A stretch of DNA of 64,000 nt from Bythopirellula goksoeyrii (GTDB taxonomy: Bacteria; Planctomycetota; Planctomycetia; Pirellulales; Lacipirellulaceae): contig NZ_CP042913.1 in the NCBI RefSeq assembly GCF_008065115.1, positions 656,338-720,337 of the forward strand, given 5' to 3'. Below the pieces are notes generated by a model. It searched no databases. It saw only the letters and a program-made list of their open reading frames with translations, and was not told where the DNA came from. Position 1 is the stretch's first letter; each line of letters opens with the position of its first letter. Shown here piece by piece: positions 1 through 64,000 of the stretch. A program made the translations under genes and the position numbers.

Positions 1-138
1 TCCCCGCCGCTGCCAACGCCGAATCGTGGCTACCGGAACGTGTACCAACTCAGCGAGCATCGCCAGTGTGTACCACCGGGCTACACTGGGAGGATGCGTC
101 TCGGCGTCGAGGACTGAGGTGTGGGGAGTGCGAACCAT
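1..138 (-). CDS. HTH (MerR-like) protein, N-terminus only
   Basis: Reading frame that runs off the left edge of the window; 46 codons are visible. The segment TLAMLAELVHVPVATIRRW reads as a MerR/excisionase-type helix-turn-helix (helix, VPVAT turn, recognition helix IRRWQRRG). Planctomycetes encode many proteins that begin with a short variable stretch followed by exactly this type of motif and continue into tetratricopeptide repeats, so a TPR-containing DNA-binding protein is my best guess for the missing part. ATG at 138 is chosen as start; in-frame GTG and TTG codons lie just upstream and the frame is stopped at about 207. No strong ribosome site is visible. Function beyond DNA binding is unknown. 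Confidence 0.5.
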   Translation of the reverse strand, partial: MVRTPHTSVLDAETHPPSVARWYTLAMLAELVHVPVATIRRWQRRG

Positions 139-283
139 CACGGGCAAACCTACGGGGCAGAGGTGCTGAAGCGACCTGTAGTTTCTGCTCGTCTGGTCCC
201 GATGTCAACGCACCGGAAATAGTCGCCTTTCGCTCCGCGAAAGTAGCGCAACTTCTGCAGAGCACAAGGCGACAAGAATAGAT

Positions 284-1549
284 TCAGTCGTTAATGGCTG
301 CGACCAACTGCAAGTCATCGGCCGGCTCGTTGGAATCGGCAGGGGTGGCCACCTCAGCCAGGGGCTCGGCAGGAATCGGCGTCGACGCAACTGGCTCAAC
401 AATCGTACCGCCACAGGGAACCTTGAGCATGATCGTACGTGGGACGCGAACCGTGTAGGTCACTGGTACCTTCTTGCAGACCGTGCGCGGGATTTGAACG
501 GTTTCCTGTTTTTCAACCATCCGACAAACGCGCACCTGGTATGGGACAACCTTTTCTTCCTGCACATAGCGACAAACAGTCACAGGAATCTGACGGACTC
601 GCTCTTCCTGCACATACTTGCAGACTTGCACGGGCACCTGCTTCTCGACTCGCTCCACCACTTGGCGACAAGTCGTCACAGGCACCATCCGGACTTGTTC
701 TTCCTGGACGGTCCGGCAGACCTGCACGGGCACCTTACGTACCATTTCCTGAGGAACTTGACGGCAGACCTGGACGGGAACTCGTTCGATAACTTCCTCG
801 GGGCACATGCTCGTCACGGCAACCTGCTGGGCAACCACATTGGGTTTCCAAGCTTGGGTCACAACTTGTTGGGGAGGAGTCTGGATATTAGCCCAGACAA
901 GACCTGGTCGTTGAACCTGAATCTGACCCGTCACCGGATTCATTACCTGGGTGGCGGGCATCCAGGTAAGACCTCGTCGCACGAGCTGACCTGGCACAGT
1001 GGATACTTGGTTCACAAAACAGCCCTGATCGGCGAAACGAGTTTCCATACGTGTTACGGGTCGCATGACAGTAACGCGGCGTTCCTGCTCCACGGTTTCC
1101 GTCACGGGACGCATCACCGTATAGCGTTCTTCCCGTTCGGCGGTCTCCCATACTTGGCGTTGGACAGTAAAATGTTCTTCGCGCTGGCTAGTCTCGACAA
1201 CGTTGCGGACTTGGTTGTAGCTGGCATCCCGCATCTGTGTCTCGTAGACAGGCCGCGAAACCATGTAGCGCTCTTCGCGGACGCTTGTTTCATTCACGGG
1301 GCGTGTGACCGTGTAGCGATGCTCGCGCTGCTCGGTATCCCAAACGGGGATCTTGCGCACGACTTGCCGCTCTTCGTAGACAGTTTCCGATTCAAGCTTG
1401 TAGGCAGTGACTTGCTTTTCTTCGTAAACCGTCTGACACTGCAGCGTGTAGCTCGGCTCACAGCACACCTCACACTGCGCAGCGACAGTGCCGAGCAGCG
1501 AACAGCTGGAAACAATAACGGCCAATGCAAACCAAATGTGGCGTTTCAT
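284..1549 (-). CDS. Secreted YTV-repeat protein
   Basis: 421 residues. A signal peptide (MKRHIWFALAVIVSSCSLLG, Ala-rich cleavage near residue 24) is followed by a Cys-rich start and two repeat blocks. Block one (about 45-160) has repeats of about 20 residues around EERYTVxRPVxET, the YTV signature typical of planctomycete cell-surface proteins. A middle section (about 165-230) is non-repetitive. Block two (about 235-385) has about seven repeats of 17-18 residues with VPVxVCR, one Cys per repeat, suggesting disulfide or covalent cross-linking. The C-terminus is acidic. Short beta-strand repeats suit a structural envelope role. No neighbouring gene shares its strand, so it is probably monocistronic. 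The family assignment is firm, the structural role is inference. Confidence 0.85.
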   Translation of the reverse strand: MKRHIWFALAVIVSSCSLLGTVAAQCEVCCEPSYTLQCQTVYEEKQVTAYKLESETVYEERQVVRKIPVWDTEQREHRYTVTRPVNETSVREERYMVSRPVYETQMRDASYNQVRNVVETSQREEHFTVQRQVWETAEREERYTVMRPVTETVEQERRVTVMRPVTRMETRFADQGCFVNQVSTVPGQLVRRGLTWMPATQVMNPVTGQIQVQRPGLVWANIQTPPQQVVTQAWKPNVVAQQVAVTSMCPEEVIERVPVQVCRQVPQEMVRKVPVQVCRTVQEEQVRMVPVTTCRQVVERVEKQVPVQVCKYVQEERVRQIPVTVCRYVQEEKVVPYQVRVCRMVEKQETVQIPRTVCKKVPVTYTVRVPRTIMLKVPCGGTIVEPVASTPIPAEPLAEVATPADSNEPADDLQLVAAIND

Positions 1550-2101
1550 GCCAAGTATCCTGATTCAAATTGTGGATAAGAATGATCTGGAGAAACGGCG
1601 TACGTTTCTCGACAAACAAGACCCTCTACAACAGTGTTGCGGACAAAGTGCGCCGAGGCAAATAATTCTTCTAAAGTAAAGCGTTGCTAGCACCGACAAC
1701 GTTGCAAAAAAACAACACCTGCTCCGACTAGCGAGTTTTTGCTTTCACTTTCAATGTGGCCAGAAAACAACACGACAGCAATGGGTGAAATGACCTCGGA
1801 CAAGAAAAGCGACAAGTGCCCGTTCTGCAGTCACTACAACCCGCAAAGTTTGAAGCGCCAGGGACTCCTGAGCTTCCGCTAAAGGTTCTACGTTTACCGT
1901 GGTAGATGTGTTTACAGTTACTGTAAAATCTGGCGGTGAATCTCCTAAACGGCGTCGCGAAGAGCTGGACGATACTCTGCAGACAACGGGTTTTAACGGG
2001 GTTTCTGATTCCACAACGCTTCACAAAAATCTGTTAGACTGGAAGAGTATGACGACTGAGAGACTTCAAACATTCACCAAAGATGATTTTCAAGATTGAT
2101 T
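1550..2101. other. Divergent intergenic region, 552 bp
   Basis: Separates the YTV gene (leftward) from the metallophosphoesterase (rightward). I find no convincing coding frame; short open frames on both strands have no recognisable composition or ribosome site. It must hold both promoters. The only distinctive element is a perfect palindrome at 1911-1927. Confidence 0.5.
1911..1927. promoter_or_regulatory. Perfect 17-bp palindrome, candidate operator
   Basis: TTTACAG-TTA-CTGTAAA: seven-base arms around a three-base centre, lying between the two divergent genes, about 175 bp upstream of the metallophosphoesterase ATG. Dyad symmetry and size fit a dimeric repressor site; no cognate regulator can be named. 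Confidence 0.4.
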
Positions 2102-4150
2102 ATGACTCGACATCTATTGATCACATCATGCTTGCTCGCAATTTGTCTACTTCAATTCGGGGTCTGCAGTCCCTGTTTGGCTCAGGCCAGTCGCAAATTC
2201 AATGCGGAATCGGTACTCGATCACCATCCTCACGATGGCCATGCCCATTACGATTCTCATCCCCATCCCACGATCCTGGATGAGAGCCGTTTTATTACCA
2301 ATCGAGAGAGTCGTATCCAGTTGCCGCTGCCCCAAGAAAAGGATTCTTTTACATTCGTTGTGTTTGGCGATCGGACCGGAGGCCCCCCCGAAGGGATTGA
2401 AATTCTCAAGGAGGCCGTCGCGGATACGAACTTGCTGGAACCCGATTTGGTCATGACTGTTGGTGATTTGGTACAGGGATACAACGACAAGGCTTCCTGG
2501 CTACCACAAATGAACGAGTACAAGGAGGTGATGAACAAGTTGCTCTGCCCGTGGTTTCCTGTCGCAGGGAATCACGACATCTATTGGCGCGGACCGGGCC
2601 GACCCAAGCGTCAACATGAGAATGACTATGAAATGAACTTCGGACCGTTGTGGTACGCCTTTCGGCATAAGGGAAGTCTCTTCATTGTCCTCTTCAGTGA
2701 CGAAGGGAATCCCGAAACAGGAGAAAAGTCGTTCGAGGATCCAGAAAACCAACGTATGAGTCCCGAGCAATTCTCGTGGTTGCAAGAAACACTGAAGCAA
2801 AACCAGGATGCGGAGAATGTGTTTCTATTCCTGCACCACCCACGTTGGCTGGGAGGAAATTACGGCGATGATTGGGAAAAAGTACACCAAGTCTTAGCGG
2901 AAGCCGGCAACGTCCGCGCCGTCTTTGCCGGCCACATCCACCAGATGCGCTACGATGGTCCCCGCGATGGCATCGAGTATGTCACCCTTGCCACCGTCGG
3001 TGGTGGGCAGAGCGGCTTGTCGGACAGTGCTGGCTTTCTTCACCATTTTCATGTCATCACCGTTCGCAAACAACAGATCGCCATGGCCTGCCTGCCGGTG
3101 GGTGATGTCATGGATGTCCGGAAAATCACCGGCACCGTGAACCAAGAAATCAGTGCGATTGCCAGGACCCCTCCCACATTTCCCGGACGTCCGTTGGTGG
3201 CCGAGGATGGCAGCGTCGCCCAACCTGTCGCGGTCGAGTTGTTCAATCCAGCCAGCCAGTCGGTCGAGTTTGAAGTCTTTCTCGATCCGGCGGATCGCAA
3301 CTGGATCGCGCGGCCCGATCATTTTCACAGCAAGGTCTACCCTGGACAACGAGCGACTTTTCCCCTGCGACTCCGCTCACTGGGGTCCATCACCGAGCAG
3401 CAGTACGTACCACCCAAGCTCATGGTGCGAGCCGATTATCTGACCGATGGTGCCCGGTTTACTGTCAAAGAACGCCAGTACACGATTCCGGTCTCTTTCC
3501 AAGTGACCCCCCCAGCACAACCTGATCAGGATATGGCGGTCTCGGTAGGAGAAGGAAAGTATCTCTCGATCGACGATGCCGAACTCAAGATCCCCGATGG
3601 CCCGATTACTCTTGAATGTTGGTGTAAGCCGAACGGTTTTTCGCAGCGCGTCGGATTGATTACCAAGACGGAGGATTCGGAGTTTGGCATATTCGCCAGC
3701 AGCGGTGTCCCCTACTTCACGATCAACCTCGATGGTCGCTACCGCCAGCCGCAGGACCTCGATACGAAACTTGCAATCAGCGAGTGGCAGCATGTCGCTG
3801 GTGTCTATGACGGCCAAGAAGTTCGCACTTACCTGGACGGCAAGTTGGTTGCGAAGCAGGCTGCCTCGGGTAGCCGCAAACGAAATCAGTTGCCCCTGAT
3901 TATTGGTGGCGACGTGAGTGAAATCGGCAAGGCGGACTCTCCGTTTGACGGTCTGATCGACGCCGTCAGACTCTCGACAACAGCGCGTTACCAAGATGAT
4001 TTTGAACCAGAGAGACGATGGTCGACCGACGACAAGACCGCATTGCTTCTGAATTTCGACGGTTTCGTTGGCCCCCTGGCCTACGACGAGTCCGGCCACT
4101 CCGCCCACGCCCGCCGTCACGGCAACGTGGAACTAGTCCCCGTCGAATAG
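2102..4150 (+). CDS. Secreted metallophosphoesterase with LamG domain
   Basis: 682 residues from ATG at 2102 (an in-frame TTG lies two codons upstream). Signal peptide at 1-28 ending SPCLA. A His-rich stretch (HHPHDGHAHYDSHPHP, about 40-57) precedes a calcineurin-like phosphoesterase domain (about 75-330) with GDRTGG, VGDLVQGY, AGNHDIY, FLHHPRW and FAGHIHQ; these supply most metal ligands, although the first motif has GDRT where many relatives have a DxH. A beta domain (about 345-460) follows, and the C-terminal 190 residues form a LamG/concanavalin-like fold (ITLECWCKPNGF, WQHVAGVYDGQ, YLDGKLV). Likely a surface or periplasmic phosphodiester hydrolase that binds polysaccharide; the substrate is unknown. 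Confidence 0.85.
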   Translation: MTRHLLITSCLLAICLLQFGVCSPCLAQASRKFNAESVLDHHPHDGHAHYDSHPHPTILDESRFITNRESRIQLPLPQEKDSFTFVVFGDRTGGPPEGIEILKEAVADTNLLEPDLVMTVGDLVQGYNDKASWLPQMNEYKEVMNKLLCPWFPVAGNHDIYWRGPGRPKRQHENDYEMNFGPLWYAFRHKGSLFIVLFSDEGNPETGEKSFEDPENQRMSPEQFSWLQETLKQNQDAENVFLFLHHPRWLGGNYGDDWEKVHQVLAEAGNVRAVFAGHIHQMRYDGPRDGIEYVTLATVGGGQSGLSDSAGFLHHFHVITVRKQQIAMACLPVGDVMDVRKITGTVNQEISAIARTPPTFPGRPLVAEDGSVAQPVAVELFNPASQSVEFEVFLDPADRNWIARPDHFHSKVYPGQRATFPLRLRSLGSITEQQYVPPKLMVRADYLTDGARFTVKERQYTIPVSFQVTPPAQPDQDMAVSVGEGKYLSIDDAELKIPDGPITLECWCKPNGFSQRVGLITKTEDSEFGIFASSGVPYFTINLDGRYRQPQDLDTKLAISEWQHVAGVYDGQEVRTYLDGKLVAKQAASGSRKRNQLPLIIGGDVSEIGKADSPFDGLIDAVRLSTTARYQDDFEPERRWSTDDKTALLLNFDGFVGPLAYDESGHSAHARRHGNVELVPVE

Positions 4151-4162
4151 TTCCGTGTTAGC

Positions 4163-4197
4163 CGCTCCGCGGTAGCCGAGTCCTGCTCGGCGGAGCG
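4163..4197. terminator. Hairpin between convergent genes
   Basis: Nested inverted repeat: CGCTCCG (4163-4169) pairs with CGGAGCG (4191-4197) and CCGAG (4176-4180) with CTCGG (4186-4190). It sits in the 58-bp gap between two convergent genes and lacks a T-tract, so it may act as a bidirectional mRNA 3'-end stabiliser or terminator. Confidence 0.45.
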
Positions 4198-4208
4198 AAG
4201 CGCGCTGT

Positions 4209-5159
4209 TCAAGTCGCCTCCTGTCTATTGATTGCACACTGCGGGTTATACACGAGAAGCTGCGAGATTTCGTCTTCCGAGAGAGCCAACTCACGTCGCA
4301 GTCGCTCTTCCACTTGAGGCATTGTCGCCGAAGAGCCGGCCAGATGCGAACGATCTGCCGACCAGGTAGCCCCCTGTTCATCGACGATGACTTTTTGGTC
4401 TCCCAATTCGTATTCGCCAGGACCCAGCCCGGCGGCGCTGATGGCGTCGGTCACCACAATCGCGCGATCCCTTCCGGCAATCTTGAGATAGTTGCCCAGA
4501 GCCGGCCAAGGGATGTGCACACCATCGGCAATGAAGGAGATCCAGAGCCGTTCGGCTCGGCTCAAAATTCGCTGGATGATGTTGTCGTGCCGCGAGAGTT
4601 CCAGCGGGCAGCCGTTTCCTAGATGCGTAAACATGGACAAACCCGCGTCGATCGCCGCATCAATCTCGTTGAGCGTTGGATTGCAATGCCCCGCCGCCAC
4701 GCAAATGTTCTGATCGGCCAACATGCGTGTCACTGCCATGCCGGCATCACGTTCGGGAGCCAGCGTGACGATCCGCGTCAGTCCTTCGGCAGCTTCTAAT
4801 AATCGCTGCATATCTGTGACATTCGCCGGGCAAACTGCCGAGCGAGGATGAGTCCCGACGTAGCCTGGCTCGTTGAGAATAAAAGGTCCTTCGATGTGGA
4901 ATCCCCAGACGATGCGCTGAACTAGTGAATCAGCAGCCCGGAGGGTAGCGAAACGAGCCAAGCGGGTCGCCATCCGCTCCACCTCGTCGGTAATGATCGT
5001 TGCCAGGATTCCCGCAACGCCGTCGGCCTCAAGGCGTTGGCATGCTTTATGGATCGCTTCGGCAGTAAGTTCGTCGCTGTTGAAGTCGATACCATAGTAG
5101 CCATTGACTTGCAAGTCGACATAACCGGACTGGTGATCACTCATCAGAGAAGTCGTCAT
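4209..5159 (-). CDS. nagA: N-acetylglucosamine-6-phosphate deacetylase, minimal form
   Basis: 316 residues. Removes acetate from GlcNAc-6-phosphate, feeding the adjacent NagB. TIM-barrel amidohydrolase motifs are present in order: [20 protein letters not shown] (metal-binding Glu), AGHCNPT and FTHLGNG (metal-binding His residues), FIADGVHIP, and [12 protein letters not shown] (catalytic Asp). The protein is about 60-70 residues shorter than typical NagA. It starts directly at the first barrel strand and stops at [13 protein letters not shown], so both halves of the small beta-sandwich that normally wraps the barrel are missing. The start ATG overlaps the nagB stop (ATGA), which favours this start and translational coupling. 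Confidence 0.88.
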
Positions 5160-5911
5160 GTTGTCTTCTGCAAAAAGCTGGCGGACGGAGGGTCTAGGAA
5201 CAGCGTCGCCATGGCATGCGTTTGGAGGATCGACGCGGGTACTTGATTCCTGACTGGACCTTCAACGGCATTGCGAACTGCTTCGGCCTTGCGCTCATCC
5301 GGTACACTGCAGACGATATGCTTCGAATTCATGATCTGCCGAATCGACATGCTGATTGCCCTACGCGGCACTTCGTCGAGCGAACCGAACCACCCTTCGC
5401 CCAGTTGTTGGCGACGACAATCTTCATCCAGTTCAACGACCAAAAAGGGTTCTTCCGTCTGAAAATCAGCAGGCGGATCGTTGAATGCCAGATGTCCATT
5501 TTCGCCGATACCCACGAAGGCGACGTCGATAGGTTGGACTCGGATGAGCTCACCGAGCCGCGCACATTCTGCCAGCACATCGCCCGATCCTGCGAGACCT
5601 TCACCATTCACATAGTTAAAACTTGCCAGCGGAACCTGCTCCACAAACCGCTCCTTCAGATACTTCCGAAATGAAGCGGGATGTGATTCAGGCAATCCAA
5701 TGTACTCATCTAGGTGAAAACCCGTGACTCGATTCCAATCGATGTCAGGCTGATTCACCAAAGCCGCAAGCGTTTCAAACTGAGAGGCTCCTGTGGCGAC
5801 AATGATCGAGGCGCGCTCTTGCTGGGAAAGGACCTCTCGTAAAACTGCAGCGCCTGCCTCAGCAGCACGGCATCCCAACTCTTCTCTGCTCGAACAAACG
5901 ACGACTTTCAT
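5156..5911 (-). CDS. nagB: Glucosamine-6-phosphate deaminase
   Basis: 251 residues from ATG at 5911 (a TTG lies two codons upstream). Converts glucosamine-6-phosphate to fructose-6-phosphate plus ammonia in the cytoplasm. Family signatures: [13 protein letters not shown] (phosphate loop), [12 protein letters not shown] (catalytic Asp), [15 protein letters not shown] (second active-site block with His). Length is normal for NagB without an allosteric tail. It begins 7 bp after the upstream HEAT-repeat gene and overlaps nagA by 4 bp, so the three genes form one operon. No GlcNAc-specific permease or regulator is nearby, so the substrate may come from peptidoglycan recycling or host/algal polysaccharide; that is inference. 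Confidence 0.92.
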
Positions 5912-5918
5912 GTACAAC

Positions 5919-6971
5919 TCACTTTGTTAATTTCCCCAACACTTCCCGCGCCCGATCTACCAGCTGCGAGGGAACCGCCGCATCGTCCGCTGCTTCATCA
6001 ATAAACTTTTCCACCGCTGTGCGCATGCTGTCAAGATTGGCTTCCGGATTCTTCTCTTGCACCACCACTGCCGCATCGAGGGCATTTTTGATTATCGTAT
6101 CCCGCTTGCGGTTGCGCGCCTGTGGCAACGTATCCTTCGTGGCTACTTCAAGTGATTCCAGGTCGAGCATTTCCACCAGCGGCGCGATGGCTAGCAAGCT
6201 TCCCCGCCGCGCGAGTGCCAAAGCCGCGTTGTAGCGGGCATCGCTGTTCAAATCGTCTACGAGAGTTTCCAGTTCGACCGTCAACCGAGGATCGGCCTCG
6301 TCGGACAACGTGATGACCCCCAAGGCATATGCGGTCTGGGAACGGATAGCGTCATTCTTGTCATTGCTCAGATCAACAAATGTTTCGACAAAATGTTCGT
6401 TTTGAAGCGGCCGGGGTGGATCTTGCTGGCGAAAATCTTCGGCCAGGATCGCCAGCGAGTTAATCGCTGACCCGCGTACATAGTCGTCCGGGTCTTCATG
6501 GGCAGCCCGGAGGAGTACGGGGACCCCCTCGTCGACATGAAACTCCCCCAGTGCGGAGCACAGAAAAGTGCGCAATTTTACCGAGCCGTCGTCGTCGTTG
6601 CCTGCCGTGATTTCCTCGTCAAGCAACTGGGCCAGTTGGCCAGCCAAGTCGGCATTGTTCTTGAGTTCTGGATTCTGCTGCTCATTTCGCAGGGCATTGG
6701 CCAACTCAAACGCCTCCTGCCAACGATTCTGGCTGGAGCTACGCAGCGTCGCGACGATCTTCGCCGGATCGCGCTCTCCCGTATTCGCCAGGGAGGTGAC
6801 AAGCATTCCCAGCAATACGACTACCAACACGATGACTGCTGGAATGACGAACAACTGCAGGATGAAACCGGCGCTGGGCGGCTCAACCGGGGGTAGTAAT
6901 TCGTCAGCACTGACCGGATCAGGTGGCTTCGGCGAATCGGTAAAGGAAGAACCAGGTGGGTTGGAAGACAT
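5919..6971 (-). CDS. HEAT-repeat membrane protein
   Basis: 350 residues from ATG at 6971. A longer frame reaching 7106 would overlap the divergent lipoate-ligase gene and has poor composition, so it is rejected. A Pro-rich cytoplasmic head (about 1-40) precedes one membrane helix ([20 protein letters not shown], about 44-65), then HEAT-like helical repeats such as [38 protein letters not shown] and [19 protein letters not shown] arrays normally serve as protein-protein scaffolds. It is first in the operon with nagB and nagA, yet nothing in it indicates a role in amino-sugar metabolism. Confidence 0.8.
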
Positions 6972-7062
6972 GTCAAACCATGGGATGATGGGGTGCGTTA
7001 AATATCCCCTCAGAATAGCACAGCACCAACCAGTCGACGAGGTCTGACCCGATCTCCCCGCC

Positions 7063-7815
7063 ATGCTGAAACTGGAACTCACCCTGCCGACAGCGGCAGA
7101 GAACATAGCCCTCGATGAGGCTCTGCTCGATGCGTGTGCAGCGGGCGAAATAGACCGCGGGGTATTGCGGATTTGGGAACCAGATCGCTATTTCGTCGTG
7201 CTGGGACGCTCCTCTCGGCCGGAGGTGGAAGTCAATCTGGAAGCTTGCCGCCGGGAAGGCGTTCCCGTGCTACGGCGAGCCAGCGGTGGAGGGACCATCC
7301 TCGCCGGCCCCGGCTGTTTGATGTACGCCGTGGTGCTGAGTTATCGGGATTACCCCGAACTACGGGCTATCGATCGGGCCCATCAATTTGCGAGGCAGCG
7401 CCTGGTAGATTCCTTGTCTCAATGGATGCCAACGGCCCGAACGGCTGGCACAAGCGACTTGGCCATCGAAACGGTCGAGAAGTCGCTACAGAAATTCTCC
7501 GGCAATGCGCTGCGTGCCAAGCGAACCCATCTGGTCTACCACGGCACGCTGCTCTACGATTTCGATCTCGACCGCCTGGCGCAACTTCTGGCGACTCCAA
7601 CACGTGAGCCAGAGTATCGGGAAGGGAGAGAGCACACGGATTTTGTAGCCAACCTCCCCTTGAGCCACGTCCAGCTTATCACCGCACTTACGACAGGCTG
7701 GCAGGCTACAGAATTACTCACCGAATGGCCGCAAGAACGTACCCAAGCGATTGTGTGCGAGAAGTATAGGGATGATCCAAAGTGGGCCATTCTGCAGCAG
7801 TTCCAAACACCTTAG
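7063..7815 (+). CDS. Lipoate-protein ligase family protein
   Basis: 250 residues; biotin/lipoate protein ligase (BPL/LplA) catalytic domain. Motifs: ENIALDEALL near the N-terminus, RRASGGGTI (substrate/adenylate loop), SDLAIETVEKSLQKFSGNA with the conserved Lys region, and THLVYHGTLLYDFDL. It lacks the C-terminal accessory domain of E. coli LplA, which suggests an amidotransferase or octanoyltransferase-like activity that moves lipoyl or octanoyl groups onto E2/GcvH proteins. It is divergent from the HEAT-repeat gene with 91 bp between. No lipoyl synthase or dehydrogenase gene is nearby, so the exact substrate cannot be fixed. Confidence 0.82.
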   Translation: MLKLELTLPTAAENIALDEALLDACAAGEIDRGVLRIWEPDRYFVVLGRSSRPEVEVNLEACRREGVPVLRRASGGGTILAGPGCLMYAVVLSYRDYPELRAIDRAHQFARQRLVDSLSQWMPTARTAGTSDLAIETVEKSLQKFSGNALRAKRTHLVYHGTLLYDFDLDRLAQLLATPTREPEYREGREHTDFVANLPLSHVQLITALTTGWQATELLTEWPQERTQAIVCEKYRDDPKWAILQQFQTP

Positions 7816-7823
7816 TCCTTTGT

Positions 7824-7941
7824 AAGAAATAGAACGCAGATGAACACAGATTAGGCGGATGTGCGCGGATCAGAGTGATCGGTTAGAAACAAATCTGCGC
7901 TAATCAACTGAATCGGTGTTCATCCGCGGCCCATTTCTTCT
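7824..7941. repeat. Dispersed hairpin repeat, family B copy 1
   Basis: Imperfect inverted repeat: AGAAATAGAACGCAGATGAA at the left and a complementary ..TTCATCCGCGGCCCATTTCTT at the right, with GGCGGATGTGCGCGGATCAG inside. Matches the copy at 16205-16322. It overlaps the in-frame 5' extension of the NUDIX frame, which argues against a start upstream of 7958. Confidence 0.65.
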
Positions 7942-7957
7942 CTTCTACAATCGAACC

Positions 7958-8530
7958 ATGCATCGTCAGCCACTTTTTGAACTACTGGATCGGTACTCGG
8001 CTCACTACCCTTACGAGGCCGAAGTCGCTGCGCGAATTCGTCAGTTAGTAGAAAGCTCGCCGGATTGCTTTGAGCGGACTTGCCGACCGGGGCATGTCAC
8101 TGGTTCGGCTTGGGTGCTTTCCCAGGATTGCAAGAAGTGCCTGTTGGTTCACCATGCCAAACTCGACCGCTGGCTCCAGCCAGGGGGCCACGCCGACGGG
8201 GATACTGCGATTCAGGAAGTGGCCTTGAAGGAGGTCCGCGAGGAGACGGGGCTTGTCGAGCTGGAACTCCCTGCCACGGATGGTGTGCTGGTGCCGCTGG
8301 ACCTCGATGTTCACCTCATCCCGGCTCGGTACTCTCCCACAGGCGAGCTCATTGAGGATGCCCATGAGCATCACGATGTGCGATTTCTGGTCATTGCCCG
8401 CGCCGATCAGCCCATTACCGTCAGTGAGGAATCACATGACCTAGGGTGGTTCACCAACGTGGAAGTCTCGCAATTGACCGACGAAGAGAGCGTCCTCAGG
8501 ATGCTCCGCAAAGCGGGGCCTTACGAGTAG
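7958..8530 (+). CDS. NUDIX hydrolase
   Basis: 190 residues from ATG at 7958; the 14 codons upstream in frame lie inside a dispersed repeat. NUDIX domain (about 40-170) with the box GGHADGDTAIQEVALKEV followed by REETGL, matching GX5EX7REUXEEXGU. The preceding region shows SAWVLSQDCKKCLLVHHAKL, typical of the first strands. Such enzymes cleave nucleoside diphosphates linked to other moieties; the specificity is not readable. The N-terminal 40 residues are helical and family-variable. Monocistronic. Confidence 0.85.
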   Translation: MHRQPLFELLDRYSAHYPYEAEVAARIRQLVESSPDCFERTCRPGHVTGSAWVLSQDCKKCLLVHHAKLDRWLQPGGHADGDTAIQEVALKEVREETGLVELELPATDGVLVPLDLDVHLIPARYSPTGELIEDAHEHHDVRFLVIARADQPITVSEESHDLGWFTNVEVSQLTDEESVLRMLRKAGPYE

Positions 8531-8607
8531 CTTTTGTCATGAAAAAAATGACTTCTCTGTAAAGTGCGTATTTTGCTCTCTTCAGGCTTATTCTAAACTA
8601 AACCCCT

Positions 8608-9114
8608 ATGTCGACTATTAGCAATCGTATTGAAGGCAAATTTCTTGTAGTGGAGGACAAGACGGCATTACCAATGCGTTGCATACGTACTAATCGGTCC
8701 ATTGGTGCAGAGGAATATCGACACTGGGATTTGCCGTACATACCAAAGTGGCTCGTAATTGTTATGCTCATAAGCCCCTTCCTGCTTATTATCGCACCTT
8801 TTGTTGTACGTCGTCGTTGCCGGTTGAAAGCAGGGCTATCGAAAAGCGTAGGACGGAACTATTTGCTATTGAAGTTTTTTGGCGCGTCGTTGATCCTGTT
8901 CTCTTTTTTGGGGTCACTCTTGGGGATACTTCTGGGTTCATCTGACATTGTCATGTTCACTCTTGGATTCGCCCCTATTTTCTTTTGGGTTGGATTTGCC
9001 ATTCTCATCCTATTTGCCTCTCCGTTGAGGGTTATCAGACAAGATGACGATCTTTTTTGGGTTAAGGGGTGCTCGGTAACATTTCTCGAAAGCCTGAAAG
9101 AATCAGCGAATTAG
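8608..9114 (+). CDS. Small multi-pass membrane protein
   Basis: 168 residues, function unknown. Soluble head of about 45 residues containing PMRCIRTNRSI, then hydrophobic segments at about 49-67 (WLVIVMLISPFLLIIAPFVV), 87-110 (LKFFGASLILFSFLGSLLGI) and 113-137 (IVMFTLGFAPIFFWVGFAIL), and a C-terminal tail ending FWVKGCSVTFLESL. From memory, the RC(I/V)xTN head and the WxKG..FLxSL tail recur in short planctomycete membrane proteins. Not in an operon with its neighbours. Lower GC than the flanking genes. Confidence 0.65.
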   Translation: MSTISNRIEGKFLVVEDKTALPMRCIRTNRSIGAEEYRHWDLPYIPKWLVIVMLISPFLLIIAPFVVRRRCRLKAGLSKSVGRNYLLLKFFGASLILFSFLGSLLGILLGSSDIVMFTLGFAPIFFWVGFAILILFASPLRVIRQDDDLFWVKGCSVTFLESLKESAN

Positions 9115-9222
9115 CATTTGCTCGTCAGAGATAAGAGCACATTCACTGCTTTTCAGAGCGTCTCGGACCTGTTAATTTACTCTTTTCCCATTCCTCACGA
9201 CGTAAGTCAGGAACCCCCACCT

Positions 9223-9663
9223 ATGTCTACCGGTTACGGCCTCACCCAGATCCCTCGTGACGAACTTCCCGAGGGCAAGGTCCTCTGTGAATACTGTACG
9301 GCCAAGTGCTGTCGTTATTTTGCATTGCCGATTGAGACCCCCGACGAGTATCAGGATTTTGAGTACATTCGCTGGTATCTGCTCCATGAACGGGCCAGTG
9401 TCTTTAAAGAAGACGACGATTGGTACCTGCTTGTGCACACCGTCTGCAAACATCTGCAAGACAATAATATGTGCGGCATTTACGAAACCCGCCCGCAGAT
9501 ATGCCGTGACTACACGACCAAGAATTGCGAATACGAGAGCGACTACACCTACGAGTTTTACCTCGAGACCGCCGAGCAAGTCTTCGAGTACACCGAGGCA
9601 GTGTGCCAAAAGAAGGGCAAGAGCATCCGCAGCCGCAAACCGGAACTGTTGGCCGTCATTTAG
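9223..9663 (+). CDS. YkgJ-type cysteine-cluster protein
   Basis: 146 residues from ATG at 9223; the 35 codons upstream in frame have no coding character. Cysteines in the family pattern: CEYCTAKCCR near residue 23, VCKHL, MCGIYETRPQICRDY and KNCEY. This YkgJ/CxxCx(n)CC family chelates zinc or iron and its biochemical role is unknown. Followed immediately by a family A hairpin repeat. Single gene. Confidence 0.8.
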   Translation: MSTGYGLTQIPRDELPEGKVLCEYCTAKCCRYFALPIETPDEYQDFEYIRWYLLHERASVFKEDDDWYLLVHTVCKHLQDNNMCGIYETRPQICRDYTTKNCEYESDYTYEFYLETAEQVFEYTEAVCQKKGKSIRSRKPELLAVI

Positions 9664-9672
9664 CAGAAAGAT

Positions 9673-9801
9673 TTAAACGCAGAGGTCGCGGAGGCGCAGA
9701 GAAGTCATTGAATTTACCTATTTCAAGGTATCAATGGACAAGTACCGCATGCTGACACTTTCCATTCCTTCCTCTGCGCCTCAGCGCATTCTGCGTTAAA
9801 A
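9673..9801. repeat. Dispersed hairpin repeat, family A copy 1
   Basis: Left arm TTTAAACGCAGAGGTCGCGG..GGCGCAGAG, right arm CTCTGCGCCTCAGCGCATTCTGCGTTAAA, about 60 bp between. Lies between the YkgJ gene and hisS, ending 12 bp before the hisS start. Confidence 0.75.
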
Positions 9802-9813
9802 TGTATTGACAAT

Positions 9814-11151
9814 ATGCCAGAACGTATCCAGCCTCGCACATTAAAAGGGTTTCGGGATTATCTCCCGTCCGCGATGATTCCGCGCGAGTGGCTCATCGAC
9901 ACGGCCCGGCGCGTGTATCGCTCTTATGGATTTAGTCCGATCGATACTCCGGCTCTAGAGTATCTGGAGATTCTTACAGGCAAGGGAAGCGACGAGACCG
10001 ACAAGCAGCTTTATCGGTTCGCCGACCATGGTGGGCGCGACGTAGGGCTACGGTTTGACCTCACGGTCCCCTTAGCACGATTTGCCGCCCAGCATATCCA
10101 GGAACTCGGCACACCCTTCAAGCGGTACCACATCGCCAACGTCTGGCGGGGTGAGAACACTCAGCGTGGCCGCTATCGTGAATTCATGCAGTGTGATTTC
10201 GACACGATCGGCACGGAATCGAACTCCGCCGATATCGAAATGGCGCTCGTCGTACATGATCTCTTTAATGCGATCGGTATCGAGCGATTCACGATTCATG
10301 TCAACAATCGCCGGGTGCTCAATGGATTGCTGGAAAAGCTAGGACTCGTAGAACAATCGACCTCCGTGCTGCGGGCATTGGACAAGTTGGCCAAGGCAGG
10401 TGCGGAAGTCGTCGCGAAGGAATTATCCACGACGGCGGGGGCAAGTGAGGATCAGGTCCGCGACATCCTCAAGCTTGCGGCTCTCGAAGGAGACAACAAC
10501 CAGATTCTCGCGCAGCTTGAGTCGCTGCTCAGCGGAAGTGAAACGGGGGAGCGAGGGCTTGCGGAGCTCACTGAGATGAGTAACGCGCTCTCAGCCGTCG
10601 GAGTAGATAGCAAGCGTTTTTGCATCGATGTCGGCATTGCCCGGGGACTCGACTACTACACCGGCACGGTGCTAGAAACTTTTCTCGATGACCTGCCGGC
10701 GATCGGCAGCGTCTGCAGCGGCGGGCGCTACGACAATTTGGCGGAAGTGTACACCAAGCAGCATCTGCCTGGTGTCGGTGCTTCGTTGGGTCTCGACCGG
10801 TTGCTTTCAGCGCTAGAAGAACTGGGCACACTCGAAGGAAACTCAACCCCCGCGCCAGTGTTCTTGCCATTTTTCGATGCCGACCGGCGCAACGACTACC
10901 TGCGGCTTGCGGACCAAGTGCGACGCGCGGGCATTGGTGTCGAATTCTTTCCCGAACCCAAGAAACTTGGCAAGCAACTCCAGTATGCCGACCGGCGCGG
11001 CTTCCGCGTGGCACTCGTGATGGGGGTTGACGAATTCGCGTCCGGGCAATGTCAGGTCAAAGATCTGGCATCAGGAGGTAGCAAGACTGTCTCTACGGCT
11101 AGCGACGCTGCCTTAGTCGTTGCAGAAATACAGCAAATTCTTTCCCAGTGA
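9814..11151 (+). CDS. hisS: Histidyl-tRNA synthetase
   Basis: 445 residues, class II aminoacyl-tRNA synthetase that charges tRNA-His in the cytoplasm. Motif 1 region PRTLKGFRDYLP, motif 2 FKRYHIANVWRGENTQRGR, histidine-specific motifs GIARGLDYYTGTVLE and SVCSGGRYDNL, and motif 3 GVGASLGLDRLL are all intact. The C-terminal anticodon-binding domain spans about 340-445 and contains QYADRRGFRVALVMG. Length is normal. The next gene is more than 200 bp away behind a hairpin repeat. Confidence 0.96.
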   Translation: MPERIQPRTLKGFRDYLPSAMIPREWLIDTARRVYRSYGFSPIDTPALEYLEILTGKGSDETDKQLYRFADHGGRDVGLRFDLTVPLARFAAQHIQELGTPFKRYHIANVWRGENTQRGRYREFMQCDFDTIGTESNSADIEMALVVHDLFNAIGIERFTIHVNNRRVLNGLLEKLGLVEQSTSVLRALDKLAKAGAEVVAKELSTTAGASEDQVRDILKLAALEGDNNQILAQLESLLSGSETGERGLAELTEMSNALSAVGVDSKRFCIDVGIARGLDYYTGTVLETFLDDLPAIGSVCSGGRYDNLAEVYTKQHLPGVGASLGLDRLLSALEELGTLEGNSTPAPVFLPFFDADRRNDYLRLADQVRRAGIGVEFFPEPKKLGKQLQYADRRGFRVALVMGVDEFASGQCQVKDLASGGSKTVSTASDAALVVAEIQQILSQ

Positions 11152-11222
11152 TTGGGTGACAATTGCATTGTTTCTGCGGGATTCATGCATCTACTTGAAT
11201 TCACAAGCAAGTTAGAATGCAT

Positions 11223-11331
11223 GAAAACGCAGAGTTCGCGGAGGCGCAGAGGAATAACGCAGAGAATTGCGAATTATTTCTTCTCTGCGATGCTCTGCGC
11301 CTCAGCGAACTCTGCGTTTCAATGTCTTCGA
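11223..11331. repeat. Dispersed hairpin repeat, family A copy 2
   Basis: Left arm AAAACGCAGAGTTCGCGG..GGCGCAGAGG, right arm CTCTGCGCCTCAGCGAACTC followed by TGCGTTT. The open frame upstream of the HYExAFE gene runs through it and yields the repeat-derived peptide MHENAEFAEAQRNNAEN, an obvious false N-terminus. Confidence 0.78.
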
Positions 11332-11363
11332 AGCAACTCAGGTGTGATTTCCACATTTCTACC

Positions 11364-11927
11364 ATGGCCAAGCGCAATAATCATTATGAACTTGCCTTCG
11401 AGGCCTACCTTCGTGAGCAGCGTGTGGCTTATGTGGCGGTCGATGAGCAGCGGCGGAGTCTTATTGATCAGGGTTCGCTCAAGAATCTTGATTTCATTGT
11501 CTCCCCGTCGGACAGCGTCTCGCTTTTGGTCGACGTGAAAGGTCGGCAGTTCCCTTCGGGCCAGAAGCAGAAACAATATTGGCGTAACTGGTCTACCTGG
11601 GACGACTTGGTGAGCATGGCTCGTTGGCAAGAGAAAATGGGGGCGGCGAGCATGGCACTGTTGGTGTTCGCCTACGAGATCGTTGGCAACCGCTCCCCGC
11701 TCGGCCCGGAAAAGCTCTTCCATTTTCGCCAGCGGAGCTACGCTTTCCTGGCAGTGCGGGTTGCCGACTACATCCACTTTTCCCGCCAGTTATCCGCCAA
11801 ATGGGAGACCGTGAGCATGTCCGCCCCACTCTTTCGCCAGGCTGCGATTCCTCTGGACGAGATTCTGGGGCAAGCCCGCTGCGCTAATTCCCGAGAACCG
11901 GTTGGCTTCGCGGCAGTGAGCGATTAG
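11364..11927 (+). CDS. HYExAFE family protein, nuclease-like
   Basis: 187 residues from ATG at 11364; longer starts run into a family A repeat. Begins MAKRNNHYELAFEAYLREQR, the HYExAFE signature of an uncharacterised planctomycete family. Visible elements: acidic helix AFEAYL, then LKNLDFIVSPS, then SLLVDVKGRQFP, then aromatic and Gln-rich QKQYWRNWSTWDDL. The order E..D..DxK is that of PD-(D/E)XK nucleases, so a DNA-cleaving or DNA-binding fold is a reasonable inference, not established. Monocistronic. Confidence 0.75.
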   Translation: MAKRNNHYELAFEAYLREQRVAYVAVDEQRRSLIDQGSLKNLDFIVSPSDSVSLLVDVKGRQFPSGQKQKQYWRNWSTWDDLVSMARWQEKMGAASMALLVFAYEIVGNRSPLGPEKLFHFRQRSYAFLAVRVADYIHFSRQLSAKWETVSMSAPLFRQAAIPLDEILGQARCANSREPVGFAAVSD

Positions 11928-11990
11928 GATAAGAGTTGTGCTAACCTGATAACGCGTCTTATTACCTAACACGCTCTCAAGAGAACAAAC

Positions 11991-12095
11991 ATGGCCTGGG
12001 CAATCGTACTTCTCTGCTTCATCTTGGGTTCGTTCAGCGCACTCCGCCCGAGTGGACGAAGCTTAGAATTCCGTCGCGATAAGAGCGAAGACTGA
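11991..12095 (+). CDS. 34-residue single-helix membrane peptide
   Basis: Small gene: begins MAWAIVLLCFILGSFSAL and ends with a basic/acidic tail RPSGRSLEFRRDKSED. One N-terminal membrane helix and a charged cytoplasmic tail. I recall very similar short peptides (MAW-IVLLC..LRPS-R) as a conserved planctomycete type, which supports it as a real gene; that is memory, not a search. AAGAG lies about 13-17 bp upstream of the ATG. 63 bp downstream of the HYExAFE stop, same strand. Confidence 0.6.
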   Translation: MAWAIVLLCFILGSFSALRPSGRSLEFRRDKSED

Positions 12096-12151
12096 TCCGG
12101 CACTTGCGCGTAAAACGAATGCGAATCTGTGAGCGGGATCAGTAAGATTTT

Positions 12152-12241
12152 TCAACGCAGAGTTCGCGGAGGCGCAGAGAAAATGATATTTGGATCAATC
12201 AGTAGCGGCTTTCTCTGCGGCCCTGCGATCTCTGCGTTGAA
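12152..12241. repeat. Dispersed hairpin repeat, family A copy 3
   Basis: Left arm TCAACGCAGAGTTCGCGG..GGCGCAGAG, right arm CTCTGCGGCCCTGCGATCTC followed by TGCGTTGA. Lies between the 34-residue gene and the convergent aminotransferase gene. Confidence 0.75.
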
Positions 12242-12443
12242 ACTCATTTCGGGTCTTCGAGGAACTTGCTGGATGAGCTTATATGTCATCCCGATGGGAG
12301 CTACGCGACCAGAGGGATCTGGGTGGCGACGTCTGCACGTATAGAGAGCGAGTAAAGTCACTACCCAGATTCCTCAAGTCGTAGAACTCCTTTGGGAATG
12401 AAAGAGTCTGCTCTTCACCCTCTAACTATCCCTAAAAACCGTT

Positions 12444-13625
12444 TCAGGCAGCACACTGATCCGACGTGACTGCTGCTGCAATTCCGAAGAACTTAGCAAG
12501 CGCAGTGATGACCTGGTTCTGCTCCTTCTCGGTGAGTTCCCCGTAGATAGGCAGACTCAGCACTTCCTGACATGCCTGCTCGGTCATCGGCAGGGTGCCG
12601 CGCTGGTAGCCTAACGAAGAGAAACATTCTTGCAGGTGCAATGGAATCGGGTAATACACGGCTGAGCCGATTTGCTTTGCGGCCAGGTGCTTCTGCAAGG
12701 CATCTCGCTGTCCATCGCCTACGCGAACGGTGTACTGGTTCCACACCGAGCTGCAATTGGGAGCTACCTCGGGCAGCGTTAATGATTTTGCCAGTCCGCA
12801 GCGGCCAAGCTCGCTCCGATAGCGCTCGGCATTGCTTCGACGGCTTTCCGCCCAATCGTCGAGTCGTTTGAGTTTCACACTGAGCACGGCCGCTTGCAGC
12901 GAATCGAGACGACTGTTGAGTCCCACCAGCGAATGGTGGTAGCGCGGGTGCTGGCCATGATCACGCAAGATCCGTAGTCGGCTGGCTAGGCGATCATCGT
13001 TGGTGGTCAGCATGCCACCATCCCCTACCCCGCCTAGGTTTTTGGTCGGATAAAAAGAGAAGCATCCTACCGTTCCCAGTGAACCCGCGCGGCGTCCGGC
13101 AAACTCAGCGCCGATCGCCTGGGCCGCGTCTTCGATTACCGGAAGCTCACCCGCTTCGTGGGCAATTCGCTTGATCGCTTCCATATCGGCACATTGACCA
13201 AACAGGTGAACCGGCAGGATCGCCTTGGTGCGAGGAGAGATCTTGCGCATCACGTCATCGGGATCGATGTTGAACGTCGCCGGGAGAATATCGGCAAACA
13301 CCGGTGTGGCCCCCAGGCGAGTTACAGCACTGGCAGTGGCGAAGAACGTAAAACTCGGCAGCACCACCTCGTCTCCCGGACCGATTTCCAGTGCCATTAA
13401 GGCGAGCAGCAGGGCATCACTTCCCGATGCACAACCAACGGCATGTTGCACCCCACAATAGCGTGCCACGGCGTCTTCAAACTCTTGGCATGCTGGCCCG
13501 TGGACAAACGCCCCGCTGGCACATACTTCAGCAATCGCGACCTGAATTTCGTCTTGAAGCGGTGCATTCTGCCGATTCACATCGAGCATGGGGACCGGCG
13601 TGCTAGCTACGGTAGGGGATGCCAT
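12444..13625 (-). CDS. DegT/DnrJ/EryC1/StrS aminotransferase
   Basis: 393 residues. PLP-dependent sugar aminotransferase of the ArnB/WecE type, which aminates a nucleotide-linked keto-sugar for surface polysaccharide or glycan synthesis. Signatures: GCASGSDALLLAL (cofactor phosphate cup), PSFTFFATASAV, VIEDAAQAIGAE (Asp that contacts the pyridine nitrogen) and SFYPTKNLGGVGDGG with the Schiff-base Lys. Length is normal. It stands alone between hairpin repeats, without the usual polysaccharide cluster around it, so its product cannot be named. Confidence 0.9.
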   Translation of the reverse strand: MASPTVASTPVPMLDVNRQNAPLQDEIQVAIAEVCASGAFVHGPACQEFEDAVARYCGVQHAVGCASGSDALLLALMALEIGPGDEVVLPSFTFFATASAVTRLGATPVFADILPATFNIDPDDVMRKISPRTKAILPVHLFGQCADMEAIKRIAHEAGELPVIEDAAQAIGAEFAGRRAGSLGTVGCFSFYPTKNLGGVGDGGMLTTNDDRLASRLRILRDHGQHPRYHHSLVGLNSRLDSLQAAVLSVKLKRLDDWAESRRSNAERYRSELGRCGLAKSLTLPEVAPNCSSVWNQYTVRVGDGQRDALQKHLAAKQIGSAVYYPIPLHLQECFSSLGYQRGTLPMTEQACQEVLSLPIYGELTEKEQNQVITALAKFFGIAAAVTSDQCAA

Positions 13626-13824
13626 AGATTCTCCTCAGGAAATTCAGATCTCTTGAAGAGATCAGCAATAAAAGTTCGCGGGAGAATACGCAGAAACCAA
13701 TGGCCGAGCAAGCTCAGTTGAGAGGGCTTTAAACGGACACTTTTGGGGAAAAGTTGTGGTTCTGGCAGGGAAAGAAGAAACCACTTGCGAGACAGACGAC
13801 GAGGACCACAGACATGCAAGAGGA

Positions 13825-13909
13825 TTGCCACGAGAAACACGAAAACGCACGAGAAGAGACACAAGATATCTAAAAAAGGGATTTCCTTTTTGTGTCTCTT
13901 CGTGCCACT
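13825..13909. repeat. Dispersed hairpin repeat, family C copy 1
   Basis: Left arm TTGCCACGAGAAACACG..GAGAAGAGACACAA, right arm TTTTTGTGTCTCTTCGTGCC. A copy of the same family is at 16711-16791. Confidence 0.65.
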
Positions 13910-13944
13910 AACAGTTCAATTCTTCGCCGCCTACAAAAATTATC

Positions 13945-14027
13945 TAAACGCAGAGGACGCCGAGTCGCGGAGATACGCAGAGAATTCTTATAATTCCTCC
14001 TCTGCGCCTCGGCGAACTCTGCGTTTA
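13945..14027. repeat. Dispersed hairpin repeat, family A copy 4
   Basis: Left arm TAAACGCAGAGGACGCCGAG..ACGCAGAG, right arm CTCTGCGCCTCGGCGAACTC then TGCGTTTA, with only a short spacer, so it can fold into one long hairpin. Confidence 0.75.
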
Positions 14028-14182
14028 ATTGCTATTCGGTTGCGGTCACCGGATGCGCTGGGTTTTTTGTGGCTACAAATCTCAGACGGAATTCTATGAA
14101 CGCTGTACCGCCAACACATAAGACCTTGTTTTCTTCACAGTCCGTTTCCGATAACTGTGCTGCCACATCGCAAGTGGACATA

Positions 14183-14252
14183 GCTCTCGCAGTGGCGCAG
14201 AGAATACGGAATTGCTTCTCTTCTGTCTTTGCGCCTCTGCGAGTGACGAAGT
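14183..14252. repeat. Dispersed hairpin repeat, family A copy 5 (divergent)
   Basis: CTCTCGCAGTGGCGCAGAGAA at the left and TTTGCGCCTCTGCGAG at the right. Related to the other family A copies by GGCGCAGAG/CTCTGCG but shorter and more diverged. Confidence 0.6.
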
Positions 14253-14318
14253 TGCTTGTGGCCTGAGGTCGCGCTTGTTATTTGCTTCAGTTCCAAGGGA
14301 ACGGATCGCCGGCGTAGC

Positions 14319-14879
14319 TCACTTCCGCCCTTGCAGCATCGCGACGCGGAGGTTTGAGTCGGCCGGTCTGTCAGAGAGCCAGATTCCAAACACGGCTTGT
14401 TTGAATGCCAAACCTGGAACCACGCCTTGCAGCTTACCATTCTTCACCACGAGAACCCCTTTGCCTGGGGTGTAGACGATATCAAATACGTCCCCTTTGA
14501 CGATCTTGTCTCGAAAGCAAAGGCGAAATTTCTGGATTTCGGCTTCAATGGCTGCCGTCTGGCCTCCCGTGGAATTCTGAAAGCCTTCGTTGATAGCGGC
14601 AACCATTTTCTCCTGGCTTACCAAGCCCGAGGTGATCTGCAAGCGAATCGCCATCAGCTCGTCCGCGGCGAGGATTGCCACTGGATTGGTGTTAGGCTGC
14701 TTCAGATAGAGCCCACCAACGTACATCTCCATCAGGTATTTTGTGCGTGCCCCACTCCCATTGAGCAACAAAGGAGTATCCCCGATCTTCAGGCTATCTG
14801 GCAGCGCGGCGGCGCCTGCAAGATTGCCTGACATCAAGAAGAATAGAGCGACAACCAGCCAATGCTTTTGACTTTTCAT
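14319..14879 (-). CDS. Secreted chalcone isomerase-like protein
   Basis: 186 residues. A signal peptide (about 1-23, ending NLAGA) and a chalcone-isomerase-like fold: LPDSLKIGDTPLLLNGSGAR, YLMEMYVGGLYL, TPGKGVLVVKNGKLQGVVPG and a C-terminal FKQAVFGIWLSDRPAD. Bacterial members are periplasmic and probably bind fatty acids or similar ligands rather than isomerising chalcones; the plant catalytic residues are not evident. Monocistronic. Confidence 0.85.
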   Translation of the reverse strand: MKSQKHWLVVALFFLMSGNLAGAAALPDSLKIGDTPLLLNGSGARTKYLMEMYVGGLYLKQPNTNPVAILAADELMAIRLQITSGLVSQEKMVAAINEGFQNSTGGQTAAIEAEIQKFRLCFRDKIVKGDVFDIVYTPGKGVLVVKNGKLQGVVPGLAFKQAVFGIWLSDRPADSNLRVAMLQGRK

Positions 14880-15043
14880 GACAGCCTCCTGACTTGTCTT
14901 ACAGATTAACCGATTCTTGGGTGAACTGGCAAAAAGAGTCGGCTAAGATTCTTTCATGCCAGCAGAATTGGGAGGGGCAATGCTACTAACAACATCCGAG
15001 GAAGCCTAGCCCGATATCGTCTGCTAGCACTGTCAGCAACCAC

Positions 15044-15793
15044 TCAGCGTTCCAGTAGCGCTTGCACACTTTTGAGTCCTGGTCCCAATGAATAGCGCTC
15101 CCCTTGAGGGTATTCGCGTAACCAGGCGTAGAATTGGTTGCCAGGGCACAAAGTCGCGGCCACTTCGCGGTGCAACCAAAGATCGGAGATCGTCAACTGG
15201 TGTTCTTGCAGCAAGTAGGCAGCCAGTTGGATAAAAGATTGCTTAGCTGCGTCGGTCGGCTCCGCCTCCATGAAATTTCCTAGCAAGCAGATTGTGACGT
15301 GTCCCGCCACGTGCCCCGGCCTTGGTCCGGTGGCACTCTCGGGAAGCGATTTAGTGCCTCCTACGCCGAGATTTTGCGGGTCACGGGCCACCTCCTCCTC
15401 CGTGAAAATTGGGGCCTCACGCCATTGGGATTCGCTCTGATAACGGGTGCCACTGTTCGGGGCATGCTTTGTCGAACGCCCTGCGAAGATACGGCCATCG
15501 GGAGCAATCAGATGGTGGTAAGCAATGTCGCCCCAGTGGTTCTCGTCCCGATGGCCGCGTTGGATAATCCGTAGCTCGGCCTCAGGGGTACCATTGCCCC
15601 GAAGTTTATCGACTGCCGTGTGATGCACACTAATATGTTTTACCTTTCCGTTGGGCTTCAATACTTCCAGTCGATTGTCCTCAGGAAGGGCCTCCCAAGC
15701 TGAACGGGGCAAGATCTCCGGCTTTGGCACAACCTCAGCTACAACATGTGCAGTGCTGCAAACAAGGATGCTGGCCAATATCAGAAGTTTCAT
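15044..15793 (-). CDS. Secreted N-acetylmuramoyl-L-alanine amidase (PGRP type)
   Basis: 249 residues from ATG at 15793 (the frame can begin four codons earlier at a TTG). Signal peptide 1-20. Amidase_2/PGRP domain: KHISVHHTAVD gives a zinc His, DIAYHHLIAPDGRIFAGR the middle motif with Tyr-His-His, and LWLHREVAATLCPGNQF the distal His and Cys of the zinc site. It cleaves the amide between MurNAc and the peptide stem and so acts on peptidoglycan in the periplasm. A loop with TGPRPGHVAGHVTICLLGNF is typical. It stops 29 bp before the next same-strand start, but the genes are transcribed in the order GlsB-type gene then amidase, possibly as one unit. Confidence 0.88.
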   Translation of the reverse strand: MKLLILASILVCSTAHVVAEVVPKPEILPRSAWEALPEDNRLEVLKPNGKVKHISVHHTAVDKLRGNGTPEAELRIIQRGHRDENHWGDIAYHHLIAPDGRIFAGRSTKHAPNSGTRYQSESQWREAPIFTEEEVARDPQNLGVGGTKSLPESATGPRPGHVAGHVTICLLGNFMEAEPTDAAKQSFIQLAAYLLQEHQLTISDLWLHREVAATLCPGNQFYAWLREYPQGERYSLGPGLKSVQALLER

Positions 15794-15834
15794 TGCACAA
15801 CGCACAATTCAGTCTCACTTTCGACATGCAAGAC

Positions 15835-16080
15835 TCATGCTTGCTTTATGACCCGCAGCAGTGCAATAAATAAAATGGCACCAACCGTGGCGGTTATGAG
15901 ACTGCCCAAGATATTTGTGCTTTCAAACCCTAAGAGCCCAAAGACCAATCCCCCTACGATCGCTCCAATCACGCCGACAATGAGATTTCCCAGTATGCCG
16001 AATCCGCCCCCCTTCATGAAGGTTCCGGCCAACCACCCCGCCAAGATGCCAATCAAGATAAACCAAATCAAACCACCCAT
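15835..16080 (-). CDS. GlsB/YeaQ/YmgE family membrane protein
   Basis: 81 residues, three hydrophobic segments rich in Gly: IWFILIGILAGWLAG, ILGNLIVGVIGAIVGGLVFG and LGSLITATVGAILFIALLRV. This matches the transglycosylase-associated (GlsB/YeaQ/YmgE) family, small inner-membrane proteins induced by stress in several bacteria; the molecular role is unknown. It lies 41 bp upstream of the amidase gene on the same strand. Confidence 0.9.
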   Translation of the reverse strand: MGGLIWFILIGILAGWLAGTFMKGGGFGILGNLIVGVIGAIVGGLVFGLLGFESTNILGSLITATVGAILFIALLRVIKQA

Positions 16081-16165
16081 TTGAATTCTCCCTGCGATAA
16101 ACGGACAGAAATCCGGACTCCCTCAGACACGAGAAAGTAATTCTAGCCACGGATTCTCACAGATG

Positions 16166-16200
16166 AAACCCAGCGCGGCCACTTGCCGCAACCAAATAAA
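16166..16200. repeat. Short direct repeat with 16492-16526
   Basis: AAACCCAGCGCGG(C/A)C..TGCCGCAACCAAA occurs here and again at 16492-16526 in the same orientation, each time after a TAGCCACG-type stretch that resembles the start of family C or B. Confidence 0.6.
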
Positions 16201-16204
16201 AAGC

Positions 16205-16322
16205 AAGAAATTAGACGCGGATGAGCACTGATCGGACGGATTTACGCAGATGTCAAGAGAATTCAACTCACGAATGATCCGTGGCAATCCCCTAAATCCG
16301 CGTTTGTCCGCGTCTAATTTCT
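16205..16322. repeat. Dispersed hairpin repeat, family B copy 2
   Basis: Left arm AGAAATTAGACGCGGATGAG, right arm TTTGTCCGCGTCTAATTTCT, nearly perfect outer stem of about 18 bp. Copy 1 is at 7824-7941. Confidence 0.7.
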
Positions 16323-16359
16323 CCTTTGATTACTGCTGAGAAGAATTTACGTAAGCCTT

Positions 16360-16383
16360 GAAGATTTGAATCGTTAGTAGCAC
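16360..16383 (+). repeat. 24-bp exact direct repeat, copy 1
   Basis: GAAGATTTGAATCGTTAGTA followed by GCAC is identical to 16695-16718; similarity extends on both sides (AATTT..GTAAGC before, GTCAGAAAG-like after) to about 50 bp. Confidence 0.8.
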
Positions 16384-16491
16384 GAATATCGTCAGAAAGA
16401 GTATCTGTTATGCCCACTTGTTTTCCTCTCTGCGGGATTTTGAACAGGAGGGAACTGAGGAAACAGAAAAGGGTTATAGGATAGCCACGAA

Positions 16492-16526
16492 AAACCCAGC
16501 GCGGACTTGTGCCGCAACCAAACAAG
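16492..16526. repeat. Short direct repeat with 16166-16200
   Basis: Second copy of AAACCCAGCGCGG..TGCCGCAACCAAA, preceded by ATAGCCACGAAA. Confidence 0.6.
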
Positions 16527-16585
16527 GCTGAATTCAGCCGCCGACACCTAAAGAATGGCCAAACAAGAGAATTCCAGGTTAATGA

Positions 16586-16675
16586 TTAAACGCAGAGGTC
16601 GCCGAGACGCTGAGATTCGCAGAGAAAGAAAATGAGTAGCTTTCCTCTGCGTCTCGGCGAACTCTGCGTTTTAAG
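16586..16675. repeat. Dispersed hairpin repeat, family A copy 6
   Basis: Left arm TTAAACGCAGAGGTCGCCGA..TTCGCAGAG, right arm CTCTGCGTCTCGGCGAACTC then TGCGTTTTAA. The outer arms are near-perfect complements. Confidence 0.78.
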
Positions 16676-16694
16676 AATAATTTGTGAAAGCTGC

Positions 16695-16718
16695 GAAGAT
16701 TTGAATCGTTAGTAGCAC
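16695..16718 (+). repeat. 24-bp exact direct repeat, copy 2
   Basis: Identical to 16360-16383; here it runs directly into the left arm of family C copy 2. Confidence 0.8.
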
Positions 16719-16791
16719 AAAGAGTCACAAAAAAGAAGGACGAAGAGGTATCACGATCTTTTTGTGCATCTTTGTGTTTCTTGTGGCTATA
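16711..16791. repeat. Dispersed hairpin repeat, family C copy 2
   Basis: Left arm TAGCACAAAGAGTCACAAAAA, right arm CTTTTTGTGCATCTTTGTGT followed by TTCTTGTGGCTA. Resembles the copy at 13825-13909. Confidence 0.6.
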
Positions 16792-16915
16792 GATTCGCAG
16801 AGTGGGAAATCAAACAAGGACAAGTTTCTCTGTTATCTCAGTTCTTGCCTGTTCAAATTCTTTATTTCCGTCGTCCCCTTGAGAAAGTGCGAAACTAGTC
16901 AGCAGGTCGATCAAT

Positions 16916-17382
16916 GAAAAACCCTCGCTGCTCTGGGTCGAGTCAGCGAGGGCTGAAAGAGAAAGTTTAAGTTGTTTGAGCGAGCAAACGTGATCAGGCT
17001 TGCCAGGCCACTGTCCTCATTGCGCTGCAAAACCCAAAAGGGCCGACTCGGCGATCCTTCCTGACTAATGACATTGCTCGTTAATGGTGTTAGCCCAACG
17101 AGGGGCAAATAGCAGATGTCGGAGGAACGATCGGGATGGAGTCCACTGCTTGCTGGCGCCTTCGGCTAGGCTCCGGAACTCGACTCAGGTTCGTCGCTGA
17201 TTCTACAAGATAGCTAAGAAAGTAAAGTTGGAAGAAAGAATTCTCCGAGAGACGGCCACGCCGCCATCTCTCGCATCGGCTGGTCTGGCGGATCTTGCAT
17301 TTTCCTGCCCTCCTAAAGCTACGCGTGAGAGAGAGGTCAGCAACCGACCGTCGAAAATAGACACGGCCGCGTTGCCCTTACA
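16916..17382 (-). ncRNA. Candidate structured RNA upstream-to-terminator unit
   Basis: Minus-strand unit. A perfect TATAAT lies at 17389-17394 (promoter-like, no clear -35). Downstream comes the hairpin GAGAGATGGCGG..GGCCGTCTCTC (about 17243-17270), further GC-rich inverted stretches, and a textbook intrinsic terminator at 16922-16952 followed by TTTTT. Total about 465 nt. A 28-codon frame with an AGGA-type site (from 17305) could encode a small peptide near its 5' end. I cannot match it to tmRNA, RNase P RNA, SRP RNA or 6S by the conserved stretches I know. Alternative: the terminator simply serves nrdJ read-through. Confidence 0.35.
16922..16952 (-). terminator. Intrinsic terminator (minus strand)
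   Basis: Arms CCCTCGCTG (16922-16930) and CAGCGAGGG (16944-16952), 13-nt loop, and on the minus strand the hairpin is followed directly by TTTTTC. The nearest minus-strand protein gene upstream is nrdJ, whose stop is 700 bp away. Confidence 0.75.
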
Positions 17383-17657
17383 CCTTCATTATACCCCGAG
17401 TGGAAAACAAACACGAGACGAATTTGGAGCTGTACAGGAAATTCTCATAATTCGCCGACAATCCTACAGTTCGCGTAAACCAGTAGTATCAGAGAAACTT
17501 TTCTGGCACGGTATTTGTGAGGAGTTGTTGCAGTATAACTCTGTAGGGGGAGTCGTTTATCCGTGTGACGCGTTGCGGCACGGCTACGGAACATGCAAGA
17601 AACGATTGCGGATCACGGAACCTATTCATTCCGCAATCCGCAATCCAAATTCCGCAT

Positions 17658-20600
17658 TCAACTACATCCCATCGAGTTGCCGCAGTTATGACACAGGTAG
17701 CAATTTCCATTGCGTACTGTGATCATGCCGCAACTGTCGCACGACGGGGCGTCGGTTTGGAAGCCGGCGAACTGGTCGTTGCGGTCGGTGTCTTCCATAT
17801 CGTCGGTTGGAGTTAAGAGATAGCTCCCCAGATCCTTCGTTGGGGACTCGGGGCTGGGGGAATGGTGGCCATTGGTCTCCCCTTTCCCCTTTCCACTTTC
17901 ACCATTGGCTGTGGCCTTCTTGGCGACAGGTTGAGGCTCTTTGGAAGAGGACTCCTTTTTGGGCAGCACACCACCGTTGGCTTCCTTGTAACCGGGCAGG
18001 AACGTAATGCCCAACCAGCGGAAGATATAGTCGATGATGCTCTTAGCGATGCGGATGTCCGGGTTCTTCGTGTAGCCCTGTGGCTCAAACCGCATGTGAG
18101 AGAACTTGCGAACATAATCTTCCAACGGCACGCCATATTGCAGGCTCACCGAGACGGCCGTGCCAAAGGCATCCATCAAACCGGCAATCGTCGAACCTTC
18201 CTTGGCCATCGAGATGAACAACTCGCCAGGGCGACCATCCTCGAACAGACCCACGGTGAGGTAACCCTCGTGGCCCGTGATGCTGAACTTGTGGGTGATC
18301 GACTGCCGGGTGTCGGGGAGCCGTTTGCGGTGCGGCTTGCCGGCCAGGGCGGCCTCTTTGTCCTTGGCCTTGTCGGCCTCGGTGCCCGTGTTGAGAGGCT
18401 GACTTTCCTTCGAGCCATCGCGGTAGATCGCCAGCGCCTTGAGACCCAGCTTCCAGCCGTCGATATACGCCTGAGCAATCTCCTCCGGCGTGGTATTGCG
18501 TGGCATGTTGACCGTCTTGGAAATAGCCCCCGAGAGAAACGGCTGCGCGGCGGCCATCATCGTGACATGGGCTGGCCAACGAATGCTGCGCGTGCCGTTG
18601 CGGGCAGTGAAGGCACAATCGAACACGCTTAGGTGCTCGGGTTCCAGATCGACGGCCCCTTCGATCGTGTCTTCGCGATCGATATAGGCCAGGATCGACT
18701 CGATCGCCGGCTGATCGTAACCCAAGGTCTTTAGCGCCAGCGGCACGGTCTGGTTGACGATCTTGAGCATACCACCACCGGCCAATTGCTTGTACTTCAC
18801 CAGGGCGATGTCTGGTTCGATGCCGGTCGTATCGCAATCCATCATGAAGCTGATCGTGCCCGTCGGAGCCAGTACCGTCGCCTGAGCGTTGCGGAAGCCG
18901 TGCACCTTGCCAGCGGACAGCACTTCGTTCCACCGCTTGCGGGCCGCATCGACCAGATAGTCAGGACATTCGCTGTCAATCTCTTCCACGGCATCGCGGT
19001 GCATTTGCATCACACGACCCATCGGCTCGGCGTTCGGCTGGTACTCATCAAATGTGCCTACCGCCTCAGCCAGTTCGGCGCTGGTCAGATTCGCCGTCCC
19101 GTGTAGGAGCGCAGTAACCGCTCCGCACACCCCGCGACCGGCATCGCTGTCGTAAGCCACACCGTTGGACATCAGGAAGCTACCCAGGTTCGAGTAGCCC
19201 AACCCTAGCGGTCGGAACAGGTGGCTGTTACGGGCAATGTCGGGGGTCGGATAGCTGGCATGATCGACCAGGATTTCCTGAGCGATGAAGTACACCCGAC
19301 AAGCGGCTTGAAAACGCTCGACGTCGAACTTGCCATCCGGTTGGCGGAACTTCATCAGGTTGATGCTCGCCAGATTGCAAGCCGTATCGTCGAGGAACAT
19401 GTACTCGCTGCATGGATTACTGGCGTTGATGCGGCCGCTGTTGGGGCACGTGTGCCAGTTGTTGATCGTGGTGTCGTATTGCACACCCGGATCGCCACAG
19501 TGCCAGGCACAGTCGGCCATCCGATTCATCACGTCGCGGGCATTGTAAGTTGGACCCGCTTTGTTGGCATCCGTCACCCAACGAGTCGTCCAGTCCTGAT
19601 TTTTCTCGACCGCTTGCATGAAGTCGTCGGTGACGCGAACCGAGAGATTCGCGTTCTGGAACATAATCGAGCTATATGCCTCACCATTGAAGTTGGACTC
19701 GTAGCCACCCTTCTCGATCAGCACACGAGCCTTCTTCTCTTCCTTCCACTTGCATTCGATGAATTCCATCACGTCGGGGTGCCACACCTTGATAGACTGC
19801 ATCTTGGCAGCGCGGCGTGTCTTGCCTCCGCTTTTCACGACGGCAGCGATTTGGTCGTAGACCCGCATGAAGGAGAGCGGACCACTGGGATGCCCGCCGC
19901 CGGAAAGTTTTTCGCGGTGTGACCGCAGGGTGCTCAGGTCAGTGCCCGTACCGCTACCAAACTTGAAGAGCATCGCCTCGCTGCGGGCCAGTTCCATGAT
20001 GTCTTCCATGTTGTCCTGCACATGCTGGATGAAGCAGGCCGAACCTTGAGGGAACTCATAGGGATTCTCTGGCTGCATCACTTCGCGCGTGACCGGATCC
20101 CAACGCCAGTTGCATTTGTCACCCACCACGCCGTACTGGTGGTAGAGGCCCACGTTGAACCACACGGGCGAGTTGAACGCACCATGTTGGTGCAAACAGA
20201 GCCACGCCAGGTCGCGGTAGAACCGTTCGCCATCGGCGGGGCTGGCGAAGTAGCCGTCTTCGAGGCCCCAATCGGCAATCGTGCGGGCGACGCGGTGGAC
20301 CAATTGGCGGACGCTGTATTCGCGCTCCTCGGTGCCGACTTCGCCGTAGAAGTATTTGCTGCAGATCACGTTGGTGGCCAACTGCGACCAGAACGAGGGA
20401 ACTTCGCAGTTGGTCTGCTCGAACAGGATTTCGCCGTTCTCGCCTTTGATGGCCGCTGAGCGAACTTCCCAGCTCACCGTGTCAAACGGATCCGCCACGT
20501 CGGTGGGACAGAAGGTCTCATCGATCTTCAATCGGCCATGAAATTGCTTGGCCATTTTCGCATCAGCCACTTGAGTACCATTGGCAGCCATACGCGGAGC

Positions 20601-20666
20601 CCCATCTTTTGTGTGAGTTCCATTTTTGGACTGAGGACGAACTGATCCGAGTTCAACTGTAGCCAC
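17658..20666 (-). CDS. nrdJ: Vitamin B12-dependent ribonucleotide reductase (class II)
   Basis: 1002 residues. Reduces ribonucleotides to deoxyribonucleotides using adenosylcobalamin, oxygen-independently. GTG at 20666 is the start: AGGAGG sits 7 bases upstream, whereas the longer frame back to 20756 runs through a promoter palindrome. Barrel motifs: SACFIQHVQDNME, GSGTGTDLSTLRSH, NPCSEYMFLDDTACNLASIN (active-site Cys and Glu) and LAPTGTISFMMDCDTTGIEP. The C-terminus carries a TSCPD-like domain and a Cys-rich zinc ribbon, SCDSCGMITVRNGNCYLC then HNCGNSMGC, used for reduction or binding. The region between about 880 and 960 is low-complexity Lys/Ser/Pro. No partner subunit is needed. Confidence 0.95.
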   Translation of the reverse strand: MATVELGSVRPQSKNGTHTKDGAPRMAANGTQVADAKMAKQFHGRLKIDETFCPTDVADPFDTVSWEVRSAAIKGENGEILFEQTNCEVPSFWSQLATNVICSKYFYGEVGTEEREYSVRQLVHRVARTIADWGLEDGYFASPADGERFYRDLAWLCLHQHGAFNSPVWFNVGLYHQYGVVGDKCNWRWDPVTREVMQPENPYEFPQGSACFIQHVQDNMEDIMELARSEAMLFKFGSGTGTDLSTLRSHREKLSGGGHPSGPLSFMRVYDQIAAVVKSGGKTRRAAKMQSIKVWHPDVMEFIECKWKEEKKARVLIEKGGYESNFNGEAYSSIMFQNANLSVRVTDDFMQAVEKNQDWTTRWVTDANKAGPTYNARDVMNRMADCAWHCGDPGVQYDTTINNWHTCPNSGRINASNPCSEYMFLDDTACNLASINLMKFRQPDGKFDVERFQAACRVYFIAQEILVDHASYPTPDIARNSHLFRPLGLGYSNLGSFLMSNGVAYDSDAGRGVCGAVTALLHGTANLTSAELAEAVGTFDEYQPNAEPMGRVMQMHRDAVEEIDSECPDYLVDAARKRWNEVLSAGKVHGFRNAQATVLAPTGTISFMMDCDTTGIEPDIALVKYKQLAGGGMLKIVNQTVPLALKTLGYDQPAIESILAYIDREDTIEGAVDLEPEHLSVFDCAFTARNGTRSIRWPAHVTMMAAAQPFLSGAISKTVNMPRNTTPEEIAQAYIDGWKLGLKALAIYRDGSKESQPLNTGTEADKAKDKEAALAGKPHRKRLPDTRQSITHKFSITGHEGYLTVGLFEDGRPGELFISMAKEGSTIAGLMDAFGTAVSVSLQYGVPLEDYVRKFSHMRFEPQGYTKNPDIRIAKSIIDYIFRWLGITFLPGYKEANGGVLPKKESSSKEPQPVAKKATANGESGKGKGETNGHHSPSPESPTKDLGSYLLTPTDDMEDTDRNDQFAGFQTDAPSCDSCGMITVRNGNCYLCHNCGNSMGCS

Positions 20667-20739
20667 GGCGAAACCTCCTGTTTGTGTGTCGGAAATATTT
20701 CTATTACGAGAAACTGGGGGGTATCCATACCTATCAATC

Positions 20740-20757
20740 AGTGTACATGAGTACACT
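20740..20757. promoter_or_regulatory. nrdJ: 18-bp palindrome upstream of nrdJ
   Basis: AGTGTAC-ATGA-GTACACT, perfect 7-base arms, 74-91 bp upstream of the nrdJ GTG. The GTAC-N4-GTAC core resembles LexA-type sites of some phyla (for example cyanobacteria), but no assignment is possible from sequence alone. Confidence 0.45.
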
Positions 20758-20903
20758 CATGCCACAAGAGGGATCGGTCCGCCTCACCGGCTCCCTCCAA
20801 TGAATTCTCCGCCGACCAAACCACAAGGGCGAGCGGCGTCCTACCAGATTTTGCGTCTCTTATGGGATTGACTCGACAGAATCGAGTGGAAAATTCAGGC
20901 ATT

Positions 20904-20919
20904 TAACTATATATAGTAT
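20904..20919. promoter_or_regulatory. nrdJ: NrdR-box-like element
   Basis: TAACTATATATAGTAT contains the perfect NrdR core CTATATATAG (known consensus acaCwAtATaTwGtgt). It overlaps a minus-strand -10-like TATACT. A second box at the usual spacing is not obvious, which lowers confidence; it may just be an AT-rich promoter. Confidence 0.4.
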
Positions 20920-21318
20920 AGCGGATACCCGTCAGCTACACCACATACAGCTTTGAGGGAGACGATCATACACCTCGCGGGCGGTTCGTCAACCTGATTT
21001 TGTACTTTTTGTAACCTGCTATCACACAACAGGTTGGGTCGATTGTGAAGTGCTAGCAAAGAACGAGTTCAGAAATCGTGAAGAAAACGACGGACGCAAG
21101 GCCCGGACTTCACCCTACCTTTGACCTCTCTTGCTAGGAGCTTTTCGGGCAACGACATTCTGTCCGATCCGCAAACCCATCGGTGACTTCTTGCGTAGCG
21201 TCGATAGCGAAAAATTCAGTCCAATCTGAAATCTGTTCCACAGTTTAGAGGGGGATAGAATCTCTCGTACATTTTCATCCAATAGAAGCACTTCAGGGAC
21301 TTTAAGAAGGTGTCTTGT

Positions 21319-24300
21319 ATGAAAAACAGCGAATCGAGCTTCCAGCGCAGCAATGCATCAACAAAGGCAGGAGTTGCACTAGATCCACCAGATTTCCATG
21401 TAGTTGCCATAGGCGCATCCGCAGGTGGCCTTGAATCACTTGAACAGTTTTTCAAGGAGATGCCAGCCGATACGGGAATGGCCTTTGTAGTTCTGCAGCA
21501 TCTCTCTCCTGATTTTCGCAGCCTGATGGACGAATTGCTCGCCCGTCATACAGAAATGGAGATCTGCAAGGCGGAAGACGATATGGCAGTCGAGCCTAAT
21601 ACGATCTATCTCAATCCACCGCGAAAAAACATGATCATTTCAGGTGGTAACTTGTATTTGAGTGACGTCGATCCAGACGAGCCGCTTTCTCTTCCCATTG
21701 ATCAATTTTTTCGTTCCTTGGCTCAGGATTCCAGACGTAAATCGATAGCGGTGGTTCTTTCTGGAACGGGGAGCGATGGATCTCGTGGGATTCGGGATGT
21801 GTACGAAGCGGGTGGTTTGGTGTTGGCTGAAACGGAAGAGACCGCCAAGTTTGATGGCATGCCTCGCAGCGCACAAGAAACAGGGTGCGTGCATGTGGTG
21901 TTACCACCCGCTGCCATGCCAGAAGCATTATCAAGTTACATCAACCAATCGTTGAGCCCGCAGGATTTTGCTGAAAAAGTAATTGTACCTCCTCGCATGG
22001 GAGGCATGGAAGCGATTTTTCGACTCATACGAGAGGAGTACGGCATTGATTTCTCTCATTACAAACCAAATACAGTGGTTCGCCGAGTGGAGAGGCGAGT
22101 CTCGCTTCTCCACTCCGCCGATATCGATGATTACGTTTCCAATCTGGAAAACGACCATGAAGAATTGAACGCTCTTTATCGAGATTTGTTGATTGGCGTG
22201 ACGCGTTTTTTTCGAGATACGGAAGCCTTTAGCTTTCTCAAAGCGGAAGTTATTCCAGAACTTATAGCCAAGAAAGCGGATGGAGACGAACTCCGGGTGT
22301 GGGTCGCGGGCTGTGCCTCGGGTGAAGAGGCTTATTCATTGGCGATACTTATTGACGAAGCTTTGCGATCCGCGAGAAAGAACCTCGATGTCAAGATTTT
22401 CGCGACGGATATCCATCCCAATTCATTGGAGTTCGCTGCAACAGGTTTTTTCCCCAAGGAGTCGCTTTCGCAAGTAGACCCAGAACGGATCAAACGATAT
22501 TTCGAGGAGTCCGCAGAAGGTTTTCAAGTGAACAACCACTTGCGTCAGATGATGGTCTTTGCCAAGCACAACGTATTCAAAGACGCCCCATTCACACGAC
22601 TCGACGCAATTAGCTGTAGAAATCTCCTGATATACTTGCAGCCTCTGGCACAAAAGAAGGCGCTCTCTTTGTTTCATTTTGGGTTGCGTACAGGGGGGAT
22701 TCTTATTCTGGGGCCCAGTGAAAGCCCGGGAGAACTCAAGGAAGAATTTGATGTCTGCAACAATCGCTGGAAAGTCTATCGCAAACGTCGCGATGTTCGC
22801 CTCCCTGCGGAAATTCGTCTCCCGCTGGGAACTTCTGTCGAGCCATTGACGGCACAAAAACCCAATAATGCAAACCAGCCCTCACCGACACCCCAACGCA
22901 ACCTGTTGCTTGCCTATGATAAGTTGCTTGCTCGATATATGCCTGCAGCATTCTTGATCGATGAAGAGCGGAATCTGTTGCACGTGTTTGGGGAAGGAAA
23001 AGACTTCTTGGAGCCTCGCTCAGGACGTGTCACCACCGATCTACTGGAAATGGTCCGGGGGGATCTGAAGCCAATTCTGGGCTCGGCAATTCAGCGCATT
23101 CGGCATGGAACTGAGAACACAATTTCCACCGTAGTCTCCTTGGATTTCAAGGGAAGCACCAGGAAAGTTTTAATTCAGATCGAAAAGCTAATGGAACCAA
23201 CCATGCGCCAGGTATGGTTCTGCATTTCCTTGGAGACCCGCGAGAGAATCCCTTCACCTACTCCAACTGACGAGATTTCACAGTCGGACTTTTCGGAAGT
23301 TCGCCTCAACGACCTCGAAGTTGAACTGCGATATACCAAGGAGAGCCTGCAAGCCACAGTAGAAGAGTTGGAAACGAGCAACGAAGAGTTGCAGGCTACG
23401 AATGAGGAATTGGTGGCTTCCAATGAAGAGTTGCAAAGCACCAACGAGGAATTACATTCGGTCAACGAGGAGCTATATACGGTAAATGCTGAATTCCAGA
23501 ACAAGATCGCCGAACTGACGGAGCTCACCAATGATATGGACAATCTATTGGAAAGCACCGAGATCGGCACGATCTTTTTAGACAAGAATCTGACCATCAG
23601 AAAATTTACGGGGAAGGTAGAGAAGTGGTTTGACCTCATGAGCCGGGATATTGGTCGCAAGATTTCTGTGTTCACCCACAATCTTAAACATCCCGATCTA
23701 CTGGCTGATGTTCAACAGGTCTTGAATCAAGAGCAACCTCTGGAGCGAGAGGTCCTGGACCAGGAAGGGAAATGGCTCCACCTGCGTCTGCACCCCTATC
23801 TGACGGATGGAAAGACGATGGGTGTGGTGATGACTCTGATTGATATATCCAATCTCAAGCAGACCCATGCCAAGCTTCAAAGACTTTCTGCCATCGTAGA
23901 ATCCTCAGACGATGCGATTATCGGAAAATCATTCGAGGGGATCATCGAAACTTGGAACCATGCAGCGGAACAACTGTTTGGCTACACAGCAGAAGAAGCA
24001 ATTGGAAGAGATATTTCGCTGATTTTGCCTGCCAATACTACTGACGAAGCTCGACAATACTTTGATCAGCTGAAGCGTGGCGAATCTGTCGAAACTTTGG
24101 AGACACACCGACGCACCAAGGACGGCAGACTGATCGAGATCTCCCTGCGATTTTCTCCGATACGGAGTGAGACGGGAGAAGTCATTGGGATGTCGGCGAT
24201 CTGTCGGGATATCACGTCTCGCAAATCGGCTGAACGAGAAATTGAAAAGCTGGCACTGGTTGTCAAGCATACGGACAATGGAGTCATTCTCACTGATGCC

Positions 24301-25743
24301 CAGGGGTATACAGAATGGATCAATGAGGGTTGCACGCGGATCAGCGGATACACTTTGGATGACTTCGTGGGCCGTAAGCCGGGGCATCTCCTGCAAGGTC
24401 CCGAGAGCGATCCGGCTACGATCGATCTCATGCGCAGGAAAATTTCCGCTGGAGAGGAATTCAGTGTAGAAGTCCTGAATTACTCCAAAAAGGGGGAACC
24501 CTATTGGGTCGCCATTGATGCCAGGCCGACGTTCTCTGAGAACCGTGAATTGACCGGCTTCATGGCCATCCAGCGAGACGTATCAAAGCTCAAGGCCGCC
24601 CAGGCAGAGGCCCAATTGGAAGTCCAGCGGCGAGATGAATTCTTGGCAATGCTCTCTCACGAGCTTCGCAATCCATTAGGAGCTTTACAGAACGGACTTC
24701 AGTTGCTTCAACTCCAAAAGGATTTAGATTCTTCCGAAGCCCACGAGTTAGAAGAAATTCTGAGTGCACAAGTGGAGCAAATGTCTCGTCTTCTGGACGA
24801 CCTGCTTGATGTTGCTAGGGTCACACAGAACAAGGCGCTCGTGCATCGCCAACCTATGGATTTGTGTGAAGCAGCCCGAAACGCCGCCGAGGCAGTCAGA
24901 CCGCTTGCCGAAAGGCGTGGATGTCCCCTGAAGTTACAGCTACCCTCGTCACCTGTTGTCGTAAATGGAGATAGTGCACGACTCCAGCAAGTGCAAGTGA
25001 ATCTGTTGACCAATGCGATTCGTCACTCCTATTTCGGAGAGCATGTCTCGCTGCAAATCGAGGTTCGCGATGGAAATGCTGTAATCTCAGTAACAGATAT
25101 TGGTGAGGGTATCTCGGCTGAGCACCAAGTCCATGTTTTTGATCTGTTCTTCCAAACCAATTCAGAATTGGCAAGAACCGAGGGCGGATTAGGTGTGGGA
25201 TTGTCGTTGGTTCGCGATTTCGTAGCAAAGCATGATGGTGAGGTAAGTCTGCACAGTGATGGACCAGGCAAAGGCACCACCTTTGAAGTCACACTTCCTT
25301 TGGCGCAAGACAAAGTCTTGCCGCAAGAAACCAGTTGCGATCTGCGAGTTCCCCCATTGCGAGTGGTTCTCATAGAGGACCAGGAAATGAATCGAAAAAC
25401 GCTTCGAAAAATGCTCGAACTCGACGGTCATGAGGTTCTCGAAGCGGCAGATGCCTCACAGGGTATCCAACTAATCGACGAGCAACGGCCTGACCTGGCA
25501 GTGGTAGATATCGGACTCCCCGATATGCCAGGCTACGAAGTTGCCAGGGCGACCCGCCGTCTAGATCCTCCTGTTGACACTTTGCTGGCCGCATTAACAG
25601 GCTACGGACAAGATTCAGACATAGAAAAAGCCTATCAAGCAGGCTTTGACGTCCATCTGATCAAGCCTTTTGATCCACGGAGGCTTAATGAGTTCTTAGC
25701 CAACTCTAGAAAGAATTTCCGTGCTGAAGAGAAAGCAATTTAG
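21319..25743 (+). CDS. CheB-CheR fusion hybrid histidine kinase with PAS and receiver domains
   Basis: 1474 residues; ATG at 21319 has AAGAAGG 8 bases upstream, better than an in-frame GTG at 21310. Order: CheB methylesterase (about 22-205; Ser in VAIGASAGG, His in LQHLSPDF, Asp in SGTGSDGSRG), CheR methyltransferase (about 220-490; WVAGCASGEEAYSLA, FATDIHP, AISCRNLLIYL), Glu/Asn coiled coil (about 660-745, heptad-like SNEELQ/TNEEL), three PAS domains (about 745-1100), HisKA with FLAMLSHELRNPLGAL, HATPase (VNLLTNAIRHS, GLGVGLSLVRDF) and receiver (VVLIEDQEMN, VVDIGLPDMPG, LTGYGQ, IKPFD). Catalytic residues of all modules appear intact. No membrane helix, no chemoreceptor or flagellar gene nearby, so a cytoplasmic two-component role outside chemotaxis is likely. 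Confidence 0.92.
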   Translation: MKNSESSFQRSNASTKAGVALDPPDFHVVAIGASAGGLESLEQFFKEMPADTGMAFVVLQHLSPDFRSLMDELLARHTEMEICKAEDDMAVEPNTIYLNPPRKNMIISGGNLYLSDVDPDEPLSLPIDQFFRSLAQDSRRKSIAVVLSGTGSDGSRGIRDVYEAGGLVLAETEETAKFDGMPRSAQETGCVHVVLPPAAMPEALSSYINQSLSPQDFAEKVIVPPRMGGMEAIFRLIREEYGIDFSHYKPNTVVRRVERRVSLLHSADIDDYVSNLENDHEELNALYRDLLIGVTRFFRDTEAFSFLKAEVIPELIAKKADGDELRVWVAGCASGEEAYSLAILIDEALRSARKNLDVKIFATDIHPNSLEFAATGFFPKESLSQVDPERIKRYFEESAEGFQVNNHLRQMMVFAKHNVFKDAPFTRLDAISCRNLLIYLQPLAQKKALSLFHFGLRTGGILILGPSESPGELKEEFDVCNNRWKVYRKRRDVRLPAEIRLPLGTSVEPLTAQKPNNANQPSPTPQRNLLLAYDKLLARYMPAAFLIDEERNLLHVFGEGKDFLEPRSGRVTTDLLEMVRGDLKPILGSAIQRIRHGTENTISTVVSLDFKGSTRKVLIQIEKLMEPTMRQVWFCISLETRERIPSPTPTDEISQSDFSEVRLNDLEVELRYTKESLQATVEELETSNEELQATNEELVASNEELQSTNEELHSVNEELYTVNAEFQNKIAELTELTNDMDNLLESTEIGTIFLDKNLTIRKFTGKVEKWFDLMSRDIGRKISVFTHNLKHPDLLADVQQVLNQEQPLEREVLDQEGKWLHLRLHPYLTDGKTMGVVMTLIDISNLKQTHAKLQRLSAIVESSDDAIIGKSFEGIIETWNHAAEQLFGYTAEEAIGRDISLILPANTTDEARQYFDQLKRGESVETLETHRRTKDGRLIEISLRFSPIRSETGEVIGMSAICRDITSRKSAEREIEKLALVVKHTDNGVILTDAQGYTEWINEGCTRISGYTLDDFVGRKPGHLLQGPESDPATIDLMRRKISAGEEFSVEVLNYSKKGEPYWVAIDARPTFSENRELTGFMAIQRDVSKLKAAQAEAQLEVQRRDEFLAMLSHELRNPLGALQNGLQLLQLQKDLDSSEAHELEEILSAQVEQMSRLLDDLLDVARVTQNKALVHRQPMDLCEAARNAAEAVRPLAERRGCPLKLQLPSSPVVVNGDSARLQQVQVNLLTNAIRHSYFGEHVSLQIEVRDGNAVISVTDIGEGISAEHQVHVFDLFFQTNSELARTEGGLGVGLSLVRDFVAKHDGEVSLHSDGPGKGTTFEVTLPLAQDKVLPQETSCDLRVPPLRVVLIEDQEMNRKTLRKMLELDGHEVLEAADASQGIQLIDEQRPDLAVVDIGLPDMPGYEVARATRRLDPPVDTLLAALTGYGQDSDIEKAYQAGFDVHLIKPFDPRRLNEFLANSRKNFRAEEKAI

Positions 25744-26119
25744 TTTCTCAAGACCATTCGGCATCGACAGTTTCACCGCCGAGGCAACACTTCACGAGCG
25801 AAGCAACGGATATCTCGTAGTGCCGTCGTGTCGTTGTGGTCCAACGTTTCTTCACTGAAGAGTCAATAGAGCGTGATTTTCCAGTGGTGTACCTCTCGTG
25901 CTGCGCACATAGACACTTGGCCGGGGCAAGTGGGGGCAATTCGGACAGGTATAACCAATCGTGAACTTGAATGGAATTCTCTGTTTGAATCGCTGCAAGT
26001 GATTGTAGAATAGTTAGTTCAGGCTGCTTGGCCAAGTTTCTAGTGGTTGTATGTGCCTGTGCGAATGCGCTCTCCTGACTTTCTTTCTGCTCTAAGGTGC
26101 TAGATATCGGTGCGAGTCG
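25744..26119. other. Intergenic, holds leader copy 1
   Basis: 376 bp without a credible gene. Its right half (25961-26036 and some flanking sequence) is repeated in diverged form upstream of the PEP-CTERM gene. The longest open frame, on the minus strand, reads antisense into the J-domain gene and is not believed. Confidence 0.55.
25961..26036 (+). repeat. Leader-like direct repeat, copy 1
   Basis: 76 bp aligned without gaps to 26973-27048; 61 of 76 positions are identical by hand count. It ends about 85 bp before the J-domain gene start. Confidence 0.7.
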
Positions 26120-26908
26120 ATGCATAAAGCAATCAAAGAATCCTTGGAAATTCTTCATCTCGGCCCAAGCGCGTCGCCGGAAGATATTGAGCAGGCCTAC
26201 CGCGACCTTGCCAAGCTTTGGCATCCTGATAAATCCGCAAACGATCCTCTGATTCGCGAACAATCAGAAAATAGGATTAAGGCGATCAATCGTGCTTACG
26301 AAATTTTGCGGCAATATGGGGCTTCATCAAGAAAAAACATCGGCTCTTTAACCGAAAACACAATCATTCCACACGGACCTAAAAGACCCAGGCAAACAAG
26401 TGATGCCAAAGACTCTGCTTCACCGAATTCTTCAGAGCCTTTTTTGGGGGATCCAGGACGTAGTCTCTCATCAAATACTGACATGCCTTTTCGTTTCATC
26501 ATTTCTGTTTCGGTGCTAGGTATTGGTGTCACTGCATTGGTTCTCTGGTCCTTATACAGAGATGAGATATCCGTAGCTTGGAAGAGCAGTGCGGCAGATT
26601 ATCTATTGTTCATTGCTAGTGCGATTTCAATTTTGCTGCTGCTTCTGATGCACCGCATGTCGCTTGGTCGAACCAGTCCAATTGCCGCTGCAGCTTTCGT
26701 AATCTGCGGGCCGCTAATTGGAACTTTCGTCGTGATCGCTTATGCCATTAGTGAAGTGTTGGAGGTGAAAAGAGGAATGTTTGTTGCAGCAGACGATGAG
26801 ATTCATCTGTTAGTATTGAGATTTGTTTGTGCTGGTTTTATCGGCGCTGCAATTGCTGCTGCGATTGCGGCCAATGACAAGCGCGACGAGTGGTTCAATC
26901 ATCTCTAG
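26120..26908 (+). CDS. J-domain (DnaJ-like) membrane protein
   Basis: 262 residues. N-terminal J domain (about 7-68): ESLEILHLGPSASPEDIEQA, YRDLAKLWHPDKSANDP with the essential HPD, then INRAYEIL. A Ser/Pro-rich linker leads to four hydrophobic stretches (about 130-152, 160-178, 192-215, 232-255). The J domain should stimulate a DnaK-type ATPase, here at the membrane; zinc-finger and substrate-binding domains of classic DnaJ are absent. The client is unknown. Both flanks carry copies of the same leader-like repeat. Confidence 0.85.
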   Translation: MHKAIKESLEILHLGPSASPEDIEQAYRDLAKLWHPDKSANDPLIREQSENRIKAINRAYEILRQYGASSRKNIGSLTENTIIPHGPKRPRQTSDAKDSASPNSSEPFLGDPGRSLSSNTDMPFRFIISVSVLGIGVTALVLWSLYRDEISVAWKSSAADYLLFIASAISILLLLLMHRMSLGRTSPIAAAAFVICGPLIGTFVVIAYAISEVLEVKRGMFVAADDEIHLLVLRFVCAGFIGAAIAAAIAANDKRDEWFNHL

Positions 26909-27257
26909 TTCCAAAGCGATGCAAGTTTCAGCAATACTCTAGGGGAAGTGAAAGGAACGGGCATAATTCAGAGTGAGCTCGAATTGAAATTTCTGTTTGA
27001 ATTCCCGCAAATGCTTGAAGACTAGTAAGTTCTGGCTGCTAGGCCAAGATTATGGTCCTTGATTGTGCGCGTGCCAATGTTCAGCTTTTCTTTCATGATC
27101 GCACTTGCACTTTTGCATCTCTCTCCACCCATGGCTATACTCCACAAGCAGAATTACCACATCTGAAGTTTGGCTGTCTAGGTTCGCATATTCACGACCT
27201 GCGGCGCCACTGGTCCCTTGGGACAATGTTTTATCTTATCTAGGTTGAGGTTCCACA
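26909..27257. other. Intergenic, holds leader copy 2
   Basis: 349 bp, no gene apart from short frames without ribosome sites. Contains the second copy of the 76-bp leader-like repeat and ends with TGAGG about 10 bases before the next start. Confidence 0.55.
26973..27048 (+). repeat. Leader-like direct repeat, copy 2
   Basis: Diverged copy of 25961-26036; similarity continues for some 50 bp downstream (TTGT..GTGC..GTGC.AATG) but with gaps. Confidence 0.7.
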
Positions 27258-27659
27258 ATGTTCCGCACACTTACAATGACCCTATCGTCTGTGGTGGCAG
27301 TTATGAGCATCGGCATCACCGAAGCGGTCGACCAATTAATCCGCCATTCGGCAATCAACACTGCTACGGTCACTTCTCTTGGTCCGAACACAGGCTCAGG
27401 CAATCCTGTGGCGATTGTGATCGTTCCGGGAAGTCCAGAGGTGGCCGCCATGTTTGCGGGCGTCTCCGATCCCGCTACTGCTCCGACATTGTTGGTGGAG
27501 ACCATCGGGGTACCAGAGCCTGCATCTGCAGCAATGCTGATGACGGCAGGAGCTGTAGCCTGCAGGCTTCAGAGACGGTCCAGAGGAGCAGTAATGGACC
27601 CTCTTATTGCTTTGGCCTTCCGACTATCAGTAGGCTCACGAGTACCGCAAACGGGGTGA
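27258..27659 (+). CDS. Short PEP-CTERM-type secreted protein
   Basis: 133 residues. A signal-like N-terminus (FRTLTMTLSSVVAVMSIG) and a sorting-signal-like stretch VPEPASAAMLMTAGAVACRL followed by QRRSR, which matches the PEP-CTERM pattern (VPEPxS, hydrophobic helix, basic cluster) recognised by exosortase. The mature part is only about 65 residues and has no known domain. Unusually, 26 more residues follow the basic cluster; normal PEP-CTERM proteins stop there, so the frame may be a worn or truncated copy. No exosortase gene is in the window. Confidence 0.5.
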   Translation: MFRTLTMTLSSVVAVMSIGITEAVDQLIRHSAINTATVTSLGPNTGSGNPVAIVIVPGSPEVAAMFAGVSDPATAPTLLVETIGVPEPASAAMLMTAGAVACRLQRRSRGAVMDPLIALAFRLSVGSRVPQTG

Positions 27660-27846
27660 AAGTGTCGATTTCTGGCATTGAAACTGCTTGGATTTGGGAA
27701 AGCGGCGGATGCAAAAAGAAAGGCATATTAAGCCGGGTTTGATTTACACTTTAGTAAGCCATTAAGTGCAATAAAACTGAATCAATTCAATGTTGGTGCT
27801 ACGAGGGAAAGAACCATGAAGCTCGAATTGGCTGATGTTGTGCCCC

Positions 27847-30800
27847 CTATTCTTCTAATAGCTCAAAGCCTGGGTGCGCCGCGAAACGGGCATAGACAGT
27901 GGGGATCACTAGGCAGGTCAACAGCGTGCTGGTGATCAGCCCGCCGATCACCACGGTCGCCAATGGTCGCTGGATTTCTGCTCCGTCGCTTGTCGAGATT
28001 GCCATGGGCAGAAAGCCCAAACTGGCGACCATGGCAGTCATGAGTACGGGGCGGAGGCGGTCATTTGCTGCCATCAGTGCAGAAGTTTTGGAGTCGTAAC
28101 CTGCTTTGCGATGATTTTCAGCATCGCTGACCCAAACCAATCCGTTGAGTACGGCGACTCCGAAGAGGGCTATGAACCCAACCCCCGCCGCGATGCTGAA
28201 TGGCATGCCGCGCAGCATCAGCGCAAAGACACCTCCACTGGCAGCCATCGGGACGCAGAGGAAGATCAATGCTGCCAGGCGCACCGAGCGAAACGTGGTG
28301 TGCAGCAAGAGGAATATGACCAACAGTACAATGGGTGTGATCAAAAGCAGTCGTTGACTTGCGGACTGGAGGTTTTCAAAGTCCCCTCCCCACTTCAATT
28401 CGTAGTTGGGTGGCATCTCGACCTTGGTCTCAACAGAACGTTTGGCTTCGGCAACAAAGGTGGCCACGTCGCGGCCACGGACATTAGCAGACACGAAGGT
28501 GCGCCGTCGTCCGTTTTCGTGTTCCACTGTGGGAGGAGTTTGTTCCAGGCGAATGTCAGCGAGCTCGTCGAGAGGAACAGGCTTTCCCCCCGCTTCGGCG
28601 ACCGGCAATTGGCCGAGCATTTCCATTTTGTTTCGCCAACTCTCCGGTAGTCGCACACGAATGGGGAATCGCGCTCGATCTGTGAGAACTTCTCCCACAG
28701 GGTGTCCGCCAATTGCAGCAACGACATCCATCACTTCTGCCGCGTCGATTCCGTAGCGGGCAAGTGCCTCGCGCCGAGGTTCGATCGTTAGCGTTGCCAG
28801 CGTAGACTGGATGTCGGCTTTAACGTCCGCGGCACCAGGGATATCCCGGAGAACTCGTTCGATCTCCTTGGACTTGAGTGCCAAGGTTTCGAGGTCGTCG
28901 CCGTAGATCAGGATGGCGACGTCGGCTTTCACCCCTGCGACCAATTCATCCACACGCATTTCGATCGGTTGGGTAAATCCGAAGGCGACAGCCGGTACAT
29001 GGAGCGTGAGGACGGACTCCATTTCAGCAATCAACTCTTCCCGCGTTTTCTGCTGCGGCCATTGGTCGCGGGGGTTGAGCATGACCCACACGTCCGACTG
29101 ATGAACGCCCATCACGTCGTTGGCGATTTCGGGACGGCCAGTCTTGGTGAACACTGTTTTAATCTCGGGAAATTCGAGCAGATAGGTTTCGATCAGCTTC
29201 GCCATACTCTCGGCTCCTTCTAGCGATGCGCTGGGCAAGCGGACCGCTTCAACGAGGAGGTCTCCTTCATTGAGACGAGGCATGAACTCCGCTCCGAGAT
29301 TCAGGGCGATGGGAATGCTGATCACGAACACACAGAGGGCCGTCGTGGCGGTGGCTAGGGGGGTTTCGACTGCCAAGCGGACTAGGGGAAGATAGGCCTG
29401 CTTGATTAGTCTTAAAAACCAGACTTCCGTTTCGCGGGGCTTTTTTGGCAAAAACATTGAGGCTAAGGCAGGCATCAAGGTCATCGACAGCACAAGAGAA
29501 CCCAGTAAAGCGAAGAGCACCGTCAATGCCATAGGGCGGAAAAGTTTCCCTTCGGTCCCTTCCAGCAGGAGCACGGGTACATAGACGACAGCGATGATCA
29601 ACTCGCCGAACATGGTTGGCCCGCGAACCTCTATCGCAGCGTCGCGAATGACTGCCAAGCGGCTTTTCCCATCCGGATTGTGCGCCAGACGGCGGACGCA
29701 GTTTTCGACCATGATGACCGAGGAATCGACGATCAAGCCAAAGTCGATAGCACCGAGACTCATCAAGCTGGCAGAGATGCCAACAGCAAGCATCAAGTTG
29801 GAAGCGAACAGCATCGAAAGAGGAATTGCTAGGGCTACAATTAAGCCTGCCCTTAAACTGCCCAGCATGATGAGCAGCACGACCGCGACAAAGAGGCCAC
29901 CTTCAAGCAGATTTTGGGTTACTGTGTGGAGTGTCCTGCCGATCAAGTCCTCGCGATCGTAGATGACTTCCAAATGAACATCGCTGGGCAGCGTGGTACG
30001 GATCTCGTCAAGTCGTTCTTTGACTCTCGCCACGACGGTGCGCGAATTTTCACCAATCCGCATCATCACCATCGCTGTCACTGCTTCGCCGCGACCATCA
30101 CGGCTCACGGCACCTTGCCTGGGCATCGGAGCAATGGTCACATCGGCAACGTCCGACAACAAAAGTGGCGAACCTCCCTCAGTGCGACGGAGCACAATGT
30201 TGCGCAAGTCATCGACTCCCTTGAGCAGTGCTTGCCCACGGATAAAGCGTTGCTCGTCGTGATGTACTACGTAGCCGCCGCCAGCGTTGACGTTGCTTGC
30301 ATCGATACGCTTGTAGAGTTCGCTGAGGGTCAGATCATAGGCCATGAGCTGGTTGGGATCAGGTCGAACCTCGAAGGTCTTGAAGAAACCTCCCATCGTG
30401 TTGATTTCGGTTACGCCCTTAACCTCGCGCAGTCGAGGCGCAAGGTCCCACTCTAGCATCGTGCGCAATTCCATCGGCGAGCGGGTCTCGCTACGGACTT
30501 CGAATTGAAGGATTTCGCCAAGTGCCGTAGTCATGGGTCCTAGTTCAGGGGGTCCGTAGCCATCGGGGATTTGCGTGGCAGCTTGGGCGAGGCGTTGACT
30601 CACTTGCTGATTGGCAAAGTAAACATCCGTCCCATCGACGAACACAATCGTGATGACTGAGAGGCCGAACTTGGAGACACTGCGAACTTCTTCGACTTTT
30701 GGCAGTCCACCCATCGCCCATTCAATCGGATAGGTCACTTGCCGCTCGACTTCGACAGGAGGCAATGATCCTGCTTCGGTGATGATGGTGACCTGAGTGT

Positions 30801-30930
30801 TGGTCAGATCAGGTACGGCATCAATGGGCAAGAGCAGTGCGCTGCGCACTCCGGCACCTGCGACGAACAGTGCCAAAATGATCACTAGGAACCGATTCTC
30901 AAGGGAAAAAACAATTAGGCGTTTGAGCAT
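27847..30930 (-). CDS. Heavy-metal efflux RND transporter (CzcA/CusA family)
   Basis: 1027 residues. Inner-membrane proton-driven pump of the HME-RND family: first helix FLVIILALFVAGAGV, periplasmic domains, and GAIDFGLIVDSSVIMVEN in TM4, which keeps the Asp/Asp/Glu proton-relay positions of Czc-type (divalent Zn/Co/Cd) pumps, with SS where GA is usual. A second helix bundle (about 855-1010) ends normally. Start is 3 bp after the adaptor stop, so translation is coupled. Three methionine clusters for copper are not evident, favouring divalent metals over Cu/Ag. No outer-membrane factor (CzcC) lies next to it. Confidence 0.93.
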   Translation of the reverse strand: MLKRLIVFSLENRFLVIILALFVAGAGVRSALLLPIDAVPDLTNTQVTIITEAGSLPPVEVERQVTYPIEWAMGGLPKVEEVRSVSKFGLSVITIVFVDGTDVYFANQQVSQRLAQAATQIPDGYGPPELGPMTTALGEILQFEVRSETRSPMELRTMLEWDLAPRLREVKGVTEINTMGGFFKTFEVRPDPNQLMAYDLTLSELYKRIDASNVNAGGGYVVHHDEQRFIRGQALLKGVDDLRNIVLRRTEGGSPLLLSDVADVTIAPMPRQGAVSRDGRGEAVTAMVMMRIGENSRTVVARVKERLDEIRTTLPSDVHLEVIYDREDLIGRTLHTVTQNLLEGGLFVAVVLLIMLGSLRAGLIVALAIPLSMLFASNLMLAVGISASLMSLGAIDFGLIVDSSVIMVENCVRRLAHNPDGKSRLAVIRDAAIEVRGPTMFGELIIAVVYVPVLLLEGTEGKLFRPMALTVLFALLGSLVLSMTLMPALASMFLPKKPRETEVWFLRLIKQAYLPLVRLAVETPLATATTALCVFVISIPIALNLGAEFMPRLNEGDLLVEAVRLPSASLEGAESMAKLIETYLLEFPEIKTVFTKTGRPEIANDVMGVHQSDVWVMLNPRDQWPQQKTREELIAEMESVLTLHVPAVAFGFTQPIEMRVDELVAGVKADVAILIYGDDLETLALKSKEIERVLRDIPGAADVKADIQSTLATLTIEPRREALARYGIDAAEVMDVVAAIGGHPVGEVLTDRARFPIRVRLPESWRNKMEMLGQLPVAEAGGKPVPLDELADIRLEQTPPTVEHENGRRRTFVSANVRGRDVATFVAEAKRSVETKVEMPPNYELKWGGDFENLQSASQRLLLITPIVLLVIFLLLHTTFRSVRLAALIFLCVPMAASGGVFALMLRGMPFSIAAGVGFIALFGVAVLNGLVWVSDAENHRKAGYDSKTSALMAANDRLRPVLMTAMVASLGFLPMAISTSDGAEIQRPLATVVIGGLITSTLLTCLVIPTVYARFAAHPGFELLEE

Positions 30931-30933
30931 CGT

Positions 30934-32382
30934 TCACTCCTCCCCTTCCAGCAGAAGTTCGCTTTTCAGGACGAAAGCACCTGCGACAACAGCTTGTTGA
31001 CCCTCACGGACGCCCGAGAGAACCTCGACCAAGTCGACCGATCGCGCGCCGATTTCAACGGCAACCGGTCGGTATCCGCCGTTCTCCTCGATGAAAACGC
31101 TCGGAACGCCCCCGAGATCAACGACTGCAGATTCGGGCACGACGAGTGTATTGGAGGCAATGCCTATCGGGACTTCGACCCGTGCAAATAGGCCGGGGCG
31201 GTACTTATCCGAGTTGTTGTAGATGGTCGCCACCAACGGTATGGCACCCGAGGCTGGGTCCACTTCGCGGCCCACGAAATAGACGGTTGCCGACAGTCGC
31301 TCATCCTCAGTGGCTGATGTCGTGACTGTGACCGGATCTCCTTCTTTCAGTTGCATTGCGATCCAGTCGCGATTCCTAACATCGGCCTTCACCCATAGCT
31401 GTGAAGTATCGGCTACGATGAATAGCTCGCTCCCAGCATTGACGCGTTCGGTCGTAGAGTAGGCTTTTCGTTCTATGGTGCCACTAATGGGAGAACGGAT
31501 GGCAAGTCGCGCCAGATCTGTTTGATGTGCATTGGCGACAGGGGTCAATTCCAGACTTTGGTTCGTACCAAGCAGTGTGACGAGTTGTTGACGGGCAACA
31601 AGAAGGCTCCGCTCGGCAGACTGTTCCGCTGCTTCAGCCTGCTTGTAAGCCTGCCGAGTTGTGAATAGGGAGTGATCCAAGGCCGCCTCTAGTTCAGCAC
31701 GGGCCTGTTGTAGTTCGCTCTGGCGCTCGTGTTGGACTCGGCCACTGATTGCCCCGGTATCGCGGATGCTGTTGACAGATTGAGCGAGTCGGTTTGCCAG
31801 GATGGCTTTGCTGTACTTCGTGAGCAGCTCACCGCCGTAGGTGCCCAACGTTGCTTGCTGGAGTTGCGCTTCGATTCTTTCGATAGACTCACCTTTGGCG
31901 ATCGAAGCAGCGAGATTTTCCACACCATGGTAGATTCTCAAATGGCGATCACGGGCTGTCTTGGCCAGATCATGTTCTGCAGTGCGAGTCATTACTTCGC
32001 TCCTCGCGGCTCCCACTGCGGGACTCCGCAGCACGGCAATGGTTTGGCCGGCTGAAACGACATCGCCCGGTTTCACGAGGACCTCTTCAATCACGCCGTC
32101 TGTTGCTGCTCGCACAGCAACGTGTCGGGTGTCGTCATAAGCTAAACGCGCCGGAAGCGTGCGCACCAACGGAAGATCGCCACGCTTGACTGTTTGCGTT
32201 TTGATCCCAGCGGCAAGACGCTTTTCCTGTGGCATGCGAACGAAAGGAATCGCTTCAGCAGGTGCCACGACCTCGGAAGTCTCATTCTCAGTTGATGCGG
32301 GCCAATACTGTTGAAGTAGCCAAGTGGTGATCAGGACGGCACTTAGCGCAAATAGGGCGCTCGTTAATCTGGTGCGATTCAT
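30934..32382 (-). CDS. RND efflux periplasmic adaptor (membrane fusion protein)
   Basis: 482 residues. N-terminal membrane anchor (LTSALFALSAVLITTWLLQQ), then barrel-sandwich halves (VAVRAATDGVIEEVLVKPGD and LAIRSPISGTIERKAYSTTE) flanking an alpha-hairpin coiled coil (about 130-265, LQQARAELEAALDH), then beta-barrel and membrane-proximal domains (LWVKADVRNRDW, YRPGLFARVEVPIG). This is the CusB/CzcB family; it links the pump to an outer-membrane channel. Directly upstream of the pump gene, same operon. Confidence 0.92.
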   Translation of the reverse strand: MNRTRLTSALFALSAVLITTWLLQQYWPASTENETSEVVAPAEAIPFVRMPQEKRLAAGIKTQTVKRGDLPLVRTLPARLAYDDTRHVAVRAATDGVIEEVLVKPGDVVSAGQTIAVLRSPAVGAARSEVMTRTAEHDLAKTARDRHLRIYHGVENLAASIAKGESIERIEAQLQQATLGTYGGELLTKYSKAILANRLAQSVNSIRDTGAISGRVQHERQSELQQARAELEAALDHSLFTTRQAYKQAEAAEQSAERSLLVARQQLVTLLGTNQSLELTPVANAHQTDLARLAIRSPISGTIERKAYSTTERVNAGSELFIVADTSQLWVKADVRNRDWIAMQLKEGDPVTVTTSATEDERLSATVYFVGREVDPASGAIPLVATIYNNSDKYRPGLFARVEVPIGIASNTLVVPESAVVDLGGVPSVFIEENGGYRPVAVEIGARSVDLVEVLSGVREGQQAVVAGAFVLKSELLLEGEE

Positions 32383-32484
32383 TGTAGTTGCTTGTGTTTG
32401 GAGATTTCGTCATGACAAGCAAAACGCTTGTCAAGGGAACGAGTTCGAGAAAACAGTGCTCGAACACGGGAGGACGAAATACAC

Positions 32485-32913
32485 TTAGCAGCGCACTACG
32501 CAAAGCAGCGCGCATAGGCGCACCGATGGCCGGAGAGAAGAAAACAGTTGGTCCAGTTCTTTAACTCGATAGGCTGGAGAACTGATGCCCTCTGCAAGTT
32601 CGCAAGTGTGAAACAGTGTCCGACCAAGAGGGTTAGCAGCGAGTTTCTCGCCATATGCGGTAGTAGAACCACTGGTGGTGAGACATACAACGCTTACCTC
32701 AGAGGAATCCGAGTTGTTTTCCGATCCCTCACTCTGATTCAACTCACGCGGAGAGACGAAGTGCCAATGCAATTCCTCTTCAATGGGCGGCGAGGCGGCA
32801 TGTCGCTTGCCAACGTGCTCTGCCAAGCTGGTCAGGGATTCGAAACTCTCATGATTGTGCAGCATAGGCAGAGGAACTTGCAGCAATGAAATGCAAGTTA
32901 ACAACGCCGTCAT
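32485..32913 (-). CDS. Small secreted His-rich protein of the metal-efflux operon
   Basis: 142 residues from ATG at 32913; an in-frame start 16 codons upstream gives a poor signal sequence. Hydrophobic start TALLTCISLLQVPLPM, then His-rich segment LHNHESFESL, HVGKRHAAS and EELHWHFVSP, followed by a Ser/Glu-rich linker. His-pairs suggest metal binding in the periplasm. It lies 102 bp upstream of the adaptor on the same strand, so it probably belongs to the efflux operon as a metal sensor or chaperone; function is inference from position and composition. Confidence 0.6.
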   Translation of the reverse strand: MTALLTCISLLQVPLPMLHNHESFESLTSLAEHVGKRHAASPPIEEELHWHFVSPRELNQSEGSENNSDSSEVSVVCLTTSGSTTAYGEKLAANPLGRTLFHTCELAEGISSPAYRVKELDQLFSSLRPSVRLCALLCVVRC

Positions 32914-33204
32914 GTACCTGCCGCAAACCACCTCAGAGTAATGAATTCGTTGCCGACGCACTTTAGTTTCCGATCGATTACTGAATCACAGCGCTGGGGA
33001 TTGCTACAGAGAATATACTGTGACCCCTAGTTTACATTCGTCATGGCGAACTAGCCAAGTTGAATCGTATTATTGTATTGGATTCAGTGGAGGATTCAGA
33101 TCTCAAGGCAATGAGATTGTGTCTCAATTTGATTAATCGAAGTTTGATTCGCATGTTGCAAAGGAGACCTGCGACGGTTGAATATCCTATGAAAGACGAA
33201 TGGA

Positions 33205-33885
33205 TCACTCCCCAAACATCCGCTTCTCCACCGGCGATACCTTGCCGACGACGCGATTCTTGAGCGTCTCTCGCCATGATGCTGAGAGGTCTGGACAGTT
33301 TGCCAGCAGCAAGTCATCTTCGGTGCTCCTCGGTTTGGCGTACATCACGCTGCTGGCCCAGGCGACGGTGAAGTCGTGGTTGCGCTCGACGAGTTCGACC
33401 GGGTTGCCCGCTTCGATCGTGCCTTCTTCGAGAACACGGTAGTACCAACCGCTTCGCCCATTGCGCTGCACCTGCTTAGCCAAGTCCGGCATGTTCCAGC
33501 GCCGTGAGAGCTTCCAGCAGGGTTGACGCGGTTGGGAGATCTGCAGCAAGCAATCGCCGATGCGGACGATGTCGCCGATGTGGCATTCGGTTTCCTCAAG
33601 TCCGCTGATGGTGAGGTTCTCACCGAAGCCTCCTGGGGAAAAATCCACAGAAGGGATCTCCGCATTCCATACTGCATAGTGTTCGAAGGCATAGGCGAGG
33701 ACCGCTTTTTCAGTGCCGCCATGGTGGACGAGGTCAGCTTGCTGGTCACCAGTCAGATTGGTTTGGCTCACAAACACTGGCCCTTCAACGAGGTGCTTAT
33801 CGATCCCCGACGACCAGGGCTTAGTTGATTGTCCGTCGTACTCGCGAGGTCGACCGATTTGGATGGATGACAGGAATGGTTGCAT
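33205..33885 (-). CDS. MOSC-domain protein (YiiM-like)
   Basis: 226 residues. MOSC domain (molybdenum-cofactor sulfurase C-terminal fold) with VHHGGTEKAVLAYAFEHY, FGENLTISGL and ISQPRQPCWKLSRRW, whose Cys is the conserved MOSC cysteine. The C-terminal 3-alpha segment (ASSVMYAKPRSTEDDLLLAN) fits YiiM, which with molybdenum cofactor reduces N-hydroxylated bases. Monocistronic; no molybdopterin genes nearby. Confidence 0.85.
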   Translation of the reverse strand: MQPFLSSIQIGRPREYDGQSTKPWSSGIDKHLVEGPVFVSQTNLTGDQQADLVHHGGTEKAVLAYAFEHYAVWNAEIPSVDFSPGGFGENLTISGLEETECHIGDIVRIGDCLLQISQPRQPCWKLSRRWNMPDLAKQVQRNGRSGWYYRVLEEGTIEAGNPVELVERNHDFTVAWASSVMYAKPRSTEDDLLLANCPDLSASWRETLKNRVVGKVSPVEKRMFGE

Positions 33886-33919
33886 TTTCCTTTGGCTCTA
33901 TTTGCAGAAGAAGGGGATC

Positions 33920-33986
33920 TTAACGCAGAGGTCGCGGAGGCGCAGAGAGGAGATAAAGAAGTTTTTCTCTGCGCACTCTGCGCTTT
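33920..33986. repeat. Dispersed hairpin repeat, family A copy 7
   Basis: Left arm TTAACGCAGAGGTCGCGGAG then GCGCAGAGAG, right arm TTCTCTGCGCACTCTGCGCTTT. A short copy lying between the MOSC and channel genes. Confidence 0.75.
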
Positions 33987-34051
33987 ATCATTTCATTGAT
34001 GTCGCTGGGGTGCCGCGTGCTGCGTTGTGGAAGGGTTAGGAAATATGCACG

Positions 34052-37000
34052 TTACTTTTCGCGCGACTTGCTGCTGGAGCTTTCGGCGGCTTTGCCGTTG
34101 GTTTGGCCACTTGCCGTAGTTGCACTCCCCTGCTGGTGCCAATCGGTCGGCAGGCTGCGGATGTGGAGGTCTCGCTGAGGGAAGGAGATCTCCAGGCCGG
34201 CGGCTTTGAACTTCCTATCGATGGCGGAATGTAGTTCATGGATCGCGTGCCAGCGCTGTTCCAAATTAGAAACAAAGGCAAAGAGTTGCAAATTGAGTGC
34301 ACTGTCGCCGAAGCCGAAGAATACAGCTAGTGGCTCGGGTTCTTTGAGGACCATGGGATGTTCGACCGCTGTTTCTTTCAGTAGCTTGCAAGCGAGTTCG
34401 GTGTCGCTGCCGTAGGCCACGCCGACTAGGATATTCACGCGAATCGTCATGTCGTTGAGCGTCCAGTTCAGCAGCCGCTGGGTGACGAAATCTTTGTTAG
34501 GAACGATGAACTCTTTGCGTTCCCAGTCGACCAGCGTCGTGGCTCGCATGCGGATGCGGCTCACCGTGCCGGTTTTGTCGTCGAGCGTGACGATGTCGCC
34601 GACGCGGATTGGTCGCTCAAAGAGCAAGATGATACCTGAGACAAAATTGGCAAAGATTTCCTGAAGGCCGAATCCCAAGCCAACACCCATGGCGGCGACA
34701 AGCCATTGAATGCTGCTCCCATCGAAACCGAGCGATAGGTAGGCTAGCACCATCGCTATGGCGACCAAGGTATAGCGGCAGATACTCGTGACGGCATAGC
34801 GCGCGCCGGAATCCATGGGTAAGTGTTGCAGAACAGCGAATTCTAAGAGGGCAGGTACATTGCGGACGATCACGAACGAGGCTGCGACGACGATCAGGAA
34901 GCGAATGACATTTCCCCATGTGAACAATTCGCCGAATAGACTAGTAGAGACAGGGCTAGCGGCAGCGTAGGATATCGCGGGAAGGAGGTCTTGCCAGATG
35001 AACCAAGCTAATAATATTCCCGCCAGTACCAATACACTCACAATGAGGTTGTTGGTTTGCTCTCCCAAAGCCACAAGGTCCACTTCGTCTTCTAGCGGGT
35101 CGACCGGTGGTGGGGCCTCTCCTGCGGAGTCGGGTGCCGCCTCAGCTGCGGCGAGGGCTGCGGCCCTTTTCTGCCGGGCTTGTTCTCTAGCCAGTCGTCG
35201 GCGGTTGAGTAGGATCCAACGTTTCGTGAGCGCTCCCAGCACCAACAGCGAAAGAATCACTGCTGCCGATTGCAGCAAGCGGAGTGAGATTTGCTGGGCT
35301 GTGTAGTAGTAACCGATGACGGCAAGTATTGCCAACAACAGTGGCAGAGCAGCAACAACCGGCGCCCACAGATTGTAGAAGAAACCCGATCTTGTGTTCG
35401 TCCTTTTTACTAGAACTTGTTTGAAAGGGCTACTGGAAGCGAGCAACATACGATAGAAGCAGAGAGTCATGAAAAGCATGATGGCGACAAAGCAGGCGCG
35501 GCCGAGTGTCGAGCTCCAAAGTTTCTCCACATTCTGCGTCTCCAGCCCCGTGAGCCAAAGTGTCAAGGGAATGCCCACCCAAATGAGCCCACGGATCATG
35601 CGCCGAATCTGACTCAAACAGGCGTGCGGCCAGTCGAAGTGGGCGTCTGCCAGACCCCCCGAACGGCAAAGGTGCCTGAGAAATTCCAGGAGCAACAGGC
35701 AGACAGCAGTGAACTTGAGCGCCACCGAAAGTGCACGCACGAATTCCGATTCATTCAGTGGGCTGTCGATCCACCAGCCAATGAATCCCAATAAGGTCGG
35801 CCAGGGAAGTGCCAGCAATAGCGTAATCCAGATTGCTTCGAACGTGGGCCAGATCTTTGTGCAAGTGCGCTTGGCCGATTGTTCACCAATTTCACGTAGC
35901 CGGACGCGCATCTGGCGGTGGTAGTACAGTGAAACCAGCAGCACCAAGGCAAATAATCCGACTACTGTGGGAGACTTGCCCGAATGTTTCCAGAAGGTGG
36001 CGACCACATCCCGCCAACTGCTCGGATCAAGGCTCCAGGCAAGTGCCCCAGCCATGGGTTTCAAGTCGGACAAGCTAGGGATAGTACAGCTGCGAATCCA
36101 CAGCACATTCGCGGCGATAAACTCTTGATACTCCTGGGTCGTGCGTTTGAGTTCCCCTTGCATTGCGGTGAGATTATTTAGCTTCTCAACATACTTTGCA
36201 TAGTTGTCGATCGTGGAGTCGAGAATTGTGCGTTGCGACTCAAGCAGAGTGCGAACCTCTTGTTCAGCAGCATCATGCTGATCCGCAGGAACGTTCTCCA
36301 ATACTTGGGAGACACGCTCGTCGAGGTCGGCATCTTCGGCCGCATTGCGCTCCTCGAGCATTTCGTACTGCGAATAGATGGCGTCTGATTGTTCCGATCC
36401 GCGTAGCGCGATTTCTCGGGCAATGCCTTGCGTATCGGGCAACTGCTCCTGTTGTTGTCGCAGTTGTTGTCCACTGGCTTCGGTGCGACCAGCCGCTGCG
36501 ATACGTTCTTCGCTGAGTTTCTTAGCGTTGGAGACTTTTTCAAGGAGTTCATCGGTTGCTTCAAGTTTTTGATCCAGCTTGGCGATCTTGTTGACTATTT
36601 CTGCCTGATCCTTCGCAAGGGCAGCATTGGAGTTGGCAAGTTCAGCAATCGCCTCGGGCCGTTTTACGGCGGCAGCACTCGCAGCTGCTGATGCCTGTTG
36701 ATTGGCTTCGGTCAGCCGACTCTGATTTACGATCTCGCGGAGTGTTGCGAGATATTTCTCGTCTTGCGCCAACTTTTTAGCACGATAGTCACGGCGAATC
36801 TGTGCCAAGTCGCCGCTCATCGCATAGTACTCTCGCGTTTTCTTGATCGTTTCCAGGGTTGCGCTCAGGGCCGCTCTTTCGGCTTGCAGATAAGTCAGTC
36901 TGGCCCCAGTGACGGCATCCGTTGTTTCTTTTTCCTTTGCTTGATCGAGTTGCTTGGAGATGTCGTCCAGTTTCGCTTGAGTGTTGGCAATTTGTTTAGG

Positions 37001-37573
37001 AAAAGTGGCCAGAGCTTCGGCCCGTTTCTTCAGTTTCGTATTCGAGTCGTCCAGCTTATCGCGAAGTTGTTTCAGTTCTTGTTCTCGATGAGAGACTTCT
37101 GCCTCGAGCTGTTCGACGCTCTGGTCGTCATCGACTGCAGGTACCTCCGAGGGGAGTTCTGATTGGAGCTTCTTGATGTCGTTGAGGTCGCTCTCGTAGC
37201 TTTCAATGAGACTCTGGAAATGGGCAGTTTCAGCGAGTTGTTGTTCAAGGACTCCGAGAGCAGAAAGGGTCTCCTGATAGACCTCGGTTGCTTTGGCTTT
37301 AGTTACTTCATCGATGGTTGCACTTTCCAGCGAGGATATACGTTGCCGAATTTCATCGGCAGGAGGGATCTTCTCAGCAATCTGGTCCGTGTCGACGTCG
37401 GTTGCTGACGCTGGTGCCTCAGGAGAAGTGGCTACGGGGTTCTGGGCAGCAGAGGTATCAGATTGGGCGATGGGCGCAGGGGGAGACTGAGCCGAAAGCG
37501 GTACTACCAGACTCCAGAAGATTGACAGCCCTAAAGAAATCAGCGCAGAGCGCCGCAGTAAATCCGTTCGCAT
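34052..37573 (-). CDS. Large MscS/MscK-type mechanosensitive channel
   Basis: 1173 residues. Signal peptide about 1-29; periplasmic coiled-coil region to about 520 (EVSHREQELKQLRDKLDDSN and similar heptads); about eleven membrane helices between about 540 and 920; and a C-terminal MscS pore/beta domain with the pore-lining Gly/Ala helix (WLVAAMGVGLGFGLQEIFAN), FVSGIILLFERPIRVGDIVT, then the upper beta layer and alpha/beta domain ending FPQRDLHIRSLP. It opens under membrane tension to release solutes during osmotic downshock; MscK/KefA relatives also respond to K+. The C-terminal Ser/Lys-rich tail is not part of the family core. Confidence 0.92.
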   Translation of the reverse strand: MRTDLLRRSALISLGLSIFWSLVVPLSAQSPPAPIAQSDTSAAQNPVATSPEAPASATDVDTDQIAEKIPPADEIRQRISSLESATIDEVTKAKATEVYQETLSALGVLEQQLAETAHFQSLIESYESDLNDIKKLQSELPSEVPAVDDDQSVEQLEAEVSHREQELKQLRDKLDDSNTKLKKRAEALATFPKQIANTQAKLDDISKQLDQAKEKETTDAVTGARLTYLQAERAALSATLETIKKTREYYAMSGDLAQIRRDYRAKKLAQDEKYLATLREIVNQSRLTEANQQASAAASAAAVKRPEAIAELANSNAALAKDQAEIVNKIAKLDQKLEATDELLEKVSNAKKLSEERIAAAGRTEASGQQLRQQQEQLPDTQGIAREIALRGSEQSDAIYSQYEMLEERNAAEDADLDERVSQVLENVPADQHDAAEQEVRTLLESQRTILDSTIDNYAKYVEKLNNLTAMQGELKRTTQEYQEFIAANVLWIRSCTIPSLSDLKPMAGALAWSLDPSSWRDVVATFWKHSGKSPTVVGLFALVLLVSLYYHRQMRVRLREIGEQSAKRTCTKIWPTFEAIWITLLLALPWPTLLGFIGWWIDSPLNESEFVRALSVALKFTAVCLLLLEFLRHLCRSGGLADAHFDWPHACLSQIRRMIRGLIWVGIPLTLWLTGLETQNVEKLWSSTLGRACFVAIMLFMTLCFYRMLLASSSPFKQVLVKRTNTRSGFFYNLWAPVVAALPLLLAILAVIGYYYTAQQISLRLLQSAAVILSLLVLGALTKRWILLNRRRLAREQARQKRAAALAAAEAAPDSAGEAPPPVDPLEDEVDLVALGEQTNNLIVSVLVLAGILLAWFIWQDLLPAISYAAASPVSTSLFGELFTWGNVIRFLIVVAASFVIVRNVPALLEFAVLQHLPMDSGARYAVTSICRYTLVAIAMVLAYLSLGFDGSSIQWLVAAMGVGLGFGLQEIFANFVSGIILLFERPIRVGDIVTLDDKTGTVSRIRMRATTLVDWERKEFIVPNKDFVTQRLLNWTLNDMTIRVNILVGVAYGSDTELACKLLKETAVEHPMVLKEPEPLAVFFGFGDSALNLQLFAFVSNLEQRWHAIHELHSAIDRKFKAAGLEISFPQRDLHIRSLPTDWHQQGSATTASGQTNGKAAESSSSKSREK

Positions 37574-37707
37574 TCCATTCCCCTCTTAACTCCGAAGAAA
37601 AACTTCGCCCTCTGATCCCATTGTCGCGATTCGACGAGGGAACTCCAGGGCGGAATCAGAGAAAGTCTGGGGAAAGCACACGGGATTGTGCTGGCAGAGG
37701 CCGACAA

Positions 37708-38022
37708 TCAACCGGTGATTTTGGCGATCTTCACGCGGGTCAAGAGCGAGCGGTGGCCCGTCTTGCGGCGGGAGTTTTTACGGCGACGGAATTTTTGCAC
37801 AACCAGTTTCTCACCCTTGTCGGCACCCAGTACTTCAGCGGTGACGGTAGCACCGGCAACGGTTGGTGCTCCGAGCTGCAAATCGCCGGAGCCGTTGGAG
37901 ATTGCCAGCACCTTCTCAAAGGTGAGCTTGTCGCCGGCTGGTAGGTCGCGATAGTCGATCGTGAGCTCCTGACCTTCTTCCACTTTGAATTGTCGTCCAC
38001 CGTCTTGGATGATTGCATACAT
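37708..38022 (-). CDS. rplU: 50S ribosomal protein L21
   Basis: 104 residues, normal L21 length. MYAIIQDGGRQFKVEEGQEL opening, FEKVLAISNG, VTAEVLGADKGEKLVVQKF, and the basic C-terminus RRRKNSRRKTGHRSLLTRVK that contacts 23S rRNA. Located downstream of the RNase E/G gene on the same strand. The usual partner rpmA (L27) does not follow; the next gene is an unrelated channel. Confidence 0.97.
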   Translation of the reverse strand: MYAIIQDGGRQFKVEEGQELTIDYRDLPAGDKLTFEKVLAISNGSGDLQLGAPTVAGATVTAEVLGADKGEKLVVQKFRRRKNSRRKTGHRSLLTRVKIAKITG

Positions 38023-38168
38023 GGCAAAAAAACCTGATCTGATCCGGGCAAAAATATAAGTCAGTTCTTCGGAAGTGAGAAACTAATCTCCCCCTCTGGG
38101 GAGTCTCAAACGTAATCCAAACCACATAGCCTACCGGAGGCCGGGAAGGCTGTCGAGGGGGTGGGGAA

Positions 38169-38188
38169 CTGGTCGCTAAAGCGACCAG
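38169..38188. other. Perfect hairpin between RNase gene and rplU
   Basis: CTGGTCGC-TAAA-GCGACCAG, 8-bp stem with tetraloop, in the 209-bp gap. No T-tract, so it is more likely an RNA processing or stability element than a terminator. Confidence 0.45.
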
Positions 38189-38231
38189 ACCGCCACAGGG
38201 TCCTAGTGCTGAAGTAACCAGTCCGCCGGCC

Positions 38232-39875
38232 TTATTCGGTAAATCGGATCTCGCGTCCTGAGTTGTCTTCGCACTCGATTCGCAGGAATTCCGGGGAGGC
38301 GTTCTCATCGCTGAGGATCTGTACATGCAGGTTGTATTCGTCCTCCATGCGCGTTAATTCTCGCCGTTTGCGGTTGTTGAGGTAGTTGGCCACGTTCTCC
38401 TCGACCCGGACCGAAACCCGGGCAATTCGCTCGTTGTGGGCACACATTAGCAGCTTGCGGATCACCTCAATCGCCATACTCTCGGCACTCTTGACCAAGC
38501 CTGATCCCGTGCAAGCCGGACACTCCCGATAGACGCTGCGACGCAGGCTGGGCCGGATCCGCTGGCGGGTCATTTCGATCAGGCCAAACGGGCTCGTGCG
38601 GAGGATCTTGGTCCGGGCGCGATCCCGCCGGACGGCATCCCGCAGCACACGCTCGACGGTTCGACGATTGCGTTCCTTACGCATGTCGATGAAGTCATTG
38701 ACGACCACCCCTCCCAGATCGCGGAGGCGAAGTTGCCGAGCGATTTCCTTGGCGGCGATCTGGTTGAGTCGAAACGCCGATTCTTCGGCAGAACCATCGG
38801 TGCGGAAGCTGCCGCTGTTCACATCGATCGCCACGAGTGCTTCGGTTTGATCGATCACAATCGAACCCCCTCCCTTGAGCGGCACCTGTCGCTGGTGAAT
38901 GCGGGCGATTTCTTCGTCGAGTTGATTCTTATGGAACAGAGGCTCTTTACCTTCATAAAGCGACAAGCGGCTCACATATCGCGGCATGACGATCTGCAGA
39001 AACTCTTTGGCTCGTTCATAGGCCTGCGGTTCATCGATAACGATCGCGTCGACATCATTACTAAAGATGTCGCGAATCGTACGAATAATCATGTCGCTTT
39101 CTTCGTAGATGTCGACGGGGCCGGTAGTTTTCTTGATGCGGCGCACAATCACTTTCCACAACCGGAGGAGATAGGCCAGATCGCGCGACAGTTCTTTCTT
39201 GGTTCGGTCGGTGCCCGCGGTGCGGACGATAAAGCCCAAGCCCTTTGGTGGGTTCAACTCGCGCAAAATATCTCGCAAGCGACGGCGGTCGTCGTCGTTC
39301 TCGATCTTGCGAGAAACGCCGATCCGCCCTAGCGCCGGCATCAGCACCAGATAGCGCCCCGGAATACTAATATAGGTGGAAAGCGTGGGGCCTTTGGTGC
39401 CGATTCCTTCTTTAATGACTTGTACGAGAACTTCGTCGCCCCGCTTGAAGATTTCCTGGATCGGTGGTTTTACTCGTGGCCGCACACCCGGACGGGCCTT
39501 GCGAGTTTGTGTCCCCCCGCGACCATTGCGGCTCTTTTCGACCGGGCCATCTTCGGTCCAATCTTCGTCGTCGTTGTCTAAATTCGGGGGCCCTTCGCTT
39601 GGCTGAATGAGCTTGCTGGGATCATAGCCTCCCTGGCGAAAATATTGGGACTCGACATCGCTAATATGGAGAAAACCATTGCGTCCGACGCCGAAGTCGA
39701 CGAAGGCAGCTTGTATGCTGGGCTCCAGGTTGACAATTCGGCCTTTGTAAATGTTTCCCACATAGTTGTCTTGACTGCTACGTTCGACGTACAACTCTTC
39801 GAGGACGCCATCTTCAACGATCGCGATCCGGCATTCTTCCGGCTGGGCGACGTTGATCAACATCTCCTTTTTCAT
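38232..39875 (-). CDS. Ribonuclease E/G family endoribonuclease
   Basis: 547 residues from the ATG at 39875 (MKKEMLINVAQPEECRIAIV); the longer frame adds 22 residues without family character. RNase E/G catalytic core with an S1 RNA-binding domain (YVGNIYKGRIVNLEPSIQAA, IQAAFVDFGVGRNGFLH; insertion of an acidic/Gly segment inside), 5' sensor and RNase H-like parts, and VAIDVNSGSF, and the zinc-link CPACTGSGLVKS. It cuts single-stranded RNA in mRNA turnover and rRNA/tRNA processing. No long C-terminal degradosome scaffold, so closer to RNase G in size. Encoded upstream of rplU. Confidence 0.93.
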   Translation of the reverse strand: MKKEMLINVAQPEECRIAIVEDGVLEELYVERSSQDNYVGNIYKGRIVNLEPSIQAAFVDFGVGRNGFLHISDVESQYFRQGGYDPSKLIQPSEGPPNLDNDDEDWTEDGPVEKSRNGRGGTQTRKARPGVRPRVKPPIQEIFKRGDEVLVQVIKEGIGTKGPTLSTYISIPGRYLVLMPALGRIGVSRKIENDDDRRRLRDILRELNPPKGLGFIVRTAGTDRTKKELSRDLAYLLRLWKVIVRRIKKTTGPVDIYEESDMIIRTIRDIFSNDVDAIVIDEPQAYERAKEFLQIVMPRYVSRLSLYEGKEPLFHKNQLDEEIARIHQRQVPLKGGGSIVIDQTEALVAIDVNSGSFRTDGSAEESAFRLNQIAAKEIARQLRLRDLGGVVVNDFIDMRKERNRRTVERVLRDAVRRDRARTKILRTSPFGLIEMTRQRIRPSLRRSVYRECPACTGSGLVKSAESMAIEVIRKLLMCAHNERIARVSVRVEENVANYLNNRKRRELTRMEDEYNLHVQILSDENASPEFLRIECEDNSGREIRFTE

Positions 39876-40094
39876 CTTGCTTCTTTCTGGGGCTTGCACC
39901 GTAGAGATCCGAATTCTGAAGTCGAATCCCATGGTAAACATTGTGTTTGTTTGCGGATCGGCATTCGCTCGGAAAAGACTTCAACGAACGAGTCGGCGAG
40001 GACACCTTCTGAGGGTGAACGCCATGCGTTGGTCCGATGTGAAAAATGCAATGATCCATAACGATTTGTGTTCAAACGATTGCTCTTGTTCTTG

Positions 40095-41837
40095 CTAGAG
40101 CGGTAACTCTGGAAATACTTTTGCTAATTCTTCTTTGAGGAAATTCTTTACGTCGCGGGCGCTCTCCAATTTGAGAACATGTTCGGCAACCCGCACACAT
40201 TGTTCTGTGGAGACACTGCGACAAGCGCGCTTGATTTCAGGAATAGCGGAGGGAGTGACGCTGAAACTCCGCAACCCTAATCCCAAGAGCAGCATCGTAT
40301 AGAGTGGATTGCCACACATCTGGCCGCACATGCTGATTGGCACACCATGTTGGTTGGCAACGCGCACTGCGATTTCGATCATGCGGATCACTGCCGGATC
40401 GGCGGCCGTGTAGAGATTGGCAACATCCTTGTTGCTTCGATCCACGGCCAGACAATATTGGATGAGATCGTTGGTTCCAATGCTGAAGAAATCGACCTCA
40501 TCCACGAACCGATCCATCATCATGATCGCCGACGGCACCTCCACCATCATGCCTACTTTGATCGAGCGATCGAATGGTACATTGGCCTCTTCGAGATCTT
40601 CCATCGCATCTGCCAGCACCATCCGCGCCTGGCGTAGTTCCATGATCGTACTGATCAACGGAAACATGATGCGGATTTCGCCAAGGGAACTCGCTCGCAA
40701 AATGGCCCGCAATTGAGTACGGAATAAATCACGGTTTCGCAGGGCCAGGCGTATACTGCGGAGGCCCAGGAAGGGGTTGCGTTCGTCTTCGGGGTCGGGA
40801 AGCGATCGCATCTTGTCGGCACCCAGATCCAGCGTTCGCATGACAACGGGTAGACCTCCCATGTCGTTCACGACTTCTGCATACGACTCGTAGTGGGCAT
40901 CTTCGGAAGGGTCGTCATCCCGACCCAAATAGAGAAACTCGGTGCGATACAAACCGATTCCGTTCGCCCCGCGTTGCTTACAAAGCTCCACTTCATGGGG
41001 GAATTCGATATTGCCCATCATTTGGACAACCTGCCCATCCATAGTGATGGCCGGAAGATCTCGCAGTGCTTCGAGCTTGGCGGCCAGGGAGCGTTGCTCC
41101 TCAACCTCGTGACGATAGTGGGCGACGGTTTCTTCGTCGGGGCGTAGGACAATTTGCCCCTGATCGCCATCGATAATGACCGTGTCACCGCCGGAGACAT
41201 CTGTCAGAAAGGGACCCACACCTACCACGGCCGGAATTCCTAATCCTTCGGCCACAATGGCGGTATGGCTACCAGGCCCCCCGATTTCCGTCACAAGACC
41301 CAGCACAAAACGAGGGTTGAGACTGGCGGTTTCGCTCGGTGTGATGTTGTGTGCGAGTACAAGCACCGGCGACGTAATGTTCGCCAACTCCTCACGACTG
41401 CGGCCGAGCAAATTACGCAGAATCCGCTTTTCGATATCGAAGATATCGTTCGCTCGCTCGGCCATGTACTTGCCTTGGAGCGATTGAAACACTTTGGCGT
41501 ATCGCCGGAGGGCGCGACTCACTGCATACTCGGGCGAGTAGTGCCGAACCCGGATCATTTCTTCGATTTCATCATGCAGCCGGCGATCCCGCAACATCTG
41601 CAAGTGGGCCGAGAAGATCGCAGCATAATCGTCCCCCAATTGTTCGGAGACGGTTTTCCGATTGCGCTCGACTTCCGCCTCGGCGGCATGGAAGGCCTTT
41701 CCCAGTCGCAGCAGTTCTTCTTCCACGGCATCGCGCGGAAGGAACCGTCGAGGGATCCGAAACCCCTCGTTATCTAGAACCAGCGATTCGCCAATGGCGA
41801 TTCCTGGTGAGACGGCGATACCTTGCAGGCGTTCCAT
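40095..41837 (-). CDS. ptsI: PTS enzyme I (PEP-protein phosphotransferase)
   Basis: 580 residues. Takes phosphate from PEP and passes it to HPr. N-terminal swivelling domain with phospho-His in GGPGSHTAIVAEGLGIPAVVG, C-terminal TIM-barrel with LYRTEFLYLG, NPFLGLRSIR, MVEVPSAIMMMDRF and DFFSIGTNDLIQYCL; all usual catalytic positions look present, with GPGSH where many homologues have GRTSH. Last gene of the hpf/EIIA/HPr operon, separated from HPr by 357 bp. No EIIB/EIIC permease nearby. Confidence 0.93.
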   Translation of the reverse strand: MERLQGIAVSPGIAIGESLVLDNEGFRIPRRFLPRDAVEEELLRLGKAFHAAEAEVERNRKTVSEQLGDDYAAIFSAHLQMLRDRRLHDEIEEMIRVRHYSPEYAVSRALRRYAKVFQSLQGKYMAERANDIFDIEKRILRNLLGRSREELANITSPVLVLAHNITPSETASLNPRFVLGLVTEIGGPGSHTAIVAEGLGIPAVVGVGPFLTDVSGGDTVIIDGDQGQIVLRPDEETVAHYRHEVEEQRSLAAKLEALRDLPAITMDGQVVQMMGNIEFPHEVELCKQRGANGIGLYRTEFLYLGRDDDPSEDAHYESYAEVVNDMGGLPVVMRTLDLGADKMRSLPDPEDERNPFLGLRSIRLALRNRDLFRTQLRAILRASSLGEIRIMFPLISTIMELRQARMVLADAMEDLEEANVPFDRSIKVGMMVEVPSAIMMMDRFVDEVDFFSIGTNDLIQYCLAVDRSNKDVANLYTAADPAVIRMIEIAVRVANQHGVPISMCGQMCGNPLYTMLLLGLGLRSFSVTPSAIPEIKRACRSVSTEQCVRVAEHVLKLESARDVKNFLKEELAKVFPELPL

Positions 41838-42194
41838 TGCGCCCTCACTCTACATGCCAGTCCCGACTAGCTTGAGAGCACAACAAGATTATCACCGGAC
41901 AAGGAGGGAATACCGTTAGGGACTCACTCCTCGACAATGTTACCTACCAACGGAAAGTAATCGCATTGTCGAATCTGTCACGCAGGGCTCCGCATCATGT
42001 GGGTGCCCTGCTCGTTGTCATGCACCAGCATCACACGCGAGTTCGTAGCACTCAAAACGCAGTAACCTACAATCATCTTGTTCGCTCCGGAGCCAGTCGC
42101 GGGACGGGACTCCCTTGTTTTTCAAACCAGGTCCATCGGGATGCCAATTTGTTGGGAAATGGTTCTATTTTAGTTTCCCAGCAAAGAGCAGTTT
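41838..42194. other. Gap between HPr and ptsI genes, 357 bp
   Basis: Nothing recognisable: no hairpin repeat of the dispersed families and no open frame with coding character. Its length compared with the short gaps elsewhere in this operon suggests a separate promoter for ptsI. Confidence 0.5.
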
Positions 42195-42500
42195 CTACCC
42201 CGATTTCTCCTGACTCATTGTTTCGTTGGACTCGAACTCGCTCTCGACCAGTCGAACGAGTGCGTCCAGTGCTTCTTCAGCATCGGGCCCCTTGGCCTCA
42301 ATAATTAGTTCAGTTCCCTGATCTGCCCCCAGGGTCAACATGTGCAAGATGCTCTTTGCATCCACACGTTGGTTATCGCGCACCAGATCGATGATCGACT
42401 CGAACTGGAGAGCCAGCCGAGCCATCAGTTGAGCAGGTCGCGCATGCAAACCTTGCTCATTTGTGATCACCACTATTCGTCGCACGATTTGTTCGTTCAT
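42195..42500 (-). CDS. PTS phosphocarrier HPr
   Basis: 101 residues from ATG at 42500 (a GTG three codons upstream is possible). Active-site His in QGLHARPAQLMARLA receives phosphate from EI; the Ser in AKSILHMLTLGA corresponds to the regulatory Ser46 that HPr kinase modifies, so HPrK-type control is possible. Extra acidic tail (ESEFESNETMSQEKSG) beyond the common 85-90 residues. A perfect inverted repeat GTCTGA-TT-TCAGAC (42511-42524) lies just upstream of the start. Confidence 0.93.
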   Translation of the reverse strand: MNEQIVRRIVVITNEQGLHARPAQLMARLALQFESIIDLVRDNQRVDAKSILHMLTLGADQGTELIIEAKGPDAEEALDALVRLVESEFESNETMSQEKSG

Positions 42501-42559
42501 CACGTTCACAGTCTGATTTCAGACAACGTCGCGACCAACGGTCGCGGCTTTATGGGAAA

Positions 42560-43033
42560 TCATACAAATTGGTTGTTGTCAGCTTCTTCCAAGAGTTGCC
42601 ATACGTCGTCGGAGGCTTTGCTTTGCTTTAGAAGCCGACAAAATGATTCATCCCGCAATTGGCGGGAAATGTTTTCCAAGGCCCTGAGGTGGTCTCCCGG
42701 ACGGTCCGGAGGAGAGACGAGCATAAACAGCAGGTGAACTTTCTCGCCGTCAAGGCTATCGAAATCGACACCACTCTCGCTGACCGCAACGGTTCCCACG
42801 AGCTCTTTCACACTGGGATGTTTAGTATGAGGCACCGCTACTCCTCGACCGATCCCCGTGCTGCCTAGTTCTTCGCGTTTCAGAATCGCTTCTACAATGC
42901 TCTCGTGTTGGTCTTCTTCAATTTTTCCAGCTTTGAGCAGTGCATCGGCCATTGATCGAATGACTTGCTCCTTGTTGTCAACATCGAGATTCGTTTGAAT
43001 CGCGTCGCGGCTTACAAAATCAACAAACTTCAT
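42560..43033 (-). CDS. ptsN: PTS EIIA (nitrogen/fructose type)
   Basis: 157 residues, single EIIA-Ntr domain. GRGVAVPHTKHPSVKELVG contains the phospho-His. Together with EI and HPr it forms a regulatory phosphorelay without a sugar permease, as in the PTS-Ntr systems that control K+ transport and envelope stress in other bacteria. It begins 61 bp after hpf and is 50 bp from HPr, an arrangement like the classic hpf-ptsN neighbourhood. Confidence 0.93.
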   Translation of the reverse strand: MKFVDFVSRDAIQTNLDVDNKEQVIRSMADALLKAGKIEEDQHESIVEAILKREELGSTGIGRGVAVPHTKHPSVKELVGTVAVSESGVDFDSLDGEKVHLLFMLVSPPDRPGDHLRALENISRQLRDESFCRLLKQSKASDDVWQLLEEADNNQFV

Positions 43034-43094
43034 AATTTGAACTATCCTCTATACAAAAATATTATTTAAAGTTGTGGAAACATCATCCAAACCA

Positions 43095-43466
43095 CTATTC
43101 TTCAACTAGTTCATCAACTTCTTCTTCACTTGGATGGACTCCTACGTCCAGATGGCGTGAATTCGAGTTGCGATGACGCTCCTGGACTCGCTCTTTATAT
43201 TTTCTCAACTGCTGTTCGATTTTTTGGACAGCACCATCAAAGGCACCTTGTAAGCTCTCCGAAGTGGCGTGCGCCACAAAATCATGCTTGTGCTCAGCCG
43301 AAACGTGAATGTCTACCTCAGGGGCTTGCTCGTTCTTCAGGTCGACGGTCACCTCGATCGCCATGATCCGCTCGAATATCCGGGAAAGCTTCTCTGCCTT
43401 GGCCTTGAGTTTCTCTTGACTGGCCTCTCCCAGGTGGCCATGACGCATTGAAATACTTACCTGCAC
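43095..43466 (-). CDS. hpf: Ribosome hibernation promoting factor
   Basis: 123 residues, short HPF/YfiA type. The start is GTG at 43466, with AAGGAG 8 bases upstream. Pattern MQVSISMRHGHLGEASQEKL, AIEVTVDLKNEQAPEVDIHV and ESLQGAFDGAVQKIEQQLRKYKERV... (beta-alpha-beta-beta-beta-alpha fold) plus an acidic tail ending EEEVDELVEE. Binds the 30S subunit and silences ribosomes in stationary phase. First gene of the operon with EIIA and HPr. Confidence 0.93.
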   Translation of the reverse strand: MQVSISMRHGHLGEASQEKLKAKAEKLSRIFERIMAIEVTVDLKNEQAPEVDIHVSAEHKHDFVAHATSESLQGAFDGAVQKIEQQLRKYKERVQERHRNSNSRHLDVGVHPSEEEVDELVEE

Positions 43467-43780
43467 CGGTGCAACTCCTTGCTATATGTTCTAATTCAAA
43501 GGTCGAGAGGCCACATTCGATCGCCACTTATGTCAGGGCATCTCGATGCGGGCCAAAGGGCGCACAATCGCCAGCCATGTCAGCTTCTGCCCAGAACCCC
43601 ATTCTAGCGAGAAATATCCCCGGCGACAAACCGGCTGTTTCGGCCATTTGACTGTCATTTGGGGGGAACCTGTAGATAGCGTAAAAGAAAGAAATCGCCG
43701 TACCATCTATCTTGACGGCCCTGGCAAGACACGCTTTCCAGGGCAACGACTGAGATTCAGAAGTTCTGTCGAGCAGCTAG
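43467..43780. other. Gap upstream of hpf, 314 bp
   Basis: No gene. Should carry the hpf operon promoter. A 7-bp-arm hairpin at 43718-43744 lies at its right end just past the next gene's stop. Confidence 0.5.
43718..43744 (-). terminator. Hairpin downstream of FecR-like gene
   Basis: GCCCTGG (43718-43724) and CCAGGGC (43738-43744), 13-nt loop, 37 bp after the stop of the 43781-46219 gene. No U-run, so termination is only likely. Confidence 0.4.
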
Positions 43781-46219
43781 CTACCGTGAAGGCAGAAACT
43801 CATTGTCTTCTACGAGCTTGCTAATCTTGGACACCGCAATCTTGCGGCTTCGTTGCAGGCCATCCGGTCGATAGTCCTTGAGATTCTTGGTTCCCTTTAT
43901 TTCGTCCAGGTTATAAATGGCCAGGACTCGATAGTCGAGGTTAGGGTCTTCAAGCCAACGGATCAGTTGAATGATCGCGCCTTGTTTGACCTCTTCTCGA
44001 GTGGTTCCGATCTCTTCAGGGCTGAAGCCACGGACCATACGCATCAAATTTTCGCCGTCCTCCCGACCTCGCAGACGAATGAAGGTCTCGTGCAGTTGCT
44101 CAGCAACATGCGGACTTCGCGCCAGAGCCTGCCGCATGGCGTCGATGTGCGAGCGCCATGCAATACGTTGATCGCTGTCGCTAAGCGAATTGACAAAGGG
44201 TGCAAACTCGCCCACGAAGAGACTTGCTTCGGCGGATAGCGTCTTTACCTCGCGAGGTGCATTCTTCTCTTCGTTGAGTTCCTGGAGACGTAGGTCCACC
44301 GGACGCCCGATTACCAATTCCTCAGCAAAGCGATCCCGCGCCCGTCGTTCAAGATCAGTCATCGGTTCGCGGTCGATCCAACGCGGCAGGTCAAGAATGG
44401 GTGTAGGAGATTCATCCACATCGTTGACCGTCTTCCAGGTAGCTGGGGCACGAATAGTCTCGGTTGCGCCAGTCGAATCGGTCCATTCCACGCTGCCGCT
44501 GGTCAAATACCAATCTGCTTCAACCGGAGCGATGTCTACTTCGTAGTTGCTCCCGGGGACGAACACCCGATGGACATCCACGGCCAAACTCGCAGAACTA
44601 TCCAGATGAAACTCTCGTAGATCATCGCCAACTTTCAGCGAGATATCGCTCCCCTTCAACCCCGCATTGACGAGCAGCTTGCCGTAACTCATTTCCAGCA
44701 TCAAACGCTGATCGTCGCCCTTAGGGTTGAAGTCTTGTTCAGGAACAGTGACTTGCGTGCCGCCGGAGAGATAGGCATTGATATTTCCCAAGACGACGTG
44801 CGTGCGAAACTTTGGCAAGGATAAGAAGGTGGTATCCCCCGTGATCGCGGTGCGTGGCGGCAAGCGAATCCAGCCATCGTCAGCAGGGGCATACGCGAGC
44901 AAGACATCGTTGTTTCCGACGTAGGTGCCAATCTGCACTGGCCCGGTTGGTTCTGGAGGTACGGAGTCTTCCTCGCTGGCACCGGCTTCCTCTCCGCCTG
45001 GCAAGGGACCCAAGCCAAGGGGGTCGTCAAGTGTTCCAGTTCCAACGGCCATTTCTCCCTCGTCAAGATCTGTCAGCGAGTTTAAATCAGACTCCGTGCC
45101 GGGAGTTATCGGAGTCGAGTCGATTCCGATTGAACCTGACTCAATCTCATCAGGAATCAGCGGATTCGATTTGGTGGTGGCGAGCGAGTTCTCTTCTTGT
45201 ATGGGCTTGGGAGATTCGGTTTCAGTTGCAGGACTCAGCCCATCCTCCACCGATGTTGGCCCAGAAGTGGAGGCTTCAAACGAGGGGGCATCACCGGCCT
45301 CCTCAGGGGAAACATAATCTCCGTATCGACCATCGCCAGATGCAGGGGTTTCGGCAGTAGTGTCGGAGTCAGGTGTTGCCGCATGAGGGGGAGCTTCGGC
45401 AACAGGTGCCGGAGTTGAGACCGAGTCTCCCACGGAAATGTCCAGATCCATATGCTCTGGATCTACTGCGGAAGCCACACTTTCGGGTACCTTTGTATCT
45501 CGCATCGATTCCGAAATCACAAAAGCAGTCAAACCGCCCAAAATGGCGAGCACTACGGCGGTTGCCATCATGTGACGCCGCCGCTTACCCTTGGCTGCTA
45601 CGCGCAGATAATCTGGCAAGATATCGTCGTCGACATCATCGGTTTGCACAATCGAAGAGGGGACGACGACCGGAGCGGCTTGATCGGTTTCCACAAGTTC
45701 GACTTGCTCTGGCACGACCGGCGCGGCCACGGTAATCGGTTCCATTTGAGCCACCGGCGCATGGGATGGCTCGATACGCAGCTTTTGACCGGTTCCCATT
45801 CGCTCAGGTAATTCATACATCCGGCGTCGCTGGGAGGGATCGATCTCAGCCGGCTCGCCCAGAACCATGGTCAAAATATGATGACAAGAAGTTACCTCTG
45901 CCAGATGCATGTCGGCAGTGGTGCCCGTGTCTAAGCAGCACCGCTCGAATTCGGCTACGCGCTCAGGAGGGAGGGTGTTGTCCAGGTACTCCGCCACCGC
46001 ATTTGCGTCAGCAGCCGGGTCGCCATCCAACACGTCGTCGGATTCATCGGCCAGCACCTCGGGGGCTCCCAGCCGCAATCGCCGCACGGTATCCCGCGAT
46101 CGATGAATCAGCTCCGCCGCGAAATCACTGGCTTCGATCTTTTTCCCCAAATCTTCGTGATCAGCCGGCTCCAGGATATCGTCCATGTAAGCCAGCATGG
46201 TGCGGAGGGTAAGTCGCAT
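43781..46219 (-). CDS. Membrane-anchored FecR-like protein
   Basis: 812 residues from ATG at 46219, with GAGG 7 bases upstream. N-terminal cytoplasmic part (about 1-205) begins LRTMLAYMDDILEPADHEDL, resembling a planctomycete module found next to anti-sigma-like regions. One membrane helix (MMATAVVLAILGGLTAFVIS, about 215-235). Long Ser/Glu/Pro/Thr-rich linker (about 240-420). Then a FecR-like beta domain (TYVGNNDVLLAYAPADDG, LVNAGLKGSDISLKVGDDLR, WYLTSGSVEWTD) and a helical C-terminus of about 200 residues (ASLFVGEFAPFVNSLSDSDQ). Probably a signalling or envelope protein; the ligand is unknown. Confidence 0.7.
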   Translation of the reverse strand: MRLTLRTMLAYMDDILEPADHEDLGKKIEASDFAAELIHRSRDTVRRLRLGAPEVLADESDDVLDGDPAADANAVAEYLDNTLPPERVAEFERCCLDTGTTADMHLAEVTSCHHILTMVLGEPAEIDPSQRRRMYELPERMGTGQKLRIEPSHAPVAQMEPITVAAPVVPEQVELVETDQAAPVVVPSSIVQTDDVDDDILPDYLRVAAKGKRRRHMMATAVVLAILGGLTAFVISESMRDTKVPESVASAVDPEHMDLDISVGDSVSTPAPVAEAPPHAATPDSDTTAETPASGDGRYGDYVSPEEAGDAPSFEASTSGPTSVEDGLSPATETESPKPIQEENSLATTKSNPLIPDEIESGSIGIDSTPITPGTESDLNSLTDLDEGEMAVGTGTLDDPLGLGPLPGGEEAGASEEDSVPPEPTGPVQIGTYVGNNDVLLAYAPADDGWIRLPPRTAITGDTTFLSLPKFRTHVVLGNINAYLSGGTQVTVPEQDFNPKGDDQRLMLEMSYGKLLVNAGLKGSDISLKVGDDLREFHLDSSASLAVDVHRVFVPGSNYEVDIAPVEADWYLTSGSVEWTDSTGATETIRAPATWKTVNDVDESPTPILDLPRWIDREPMTDLERRARDRFAEELVIGRPVDLRLQELNEEKNAPREVKTLSAEASLFVGEFAPFVNSLSDSDQRIAWRSHIDAMRQALARSPHVAEQLHETFIRLRGREDGENLMRMVRGFSPEEIGTTREEVKQGAIIQLIRWLEDPNLDYRVLAIYNLDEIKGTKNLKDYRPDGLQRSRKIAVSKISKLVEDNEFLPSR

Positions 46220-46335
46220 GGGAACCTCTGTTTTTGATATGAGCGCGAAGAATTGCGGAAATTCCGCTTCCACAGATAATAGTGGCGCAGAGGAGGCCAT
46301 TTCGTGCAAGAAAAGCTGAAATTCGCGAAAAAAAG

Positions 46336-46596
46336 CTATCCGGGTACTGAATTCCGCCGGATTGCGCTCCCCGGAAAGGCCAACAGCACAAATACCGAGG
46401 CCCCCAATTCAAACCCCGCGACCAGAAAAGGATGCAGCGAGGGAAGCGACGGGCTCATCTCAGTGATGACAGAGGCCGGTTCCCAGCCATCCACAGTGCG
46501 GACCCACTTCGGCAAGGTGGCCCGCTCGGCATGCGCGTGTTCCAGATGGCTTGCCGCATAGCTGAGCGTTGCCACGGCACAGATGGTAAACAACAT
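46336..46596 (-). CDS. Small membrane protein with C-terminal helix
   Basis: 86 residues from ATG at 46596 (a GTG three codons upstream is an option). MLFTICAVATLSYAASHLEH is a signal/anchor helix, WVRTVDGWE a conserved-looking motif, and GFELGASVFVLLAFPG a second hydrophobic stretch. RTVDGWE-type small proteins are, from memory, a planctomycete family of unknown function. Confidence 0.5.
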   Translation of the reverse strand: MLFTICAVATLSYAASHLEHAHAERATLPKWVRTVDGWEPASVITEMSPSLPSLHPFLVAGFELGASVFVLLAFPGSAIRRNSVPG

Positions 46597-46876
46597 TCGC
46601 AGCACGATTTGGGTGTCTCCGACCGTTCCAGAAAAGAATCGAGGGAGGCACGCCGGTGCCAGACCCTGCGAAAGAGACATTCGCAAGGCGTGTTCCGCGA
46701 GAGTGGAAAACAGGAAAAGTGCCTAGTTCCTCGGCGTTTGTGAGAAAAAGTGCTACATCAGCACGGGGGAGTGTTGCAGAAAGTCAACAGGCGTGTTGCG
46801 GTGGGGCAACGTGCAGGAGCGGCTTCGTTGTCCGTAGTATCCCGTTGCGGAAGCAAGGGGACAAAGATCGGTTGTG

Positions 46877-47236
46877 TCATCCATACAGCCACAGCCAAAC
46901 CATGCACGAAACAAAGTATGGAGACGCGAAAAGCCCTACAAGCAAGATTAGCGTGAGCGCCCCTCGCCATCCACGCGACCAGAAGCAATACCAAGGTATA
47001 GCGAAGGGAAGCGAGAGATAGCAGATAAAACCGAAATCATAACATGGAATGCCAGTTCGGCGTCGTGCATCAGCAACAATCCAGAGTGCCAACAATAGCC
47101 CCCAATCAAACGTTACGATAACTTCGAACTCAGGAGACGGAATACTTCCAGCAATAAGATACGTAATCAGCAACACTGCCAGTGAAATAGAAAACAGAAC
47201 CAGCGGCGTGAGGGGATGAAAGATGAGCTGACGCAT
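46877..47236 (-). CDS. Small multi-pass membrane protein
   Basis: 119 residues from ATG at 47236. Three hydrophobic segments: about 6-28 (FHPLTPLVLFSISLAVLLIT), 37-54, 70-90, plus a strongly hydrophobic C-terminus ending CMVWLWLYG. Function not recognised. Follows the 47272-47544 gene by 35 bp on the same strand. Confidence 0.5.
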   Translation of the reverse strand: MRQLIFHPLTPLVLFSISLAVLLITYLIAGSIPSPEFEVIVTFDWGLLLALWIVADARRRTGIPCYDFGFICYLSLPFAIPWYCFWSRGWRGALTLILLVGLFASPYFVSCMVWLWLYG

Positions 47237-47271
47237 GGAATGACTCCGTACCAAGTGCGTGCATTCCCAAT

Positions 47272-47544
47272 TCAAGAACTTGTCATCGGAGCCAGACAAT
47301 CAGGCTCCACTGTTATCTCGCGCACCTGCCAACCCTCCCCCTGAACCTCAGCCACAGCGCTACGGAGAGCATCATCTCTACGGAGAGCATCATCTAACGA
47401 ATCGGCTTCACGATCAAAATGAATCAGCGTTTTCCCTCCGCTTCCAGCGACGGATGCATCATCGCACTTACCATAGAATGCGTTGATTGCGTCATTGTCA
47501 TTGACAAACGGGTCGATTTTAAAGGTGAACCCAAATATCCTCAT
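47272..47544 (-). CDS. Small hypothetical protein with in-frame tandem duplication
   Basis: 90 residues; MRIFGFTFKIDPFVNDND, then CDDASVAGSGGKTLIHFDRE and EVQGEGWQVREITVEPD. The arrangement (beta-rich start, acidic CDDA motif, FxREA, terminal VEP) resembles a family of short proteins often paired with HTH genes, remembered rather than searched. An exact 18-bp tandem repeat duplicates six residues (DDALRRDDALRS). Function unknown. Confidence 0.5.
   Translation of the reverse strand: MRIFGFTFKIDPFVNDNDAINAFYGKCDDASVAGSGGKTLIHFDREADSLDDALRRDDALRSAVAEVQGEGWQVREITVEPDCLAPMTSS
47360..47395. repeat. Tandem 18-bp repeat, two copies
   Basis: CTACGGAGAGCATCATCT appears twice head-to-tail (47360-47377 and 47378-47395) inside the small hypothetical gene, in frame. 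Confidence 0.9.
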
Positions 47545-47909
47545 CGAGATTCTATCATCGCAGAGTTCTTAAGACTTTTCCGTCTATGGATTACTCCATT
47601 ATTGCAGAGTTGACTTGAGTTGACTTGAGTTGACCAGCAAATCTCTGTCATTTTGAAAATGTCAGAAGACTCTCGACCAACATTTGCCGCAGCAAAGGGC
47701 GTTCCAATAAAGCTCTCCCCGCACCTCTTTCCCCCTCCAACTAATCGTCATCGTTACCCCACTCAAAAATTCGCGCCTTACCCACGATGTATCTTCGAGT
47801 TACGTTCCAATTTGAAAAATTTATTTTGCGTCGCGCAGTTTTGAGAGTAAAATCAATTAGCTTCTCATTTTTCTAATCAATTACTTTTTGGCCCGAGTCA
47901 TAACTCCCC
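47545..47909. other. Divergent intergenic region, 365 bp
   Basis: No gene. Includes the tandem 10-bp repeats at 47607-47634. AT-rich stretch before the TPR gene likely holds its promoter. Confidence 0.5.
47607..47634. repeat. Tandem 10-bp repeat
   Basis: GAGTTGACTT twice followed by GAGTTGAC, about 2.8 copies. Confidence 0.85.
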
Positions 47910-48431
47910 ATGACTACCTATTTGCTTCGAGAACGTTTGCTGCGCACCCGCCGAGAGGCGGAAGGTTACCTGGAACTAGGTATGCCTGAGCACGCACTCC
48001 ATTCGCTCCAACGCCGCGGCAAGGTTGTTCATGCCGATGCCCGTGGTTGCTACTTGCTCGGTGAATCCTTGCGAGAGTTACGCCGCTATCGCGAAGCAAT
48101 ATTTCCTTTGAAGCGATCGTTGGAGCTGATCCCTGACGACATTCATGTGTGGATGGCACTTGGTTGGTGCTACAAACGAACCGGCGACGTAGCCCGAGCG
48201 ATTGATGCATTAGAACAAGCCGTCGAAATCGAGCCTGGTGAAGCGATCCTGCACTACAACTTGGCCTGCTACTGGAGCTTGGTCCGCGATCGTCGCCAAT
48301 CGCTACGTTGCCTGTCCCGTGCATTAAACATCGACGGCAACTTCCGCGACTTTATTGCCTCCGAATCTGATTTCGATCCGCTCCGCAATGATCCGCTGTT
48401 TAAGAATATTGCGGGAGTGGGGGAATTCTAG
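47910..48431 (+). CDS. Tetratricopeptide repeat protein
   Basis: 173 residues. TPR motifs: ARGCYLLGESLRELRRYREA, DDIHVWMALGWCYKRTGDVA, and EAILHYNLACYWSLVRDRRQ (each with W/G/Y/A/P-type signature positions), plus an N-terminal helix pair LRTRREAEGYLELGMPEHAL. TPR domains mediate protein-protein contacts; the partner is unknown. The C-terminus DPLRNDPLFKNI is typical of small planctomycete TPR proteins, from memory. Confidence 0.85.
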   Translation: MTTYLLRERLLRTRREAEGYLELGMPEHALHSLQRRGKVVHADARGCYLLGESLRELRRYREAIFPLKRSLELIPDDIHVWMALGWCYKRTGDVARAIDALEQAVEIEPGEAILHYNLACYWSLVRDRRQSLRCLSRALNIDGNFRDFIASESDFDPLRNDPLFKNIAGVGEF

Positions 48432-48675
48432 TTTCTACTACTGCAAGTTTGGCCACGCATCCAGAATTTCGAAGAAAGAAATTCGCCGAGGATAATCGCG
48501 GATCTAGCGGTGATGCGCAGGTCATTCAAATTGCCAATATCTTTTGAGATCTGCCCCTCATCCGCCCAACCAGCGTTCATCGCTGTGGCCTGATTGAAGT
48601 ATATTCCGCTTTGACGCAACGAAGTCTTTTGCGATAATGGAGGAATACCGCCACACTCTTCACAAAGGGTTTCTC

Positions 48676-49293
48676 ATGAGCGTTGCCGACATTCCTTCGC
48701 CTCCCACGCACATCGGTCCCGAATCCAACGGGATGATGATGACTTCGGACGAGTACGACTCGATTCGGGAATGGGATGAATCTTATCGTTACGAACTTGT
48801 TCACGGAGTGTTGATCGTGAGTCCTCCTGCCGACCCAGGCCAGCGAAGTCCAAACAATTATCTTGGATACATGATTGTCACCTATCAAGAAAATCATCCC
48901 AATGGTTCGGTCGTGGACGATACAATGGATGAACAAGAGATTCGAATCGGCGAGAATCGCCGCCGAGCGGATCGAGCGATTTGGCTGGGGCTGGGTCGCT
49001 CCGTGCATCCACTCAACGATGTCCCAGCGGTCGCCATTGAATTTGTCTCGCGTACCAGCCGGGACCGCCATCGAGACTACGTGGTCAAACGCGGTGAGTA
49101 TGCTGAGGCGGGCGTCAAGGAGTATTGGGTGATCGACCGCTTCCGCCGCGTGATGACGGTGTTTCGCGGCATGGACGAAGAGATCGTCGTCAAGGAGGGG
49201 GGTGTCTACGAAACGCCGCTCATGCCAGGCTTCGAACTGGCACTGGATCGTCTGCTCTCCAAAGCGGACGAATACAAGTTGGAAGACGAGTAA
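48676..49293 (+). CDS. Uma2-family endonuclease-like protein
   Basis: 205 residues from ATG at 48676. Uma2/DUF820 PD-(D/E)XK fold: YRYELVHGVLIVSPPADPGQ (start of core), NRRRADRAIWLG (catalytic Asp region), VAIEFVSRTSRDRHRDYVVK (E/xK region) and EYAEAGVKEYWVIDRF. These proteins are very common in planctomycetes and cyanobacteria and their targets are unknown. Monocistronic. Confidence 0.85.
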   Translation: MSVADIPSPPTHIGPESNGMMMTSDEYDSIREWDESYRYELVHGVLIVSPPADPGQRSPNNYLGYMIVTYQENHPNGSVVDDTMDEQEIRIGENRRRADRAIWLGLGRSVHPLNDVPAVAIEFVSRTSRDRHRDYVVKRGEYAEAGVKEYWVIDRFRRVMTVFRGMDEEIVVKEGGVYETPLMPGFELALDRLLSKADEYKLEDE

Positions 49294-49302
49294 GGAAGTT
49301 CC

Positions 49303-49375
49303 GTCTTTCCCCGCGCAGGCGGGAATGTTGGTCGGCAACGGTATGAAACTGGATTCCCGCCAGCGCGGGAATGAC
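49303..49375. repeat. Inverted repeat of the TTCCCGC-GCGGGAA type
   Basis: Arms GTCTTTCCCCGCGCAGGCGG (then GAATG) and GGATTCCCGCCAGCGCGGGA (then ATGAC) are near complements. Sits between two convergent genes. Confidence 0.7.
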
Positions 49376-49379
49376 TTGT

Positions 49380-51314
49380 TCACTTACTCGTCGCTTCGTG
49401 AACAAAATCCACCAGATACCGCACATTGTCTACGGGCGTCTGTGGCATCACGCCGTGGCCCAGATTAAAGATGTGGCCCGGGCGATTTCCGGCGGCTTGC
49501 AGGACGTCTTCCGCACGAGAACGAATCGTATCGCGGTCGGCCATCAACACCAGCGGGTCAAGGTTGCCCTGTACGGCATGATCGTAGCCGACAGTCTGCC
49601 ACGCCTCGGCCAGATCGATGCGCCAATCAACACCGATCACGTCCCCCCCCGCTTCGGCCATCAGGGGTAATAGCGCCGGATTACCCGTGGCGAAATGAAT
49701 CAGTGGTGCGGCAGGAGCAAGTCCCTCGACGATGGATTGAATATGTGGCATCACAAACGTTCGATAATCTGCAGGTGACAAGCAACCAACCCAACTATCA
49801 AATAACTGCACCGCTTGCGCCCCGGCGGCGATCTGGGCGTTGAGATACAGCACGATCGACCGCGAGAGGCGCTGCATTAAATCATGCCAGGCCTCGCTCT
49901 CGCGGTACATGAGTGTCTTGGTATGCAGAAAACTGCGGCTGCCACCTCCTTCAATGGCGTAACTAGCCAACGTGAATGGTGCCCCCGCGAAACCGATCAC
50001 GGGAATCTCCTCAGGCAAGTCGCGGCGGGTGTGGGCAACCGTTTCCATCACAAATCCCAGCGAATCGACATTTTCAAGTTCCACCACGCGATCAACGTCC
50101 GTGGCCTCACGGACCGGATTGTCGATCTTCGGACCATCGCCGGCGGTGAATTCGAGTTCCATCCCCATCGGTTCGAGGATCGGCAGCAGGTCAGAGAAAA
50201 TGATCGCGGCATCCACTCCCAGTCGCTCTACTGCGGTACACATCACCTCGCTGCAGAGCGCTGGATTTTTGCACAATTCCAGAAAGCTCATCTTCGCACG
50301 AACCGCACGATACTCTTCCATGTAGCGTCCTGCCTGTCGCATCAACCAGATCGGCGTATGCGGCACGGGTTCGCGGCGGCAGGCTTTCATAAACGGACTA
50401 TTGTACCAGGCCGGAGTTTTTCCCTCGGTAGCTGGAGGGGTTGATAAAGCAACGAGCTTGTCGAAGACGGTTCGCTTGCGCACGACGAGCGAACTGGCAA
50501 CTGCCGCTAGTTCGCTAACAAGCTGTCCCATCTTGCCGTGGGATGGCTCGAAGTCCACTGCGATCGAAAGCTTGCGCAGCATTTCGCTGGTGGTCGGGCC
50601 GATCGAAGCAACCAGAGTGCGCCGCAAACCTTGATGAAGTTCGCTTGCGAGTTGTAGGTTCTCGGCAACTTTTACCAGATGGATTGCTTGCTGCGCTGAA
50701 GTAAACAAGCAGGCATCAACCTCTCCAGCAGCGATTCGACGAACGTTCTCTTCCAAAGGACCGAGATCCTCCGGGAGCGCCCATCGATAGACTTGCACTG
50801 GTACAACGCGCGCCCCGCGGGCTTCAAGTCCGGCGATCAAACTTACGTTTGGCACGCCATACTCTTGCACGGCGACGACCAAATTGGTGACTGGTAGATG
50901 GGCATCCAGGGTTGCTAGCACTTCTCGCCAGGTGTTGGGTTCGGGGACCTGAAGTGTCGGAGTGATGCCAAGTTCTCGTAACACTGCGAGCGGTTTTGGT
51001 CCACGTACAATCGTTTTGACGTCAGATAGCGCATCGAGAAATCGCTGCCGCTCGACATGCCGCTCGAGAGCATCAAGCATTTGCCGAATACCCACGCCGG
51101 TGAGAAACAAGACCGCATCGATTTGTCCCGTAATGAGATGGTTGGCAAAATCAACTACGGGCCTTTGCTCGTCCACCGCCACTTCCCGCAACGAGGGACT
51201 CACCAGGGGAATACCGTTTCTTTTCTTGATCAACTGCATCATTTCAGCGGCGCGACGGCTCTCCAGTGCAACAATATTCAACTGAGAAAAATCTTTGGGC
51301 GGGTCACTGATCAT
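49380..51314 (-). CDS. HemD-HemE fusion: uroporphyrinogen-III synthase and uroporphyrinogen decarboxylase
   Basis: 644 residues from ATG at 51314; no clear SD. Residues about 1-265 form HemD: LNIVALESRRAAEMMQLI, DAVLFLTGVGIRQMLD, VAVQEYGVPNVSLIAGLEAR, ACLFTSAQQAIHLV and VASIGPTTSEMLR match uroporphyrinogen-III synthase. A linker (about 265-300) leads to full-length HemE: PIWLMRQAGRYMEEYR, IIFSDLLPILEPMGMELEF, FAGAPFTLASYAIEGG, VQLFDSWVGCLSPADY, HFATGN and FNLGHGVMPQTPVDNV. Both catalyse consecutive cytoplasmic haem-synthesis steps (ring closure, then decarboxylation of four acetates). No other haem gene is adjacent. Confidence 0.9.
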   Translation of the reverse strand: MISDPPKDFSQLNIVALESRRAAEMMQLIKKRNGIPLVSPSLREVAVDEQRPVVDFANHLITGQIDAVLFLTGVGIRQMLDALERHVERQRFLDALSDVKTIVRGPKPLAVLRELGITPTLQVPEPNTWREVLATLDAHLPVTNLVVAVQEYGVPNVSLIAGLEARGARVVPVQVYRWALPEDLGPLEENVRRIAAGEVDACLFTSAQQAIHLVKVAENLQLASELHQGLRRTLVASIGPTTSEMLRKLSIAVDFEPSHGKMGQLVSELAAVASSLVVRKRTVFDKLVALSTPPATEGKTPAWYNSPFMKACRREPVPHTPIWLMRQAGRYMEEYRAVRAKMSFLELCKNPALCSEVMCTAVERLGVDAAIIFSDLLPILEPMGMELEFTAGDGPKIDNPVREATDVDRVVELENVDSLGFVMETVAHTRRDLPEEIPVIGFAGAPFTLASYAIEGGGSRSFLHTKTLMYRESEAWHDLMQRLSRSIVLYLNAQIAAGAQAVQLFDSWVGCLSPADYRTFVMPHIQSIVEGLAPAAPLIHFATGNPALLPLMAEAGGDVIGVDWRIDLAEAWQTVGYDHAVQGNLDPLVLMADRDTIRSRAEDVLQAAGNRPGHIFNLGHGVMPQTPVDNVRYLVDFVHEATSK

Positions 51315-51669
51315 AATGGTGAGAACAATTTCTTTTGGAGAGTGGGCAAACAACAAAATGTGGGCGGCAACGTTTGGCGGTGTCCGTACAACCTCCAGAT
51401 TATCGCATATTCCTCGGCATTATCACACGGATCAAAAAGACGGATTTTTATTACGGAAAAGTAGAGTACATCTCTTGTGGTATGAATGCAGAAGTTCTCT
51501 AGGGTGGGTAGAAAGTTTGCGACAAACCCCGAGAAAGTTCTTGCTGGCAGAAGCAAGAGCTTCAACTCTGTCAAGTACTTTGTAGTCAACTTGTGGTGGT
51601 GGATAAGCGCAGTCAAAAAATAAAAAAATTTGATGCGAATACGTTGCTTGACATTTTCGCGCAAGTTCG

Positions 51670-52032
51670 CAACATTAGTTTTCGGTTAAGAGATGTTTTG
51701 TTGGATTTAGGACATAGAGTTAAGTTTGCATTCAACTGAATAGACCGTGGGTTACCTTGTGGTCTGTTTGTCTTGTTAGTTTTGTTAGGAACTCAATCGC
51801 CCAAGTGATAAACGCGGCGCGTTTGGGGGGCAGTTTTCTTTAAGTGGTATGTATATGTGTGCCGGTGCGCGCAGTTTACTTGTTCCCCCGTCCGTACTGA
51901 ACCAGGAACTTTGATCGGTTTCAATCGAACAGCGAGTTTGAAATATGTGTTGGTAAATCCGGGGGGCGACGACTGACTGGATCGACAGTCGACGAACGCA
52001 GTTCGTGATTCGGAGGTCCTCCCCGATTTTTT
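51670..52032 (+). ncRNA. Candidate structured RNA upstream of folK
   Basis: Plus-strand unit from about the promoter-like TTGACA (near 51647) to a T-run. Hairpins: AGACC..GGTCT near 51746, CGACTG (51970-51975)/CAGTCG (51986-51991), ACGAAC-GCA-GTTCGT (51992-52006), and TCGG..CCGA (52010-52026) followed by TTTTTT. I find no tmRNA, RNase P RNA or SRP RNA signature. Start position is a guess. Confidence 0.35.
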
Positions 52033-52052
52033 GTTTGCACGGACGCGAGATC

Positions 52053-52083
52053 AAGGGCCTGGGATGTTTTGTCCCAGGCCCTT
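52053..52083. terminator. Perfect 12-bp hairpin
   Basis: AAGGGCCTGGGA (52053-52064), TGTTTTG loop, TCCCAGGCCCTT (52072-52083), then GTTCTTT. Very stable; likely blocks transcription entering the folK region or terminates the RNA candidate upstream. Confidence 0.65.
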
Positions 52084-52108
52084 GTTCTTTGGTAGCGGAT
52101 ATGCTCTT

Positions 52109-52197
52109 GTAGGCCGGAACGAGCGGTAGCGCTGTTCCGGCAGGAAGACTTGCTCGGCGTCGCTTGCCGGAACTGGGTACGGCTTGTTTCGGCCTAC
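52109..52197. repeat. Dispersed inverted repeat (GTAGGCCGGAAC type)
   Basis: GTAGGCCGGAACGAGCGG at the left and GGCTTGTTTCGGCCTAC at the right, with inner copies GTTCCGGCA and TGCCGGAAC. Resembles REP/BIME-like elements; ends 25 bp before folK. Confidence 0.65.
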
Positions 52198-52221
52198 TTG
52201 ATACTTTTCGAGTAAACTCTC

Positions 52222-53121
52222 ATGCCTCGAAGTTTGCTGGCCCTGGGCGCCAATCTGGGAAACCGTGAGGAGACATTGCGAAATGCTCTCCGAGAAATCT
52301 CTGCCTTGCCGCAAACACGCTTGCTTGCGCGCAGCACCTGGCACGAAACTCCCGCTGTAGGTGGTCCAGCCGGTCAACAAGAGTTTCTCAATGGGGCAGT
52401 ATTGGTTGATACGTGCTTGGAAGCAGAAATACTGGCCAGCCATTTGCAGCAGATTGAAACGCGACAGGGCCGAGAGCGCAAGATTCGTTGGGCCGCCCGC
52501 ACACTTGATATTGATCTTTTGCTTTACGGAAGTGAAATCGTCGACACACCAGGGCTTAGCATTCCCCACCCGCGAATGACGTTTCGCCGCTTTGTCCTGG
52601 TCCCTGCAAATGAGATTGCCGGCCAGATGGTCGTGCCACTAGCAGGTTGGACCATCGCGGGGTTGCTCAATCACCTGAGCACTGCTGCTCGCTACGTGGT
52701 GATAACGTCTGACGACCCAGGGCTTGCCGACTGGTTGGCCAGCCACCTATGCCAACAGCTAAATGCTCTGCGTTTGGAAGATATCTTCGCGAAGACGCAA
52801 GCGGAGGATGACTCCCAGCACCTGTCCCTGGTAGAATGGCAGCGGCACAGTGAATTACGCATACGACTCCCGTCACAGAACAGCATCGAAGCAGAAAATA
52901 TCGTCCCCGTGATCAGCAGCTTCCTACTCCAGCCGCAAATGCCACGATCACGATTTGACTTTGTGCAACCCGCCCTGACAATTGCGATAGCCCCCCCTGG
53001 GGGGGTGTCATGCAGCGAAGTTCCTAAGATTCACGGTCCGCTACTACGCTTGGATGCAGACGATCTTAAATGTGCGATTGCTGAGGCACGGGCTGCGATT
53101 AGCGCAGTTTGGCCAGACTAA
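52222..53121 (+). CDS. folK: FolK with unusual C-terminal domain
   Basis: 299 residues. N-terminal 160 residues are HPPK: LLALGANLGNREETLRNAL, STWHETPAVGG, FLNGAVLVDT, AARTLDIDLLLYG and IPHPRMTFRRFVLVP; pyrophosphorylates 6-hydroxymethyldihydropterin in folate synthesis. The remaining about 130 residues (starting YVVITSDDPGLADWLASHL) look like a worn P-loop kinase (dNK-like): the strand and helix are in place but the GxxGxGK loop is replaced by SDDPGLAD. In planctomycetes FolK is often fused to a nucleoside-kinase-like domain, from memory. It is 17 bp upstream of panC. Confidence 0.85.
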   Translation: MPRSLLALGANLGNREETLRNALREISALPQTRLLARSTWHETPAVGGPAGQQEFLNGAVLVDTCLEAEILASHLQQIETRQGRERKIRWAARTLDIDLLLYGSEIVDTPGLSIPHPRMTFRRFVLVPANEIAGQMVVPLAGWTIAGLLNHLSTAARYVVITSDDPGLADWLASHLCQQLNALRLEDIFAKTQAEDDSQHLSLVEWQRHSELRIRLPSQNSIEAENIVPVISSFLLQPQMPRSRFDFVQPALTIAIAPPGGVSCSEVPKIHGPLLRLDADDLKCAIAEARAAISAVWPD

Positions 53122-53138
53122 ACAAATTGGAGTCCGAA

Positions 53139-54008
53139 TTGTTGGGCACAGAATCTACCAATGTCCGCGTCCTATCCACCATCGCCGAGGTCCGCAGCGT
53201 CGTAAAGGCTGCCCAGGCTGCCGGTGAGACAGTTGGTCTGGTGCCGACGATGGGTGCGCTGCATGAAGGCCATTTGCAACTTGTCGACGCGTCACAGTCC
53301 GAGTGCGACCAGACGCTGGTAAGTATTTTTGTGAATCCCACGCAGTTTGGTCCTGGTGAAGATGGAGATCGCTATCCTCGGACCTTGCAGCGCGACTGTG
53401 AATTGCTCGCTGAGCGTGGCAGTCCGTTGGTCTTCGCACCGACTGTCGCAGAGGTCTATCAACCGGGCAACGATACCTTTGTCGAAGTCGGAGCCGTTGC
53501 TAAACCCTATGAAGGAGAAATCCGTCCGGGACATTTTCGCGGCGTGGCCACCGTCGTCTTGAAACTGTTCAACATCATCCCCGCGAATTGTGCCTACTTT
53601 GGCCGCAAGGATTATCAACAGGCGCTGGTTGTCCAGCAGATGGTCAGGGATTTCAATATTCCAATTGAGATCGTCATCTGTCCCACGATACGTGAACCAG
53701 ATGGTTTGGCCATGAGTTCCCGCAATGCGTATCTCTCTCCGTCAGAACGTAAGCAGGCAACCGCGATATACCGATCGTTGAAATTGGCAGAATCACTTTA
53801 TCGTAACGGAGAGGCCGACGTAGACACGCTAACCAAGCAGATGCGAGGCTGTCTTGCCGATTCCAATATCACCAACGTAGACTACATTGCCTTCGTTGCT
53901 GCCGGTACAGTCCACCCGGTCGAAAGAATCACGGGGCCAACAGTGGTGGCCCTTGCGGCGCGAGTCGGTGCAACAAGATTAATCGACAATCACACGATAA
54001 ACCCATAA
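53139..54008 (+). CDS. panC: Pantoate-beta-alanine ligase
   Basis: 289 residues from TTG at 53139; there is no ATG in the first stretch, and GGAG at 53129-53132 sits 6 bases before this TTG (a TTG at 53142 is equally possible). Joins pantoate and beta-alanine with ATP in pantothenate/CoA synthesis. Motifs: GLVPTMGALHEGHLQLVD, SIFVNPTQFGPGED, CAYFGRKDYQQALVV and GLAMSSRNAYLSPSERK are complete. Follows folK as a two-gene unit of cofactor synthesis. Confidence 0.95.
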   Translation: MLGTESTNVRVLSTIAEVRSVVKAAQAAGETVGLVPTMGALHEGHLQLVDASQSECDQTLVSIFVNPTQFGPGEDGDRYPRTLQRDCELLAERGSPLVFAPTVAEVYQPGNDTFVEVGAVAKPYEGEIRPGHFRGVATVVLKLFNIIPANCAYFGRKDYQQALVVQQMVRDFNIPIEIVICPTIREPDGLAMSSRNAYLSPSERKQATAIYRSLKLAESLYRNGEADVDTLTKQMRGCLADSNITNVDYIAFVAAGTVHPVERITGPTVVALAARVGATRLIDNHTINP

Positions 54009-54019
54009 AGTTGTTTTCG

Positions 54020-54046
54020 CCTGCCGAGCCTTCTATTCATGGCAGG
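54020..54046 (+). terminator. Hairpin after panC
   Basis: CCTGCC (54020-54025) and GGCAGG (54041-54046), short stem without a clear U-run, 11 bp after the panC stop. Confidence 0.35.
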
Positions 54047-54148
54047 TGATAGCAACTTGTCAGCACTTCGTTGAACCATTAAGGTGATCGATAGGTGCTG
54101 CGTCTCTATTCATTATGCTTTCCCTTTTTAACAATCTGGAGACTTGAT

Positions 54149-54352
54149 ATGAGTATTGCGAAGGTAGTTACCGTCGTTTCCCAATCGGAAAAGAGTTTTG
54201 ACGATGCCGTCCAGGAAGGGTTGACCAGTGCGTCCAAGACCGTTCGCGGCATTAGTGGTATTAAAGTAGTCGATTGGACAGCAAAGGTTTCCAATGATAA
54301 GATCACCTCCTACAAGGTGACAATGGATATTGCCTTTGGCGTCGAAGAGTAG
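54149..54352 (+). CDS. Dodecin
   Basis: 67 residues from ATG at 54149, GGAG 7 bases upstream. Dodecin flavin-storage protein: SIAKVVTVVSQSEKSFDDAV, VRGISGIKVVDWTAKVSNDK and YKVTMDIAFGVEE; the Trp in VVDW is the flavin-stacking residue. Assembles as a hollow dodecamer binding FMN/FAD or CoA. Monocistronic. Confidence 0.93.
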   Translation: MSIAKVVTVVSQSEKSFDDAVQEGLTSASKTVRGISGIKVVDWTAKVSNDKITSYKVTMDIAFGVEE

Positions 54353-54384
54353 AAGCAGGCGCGAACGCAAGTCCCTGGATGCGA

Positions 54385-54414
54385 GCATGCCGGTAGGCTT
54401 AGGCAACCGGATGC
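54385..54414. terminator. Hairpin between dodecin and ATP-grasp genes
   Basis: GCAT-G-CCGGT at 54385-54394 pairs with ACCGGATGC at 54406-54414, one bulged base; between convergent genes. Confidence 0.45.
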
Positions 54415-54449
54415 GCCAAATATACCGAGAGCTTACGCAACCCTCTCGC

Positions 54450-55433
54450 CTAGATTCGCCAGAAGTCGCTGCTCTTGGTGGCGATTGATTCGATCACATC
54501 CCAGCGATTTTCACCCGTACGATCTGCCATGGGAATCGAATCGATATATTTAAGACGTGGCACGATACCTTCGCGATGGGCCAATTGGATTGCCAATCCC
54601 GGTCGTGCGTTGGCTTCCAATACCACGGGGCCCGTGTCAGCGTCGATTACAAAGTCGATCCCAACATAGCCCATCTCCAACGCGTCGCTCAGCTTCATCG
54701 CGCCTTCCAACACGTCCTTCCAATTGGGAAGTTCGATCCCCGCGATCGGAAAATTTGTGTCAGGGTGCATGCTGATGGCCCGATCGCGGCAGACGCCGCC
54801 ATACGTACGGCCCGTATTGAGTTCGATTGCCGCGGCGATGGCCCCCTGATGCAAGTTTGCCCGTCCTCCGGACATTTTTGTCGGCAGGCGGATCATGGCC
54901 ATCACAGGCACACCACGATAGAGAATCACACGAATGTCGGGAGTTCCCTCAACGGCAATGCTCTTGAGCAAGGGATGACTGACGATTCGCCGTTCCACGA
55001 TTACGGAATCTGCCTGACCTCCTAGAGAGTAAAGCCCTGAGATAATTGTCGAGAGGTGATGCCGGAGGTCAGTCCATTCAATCAGACGTCCCGAAGAGGT
55101 AAAGAAATTGTTGCCCAGCCGACCCGCGACGACCACAATACCGCGGCCGGCTGCTCCGCTCGACGGTTTTACAACGAACTCGGTACGATCCTCCACCAGA
55201 TCCAGGAACCGGTGGCACTCGCTGTGTTCTTTGATAATGAAATACGTTTCAGGAACCTGGATACCGTTGGCTTGGCAAATCTCTTTGGTAAGCAGTTTGT
55301 TGTCGACCCGCGGATAAAACGCTCGCGGATTGCTTTCCAGGATGATATCGAGATTGCGCTGGTTGATTCCGAGGATTCCCCGGCGCTTTAGCTCATCAGG
55401 CCAGGCCCAGAATCGATTCGAGTTGTTATCCAT
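54450..55433 (-). CDS. ATP-grasp alpha-L-glutamate ligase-like protein
   Basis: 327 residues from ATG at 55433 (MDNNSNRFWAWPDELKRRGI). ATP-grasp fold: GILGINQRNLDIILESNPR and YPRVDNKLLTKEICQ (family start), FVVKPSSGAAGRGIVV (P-loop-like ATP loop), VIVERRI, IRVILYRGVPVMAMIRLP, LHQGAIAAAIELNTGRT, and GIDFVIDADTGPVVLEANAR (metal-binding Asp/Glu/Asn). Related to RimK ligases that attach glutamate to protein C-termini; here the substrate is unknown. Next upstream on the same strand is the inactive transglutaminase-7TM gene, 194 bp away. Confidence 0.9.
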   Translation of the reverse strand: MDNNSNRFWAWPDELKRRGILGINQRNLDIILESNPRAFYPRVDNKLLTKEICQANGIQVPETYFIIKEHSECHRFLDLVEDRTEFVVKPSSGAAGRGIVVVAGRLGNNFFTSSGRLIEWTDLRHHLSTIISGLYSLGGQADSVIVERRIVSHPLLKSIAVEGTPDIRVILYRGVPVMAMIRLPTKMSGGRANLHQGAIAAAIELNTGRTYGGVCRDRAISMHPDTNFPIAGIELPNWKDVLEGAMKLSDALEMGYVGIDFVIDADTGPVVLEANARPGLAIQLAHREGIVPRLKYIDSIPMADRTGENRWDVIESIATKSSDFWRI

Positions 55434-55627
55434 AGCGGTCGATCTTGTTAACGGTCTGAAGCTGCAAGAGCAAAATGAATTATGCTTTGAGTGGGTGAGT
55501 GTGTCCGAAAACTCACGTTTCTGTCGTTTCAAGTTCAATTATCAAGTTTGACGTGGCGAAGAATTTGAGCTAGATCCCTCGGAGGACCTCGGGATGACAA
55601 ATCACCAACTCACCTACTCACCACCAC

Positions 55628-57193
55628 CTATTTCACCATGTCACGGAAGCGCCAAAGTTCTACCAGCCGATAACCACTGTATCGACCGATCCAGATGAAG
55701 GCGGCGATCGTGAAGAAATGCAACTCAGGATAGATCAGTAACAGGGCTCCAATTTGTTTCCAACCCAGAATCAAGTAGCAGCAGGCAGCCACGACGGCGG
55801 TACCAACCACCAATTGCATGGCGAACGCCATACCATCTTCTTCAGTGGTCACAAAATAGCGCTCGATCAGAGTTGTGAGAATAACCAACGGCAGCAACAC
55901 TGCTCGTACCCCGGAGATTGGATCAGCATAGTCGATCAGTGAAACTCCAAACACGATCAGCATGATAATCATCGTCAGTACAATACTGGAGCGAGGCACC
56001 ATCAACAGATGCAGACGATCCAACATTATACGGCCGAAGTAACCCGCTGTGAGTACGGCGATCAAGATCACCAAACTCGTTGCCAATTCAGCATAGATGA
56101 AACTCATTGCCAGCAGCGCGGGGGCGAAAGTGCCTAACGTCCGCATGCCAATGAGATTGCGGAATATGGCCGTGATGAGCGCTCCCAAGGGAAGCAACAA
56201 CATCAGCGACATAATTTCATGCATTTCAACCGGCAAACGTGTCAGGTCGAGTACTTGCGAAGGGCGGCGGACTTCTGCTTGCAGGACGTTGGCCGGAGGG
56301 GGCAATCGAAGAATCGTATATTTGGCCGATAAGTCTTTAATCCCTTCGCCACGAACAATCTCTTCGCCATCGTGTCGAATCGGCAGAAAATTGTAGGGCA
56401 TCTGACGGGCATGGCCGTAGGTCGGGTCAAACGGAACCCAGTGATGGCCGTAAAACACTTCGGCCCACACATGCGGCTTAGCCGAATCAGATTGGCGAAG
56501 CTCAAATCCAGTGACAAGACGTGCGGGAATTCTATAGGCGCGGCACAGTGTGACCAAGGTGCGAACACGACCCAAAGGTGTGGCTTGATGATTGGCTAGG
56601 GCGTATCCGACAGCATCGAAACCATCTGCGCTGCTCCCCGGCTTAAAACTCTGAGAACAAAAATCAAAAAGCTGCTGGACCAATTCACTATCGGTCAATT
56701 CGCCACGGGGAATCTGTTGCATGACCTCCCGCACATTGGCACCTGCGGTGTCGATCGTAGCATCGCTGCGCAAGAAACGGGATCTGGCAGTTGATGATAG
56801 GCCGGAGACTTGATGCTGTTCGTCCCAGGCATTTCGCGGTTTGAGTCGGATCTCGAATTCGGCACCCACTTGATAGTTTCCGGTAAGTTGAGTGGTTAGA
56901 ATCAACTCACGATTCTTGTTCAAGGGGGAGGTATAATCCTCGGCATCGAGATTGATGTGAGATTTTTCCTCCACTTCGATGATCGCTGCTGAGGAGTCTT
57001 GGTCCGGCAAGCCAACCCGCACCTCCGCCTCGGGGCTATCGACTTCGAACTTAATGTCGTAGGAGAGCCTCCACAAACTGTCTTGAAGCCCCTCCTGGAC
57101 CTCGTGCCTGGCCTGATAGCGTAGACTGAACGCCACGATCCCGAGGAGGATAAAGATGGCGGCCCAAATTTGACTCAAAACACGAGCACTCAC
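55628..57193 (-). CDS. Inactive transglutaminase fused to seven membrane helices
   Basis: 521 residues. N-terminal signal anchor (IWAAIFILLGIVAFSLRY), a periplasmic beta domain (about 30-165), then a transglutaminase-like domain (about 170-280): TLCRAYRIPARLVTGFELRQ keeps the helix after the nucleophile, KPHVWAEVFYGHHWVPFDPT keeps the His and Asp. Aligning the segment, the nucleophile Cys position is Pro (in ATPLGRVRTL), so it is catalytically dead, in line with the family name. The C-terminal part (about 325-510) has seven hydrophobic helices. Partner of ATP-grasp and zinc-protease families known to co-occur. Confidence 0.9.
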   Translation of the reverse strand: MSARVLSQIWAAIFILLGIVAFSLRYQARHEVQEGLQDSLWRLSYDIKFEVDSPEAEVRVGLPDQDSSAAIIEVEEKSHINLDAEDYTSPLNKNRELILTTQLTGNYQVGAEFEIRLKPRNAWDEQHQVSGLSSTARSRFLRSDATIDTAGANVREVMQQIPRGELTDSELVQQLFDFCSQSFKPGSSADGFDAVGYALANHQATPLGRVRTLVTLCRAYRIPARLVTGFELRQSDSAKPHVWAEVFYGHHWVPFDPTYGHARQMPYNFLPIRHDGEEIVRGEGIKDLSAKYTILRLPPPANVLQAEVRRPSQVLDLTRLPVEMHEIMSLMLLLPLGALITAIFRNLIGMRTLGTFAPALLAMSFIYAELATSLVILIAVLTAGYFGRIMLDRLHLLMVPRSSIVLTMIIMLIVFGVSLIDYADPISGVRAVLLPLVILTTLIERYFVTTEEDGMAFAMQLVVGTAVVAACCYLILGWKQIGALLLIYPELHFFTIAAFIWIGRYSGYRLVELWRFRDMVK

Positions 57194-57468
57194 GATGCTA
57201 AACCTTTAACCTGCCAGAGGTTGGATGTACTTTTTGAAAATGCTGGCGCAGCGACTGCGCGTGGCCAATCATAGTATTATAGTTCACTTGCTACGCGAGT
57301 TTGCCCCGTTTGTGCGGCTCAAAAGACATATTTTTGCGGTTCCTGAGGGTTGTTCCGGCGGTTCCCTTTCCGAGGGTTACCTGTAAGAATAAGGGGCTCG
57401 CAATGCTCTGAGCAGTGCGAAAGCAGTATCTCAACCTGAGCTAACTCACCCTGCGGAGACTATCGTCT

Positions 57469-58455
57469 GTGAGATCGAATTCAGCATCCATTTGCCTCAT
57501 GCAGTGCCTACCGCTTCAACGGTTCGGCCTGATGGTGCTTGCCTTGTTGCTTGCCAATGGAGTGGTGTTGCTTGATATGCGGCACGCCGTGTGTGCCACA
57601 GAGGAGGAGTCAACTTCTGAGGAGTCGCAATCTTCAACCGAAGAAACAGAGCCCTCAGCCGAAGCATCAGAGCCCTCAGCCAAAGAAGCAGAGCCAGCAG
57701 CAAAAGAGACCAAGAGCGACGAACCAGAGAGCGAACCCGAAGAGCCGCCCGAGAAGAAAGCTTCCAGCAAGAAGGCCAGTCAGAAATCAGAGGAGGCCGA
57801 GCCTGATTCGGACAAGGAGTCCGACAAGGAAGCCGAAACTTCGGATGAGAAGGCTTCAGACGAAGAGAAGAAGAAGCAAGAAGTTGAAAACGAGAAAGCA
57901 AAGGCCGAAGAAGCAGCAGGTGCAGAAGTCGAAGTAGTCGACGATTCGGAAGAAGAGGAGCCCGAGGAAACTATCGAAGAGGAACCTCCCGTTGTTGAAG
58001 AAACCGAAAAGGAAACCCCCAAAGTGGACAAGCGTGTGATTGGCGCCACCGCCACGATCATGGAAAAGAAGAGCGAACTGCTCTTTCGGGCAAGAGTTGA
58101 CTCAGGTGCCAAATCGTGTTCGTTGCATATCGAAGATATGAAGATCGAGAATGAGTCCGACAACATGGCCGACAACATCGGCAAAGTCGTGCGATTCAAC
58201 ATCAAGAATGGCAACAAAGAATCTCATTGGCTCGAAGCCAAGATCGCCGGCTATGTGATTATCAAAACCTCCAACGCTTCCGATGATCGCAAGCGACGCT
58301 ACAAAGTGCCACTCACGTTTCGTTACAAAGACTTTGAAAAGACCGTACTAGTCACCCTTAACAACCGCCAGCACATGGAGTTTCCGCTCCTCTTGGGCCG
58401 CAATTTTCTCAAAGGGGATTTTGTGGTTGACGTGGAAGTCGAGAACAATGATTGA
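57469..58455 (+). CDS. Secreted RimK/LysX-associated zinc protease homologue with acidic region
   Basis: 328 residues; GTG at 57469 has GGAG 10 bases upstream, an ATG at 57499 is the alternative. Signal helix around residues 18-36 (LMVLALLLANGVVLLDM) ending HAVCA. Residues about 43-185 are low complexity, dominated by Glu, Ser, Lys, Ala (e.g. TEETEPSAEASEPSAKEAEP). The C-terminal 140 residues are a retropepsin-like domain: FRARVDSGAKSCSLHIEDM (DSGA catalytic-type motif) and NRQHMEFPLLLGRNFLKGD. DUF785 proteins of this type are predicted ATP-dependent zinc proteases. Divergent from the TG-7TM gene (276 bp), so it belongs to the same functional set. Confidence 0.85.
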   Translation: MRSNSASICLMQCLPLQRFGLMVLALLLANGVVLLDMRHAVCATEEESTSEESQSSTEETEPSAEASEPSAKEAEPAAKETKSDEPESEPEEPPEKKASSKKASQKSEEAEPDSDKESDKEAETSDEKASDEEKKKQEVENEKAKAEEAAGAEVEVVDDSEEEEPEETIEEEPPVVEETEKETPKVDKRVIGATATIMEKKSELLFRARVDSGAKSCSLHIEDMKIENESDNMADNIGKVVRFNIKNGNKESHWLEAKIAGYVIIKTSNASDDRKRRYKVPLTFRYKDFEKTVLVTLNNRQHMEFPLLLGRNFLKGDFVVDVEVENND

Positions 58456-58569
58456 GCAATTATTGAAGGTTATTGCCAATTAGCTTCTGCGTCTCAATTC
58501 GACGTGTGGTAGATGCACTCCTATTCTCGCAGTGTTTCCTATGACCGCCGACGGCTGCAGTCGTGGCAA

Positions 58570-58605
58570 CCGTTGAGAATTGATAGTCCTTAGGCATCTC
58601 AACGG
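58570..58605. terminator. Hairpin between convergent genes
   Basis: CCGTTGAGA (58570-58578) and TCTCAACGG (58597-58605), 9-bp perfect stem with an 18-nt loop, between the protease and membrane-protein genes. Confidence 0.5.
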
Positions 58606-58638
58606 TAAGTATTTTGAACCAAAAACATTATGCTAAAG

Positions 58639-59067
58639 TCACTCGGCTTTGGAGCATTGATCGTATACGAAAACGCTGAGCCAACCGATCACTGCAGATG
58701 CAGCAATAAATATTATAAGCATCAACGTTGAATCTACATTCCCAATTATTGGTTCTTGATAGGAAGCGTCTTCTCTCAAGAATATCGTCAGGGCTCTTGC
58801 AGCAGTTGAGGTCCAGCGTAAAGCAGCTCCATAGACAAAAACGTTTTTCATTGACATCAGCAGCATTGCACCACAGAATCCTGCCCAATAGGCACGTCGC
58901 CTCCCGCTGTAACTTCCTGCTGCAGCTCCCGACATTACGATGATAGCTGTCCAGATGAATACTTGGATATCATCCGAACCGGTGTAGGCGGTCAACGTTG
59001 AACACCACAATGCTACCAATGTAGTTATGGCCAGGAGAGCCTTGATTCCAAACTGTGGTAATTTCAT
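58639..59067 (-). CDS. Small multi-pass membrane protein
   Basis: 142 residues. Hydrophobic segments at about 9-27 (KALLAITTLVALWCSTLTAY), 35-52 (VFIWTAIIVMSGAAAGSY), 60-80 and 112-132 (LMLIIFIAASAVIGWLSVFV). Start MKLPQFGIKALLAITTLVAL resembles a common planctomycete opening for short membrane proteins. Function unknown. Confidence 0.6.
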   Translation of the reverse strand: MKLPQFGIKALLAITTLVALWCSTLTAYTGSDDIQVFIWTAIIVMSGAAAGSYSGRRRAYWAGFCGAMLLMSMKNVFVYGAALRWTSTAARALTIFLREDASYQEPIIGNVDSTLMLIIFIAASAVIGWLSVFVYDQCSKAE

Positions 59068-59790
59068 TGAGCTGACACTTAGAAATGGGTCAGAACGAGT
59101 TCTTAGATACTAGTTTCGACCCCGCTTCAATCCAGAGGGTTATTAGGTGAGTGGACAGGCCAATAGTCGCTGTACAAATTCTGACGACCCACTCAAGATT
59201 TCTATCCCTGTTGGCCTGTTGAAGTTGTCTAAGTCTACCTTGACCCGAAACGGGTACTCGATTCATATGGTTCGGCCGTTTTTCAAGTCTACTATGTTGG
59301 ATTCAATGATATTCTGTGACTGAGGTGGGTCTAGATGTATATAACAAGCCTTACACGAGTCGTCATGAGTATAGCGGGAAAAAGTAGATTCGGAGATCAC
59401 ACTTCCGATGTCAGATTTCCCTGCGACAGCCTAGCAGCCTCTAGCTCTGATACAAATTCGGAAAAATAGTCAGCCAAACGCACGCTGTGCCTCCAAGTAA
59501 CTAAGTCTAGTTGCTAGCTATTCGCTTAGGAGGTTCTGAAGCAAGTATATCCTTGTCCAACATAGACGCAAACAGAGGGAATTGTGGTACGACGTCTGCG
59601 CAAACCGAAGATCCAAATTTGCTTCGAATCCGTCGTACGACTCATAGATTGAATTACTGCTATCCAACTCATTGTGAGATAATAGGGCCACGAATACTAC
59701 TTAGCGTCAAATCTTGTCCGATTGATCGGCTCATGCCTCTTCGGGTTGAGAAATCCAAGTTCTCTTCGACACTCAACACTCCACCCTCAA

Positions 59791-59866
59791 CCCTAATACT
59801 CTCCCCTGCCAGCCATCCGGTGCCAAGAGGCCGCTTGAAAAGTGTCGTCGCTTATGGGGCCCTTCC
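59791..59866 (-). pseudogene. Decayed copy of the BaiN-type gene 3' end
   Basis: Aligns (about three quarters identical, with small gaps) with 60485-60560, which encodes the C-terminal residues GPIGGYNFQAAFSTGWLAGE of the flavoprotein plus its stop. Frame is broken by an indel near the stop. Lies downstream of csp in the same orientation. Confidence 0.6.
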
Positions 59867-59890
59867 GAGTCACGGCATCTCTAGAAACAC

Positions 59891-59921
59891 AGAGAGCCGA
59901 CGATTTCTTCGTCGGCTCTCT
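59891..59921 (-). terminator. Strong hairpin terminator after csp
   Basis: AGAGAGCCGACGA-TTTCT-TCGTCGGCTCTCT, 13-bp perfect stem, 37 bp after the csp stop on the minus strand, followed by TGTGTTTC. Confidence 0.7.
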
Positions 59922-59957
59922 GGACTTCTGATTGGTTCCACTAAAGTTGTGGCAACT

Positions 59958-60155
59958 TTAGGCAACGGACACGTGTTCTGCACACGGACCTTTAGGACCT
60001 TTACCTTCGGTAAAGCTAACTTTTTGTCCTTCGCGGAGTTCGTCGAAACTCGTTCCTTCGACACTGTTCGAATGAAAGAACAAGTCCTTGCCGCTTCCGA
60101 CGTCAATAAAACCGAAACCTCTGTCCGTCAATCGTTTGATAGTACCTTCAGCCAT
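59958..60155 (-). CDS. Cold-shock protein
   Basis: 65 residues from ATG at 60155; the longer frame to 60203 runs through the leader hairpin. CspA-type OB fold: GTIKRLTDRGFGFIDVGSGK (RNP1), DLFFHSN (RNP2), and VSFTEGKGPKGPCAEHVSV. Binds single-stranded RNA/DNA as an RNA chaperone. Leader contains a perfect 10-bp hairpin (60187-60213) and the promoter an extended -10. Confidence 0.95.
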   Translation of the reverse strand: MAEGTIKRLTDRGFGFIDVGSGKDLFFHSNSVEGTSFDELREGQKVSFTEGKGPKGPCAEHVSVA

Positions 60156-60186
60156 GGATTTGAATCCCAAAAAAATGATGCTCTTC

Positions 60187-60213
60187 GTCTTGCCACATAA
60201 CAAGTGGCAAGAC
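60187..60213 (-). promoter_or_regulatory. Perfect hairpin in csp leader
   Basis: GTCTTGCCAC (60187-60196), ATAACAA loop, GTGGCAAGAC (60204-60213), about 32-58 nt upstream of the csp ATG. Position fits a 5'-UTR regulatory structure of the kind seen in cold-shock mRNAs. Confidence 0.5.
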
Positions 60214-60228
60214 CTTCAATTCCACGGC

Positions 60229-60237
60229 ATTATAACA
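60229..60237 (-). promoter_or_regulatory. Extended -10 promoter of csp
   Basis: On the minus strand TGTTATAAT: perfect TATAAT (60229-60234) with TGn in front. No clear -35. Predicted mRNA start near 60222. Confidence 0.5.
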
Positions 60238-60486
60238 TCTCAACCCCGTCGAGCGGTGTCTAAATGGGAAATGTCCGGCAAATAGACGAAGAGACCTTCC
60301 CCAAAGGGCTTTCTGCTCTATAAGTAGCATAAAAACTGCCCGCGATCGGCGAAGTGTCGTTTCTGCTGGCCGTCGAATCGTACGACGGAGCGAAATTATC
60401 GGCTGTTTCGACTGCCATGCATGTGCTATTTCGCATCGTTTCAGCGATGATCAACAGTTGTCCCGTCGAACATTTCACTATCGCCC

Positions 60487-61722
60487 CTAAACACTTTCCC
60501 CTGCTAGCCAACCGGTGCTAAAAGCGGCTTGGAAATTGTAGCCACCGATGGGGCCGTCCAGGTCGAGGATTTCCCCGGCGACAAACAGTCCGGGCACAAG
60601 TTTGCTTTGCATCGTGCGAGAATCAACTTCTGCTAAATCGATCCCACCGGCGGTTACCTCGGCCTTTTTAAAGCCAAGCGATCCTCGCAAGCGAATCCGT
60701 TGCCCCTTGATGGCGTCGATTAACTTGCTTCGGTTGACTTTGGAGAGCTCGGCAACTCGCTGATCGCTCGGCAACTTGGCTTCTTCCACAAGTGCCTCGA
60801 CTAGTCGTTGGGGTAGCCACTGCGATGCCAGAGCAACTATGGTTCGCTTGCCACCGGCCGTCGCTTCCTTAGCAAGAGTCTCCAAGAGTTGTTCACGAGT
60901 CTGCCCCGGCAGAAAGTCGCACACGGCTTGCCAATCGTCGGCGTCTGGTCGTGCGGTAATTGCGCGGCTCACGTCCATCACCACCGGCCCCGAGAGACCG
61001 AAGTGAGTAAACAAGAAGGAACCACGGCGCTCGGCTACGGGTTTTGCCGCTGCGCCACCAACGATTTGTACTCTCACATCAGAAAGCGTTACGCCACTCA
61101 GTTCGTGGACCCAGCGCGCATCCGAAAGTAGTGGAACCAACGCAGGTCGGGGAGGCACGATCTTGTGTCCCAACTGCTTGGCCCAGGCGTAGCCATCGCC
61201 TGTTGTGCCGCAACCGGGATAAGATTGTCCGCCACAGGTCAGTATCACTTTGTCGGCAACGAGCTCACCGCGATCGGTCTGGATGACGAAACCTGCTTCG
61301 CTGGTAGCGATATCTGTGACCCCTACGCCGAGACGAACTTCTACCCCGACTCGTCGCACCATCCCCATGAGGGCATCACGGACATCGATCGCCCGATTGC
61401 TTTTCGGAAAAACCTTTCCAGTTGCTTCGATTTTGGTGCGAACCCCTTCGGCCTCGAAGAGGGCGACAAGTTCGTCGGGTCCCAATGCTGCCAATGGCGA
61501 ATGTAGAAAGGATCCCTGCGGACCAAAGGCCTCGACAATCCCTCGCCGATCAGTTGCCTGCGTGAGATTGCAGCGTGTGCCGCCCGACATGAGAATTTTG
61601 ACTCCTGCCTTCGAGTTTTTCTCCAGCAGAACCACCTTCAGGCCGCGCTCCCCTGCCCTGGCGGCGGCGAGCATTCCAGCGGCACCCGCTCCGATCACGG
61701 CAACTTGATTTGCGTTGGCCAT
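60487..61722 (-). CDS. BaiN/YhiN-type FAD-dependent oxidoreductase
   Basis: 411 residues, HI0933-like flavoprotein. VAVIGAGAAGMLAAARAGER (dinucleotide-binding GxGxxG), LLEKNSKAGVKILMSGGTRC, CNLTQA (family hallmark RCNLT), TCGGQSYPGCGTTGDGYAWA, and C-terminal LFVAGEILDLDGPIGGYNFQ then AAFSTGWLAG. Function in most bacteria unknown; BaiN is implicated in bile-acid dehydroxylation. 6 bp downstream of the NIPSNAP gene, last in the operon. Confidence 0.92.
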   Translation of the reverse strand: MANANQVAVIGAGAAGMLAAARAGERGLKVVLLEKNSKAGVKILMSGGTRCNLTQATDRRGIVEAFGPQGSFLHSPLAALGPDELVALFEAEGVRTKIEATGKVFPKSNRAIDVRDALMGMVRRVGVEVRLGVGVTDIATSEAGFVIQTDRGELVADKVILTCGGQSYPGCGTTGDGYAWAKQLGHKIVPPRPALVPLLSDARWVHELSGVTLSDVRVQIVGGAAAKPVAERRGSFLFTHFGLSGPVVMDVSRAITARPDADDWQAVCDFLPGQTREQLLETLAKEATAGGKRTIVALASQWLPQRLVEALVEEAKLPSDQRVAELSKVNRSKLIDAIKGQRIRLRGSLGFKKAEVTAGGIDLAEVDSRTMQSKLVPGLFVAGEILDLDGPIGGYNFQAAFSTGWLAGESV

Positions 61723-61728
61723 CGAGCG

Positions 61729-62505
61729 TCAGACTTGAGAAAAATCTGTCGGCAAGAGAAAGGTCTGGATGACCTTTGAGACGGTTTCTGCGTACTCCGG
61801 CCGATCCTTCATGGCGATCCAGTCAGGATGCGTGAGGAATTTTTTGAAATTGGCGTCGTGCGCTTCGACACTTTCGGCGCACAGCATGTACTTCAAATTG
61901 GGGAGTCGTGGGCCAACGAGCGTTTCACCATAGAAAACGTTCTCGAAACCAATCTTGGGAAAGATGGGAATCTCGCCATCGTTGAACATCTTCACTTTGC
62001 GGCGAGCGCGTTCTTCGCTATGGCTGTGATACTCGCGGAGTTGAAACACACGGGGCTTCCGCTCTGGCACTGCCAGCTTTGGAATCCCGGCAAACGCAAT
62101 CATGAGCGAGCTTTCTATCCGATCAAAAGCGGGATTCTGTTGTGAAGATCCCAGATATTTGGTCACCGCTTGTCGATAGGTCTTATCTTCCGCAAGTCCT
62201 TGTCGCTCGCCGGCAAACTCTTCGATCGATGCATAAGGAAGCAGCACGTGGACGGACGGAGTGGCATTGGGCCCCGTTTCGCTAAAAACCCCGACGGGGC
62301 CAATTCCAAGTCGTTCCCAAGCCGGCAAGGCCGCCCGTTCAAGATAGGCCGACACCAGGGCTTGCTTTACGGCATTGGAGAGTTGGAAGGTGCGCCATTC
62401 GTAGTACTCTCGCGAGACATCGCCCGACTCGGAGGCAGCCCAAGTGGTGGCACTTCCCAGGCAAGTCGCTGCCGCAGAAACTTGAAGAAAATCTCGACGT
62501 TGCAT
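61729..62505 (-). CDS. Exported NIPSNAP-family protein
   Basis: 258 residues from ATG at 62505, AAGGAG 6 bases upstream. Twin-arginine signal QRRDFLQVSAAATCLGSATT. NIPSNAP ferredoxin-like alpha+beta repeats: YYEWRTFQLSNAVKQALVSA and VFQLREYHSHSEERARRKVK, each followed by helical and strand segments (LPYASIEEFAGERQGL; YMLCAESVEAHDANFKKFL). Bacterial members act outside the cytoplasm; no enzyme activity is established. 30 bp after the PQQ propeller gene, 6 bp before the flavoprotein gene. Confidence 0.9.
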   Translation of the reverse strand: MQRRDFLQVSAAATCLGSATTWAASESGDVSREYYEWRTFQLSNAVKQALVSAYLERAALPAWERLGIGPVGVFSETGPNATPSVHVLLPYASIEEFAGERQGLAEDKTYRQAVTKYLGSSQQNPAFDRIESSLMIAFAGIPKLAVPERKPRVFQLREYHSHSEERARRKVKMFNDGEIPIFPKIGFENVFYGETLVGPRLPNLKYMLCAESVEAHDANFKKFLTHPDWIAMKDRPEYAETVSKVIQTFLLPTDFSQV

Positions 62506-62535
62506 AATAATCTCCTTGGGATTTCTCAAGCTCTT

Positions 62536-63849
62536 TTACTTTGCCGCCAGATCGACACAGATACATTCGTCGTCGTTGCGTACAAATAGTTTGTGGTTGG
62601 CAAAGGCTGGCATGCACCATACCACTTCCCGACCAAAGGCGTTGTTTGTGGGCTCGATGATCTTCGCCCGGTCGATCTCCTCGTATCCCTCGGGCGTAAG
62701 TCGGGCAATGATGAGCTCGCCGCTGTCGTTGAACAGCCAGTAGCGATCACCTTGCCGTACGATGAAAGCTGTGCCACTGTTGGCAGGCCTGTCGCTGACC
62801 GGCTCTGTTGTTTCCCAGAGGTGTTCTCCACTCGGAAGTTCTACCGCCATGAGACTCCCCTTATGAGCAACCCCATACATAATCTTGCCGTCCAAGTACG
62901 GTTGCACATTGACGGGGGACATCCCCTTTTTCGACTCATTGCCCCATACGACTTCTGCGCCAGGCTTATCGGTGGAAAGCTTGAGCAGTAGATTCTGCTT
63001 GTCGTACCCCCCCAGGAACATGTAGTCGTTCATGACGACGGGCGACATGCTGATTAGCCCGTTTGTTGCCGAATAGGGGGCAGTCCAATACTCTTTGCCC
63101 GTCTCGGGCTCGACGGATGCTACCTTATCGGGACACAACAAAATGAGTTGCCTCACACCAGCAGACTCGATGATCACTGGGGGAGCGTAACCCTGGTCGG
63201 TACTGGTGAGTGCTCTCCAAAGTTCTTCGCCGGTGTTCTTGTTAAACGCGACGGCGTGACTTCCCTCGCCTCCCACAACGCAGATCAGCTTCTCGCCGTC
63301 CACTAGGGGAAAAGAGGAATATCCCCACAACGACGTTTTCGCACTGTAGTCTTTTGGGAAATTCTTCGACCAGAGAACTTTTCCTGTATTCACGTCGAGG
63401 CAAAACAAGTCGCCTTCAGCACCCAGTGTATAGACCTTGTCACCATCGACGGTCGGCGTACAACGAGGCCCTGCTGGATAGGAAATGGTGTAGGTCACCG
63501 GATACTCATGCCGCCAAAGTTCTTTACCGGTGTTTTCGTCGAGACAGAGAACCCGTTCGACACCGGTAGAATTTTTCCGTTCGAAGTTGGCAATTTTTAC
63601 TTCGTCGGGAGTCAAATAGTCTGTTATGAATACTTTTCCATCGGCGACCGCGGGTCCGGCATAACCCCCTGCGACCTCCGTGCGCCATACCACCGGTGGG
63701 CCACCCTCAGGAAACTTTTCAATCAGCCCGTCCTCATGCCAGACGTTGTCACGAGTGGGCCCCATCCAATGCGGCCAATCCTCAGCCACGGTAGTAGCGG
63801 CCCATGTGGATAACAGCAAACCGATCGTGCATGAACTTCGAAGCAACAT
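62536..63849 (-). CDS. Secreted PQQ-type beta-propeller protein
   Basis: 437 residues. Signal peptide about 1-22. Repeated blade motifs of the PQQ/BamB type: VLCLDENTGKELWRHEY, LFCLDVNTGKVLWSKNF, AVAFNKNTGEELWRAL, VASVEPETGKEYWTAP, MAVELPSGEHLWETTE. Each is a strand ending in the Trp-docking motif of an 8-bladed propeller. No quinoprotein-dehydrogenase catalytic residues are evident, so a binding or scaffold role is more likely than enzymatic. First gene of the operon with NIPSNAP and the flavoprotein. Confidence 0.9.
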   Translation of the reverse strand: MLLRSSCTIGLLLSTWAATTVAEDWPHWMGPTRDNVWHEDGLIEKFPEGGPPVVWRTEVAGGYAGPAVADGKVFITDYLTPDEVKIANFERKNSTGVERVLCLDENTGKELWRHEYPVTYTISYPAGPRCTPTVDGDKVYTLGAEGDLFCLDVNTGKVLWSKNFPKDYSAKTSLWGYSSFPLVDGEKLICVVGGEGSHAVAFNKNTGEELWRALTSTDQGYAPPVIIESAGVRQLILLCPDKVASVEPETGKEYWTAPYSATNGLISMSPVVMNDYMFLGGYDKQNLLLKLSTDKPGAEVVWGNESKKGMSPVNVQPYLDGKIMYGVAHKGSLMAVELPSGEHLWETTEPVSDRPANSGTAFIVRQGDRYWLFNDSGELIIARLTPEGYEEIDRAKIIEPTNNAFGREVVWCMPAFANHKLFVRNDDECICVDLAAK

Positions 63850-63903
63850 AGTACTGTTCCTCTATTCCGTTAGTGTAGATTTCGCAACATCCCTCATATT
63901 TCC

Positions 63904-64000
63904 ATGGTAGGAAGGCCATGGTTTCTGCTGAGGACCCTTTGGCTCGCTTACATCGAAAATCCTGGCCGGCTAGTACGGCTGATCAATGCATCTGCTGCCG
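63904..64000 (+). CDS. Possible gene start at right edge
   Basis: A frame opening at ATG 63904 (reads GRPWFLLRTLWLAYIENPGR) stays open to the end of the window; another ATG frame at 63918 is also open, so this may be chance. No ribosome site is clear, and no family is recognised. Confidence 0.25.
   Translation, partial: MVGRPWFLLRTLWLAYIENPGRLVRLINASAA

Follow-up and report, generated by a model that had tools for sequence, protein, structure and literature searches.

A divergent planctomycete branch of RloABC with its own gene layout and a glutamate-rich protease tail

The genes described here lie in a 64,000-nucleotide stretch of the Bythopirellula goksoeyrii genome (NZ_CP042913.1, positions 656,338 to 720,337), called the window. 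An ORF check of the window confirmed three ORFs at the positions where an earlier note had placed them. The features are as follows.

54450..55433, minus strand: RloC-like ATP-grasp amino-acid ligase (PF14397, TIGR02291)
55628..57193, minus strand: RloB-like protein with an N-terminal transmembrane helix, a beta and inactive transglutaminase domain and a multi-helix C-terminal membrane domain (PF14402, PF01841)
56576..56578, minus strand: codon of Pro206 at the catalytic-Cys position (column of the profile alignment to 3isr)
57194..57468, no strand: divergent rloB-rloA intergenic region
57469..58455, plus strand: RloA-like retropepsin-like aspartic protease with a hydrophobic N-terminus (PF05618, fold matches)
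57598..58017 (bounds approximate), plus strand: linker of RloA, rich in Glu, that joins the hydrophobic N-terminus to the protease domain (composition)
58099..58110, plus strand: DSGA catalytic motif of RloA (read from the sequence)

We found that rloC and rloB are on the minus strand and that rloA is divergent on the plus strand, so the three genes are not one operon, and a single-operon reading of the trio was ruled out. Family and fold matches established the gene identities: the trio are related to the RloC, RloB and RloA proteins that were reported from Pseudomonas in 2025 (PMC12239564), and the kind of system is therefore already known. The earlier note had recognized a known, co-occurring but poorly understood set of an ATP-grasp enzyme, a transglutaminase-membrane protein and a DSGA protease. 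All three families were present by profile and fold matches, and the set is indeed known and co-occurring; it is less obscure than was claimed, since it has had a name, two RloA crystal structures and mutant phenotypes since 2025.

The profile search assigned RloC to PF14397 (E=5e-79), a family that Pfam names 'sugar-transfer associated ATP-grasp', and to TIGR02291 (351.8 bits, above the cut-off of 314.2). A weak match to the RimK structures 5zct and 4iwx (E about 6e-4) covered the stretches R-x-N-L-H-x-G and E-x-N-A-x-P-G. With the RimK-family profile TIGR00768, RloC scored 58.6 bits, below the cut-off of 143.4, and a scan of the genome with this profile returned RloC pieces of 24.6 and 21.4 bits against the same cut-off. 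The longest RloC ORF extends to 55538 with a TTG start. Ten of 11 relatives aligned only from residue 26-41 of this longer ORF, which makes the ATG at 55433 the probable start; the alignment of the eleventh (G220) began at residue 12, and that stretch contains a single TAA.

RloB matched PF14402 (1.6e-49) and PF01841 (5.3e-13) in the profile search, and its soluble part matched the transglutaminase-like structure 3isr by fold (E=1.5e-12). In the profile alignment, Pro206 was paired with the Cys of the 3isr C-R-D stretch, which we take to be the catalytic Cys, whereas His241 and Asp256 were retained. None of 18 aligned RloB proteins had Cys at the catalytic position; the profile relationship of the soluble part extends to 6g49, and it is by the Cys that the aligned proteins differ from both structures. 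The replacement of Cys by Pro had thus been read correctly. The seven helices proposed earlier follow the family name. A hydropathy scan gave one N-terminal and six C-terminal segments, and the predicted structure (mean pLDDT 78.5, pTM 0.56) contained more C-terminal helices than the scan, so any helix count is provisional. We found no match to the N-terminal domain PF14400 in the window RloB, and this domain was matched by 4 of the 18 aligned proteins, including that of locus L082. RloB scored 159.7 bits against the NCBIfam cut-off of 900 for the named protein.

RloA was identified with PF05618 (2.7e-15) and by fold matches to 2pma (3.3e-10), RloA2 (9g59, 2.1e-8) and RloA (9g58, 3.1e-8). It fell below the NCBIfam cut-offs for RloA (21.7 bits against 280), RloA2 (25 against 250), RloA3 (32.4 against 210) and RimB (35.5 against 200). 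The protein is predicted to be secreted on the basis of hydropathy only (hydrophobic segment at residues 19-37) and has a retropepsin-like fold with the D[ST]GA motif, consistent with the secreted DSGA-type protease first noted. Its protease domain contains one Cys in 155 residues, whereas a disulfide requires two, so no disulfide is possible within the domain. The linker was found to be 33% Glu (145 residues counted) and was the most Glu-rich 100-residue stretch among 308 ORFs sampled from 464 kb of the same genome. In P. aeruginosa RloA, four symmetric polyglutamate contacts have been named, K46, R92, R114 and R137 (PMC12239564). We located these positions by counting from the catalytic Asp in the P. 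fluorescens RloA of 9g58. The R114 and R137 positions were Arg in all 16 aligned proteases, and the K46 position was Arg in the window (Arg in 13 and Lys in 3 of the 16). The catalytic Asp and three basic positions that touch the substrate in the Pseudomonas model are therefore retained. The R92 position is read as Gly in the window protein, which counts against the mechanism that we favour below.

RloB and RloC were found in the identical 12 of 39 related genomes, including that of B. goksoeyrii (Fisher p=2.6e-10, a value that overstates independence because the genomes are related). RloC was searched at E<=1e-15; the limits of 150 bits for RloB and 80 bits for RloA-type PF05618 proteins were both chosen after the scores were known, and short transglutaminase-like matches below 31 bits were left out of the RloB search. 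Identities to the window RloB and RloC ranked together (Spearman 0.98, 10 genomes). RloA was the divergent neighbour of RloB in all nine loci with a sufficiently long contig (the window and eight other Lacipirellulaceae), demonstrating conserved clustering and upholding the co-occurrence on which the first reading depended. These data speak strongly against the trio being chance neighbours with ordinary separate roles, and so does the variation of the surrounding genes between loci while the trio stays. That the trio is not one transcription unit would suit such an arrangement, as would the RloA-type protease found without RloBC in G216 and G228 (2 of the 27 relatives lacking RloBC; 4 by a looser score rule), which also counts against our preferred explanation. 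We regard chance proximity as extremely improbable.

The few-kb stretches around the trio were compared using only the longest non-overlapping ORFs, so some real genes were displaced, and gene order was taken from a separate locus reading. DinB-like proteins were seen near the trio in L110 and L115, an ORF pair without a Pfam match was common to L112 and L114, and an EF-G-like gene in L109 was linked to one of the L082 ORFs. A RimK-like ORF of L114, some 4 kb away from rloA, was grouped with L079 and L080, where AstE/AspA-like genes also occur. One recurring pair included an L115 ORF that runs antisense to rloA.

In a sample of the phylum, strong RloB and RloC were found in seven genomes, after exclusion of five weak PF14402 matches of 60-80 bits (G020, G025, G035, G169 and G179). 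A secreted-type RloA lay beside RloBC in four of the seven, which again counts against the favoured mechanism. G065 and G191 had no PF05618 match, and both assemblies are fragmented (84 and 90% complete); in G071 the PF05618 protein near RloBC adjoins RimK and looks RimB-like. In loci L081, L082 and L083 of the phylum, RloA, RloB and RloC all run in one direction. In an ORF of another phylum genome (6% contamination), the 7TM domain is fused with an ATP-grasp domain resembling that of D-Ala-D-Ala ligase, supporting that ligase and membrane domain act together. PF14402 had no match in 14 control genomes, the window gene itself being the positive control. PF14401 had no match in the B. goksoeyrii genome, a result that is uninformative because the 14 controls had none either. 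A contig scan with six peptide patterns, in which 1 of 46 candidates was confirmed, says nothing on absence elsewhere.

In the rloB-rloA intergenic region, the stretch TATTATAG at 57275-57282 contains TATAAT on the minus strand, and ATTATAG was common to four of eight aligned intergenic stretches; neither is claimed as a promoter. A consensus promoter scan listed no site in 57194-57468, and the four promoter-like sites in 54300-58700 (3.4 expected) all lie outside this region.

Like the RloABC of P. aeruginosa and P. fluorescens (PMC12239564), the window encodes a clustered secreted retropepsin-like RloA, inactive transglutaminase RloB and ATP-grasp RloC, and in both cases a genome holds several RloA paralogues (three in P. 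aeruginosa; four PF05618 protease genes in the B. goksoeyrii genome). The two differ in layout, which is divergent here and a single operon of three genes in Pseudomonas. In addition, the core of the window RloB retains both His and Asp and was not found by PF14400, the window RloA domain lacks the disulfide reported for periplasmic orthologues and carries the Glu-rich linker, and none of the four PF05618 genes is of RimB type as judged by PF05618 score. The RimK-RimB ribosome modification system likewise joins an ATP-grasp glutamate ligase to a retropepsin-like polyglutamate-processing protease (PMC12239564), but it is cytoplasmic and without a membrane transglutaminase, whereas the window RloC is under the TIGR00768 cut-off and its RloA has a hydrophobic N-terminus. 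Proteobacteria supplied 96% of the RloB sequence hits in the Pseudomonas study (PMC12239564), and no planctomycete RloABC was found among the matches listed in the open-access literature, which is weak evidence. The window trio is a divergent planctomycete branch of RloABC with its own layout and a protease with a glutamate-rich tail.

Pseudomonas RloA cuts polyglutamate in vitro, a triple mutant in rloA1-3 requires salt to grow, and deletion of rloB or rloC restores growth in the absence of salt completely and the other defects partially (PMC12239564). The mechanism that we favour for the planctomycete branch, and which we hold to be somewhat better than an even bet, is largely inferred. On the cytoplasmic side, RloC would use ATP to join glutamate, or an acidic amino acid like it, into a short acidic chain that is either free or attached to an acceptor. 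RloB would present this product or pass it through the inner membrane (a putative export), and its pseudo-transglutaminase domain may bind the chain outside without catalysis. The RloA proteases would cut the chain in the periplasm and hold its level safe, so that losing RloA would do harm only when RloB and RloC are at work, as in Pseudomonas. The earlier proposal of a peptide or amino-acid tag added and removed at the envelope fits the Pseudomonas genetics, the polyglutamate cleavage and the basic residues kept here. The Pseudomonas study (PMC12239564) names no natural substrate and the window shows none, so the tag is putative, and the lack of a named substrate counts against our explanation too.

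The salt-dependent phenotype could also mean that the product is kept as a free acidic oligopeptide or a reserve of glutamate, serving for instance as an osmolyte or counter-ion, and is recycled by RloA. Free polyglutamate and glutamate as osmolyte were raised by the authors themselves (PMC12239564), whereas the window holds nothing that separates free from attached product, and we consider a store unlikely. About as unlikely, in our estimation, is that the ATP-grasp enzyme puts an amino acid on an exported glycan or lipid, with RloB in export or attachment and RloA cutting a machinery protein rather than polyglutamate. The Pfam name of PF14397, the biofilm, cell-shape and cell-wall-antibiotic phenotypes of Pseudomonas (PMC12239564) and the involvement of vesicles in the Shewanella phenotypes (PMC12096838) would agree with this. 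The basic contact positions kept in RloA argue against it, as does the neighbourhood, where no extra partner gene was shared by more than two of the Lacipirellulaceae loci and those recurring pairs that were tested were DinB-like or had no Pfam match.

The Glu-rich tail of RloA in this genus might be a built-in substrate or pseudosubstrate, a speculative idea to which we give little credence. The tail would fill the basic channel that its own dimer forms, and only accumulation of the acidic product made by RloC and RloB would displace it or cause it to be cleaved off, so that the protease would sense its substrate by competition. In summary, the planctomycete branch, with its co-inherited RloB and RloC, different layout, His- and Asp-keeping pseudo-transglutaminase and Glu-rich protease tail, provides an independent comparison for identifying what is conserved in the mechanism and for finding its substrate.

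The host genome of the window comprises 6.47 Mb in one contig. We found that all three families reported by the earlier note are present, as follows:

54450-55433, minus strand: RloC, an ATP-grasp ligase matching PF14397 (5e-79) and TIGR02291 above its cut-off
55628-57193, minus strand: RloB, an inactive transglutaminase-7TM membrane protein matching PF14402 and PF01841
57469-58455, plus strand: RloA, a retropepsin-like protease matching PF05618

RimK structures matched RloC weakly, and RloB shared 91% identity with its counterpart in Bythopirellula polymerisocia Pla144 (Lacipirellulaceae, Planctomycetota). The predicted model of the RloA domain (mean pLDDT 89.2) matched six chains of 2pma (Legionella Lpg0085), 9g59 (RloA2) and 9g58 (RloA) at E values of 3.3e-10 to 6.2e-8, followed by HIV protease chains from 2.1e-3. 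A profile of 16 relatives reached 9g58 at 2e-20, while the window domain alone reached only 0.03.

The RloB model (mean pLDDT 78.5, pTM 0.56) combined a beta and a transglutaminase-like domain with an N-terminal helix and a helical C-terminal part, and its soluble part matched the transglutaminase-like structure 3isr (E=1.5e-12). When 18 RloB proteins were aligned, leaving out a fragment from genome G227, none carried the catalytic Cys (9 Pro, 3 Ala, 3 Ser, 2 Val and 1 Ile), which bears out the earlier claim of a transglutaminase with its Cys replaced. The catalytic His was retained in 12, including all 11 aligned Lacipirellulaceae, and the Asp in 16. PF14400, the N-terminal domain of Pseudomonas-type RloB, was matched by four of the 18 and not by the window protein, and PF01841 by 15. 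Based on the His and Asp retention, the absence of PF14400 and the PF01841 pattern among these proteins, the window RloB is of a subtype nearer to active transglutaminases.

Co-occurrence across genomes, proposed as a check when the set was noticed, was found among 39 related genomes, own genome counted. RloB was full length in 11 and a contig-end fragment in G227, and RloC (E≤1e-15) was confined to exactly the same 12 (Fisher p=2.6e-10, a statistic that ignores kinship of the genomes). RloA lay divergently next to RloB in 9/9 loci with sufficient contig (the window, G219, G225, G217, G233, G224, G232, G234 and G231); the G218 and G227 contigs stop too early to show this neighbour, and in G220, where the contig breaks off, only an acidic RloA-like beginning is present (E=1e-3). 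PF05618 matches below 80 bits occurred in 11/12 RloBC genomes (31 copies) versus 4/27 others (G216, G228, G121 and G241; Fisher p=8.5e-6). Of six further window genes sought in the other loci, two recurred in G219, a close relative, and one that is HemE-like in the distant locus L080; the remaining loci had none. Apart from the trio, no extra gene was common to more than two Lacipirellulaceae loci; the conserved unit is the trio itself.

Glu makes up 33% of the 145-residue linker in the window RloA. Its best 100-residue stretch (35% Glu) ranked first among 308 ORFs (150 aa or longer) sampled over 464 kb of the own genome, the window plus twenty 20-kb stretches (next 25%, 99th percentile 20%), a rank that is descriptive because the tail was chosen for the test after it had stood out. 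EEEE was found in two of these ORFs, window RloA included. Acidic linkers also occur in G219, G225, G217 and G224 (16-24% Glu), and those in G231-G234 are short. The own genome has four PF05618 genes, all RloA-type by score, three of them (L075, L076 and L077) apart from rloBC with 2-9% linker Glu. Given the short linkers and these low-Glu paralogues, the tail does not belong to the core system.

In the phylum sample, 7/216 genomes had PF14402 above 150 bits (five weak matches excluded), all seven with PF14397 above 250 bits; G142 had a 141-bit PF14397 match without RloB. PF05618 was present in five of the seven, and none was found in G065 and G191. Secreted-type RloA adjoins RloBC in G000, G072, G088 and G195; G071 was not included, since its PF05618 protein adjoins RimK and looks RimB-like. 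One locus of G195 (L083), like those of G072 and G088, has RloA, RloB and RloC in this order, all pointing the same way. G195 also has a second rloBC copy (L084), with no RloA detected within the 15 kb read. In L080 (G071) and L079 (G065), the surroundings of rloBC include RimK (PF08443) and a hydrolase resembling AstE/AspA (PF24827), so that Rlo and Rim genes are neighbours; L080 also encodes a RimB-like protease with a lysine-rich C-terminal repeat. An 815-aa ORF in G020 (L120:4521-6968) combines PF14402 (1.9e-19) with a D-Ala-D-Ala-ligase-like ATP-grasp, PF07478 (1.2e-34), an apparent natural fusion from one genome with 6% contamination. A 204-aa ORF in G169 (L085:6238-6852) joins a PF05618 protease front to a 7TM_transglut tail, perhaps a deletion or assembly collapse.

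RloABC was named by Lormand et al. 2025 (PMC12239564); that paper describes two solved RloA structures, in vitro cutting of polyglutamate by RloA, and a rloA1-3 mutant that fails to grow without salt, a defect that disappears completely when rloB or rloC is deleted. Like the window's genome with its four PF05618 genes, P. aeruginosa has several RloA, three and redundant (PMC12239564). However, the window proteins fell short of the NCBIfam cut-offs of the named proteins, RloB lacked the Pseudomonas-type domain, RloA was divergent rather than in the operon layout, and the RloA disulfide was not found. On these grounds the window genes were assigned to a divergent RloABC-like branch, distinct from the named Pseudomonas proteins. 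In Shewanella vesiculosa, more vesicles were produced when a gene for an inactive transglutaminase-7TM protein was disrupted (PMC12096838). RloC would ligate in the cytoplasm, RloB would present or export the product, and RloA would cut in the periplasm; this order agrees with the published genetics and the residues retained here, and we lean slightly towards it.
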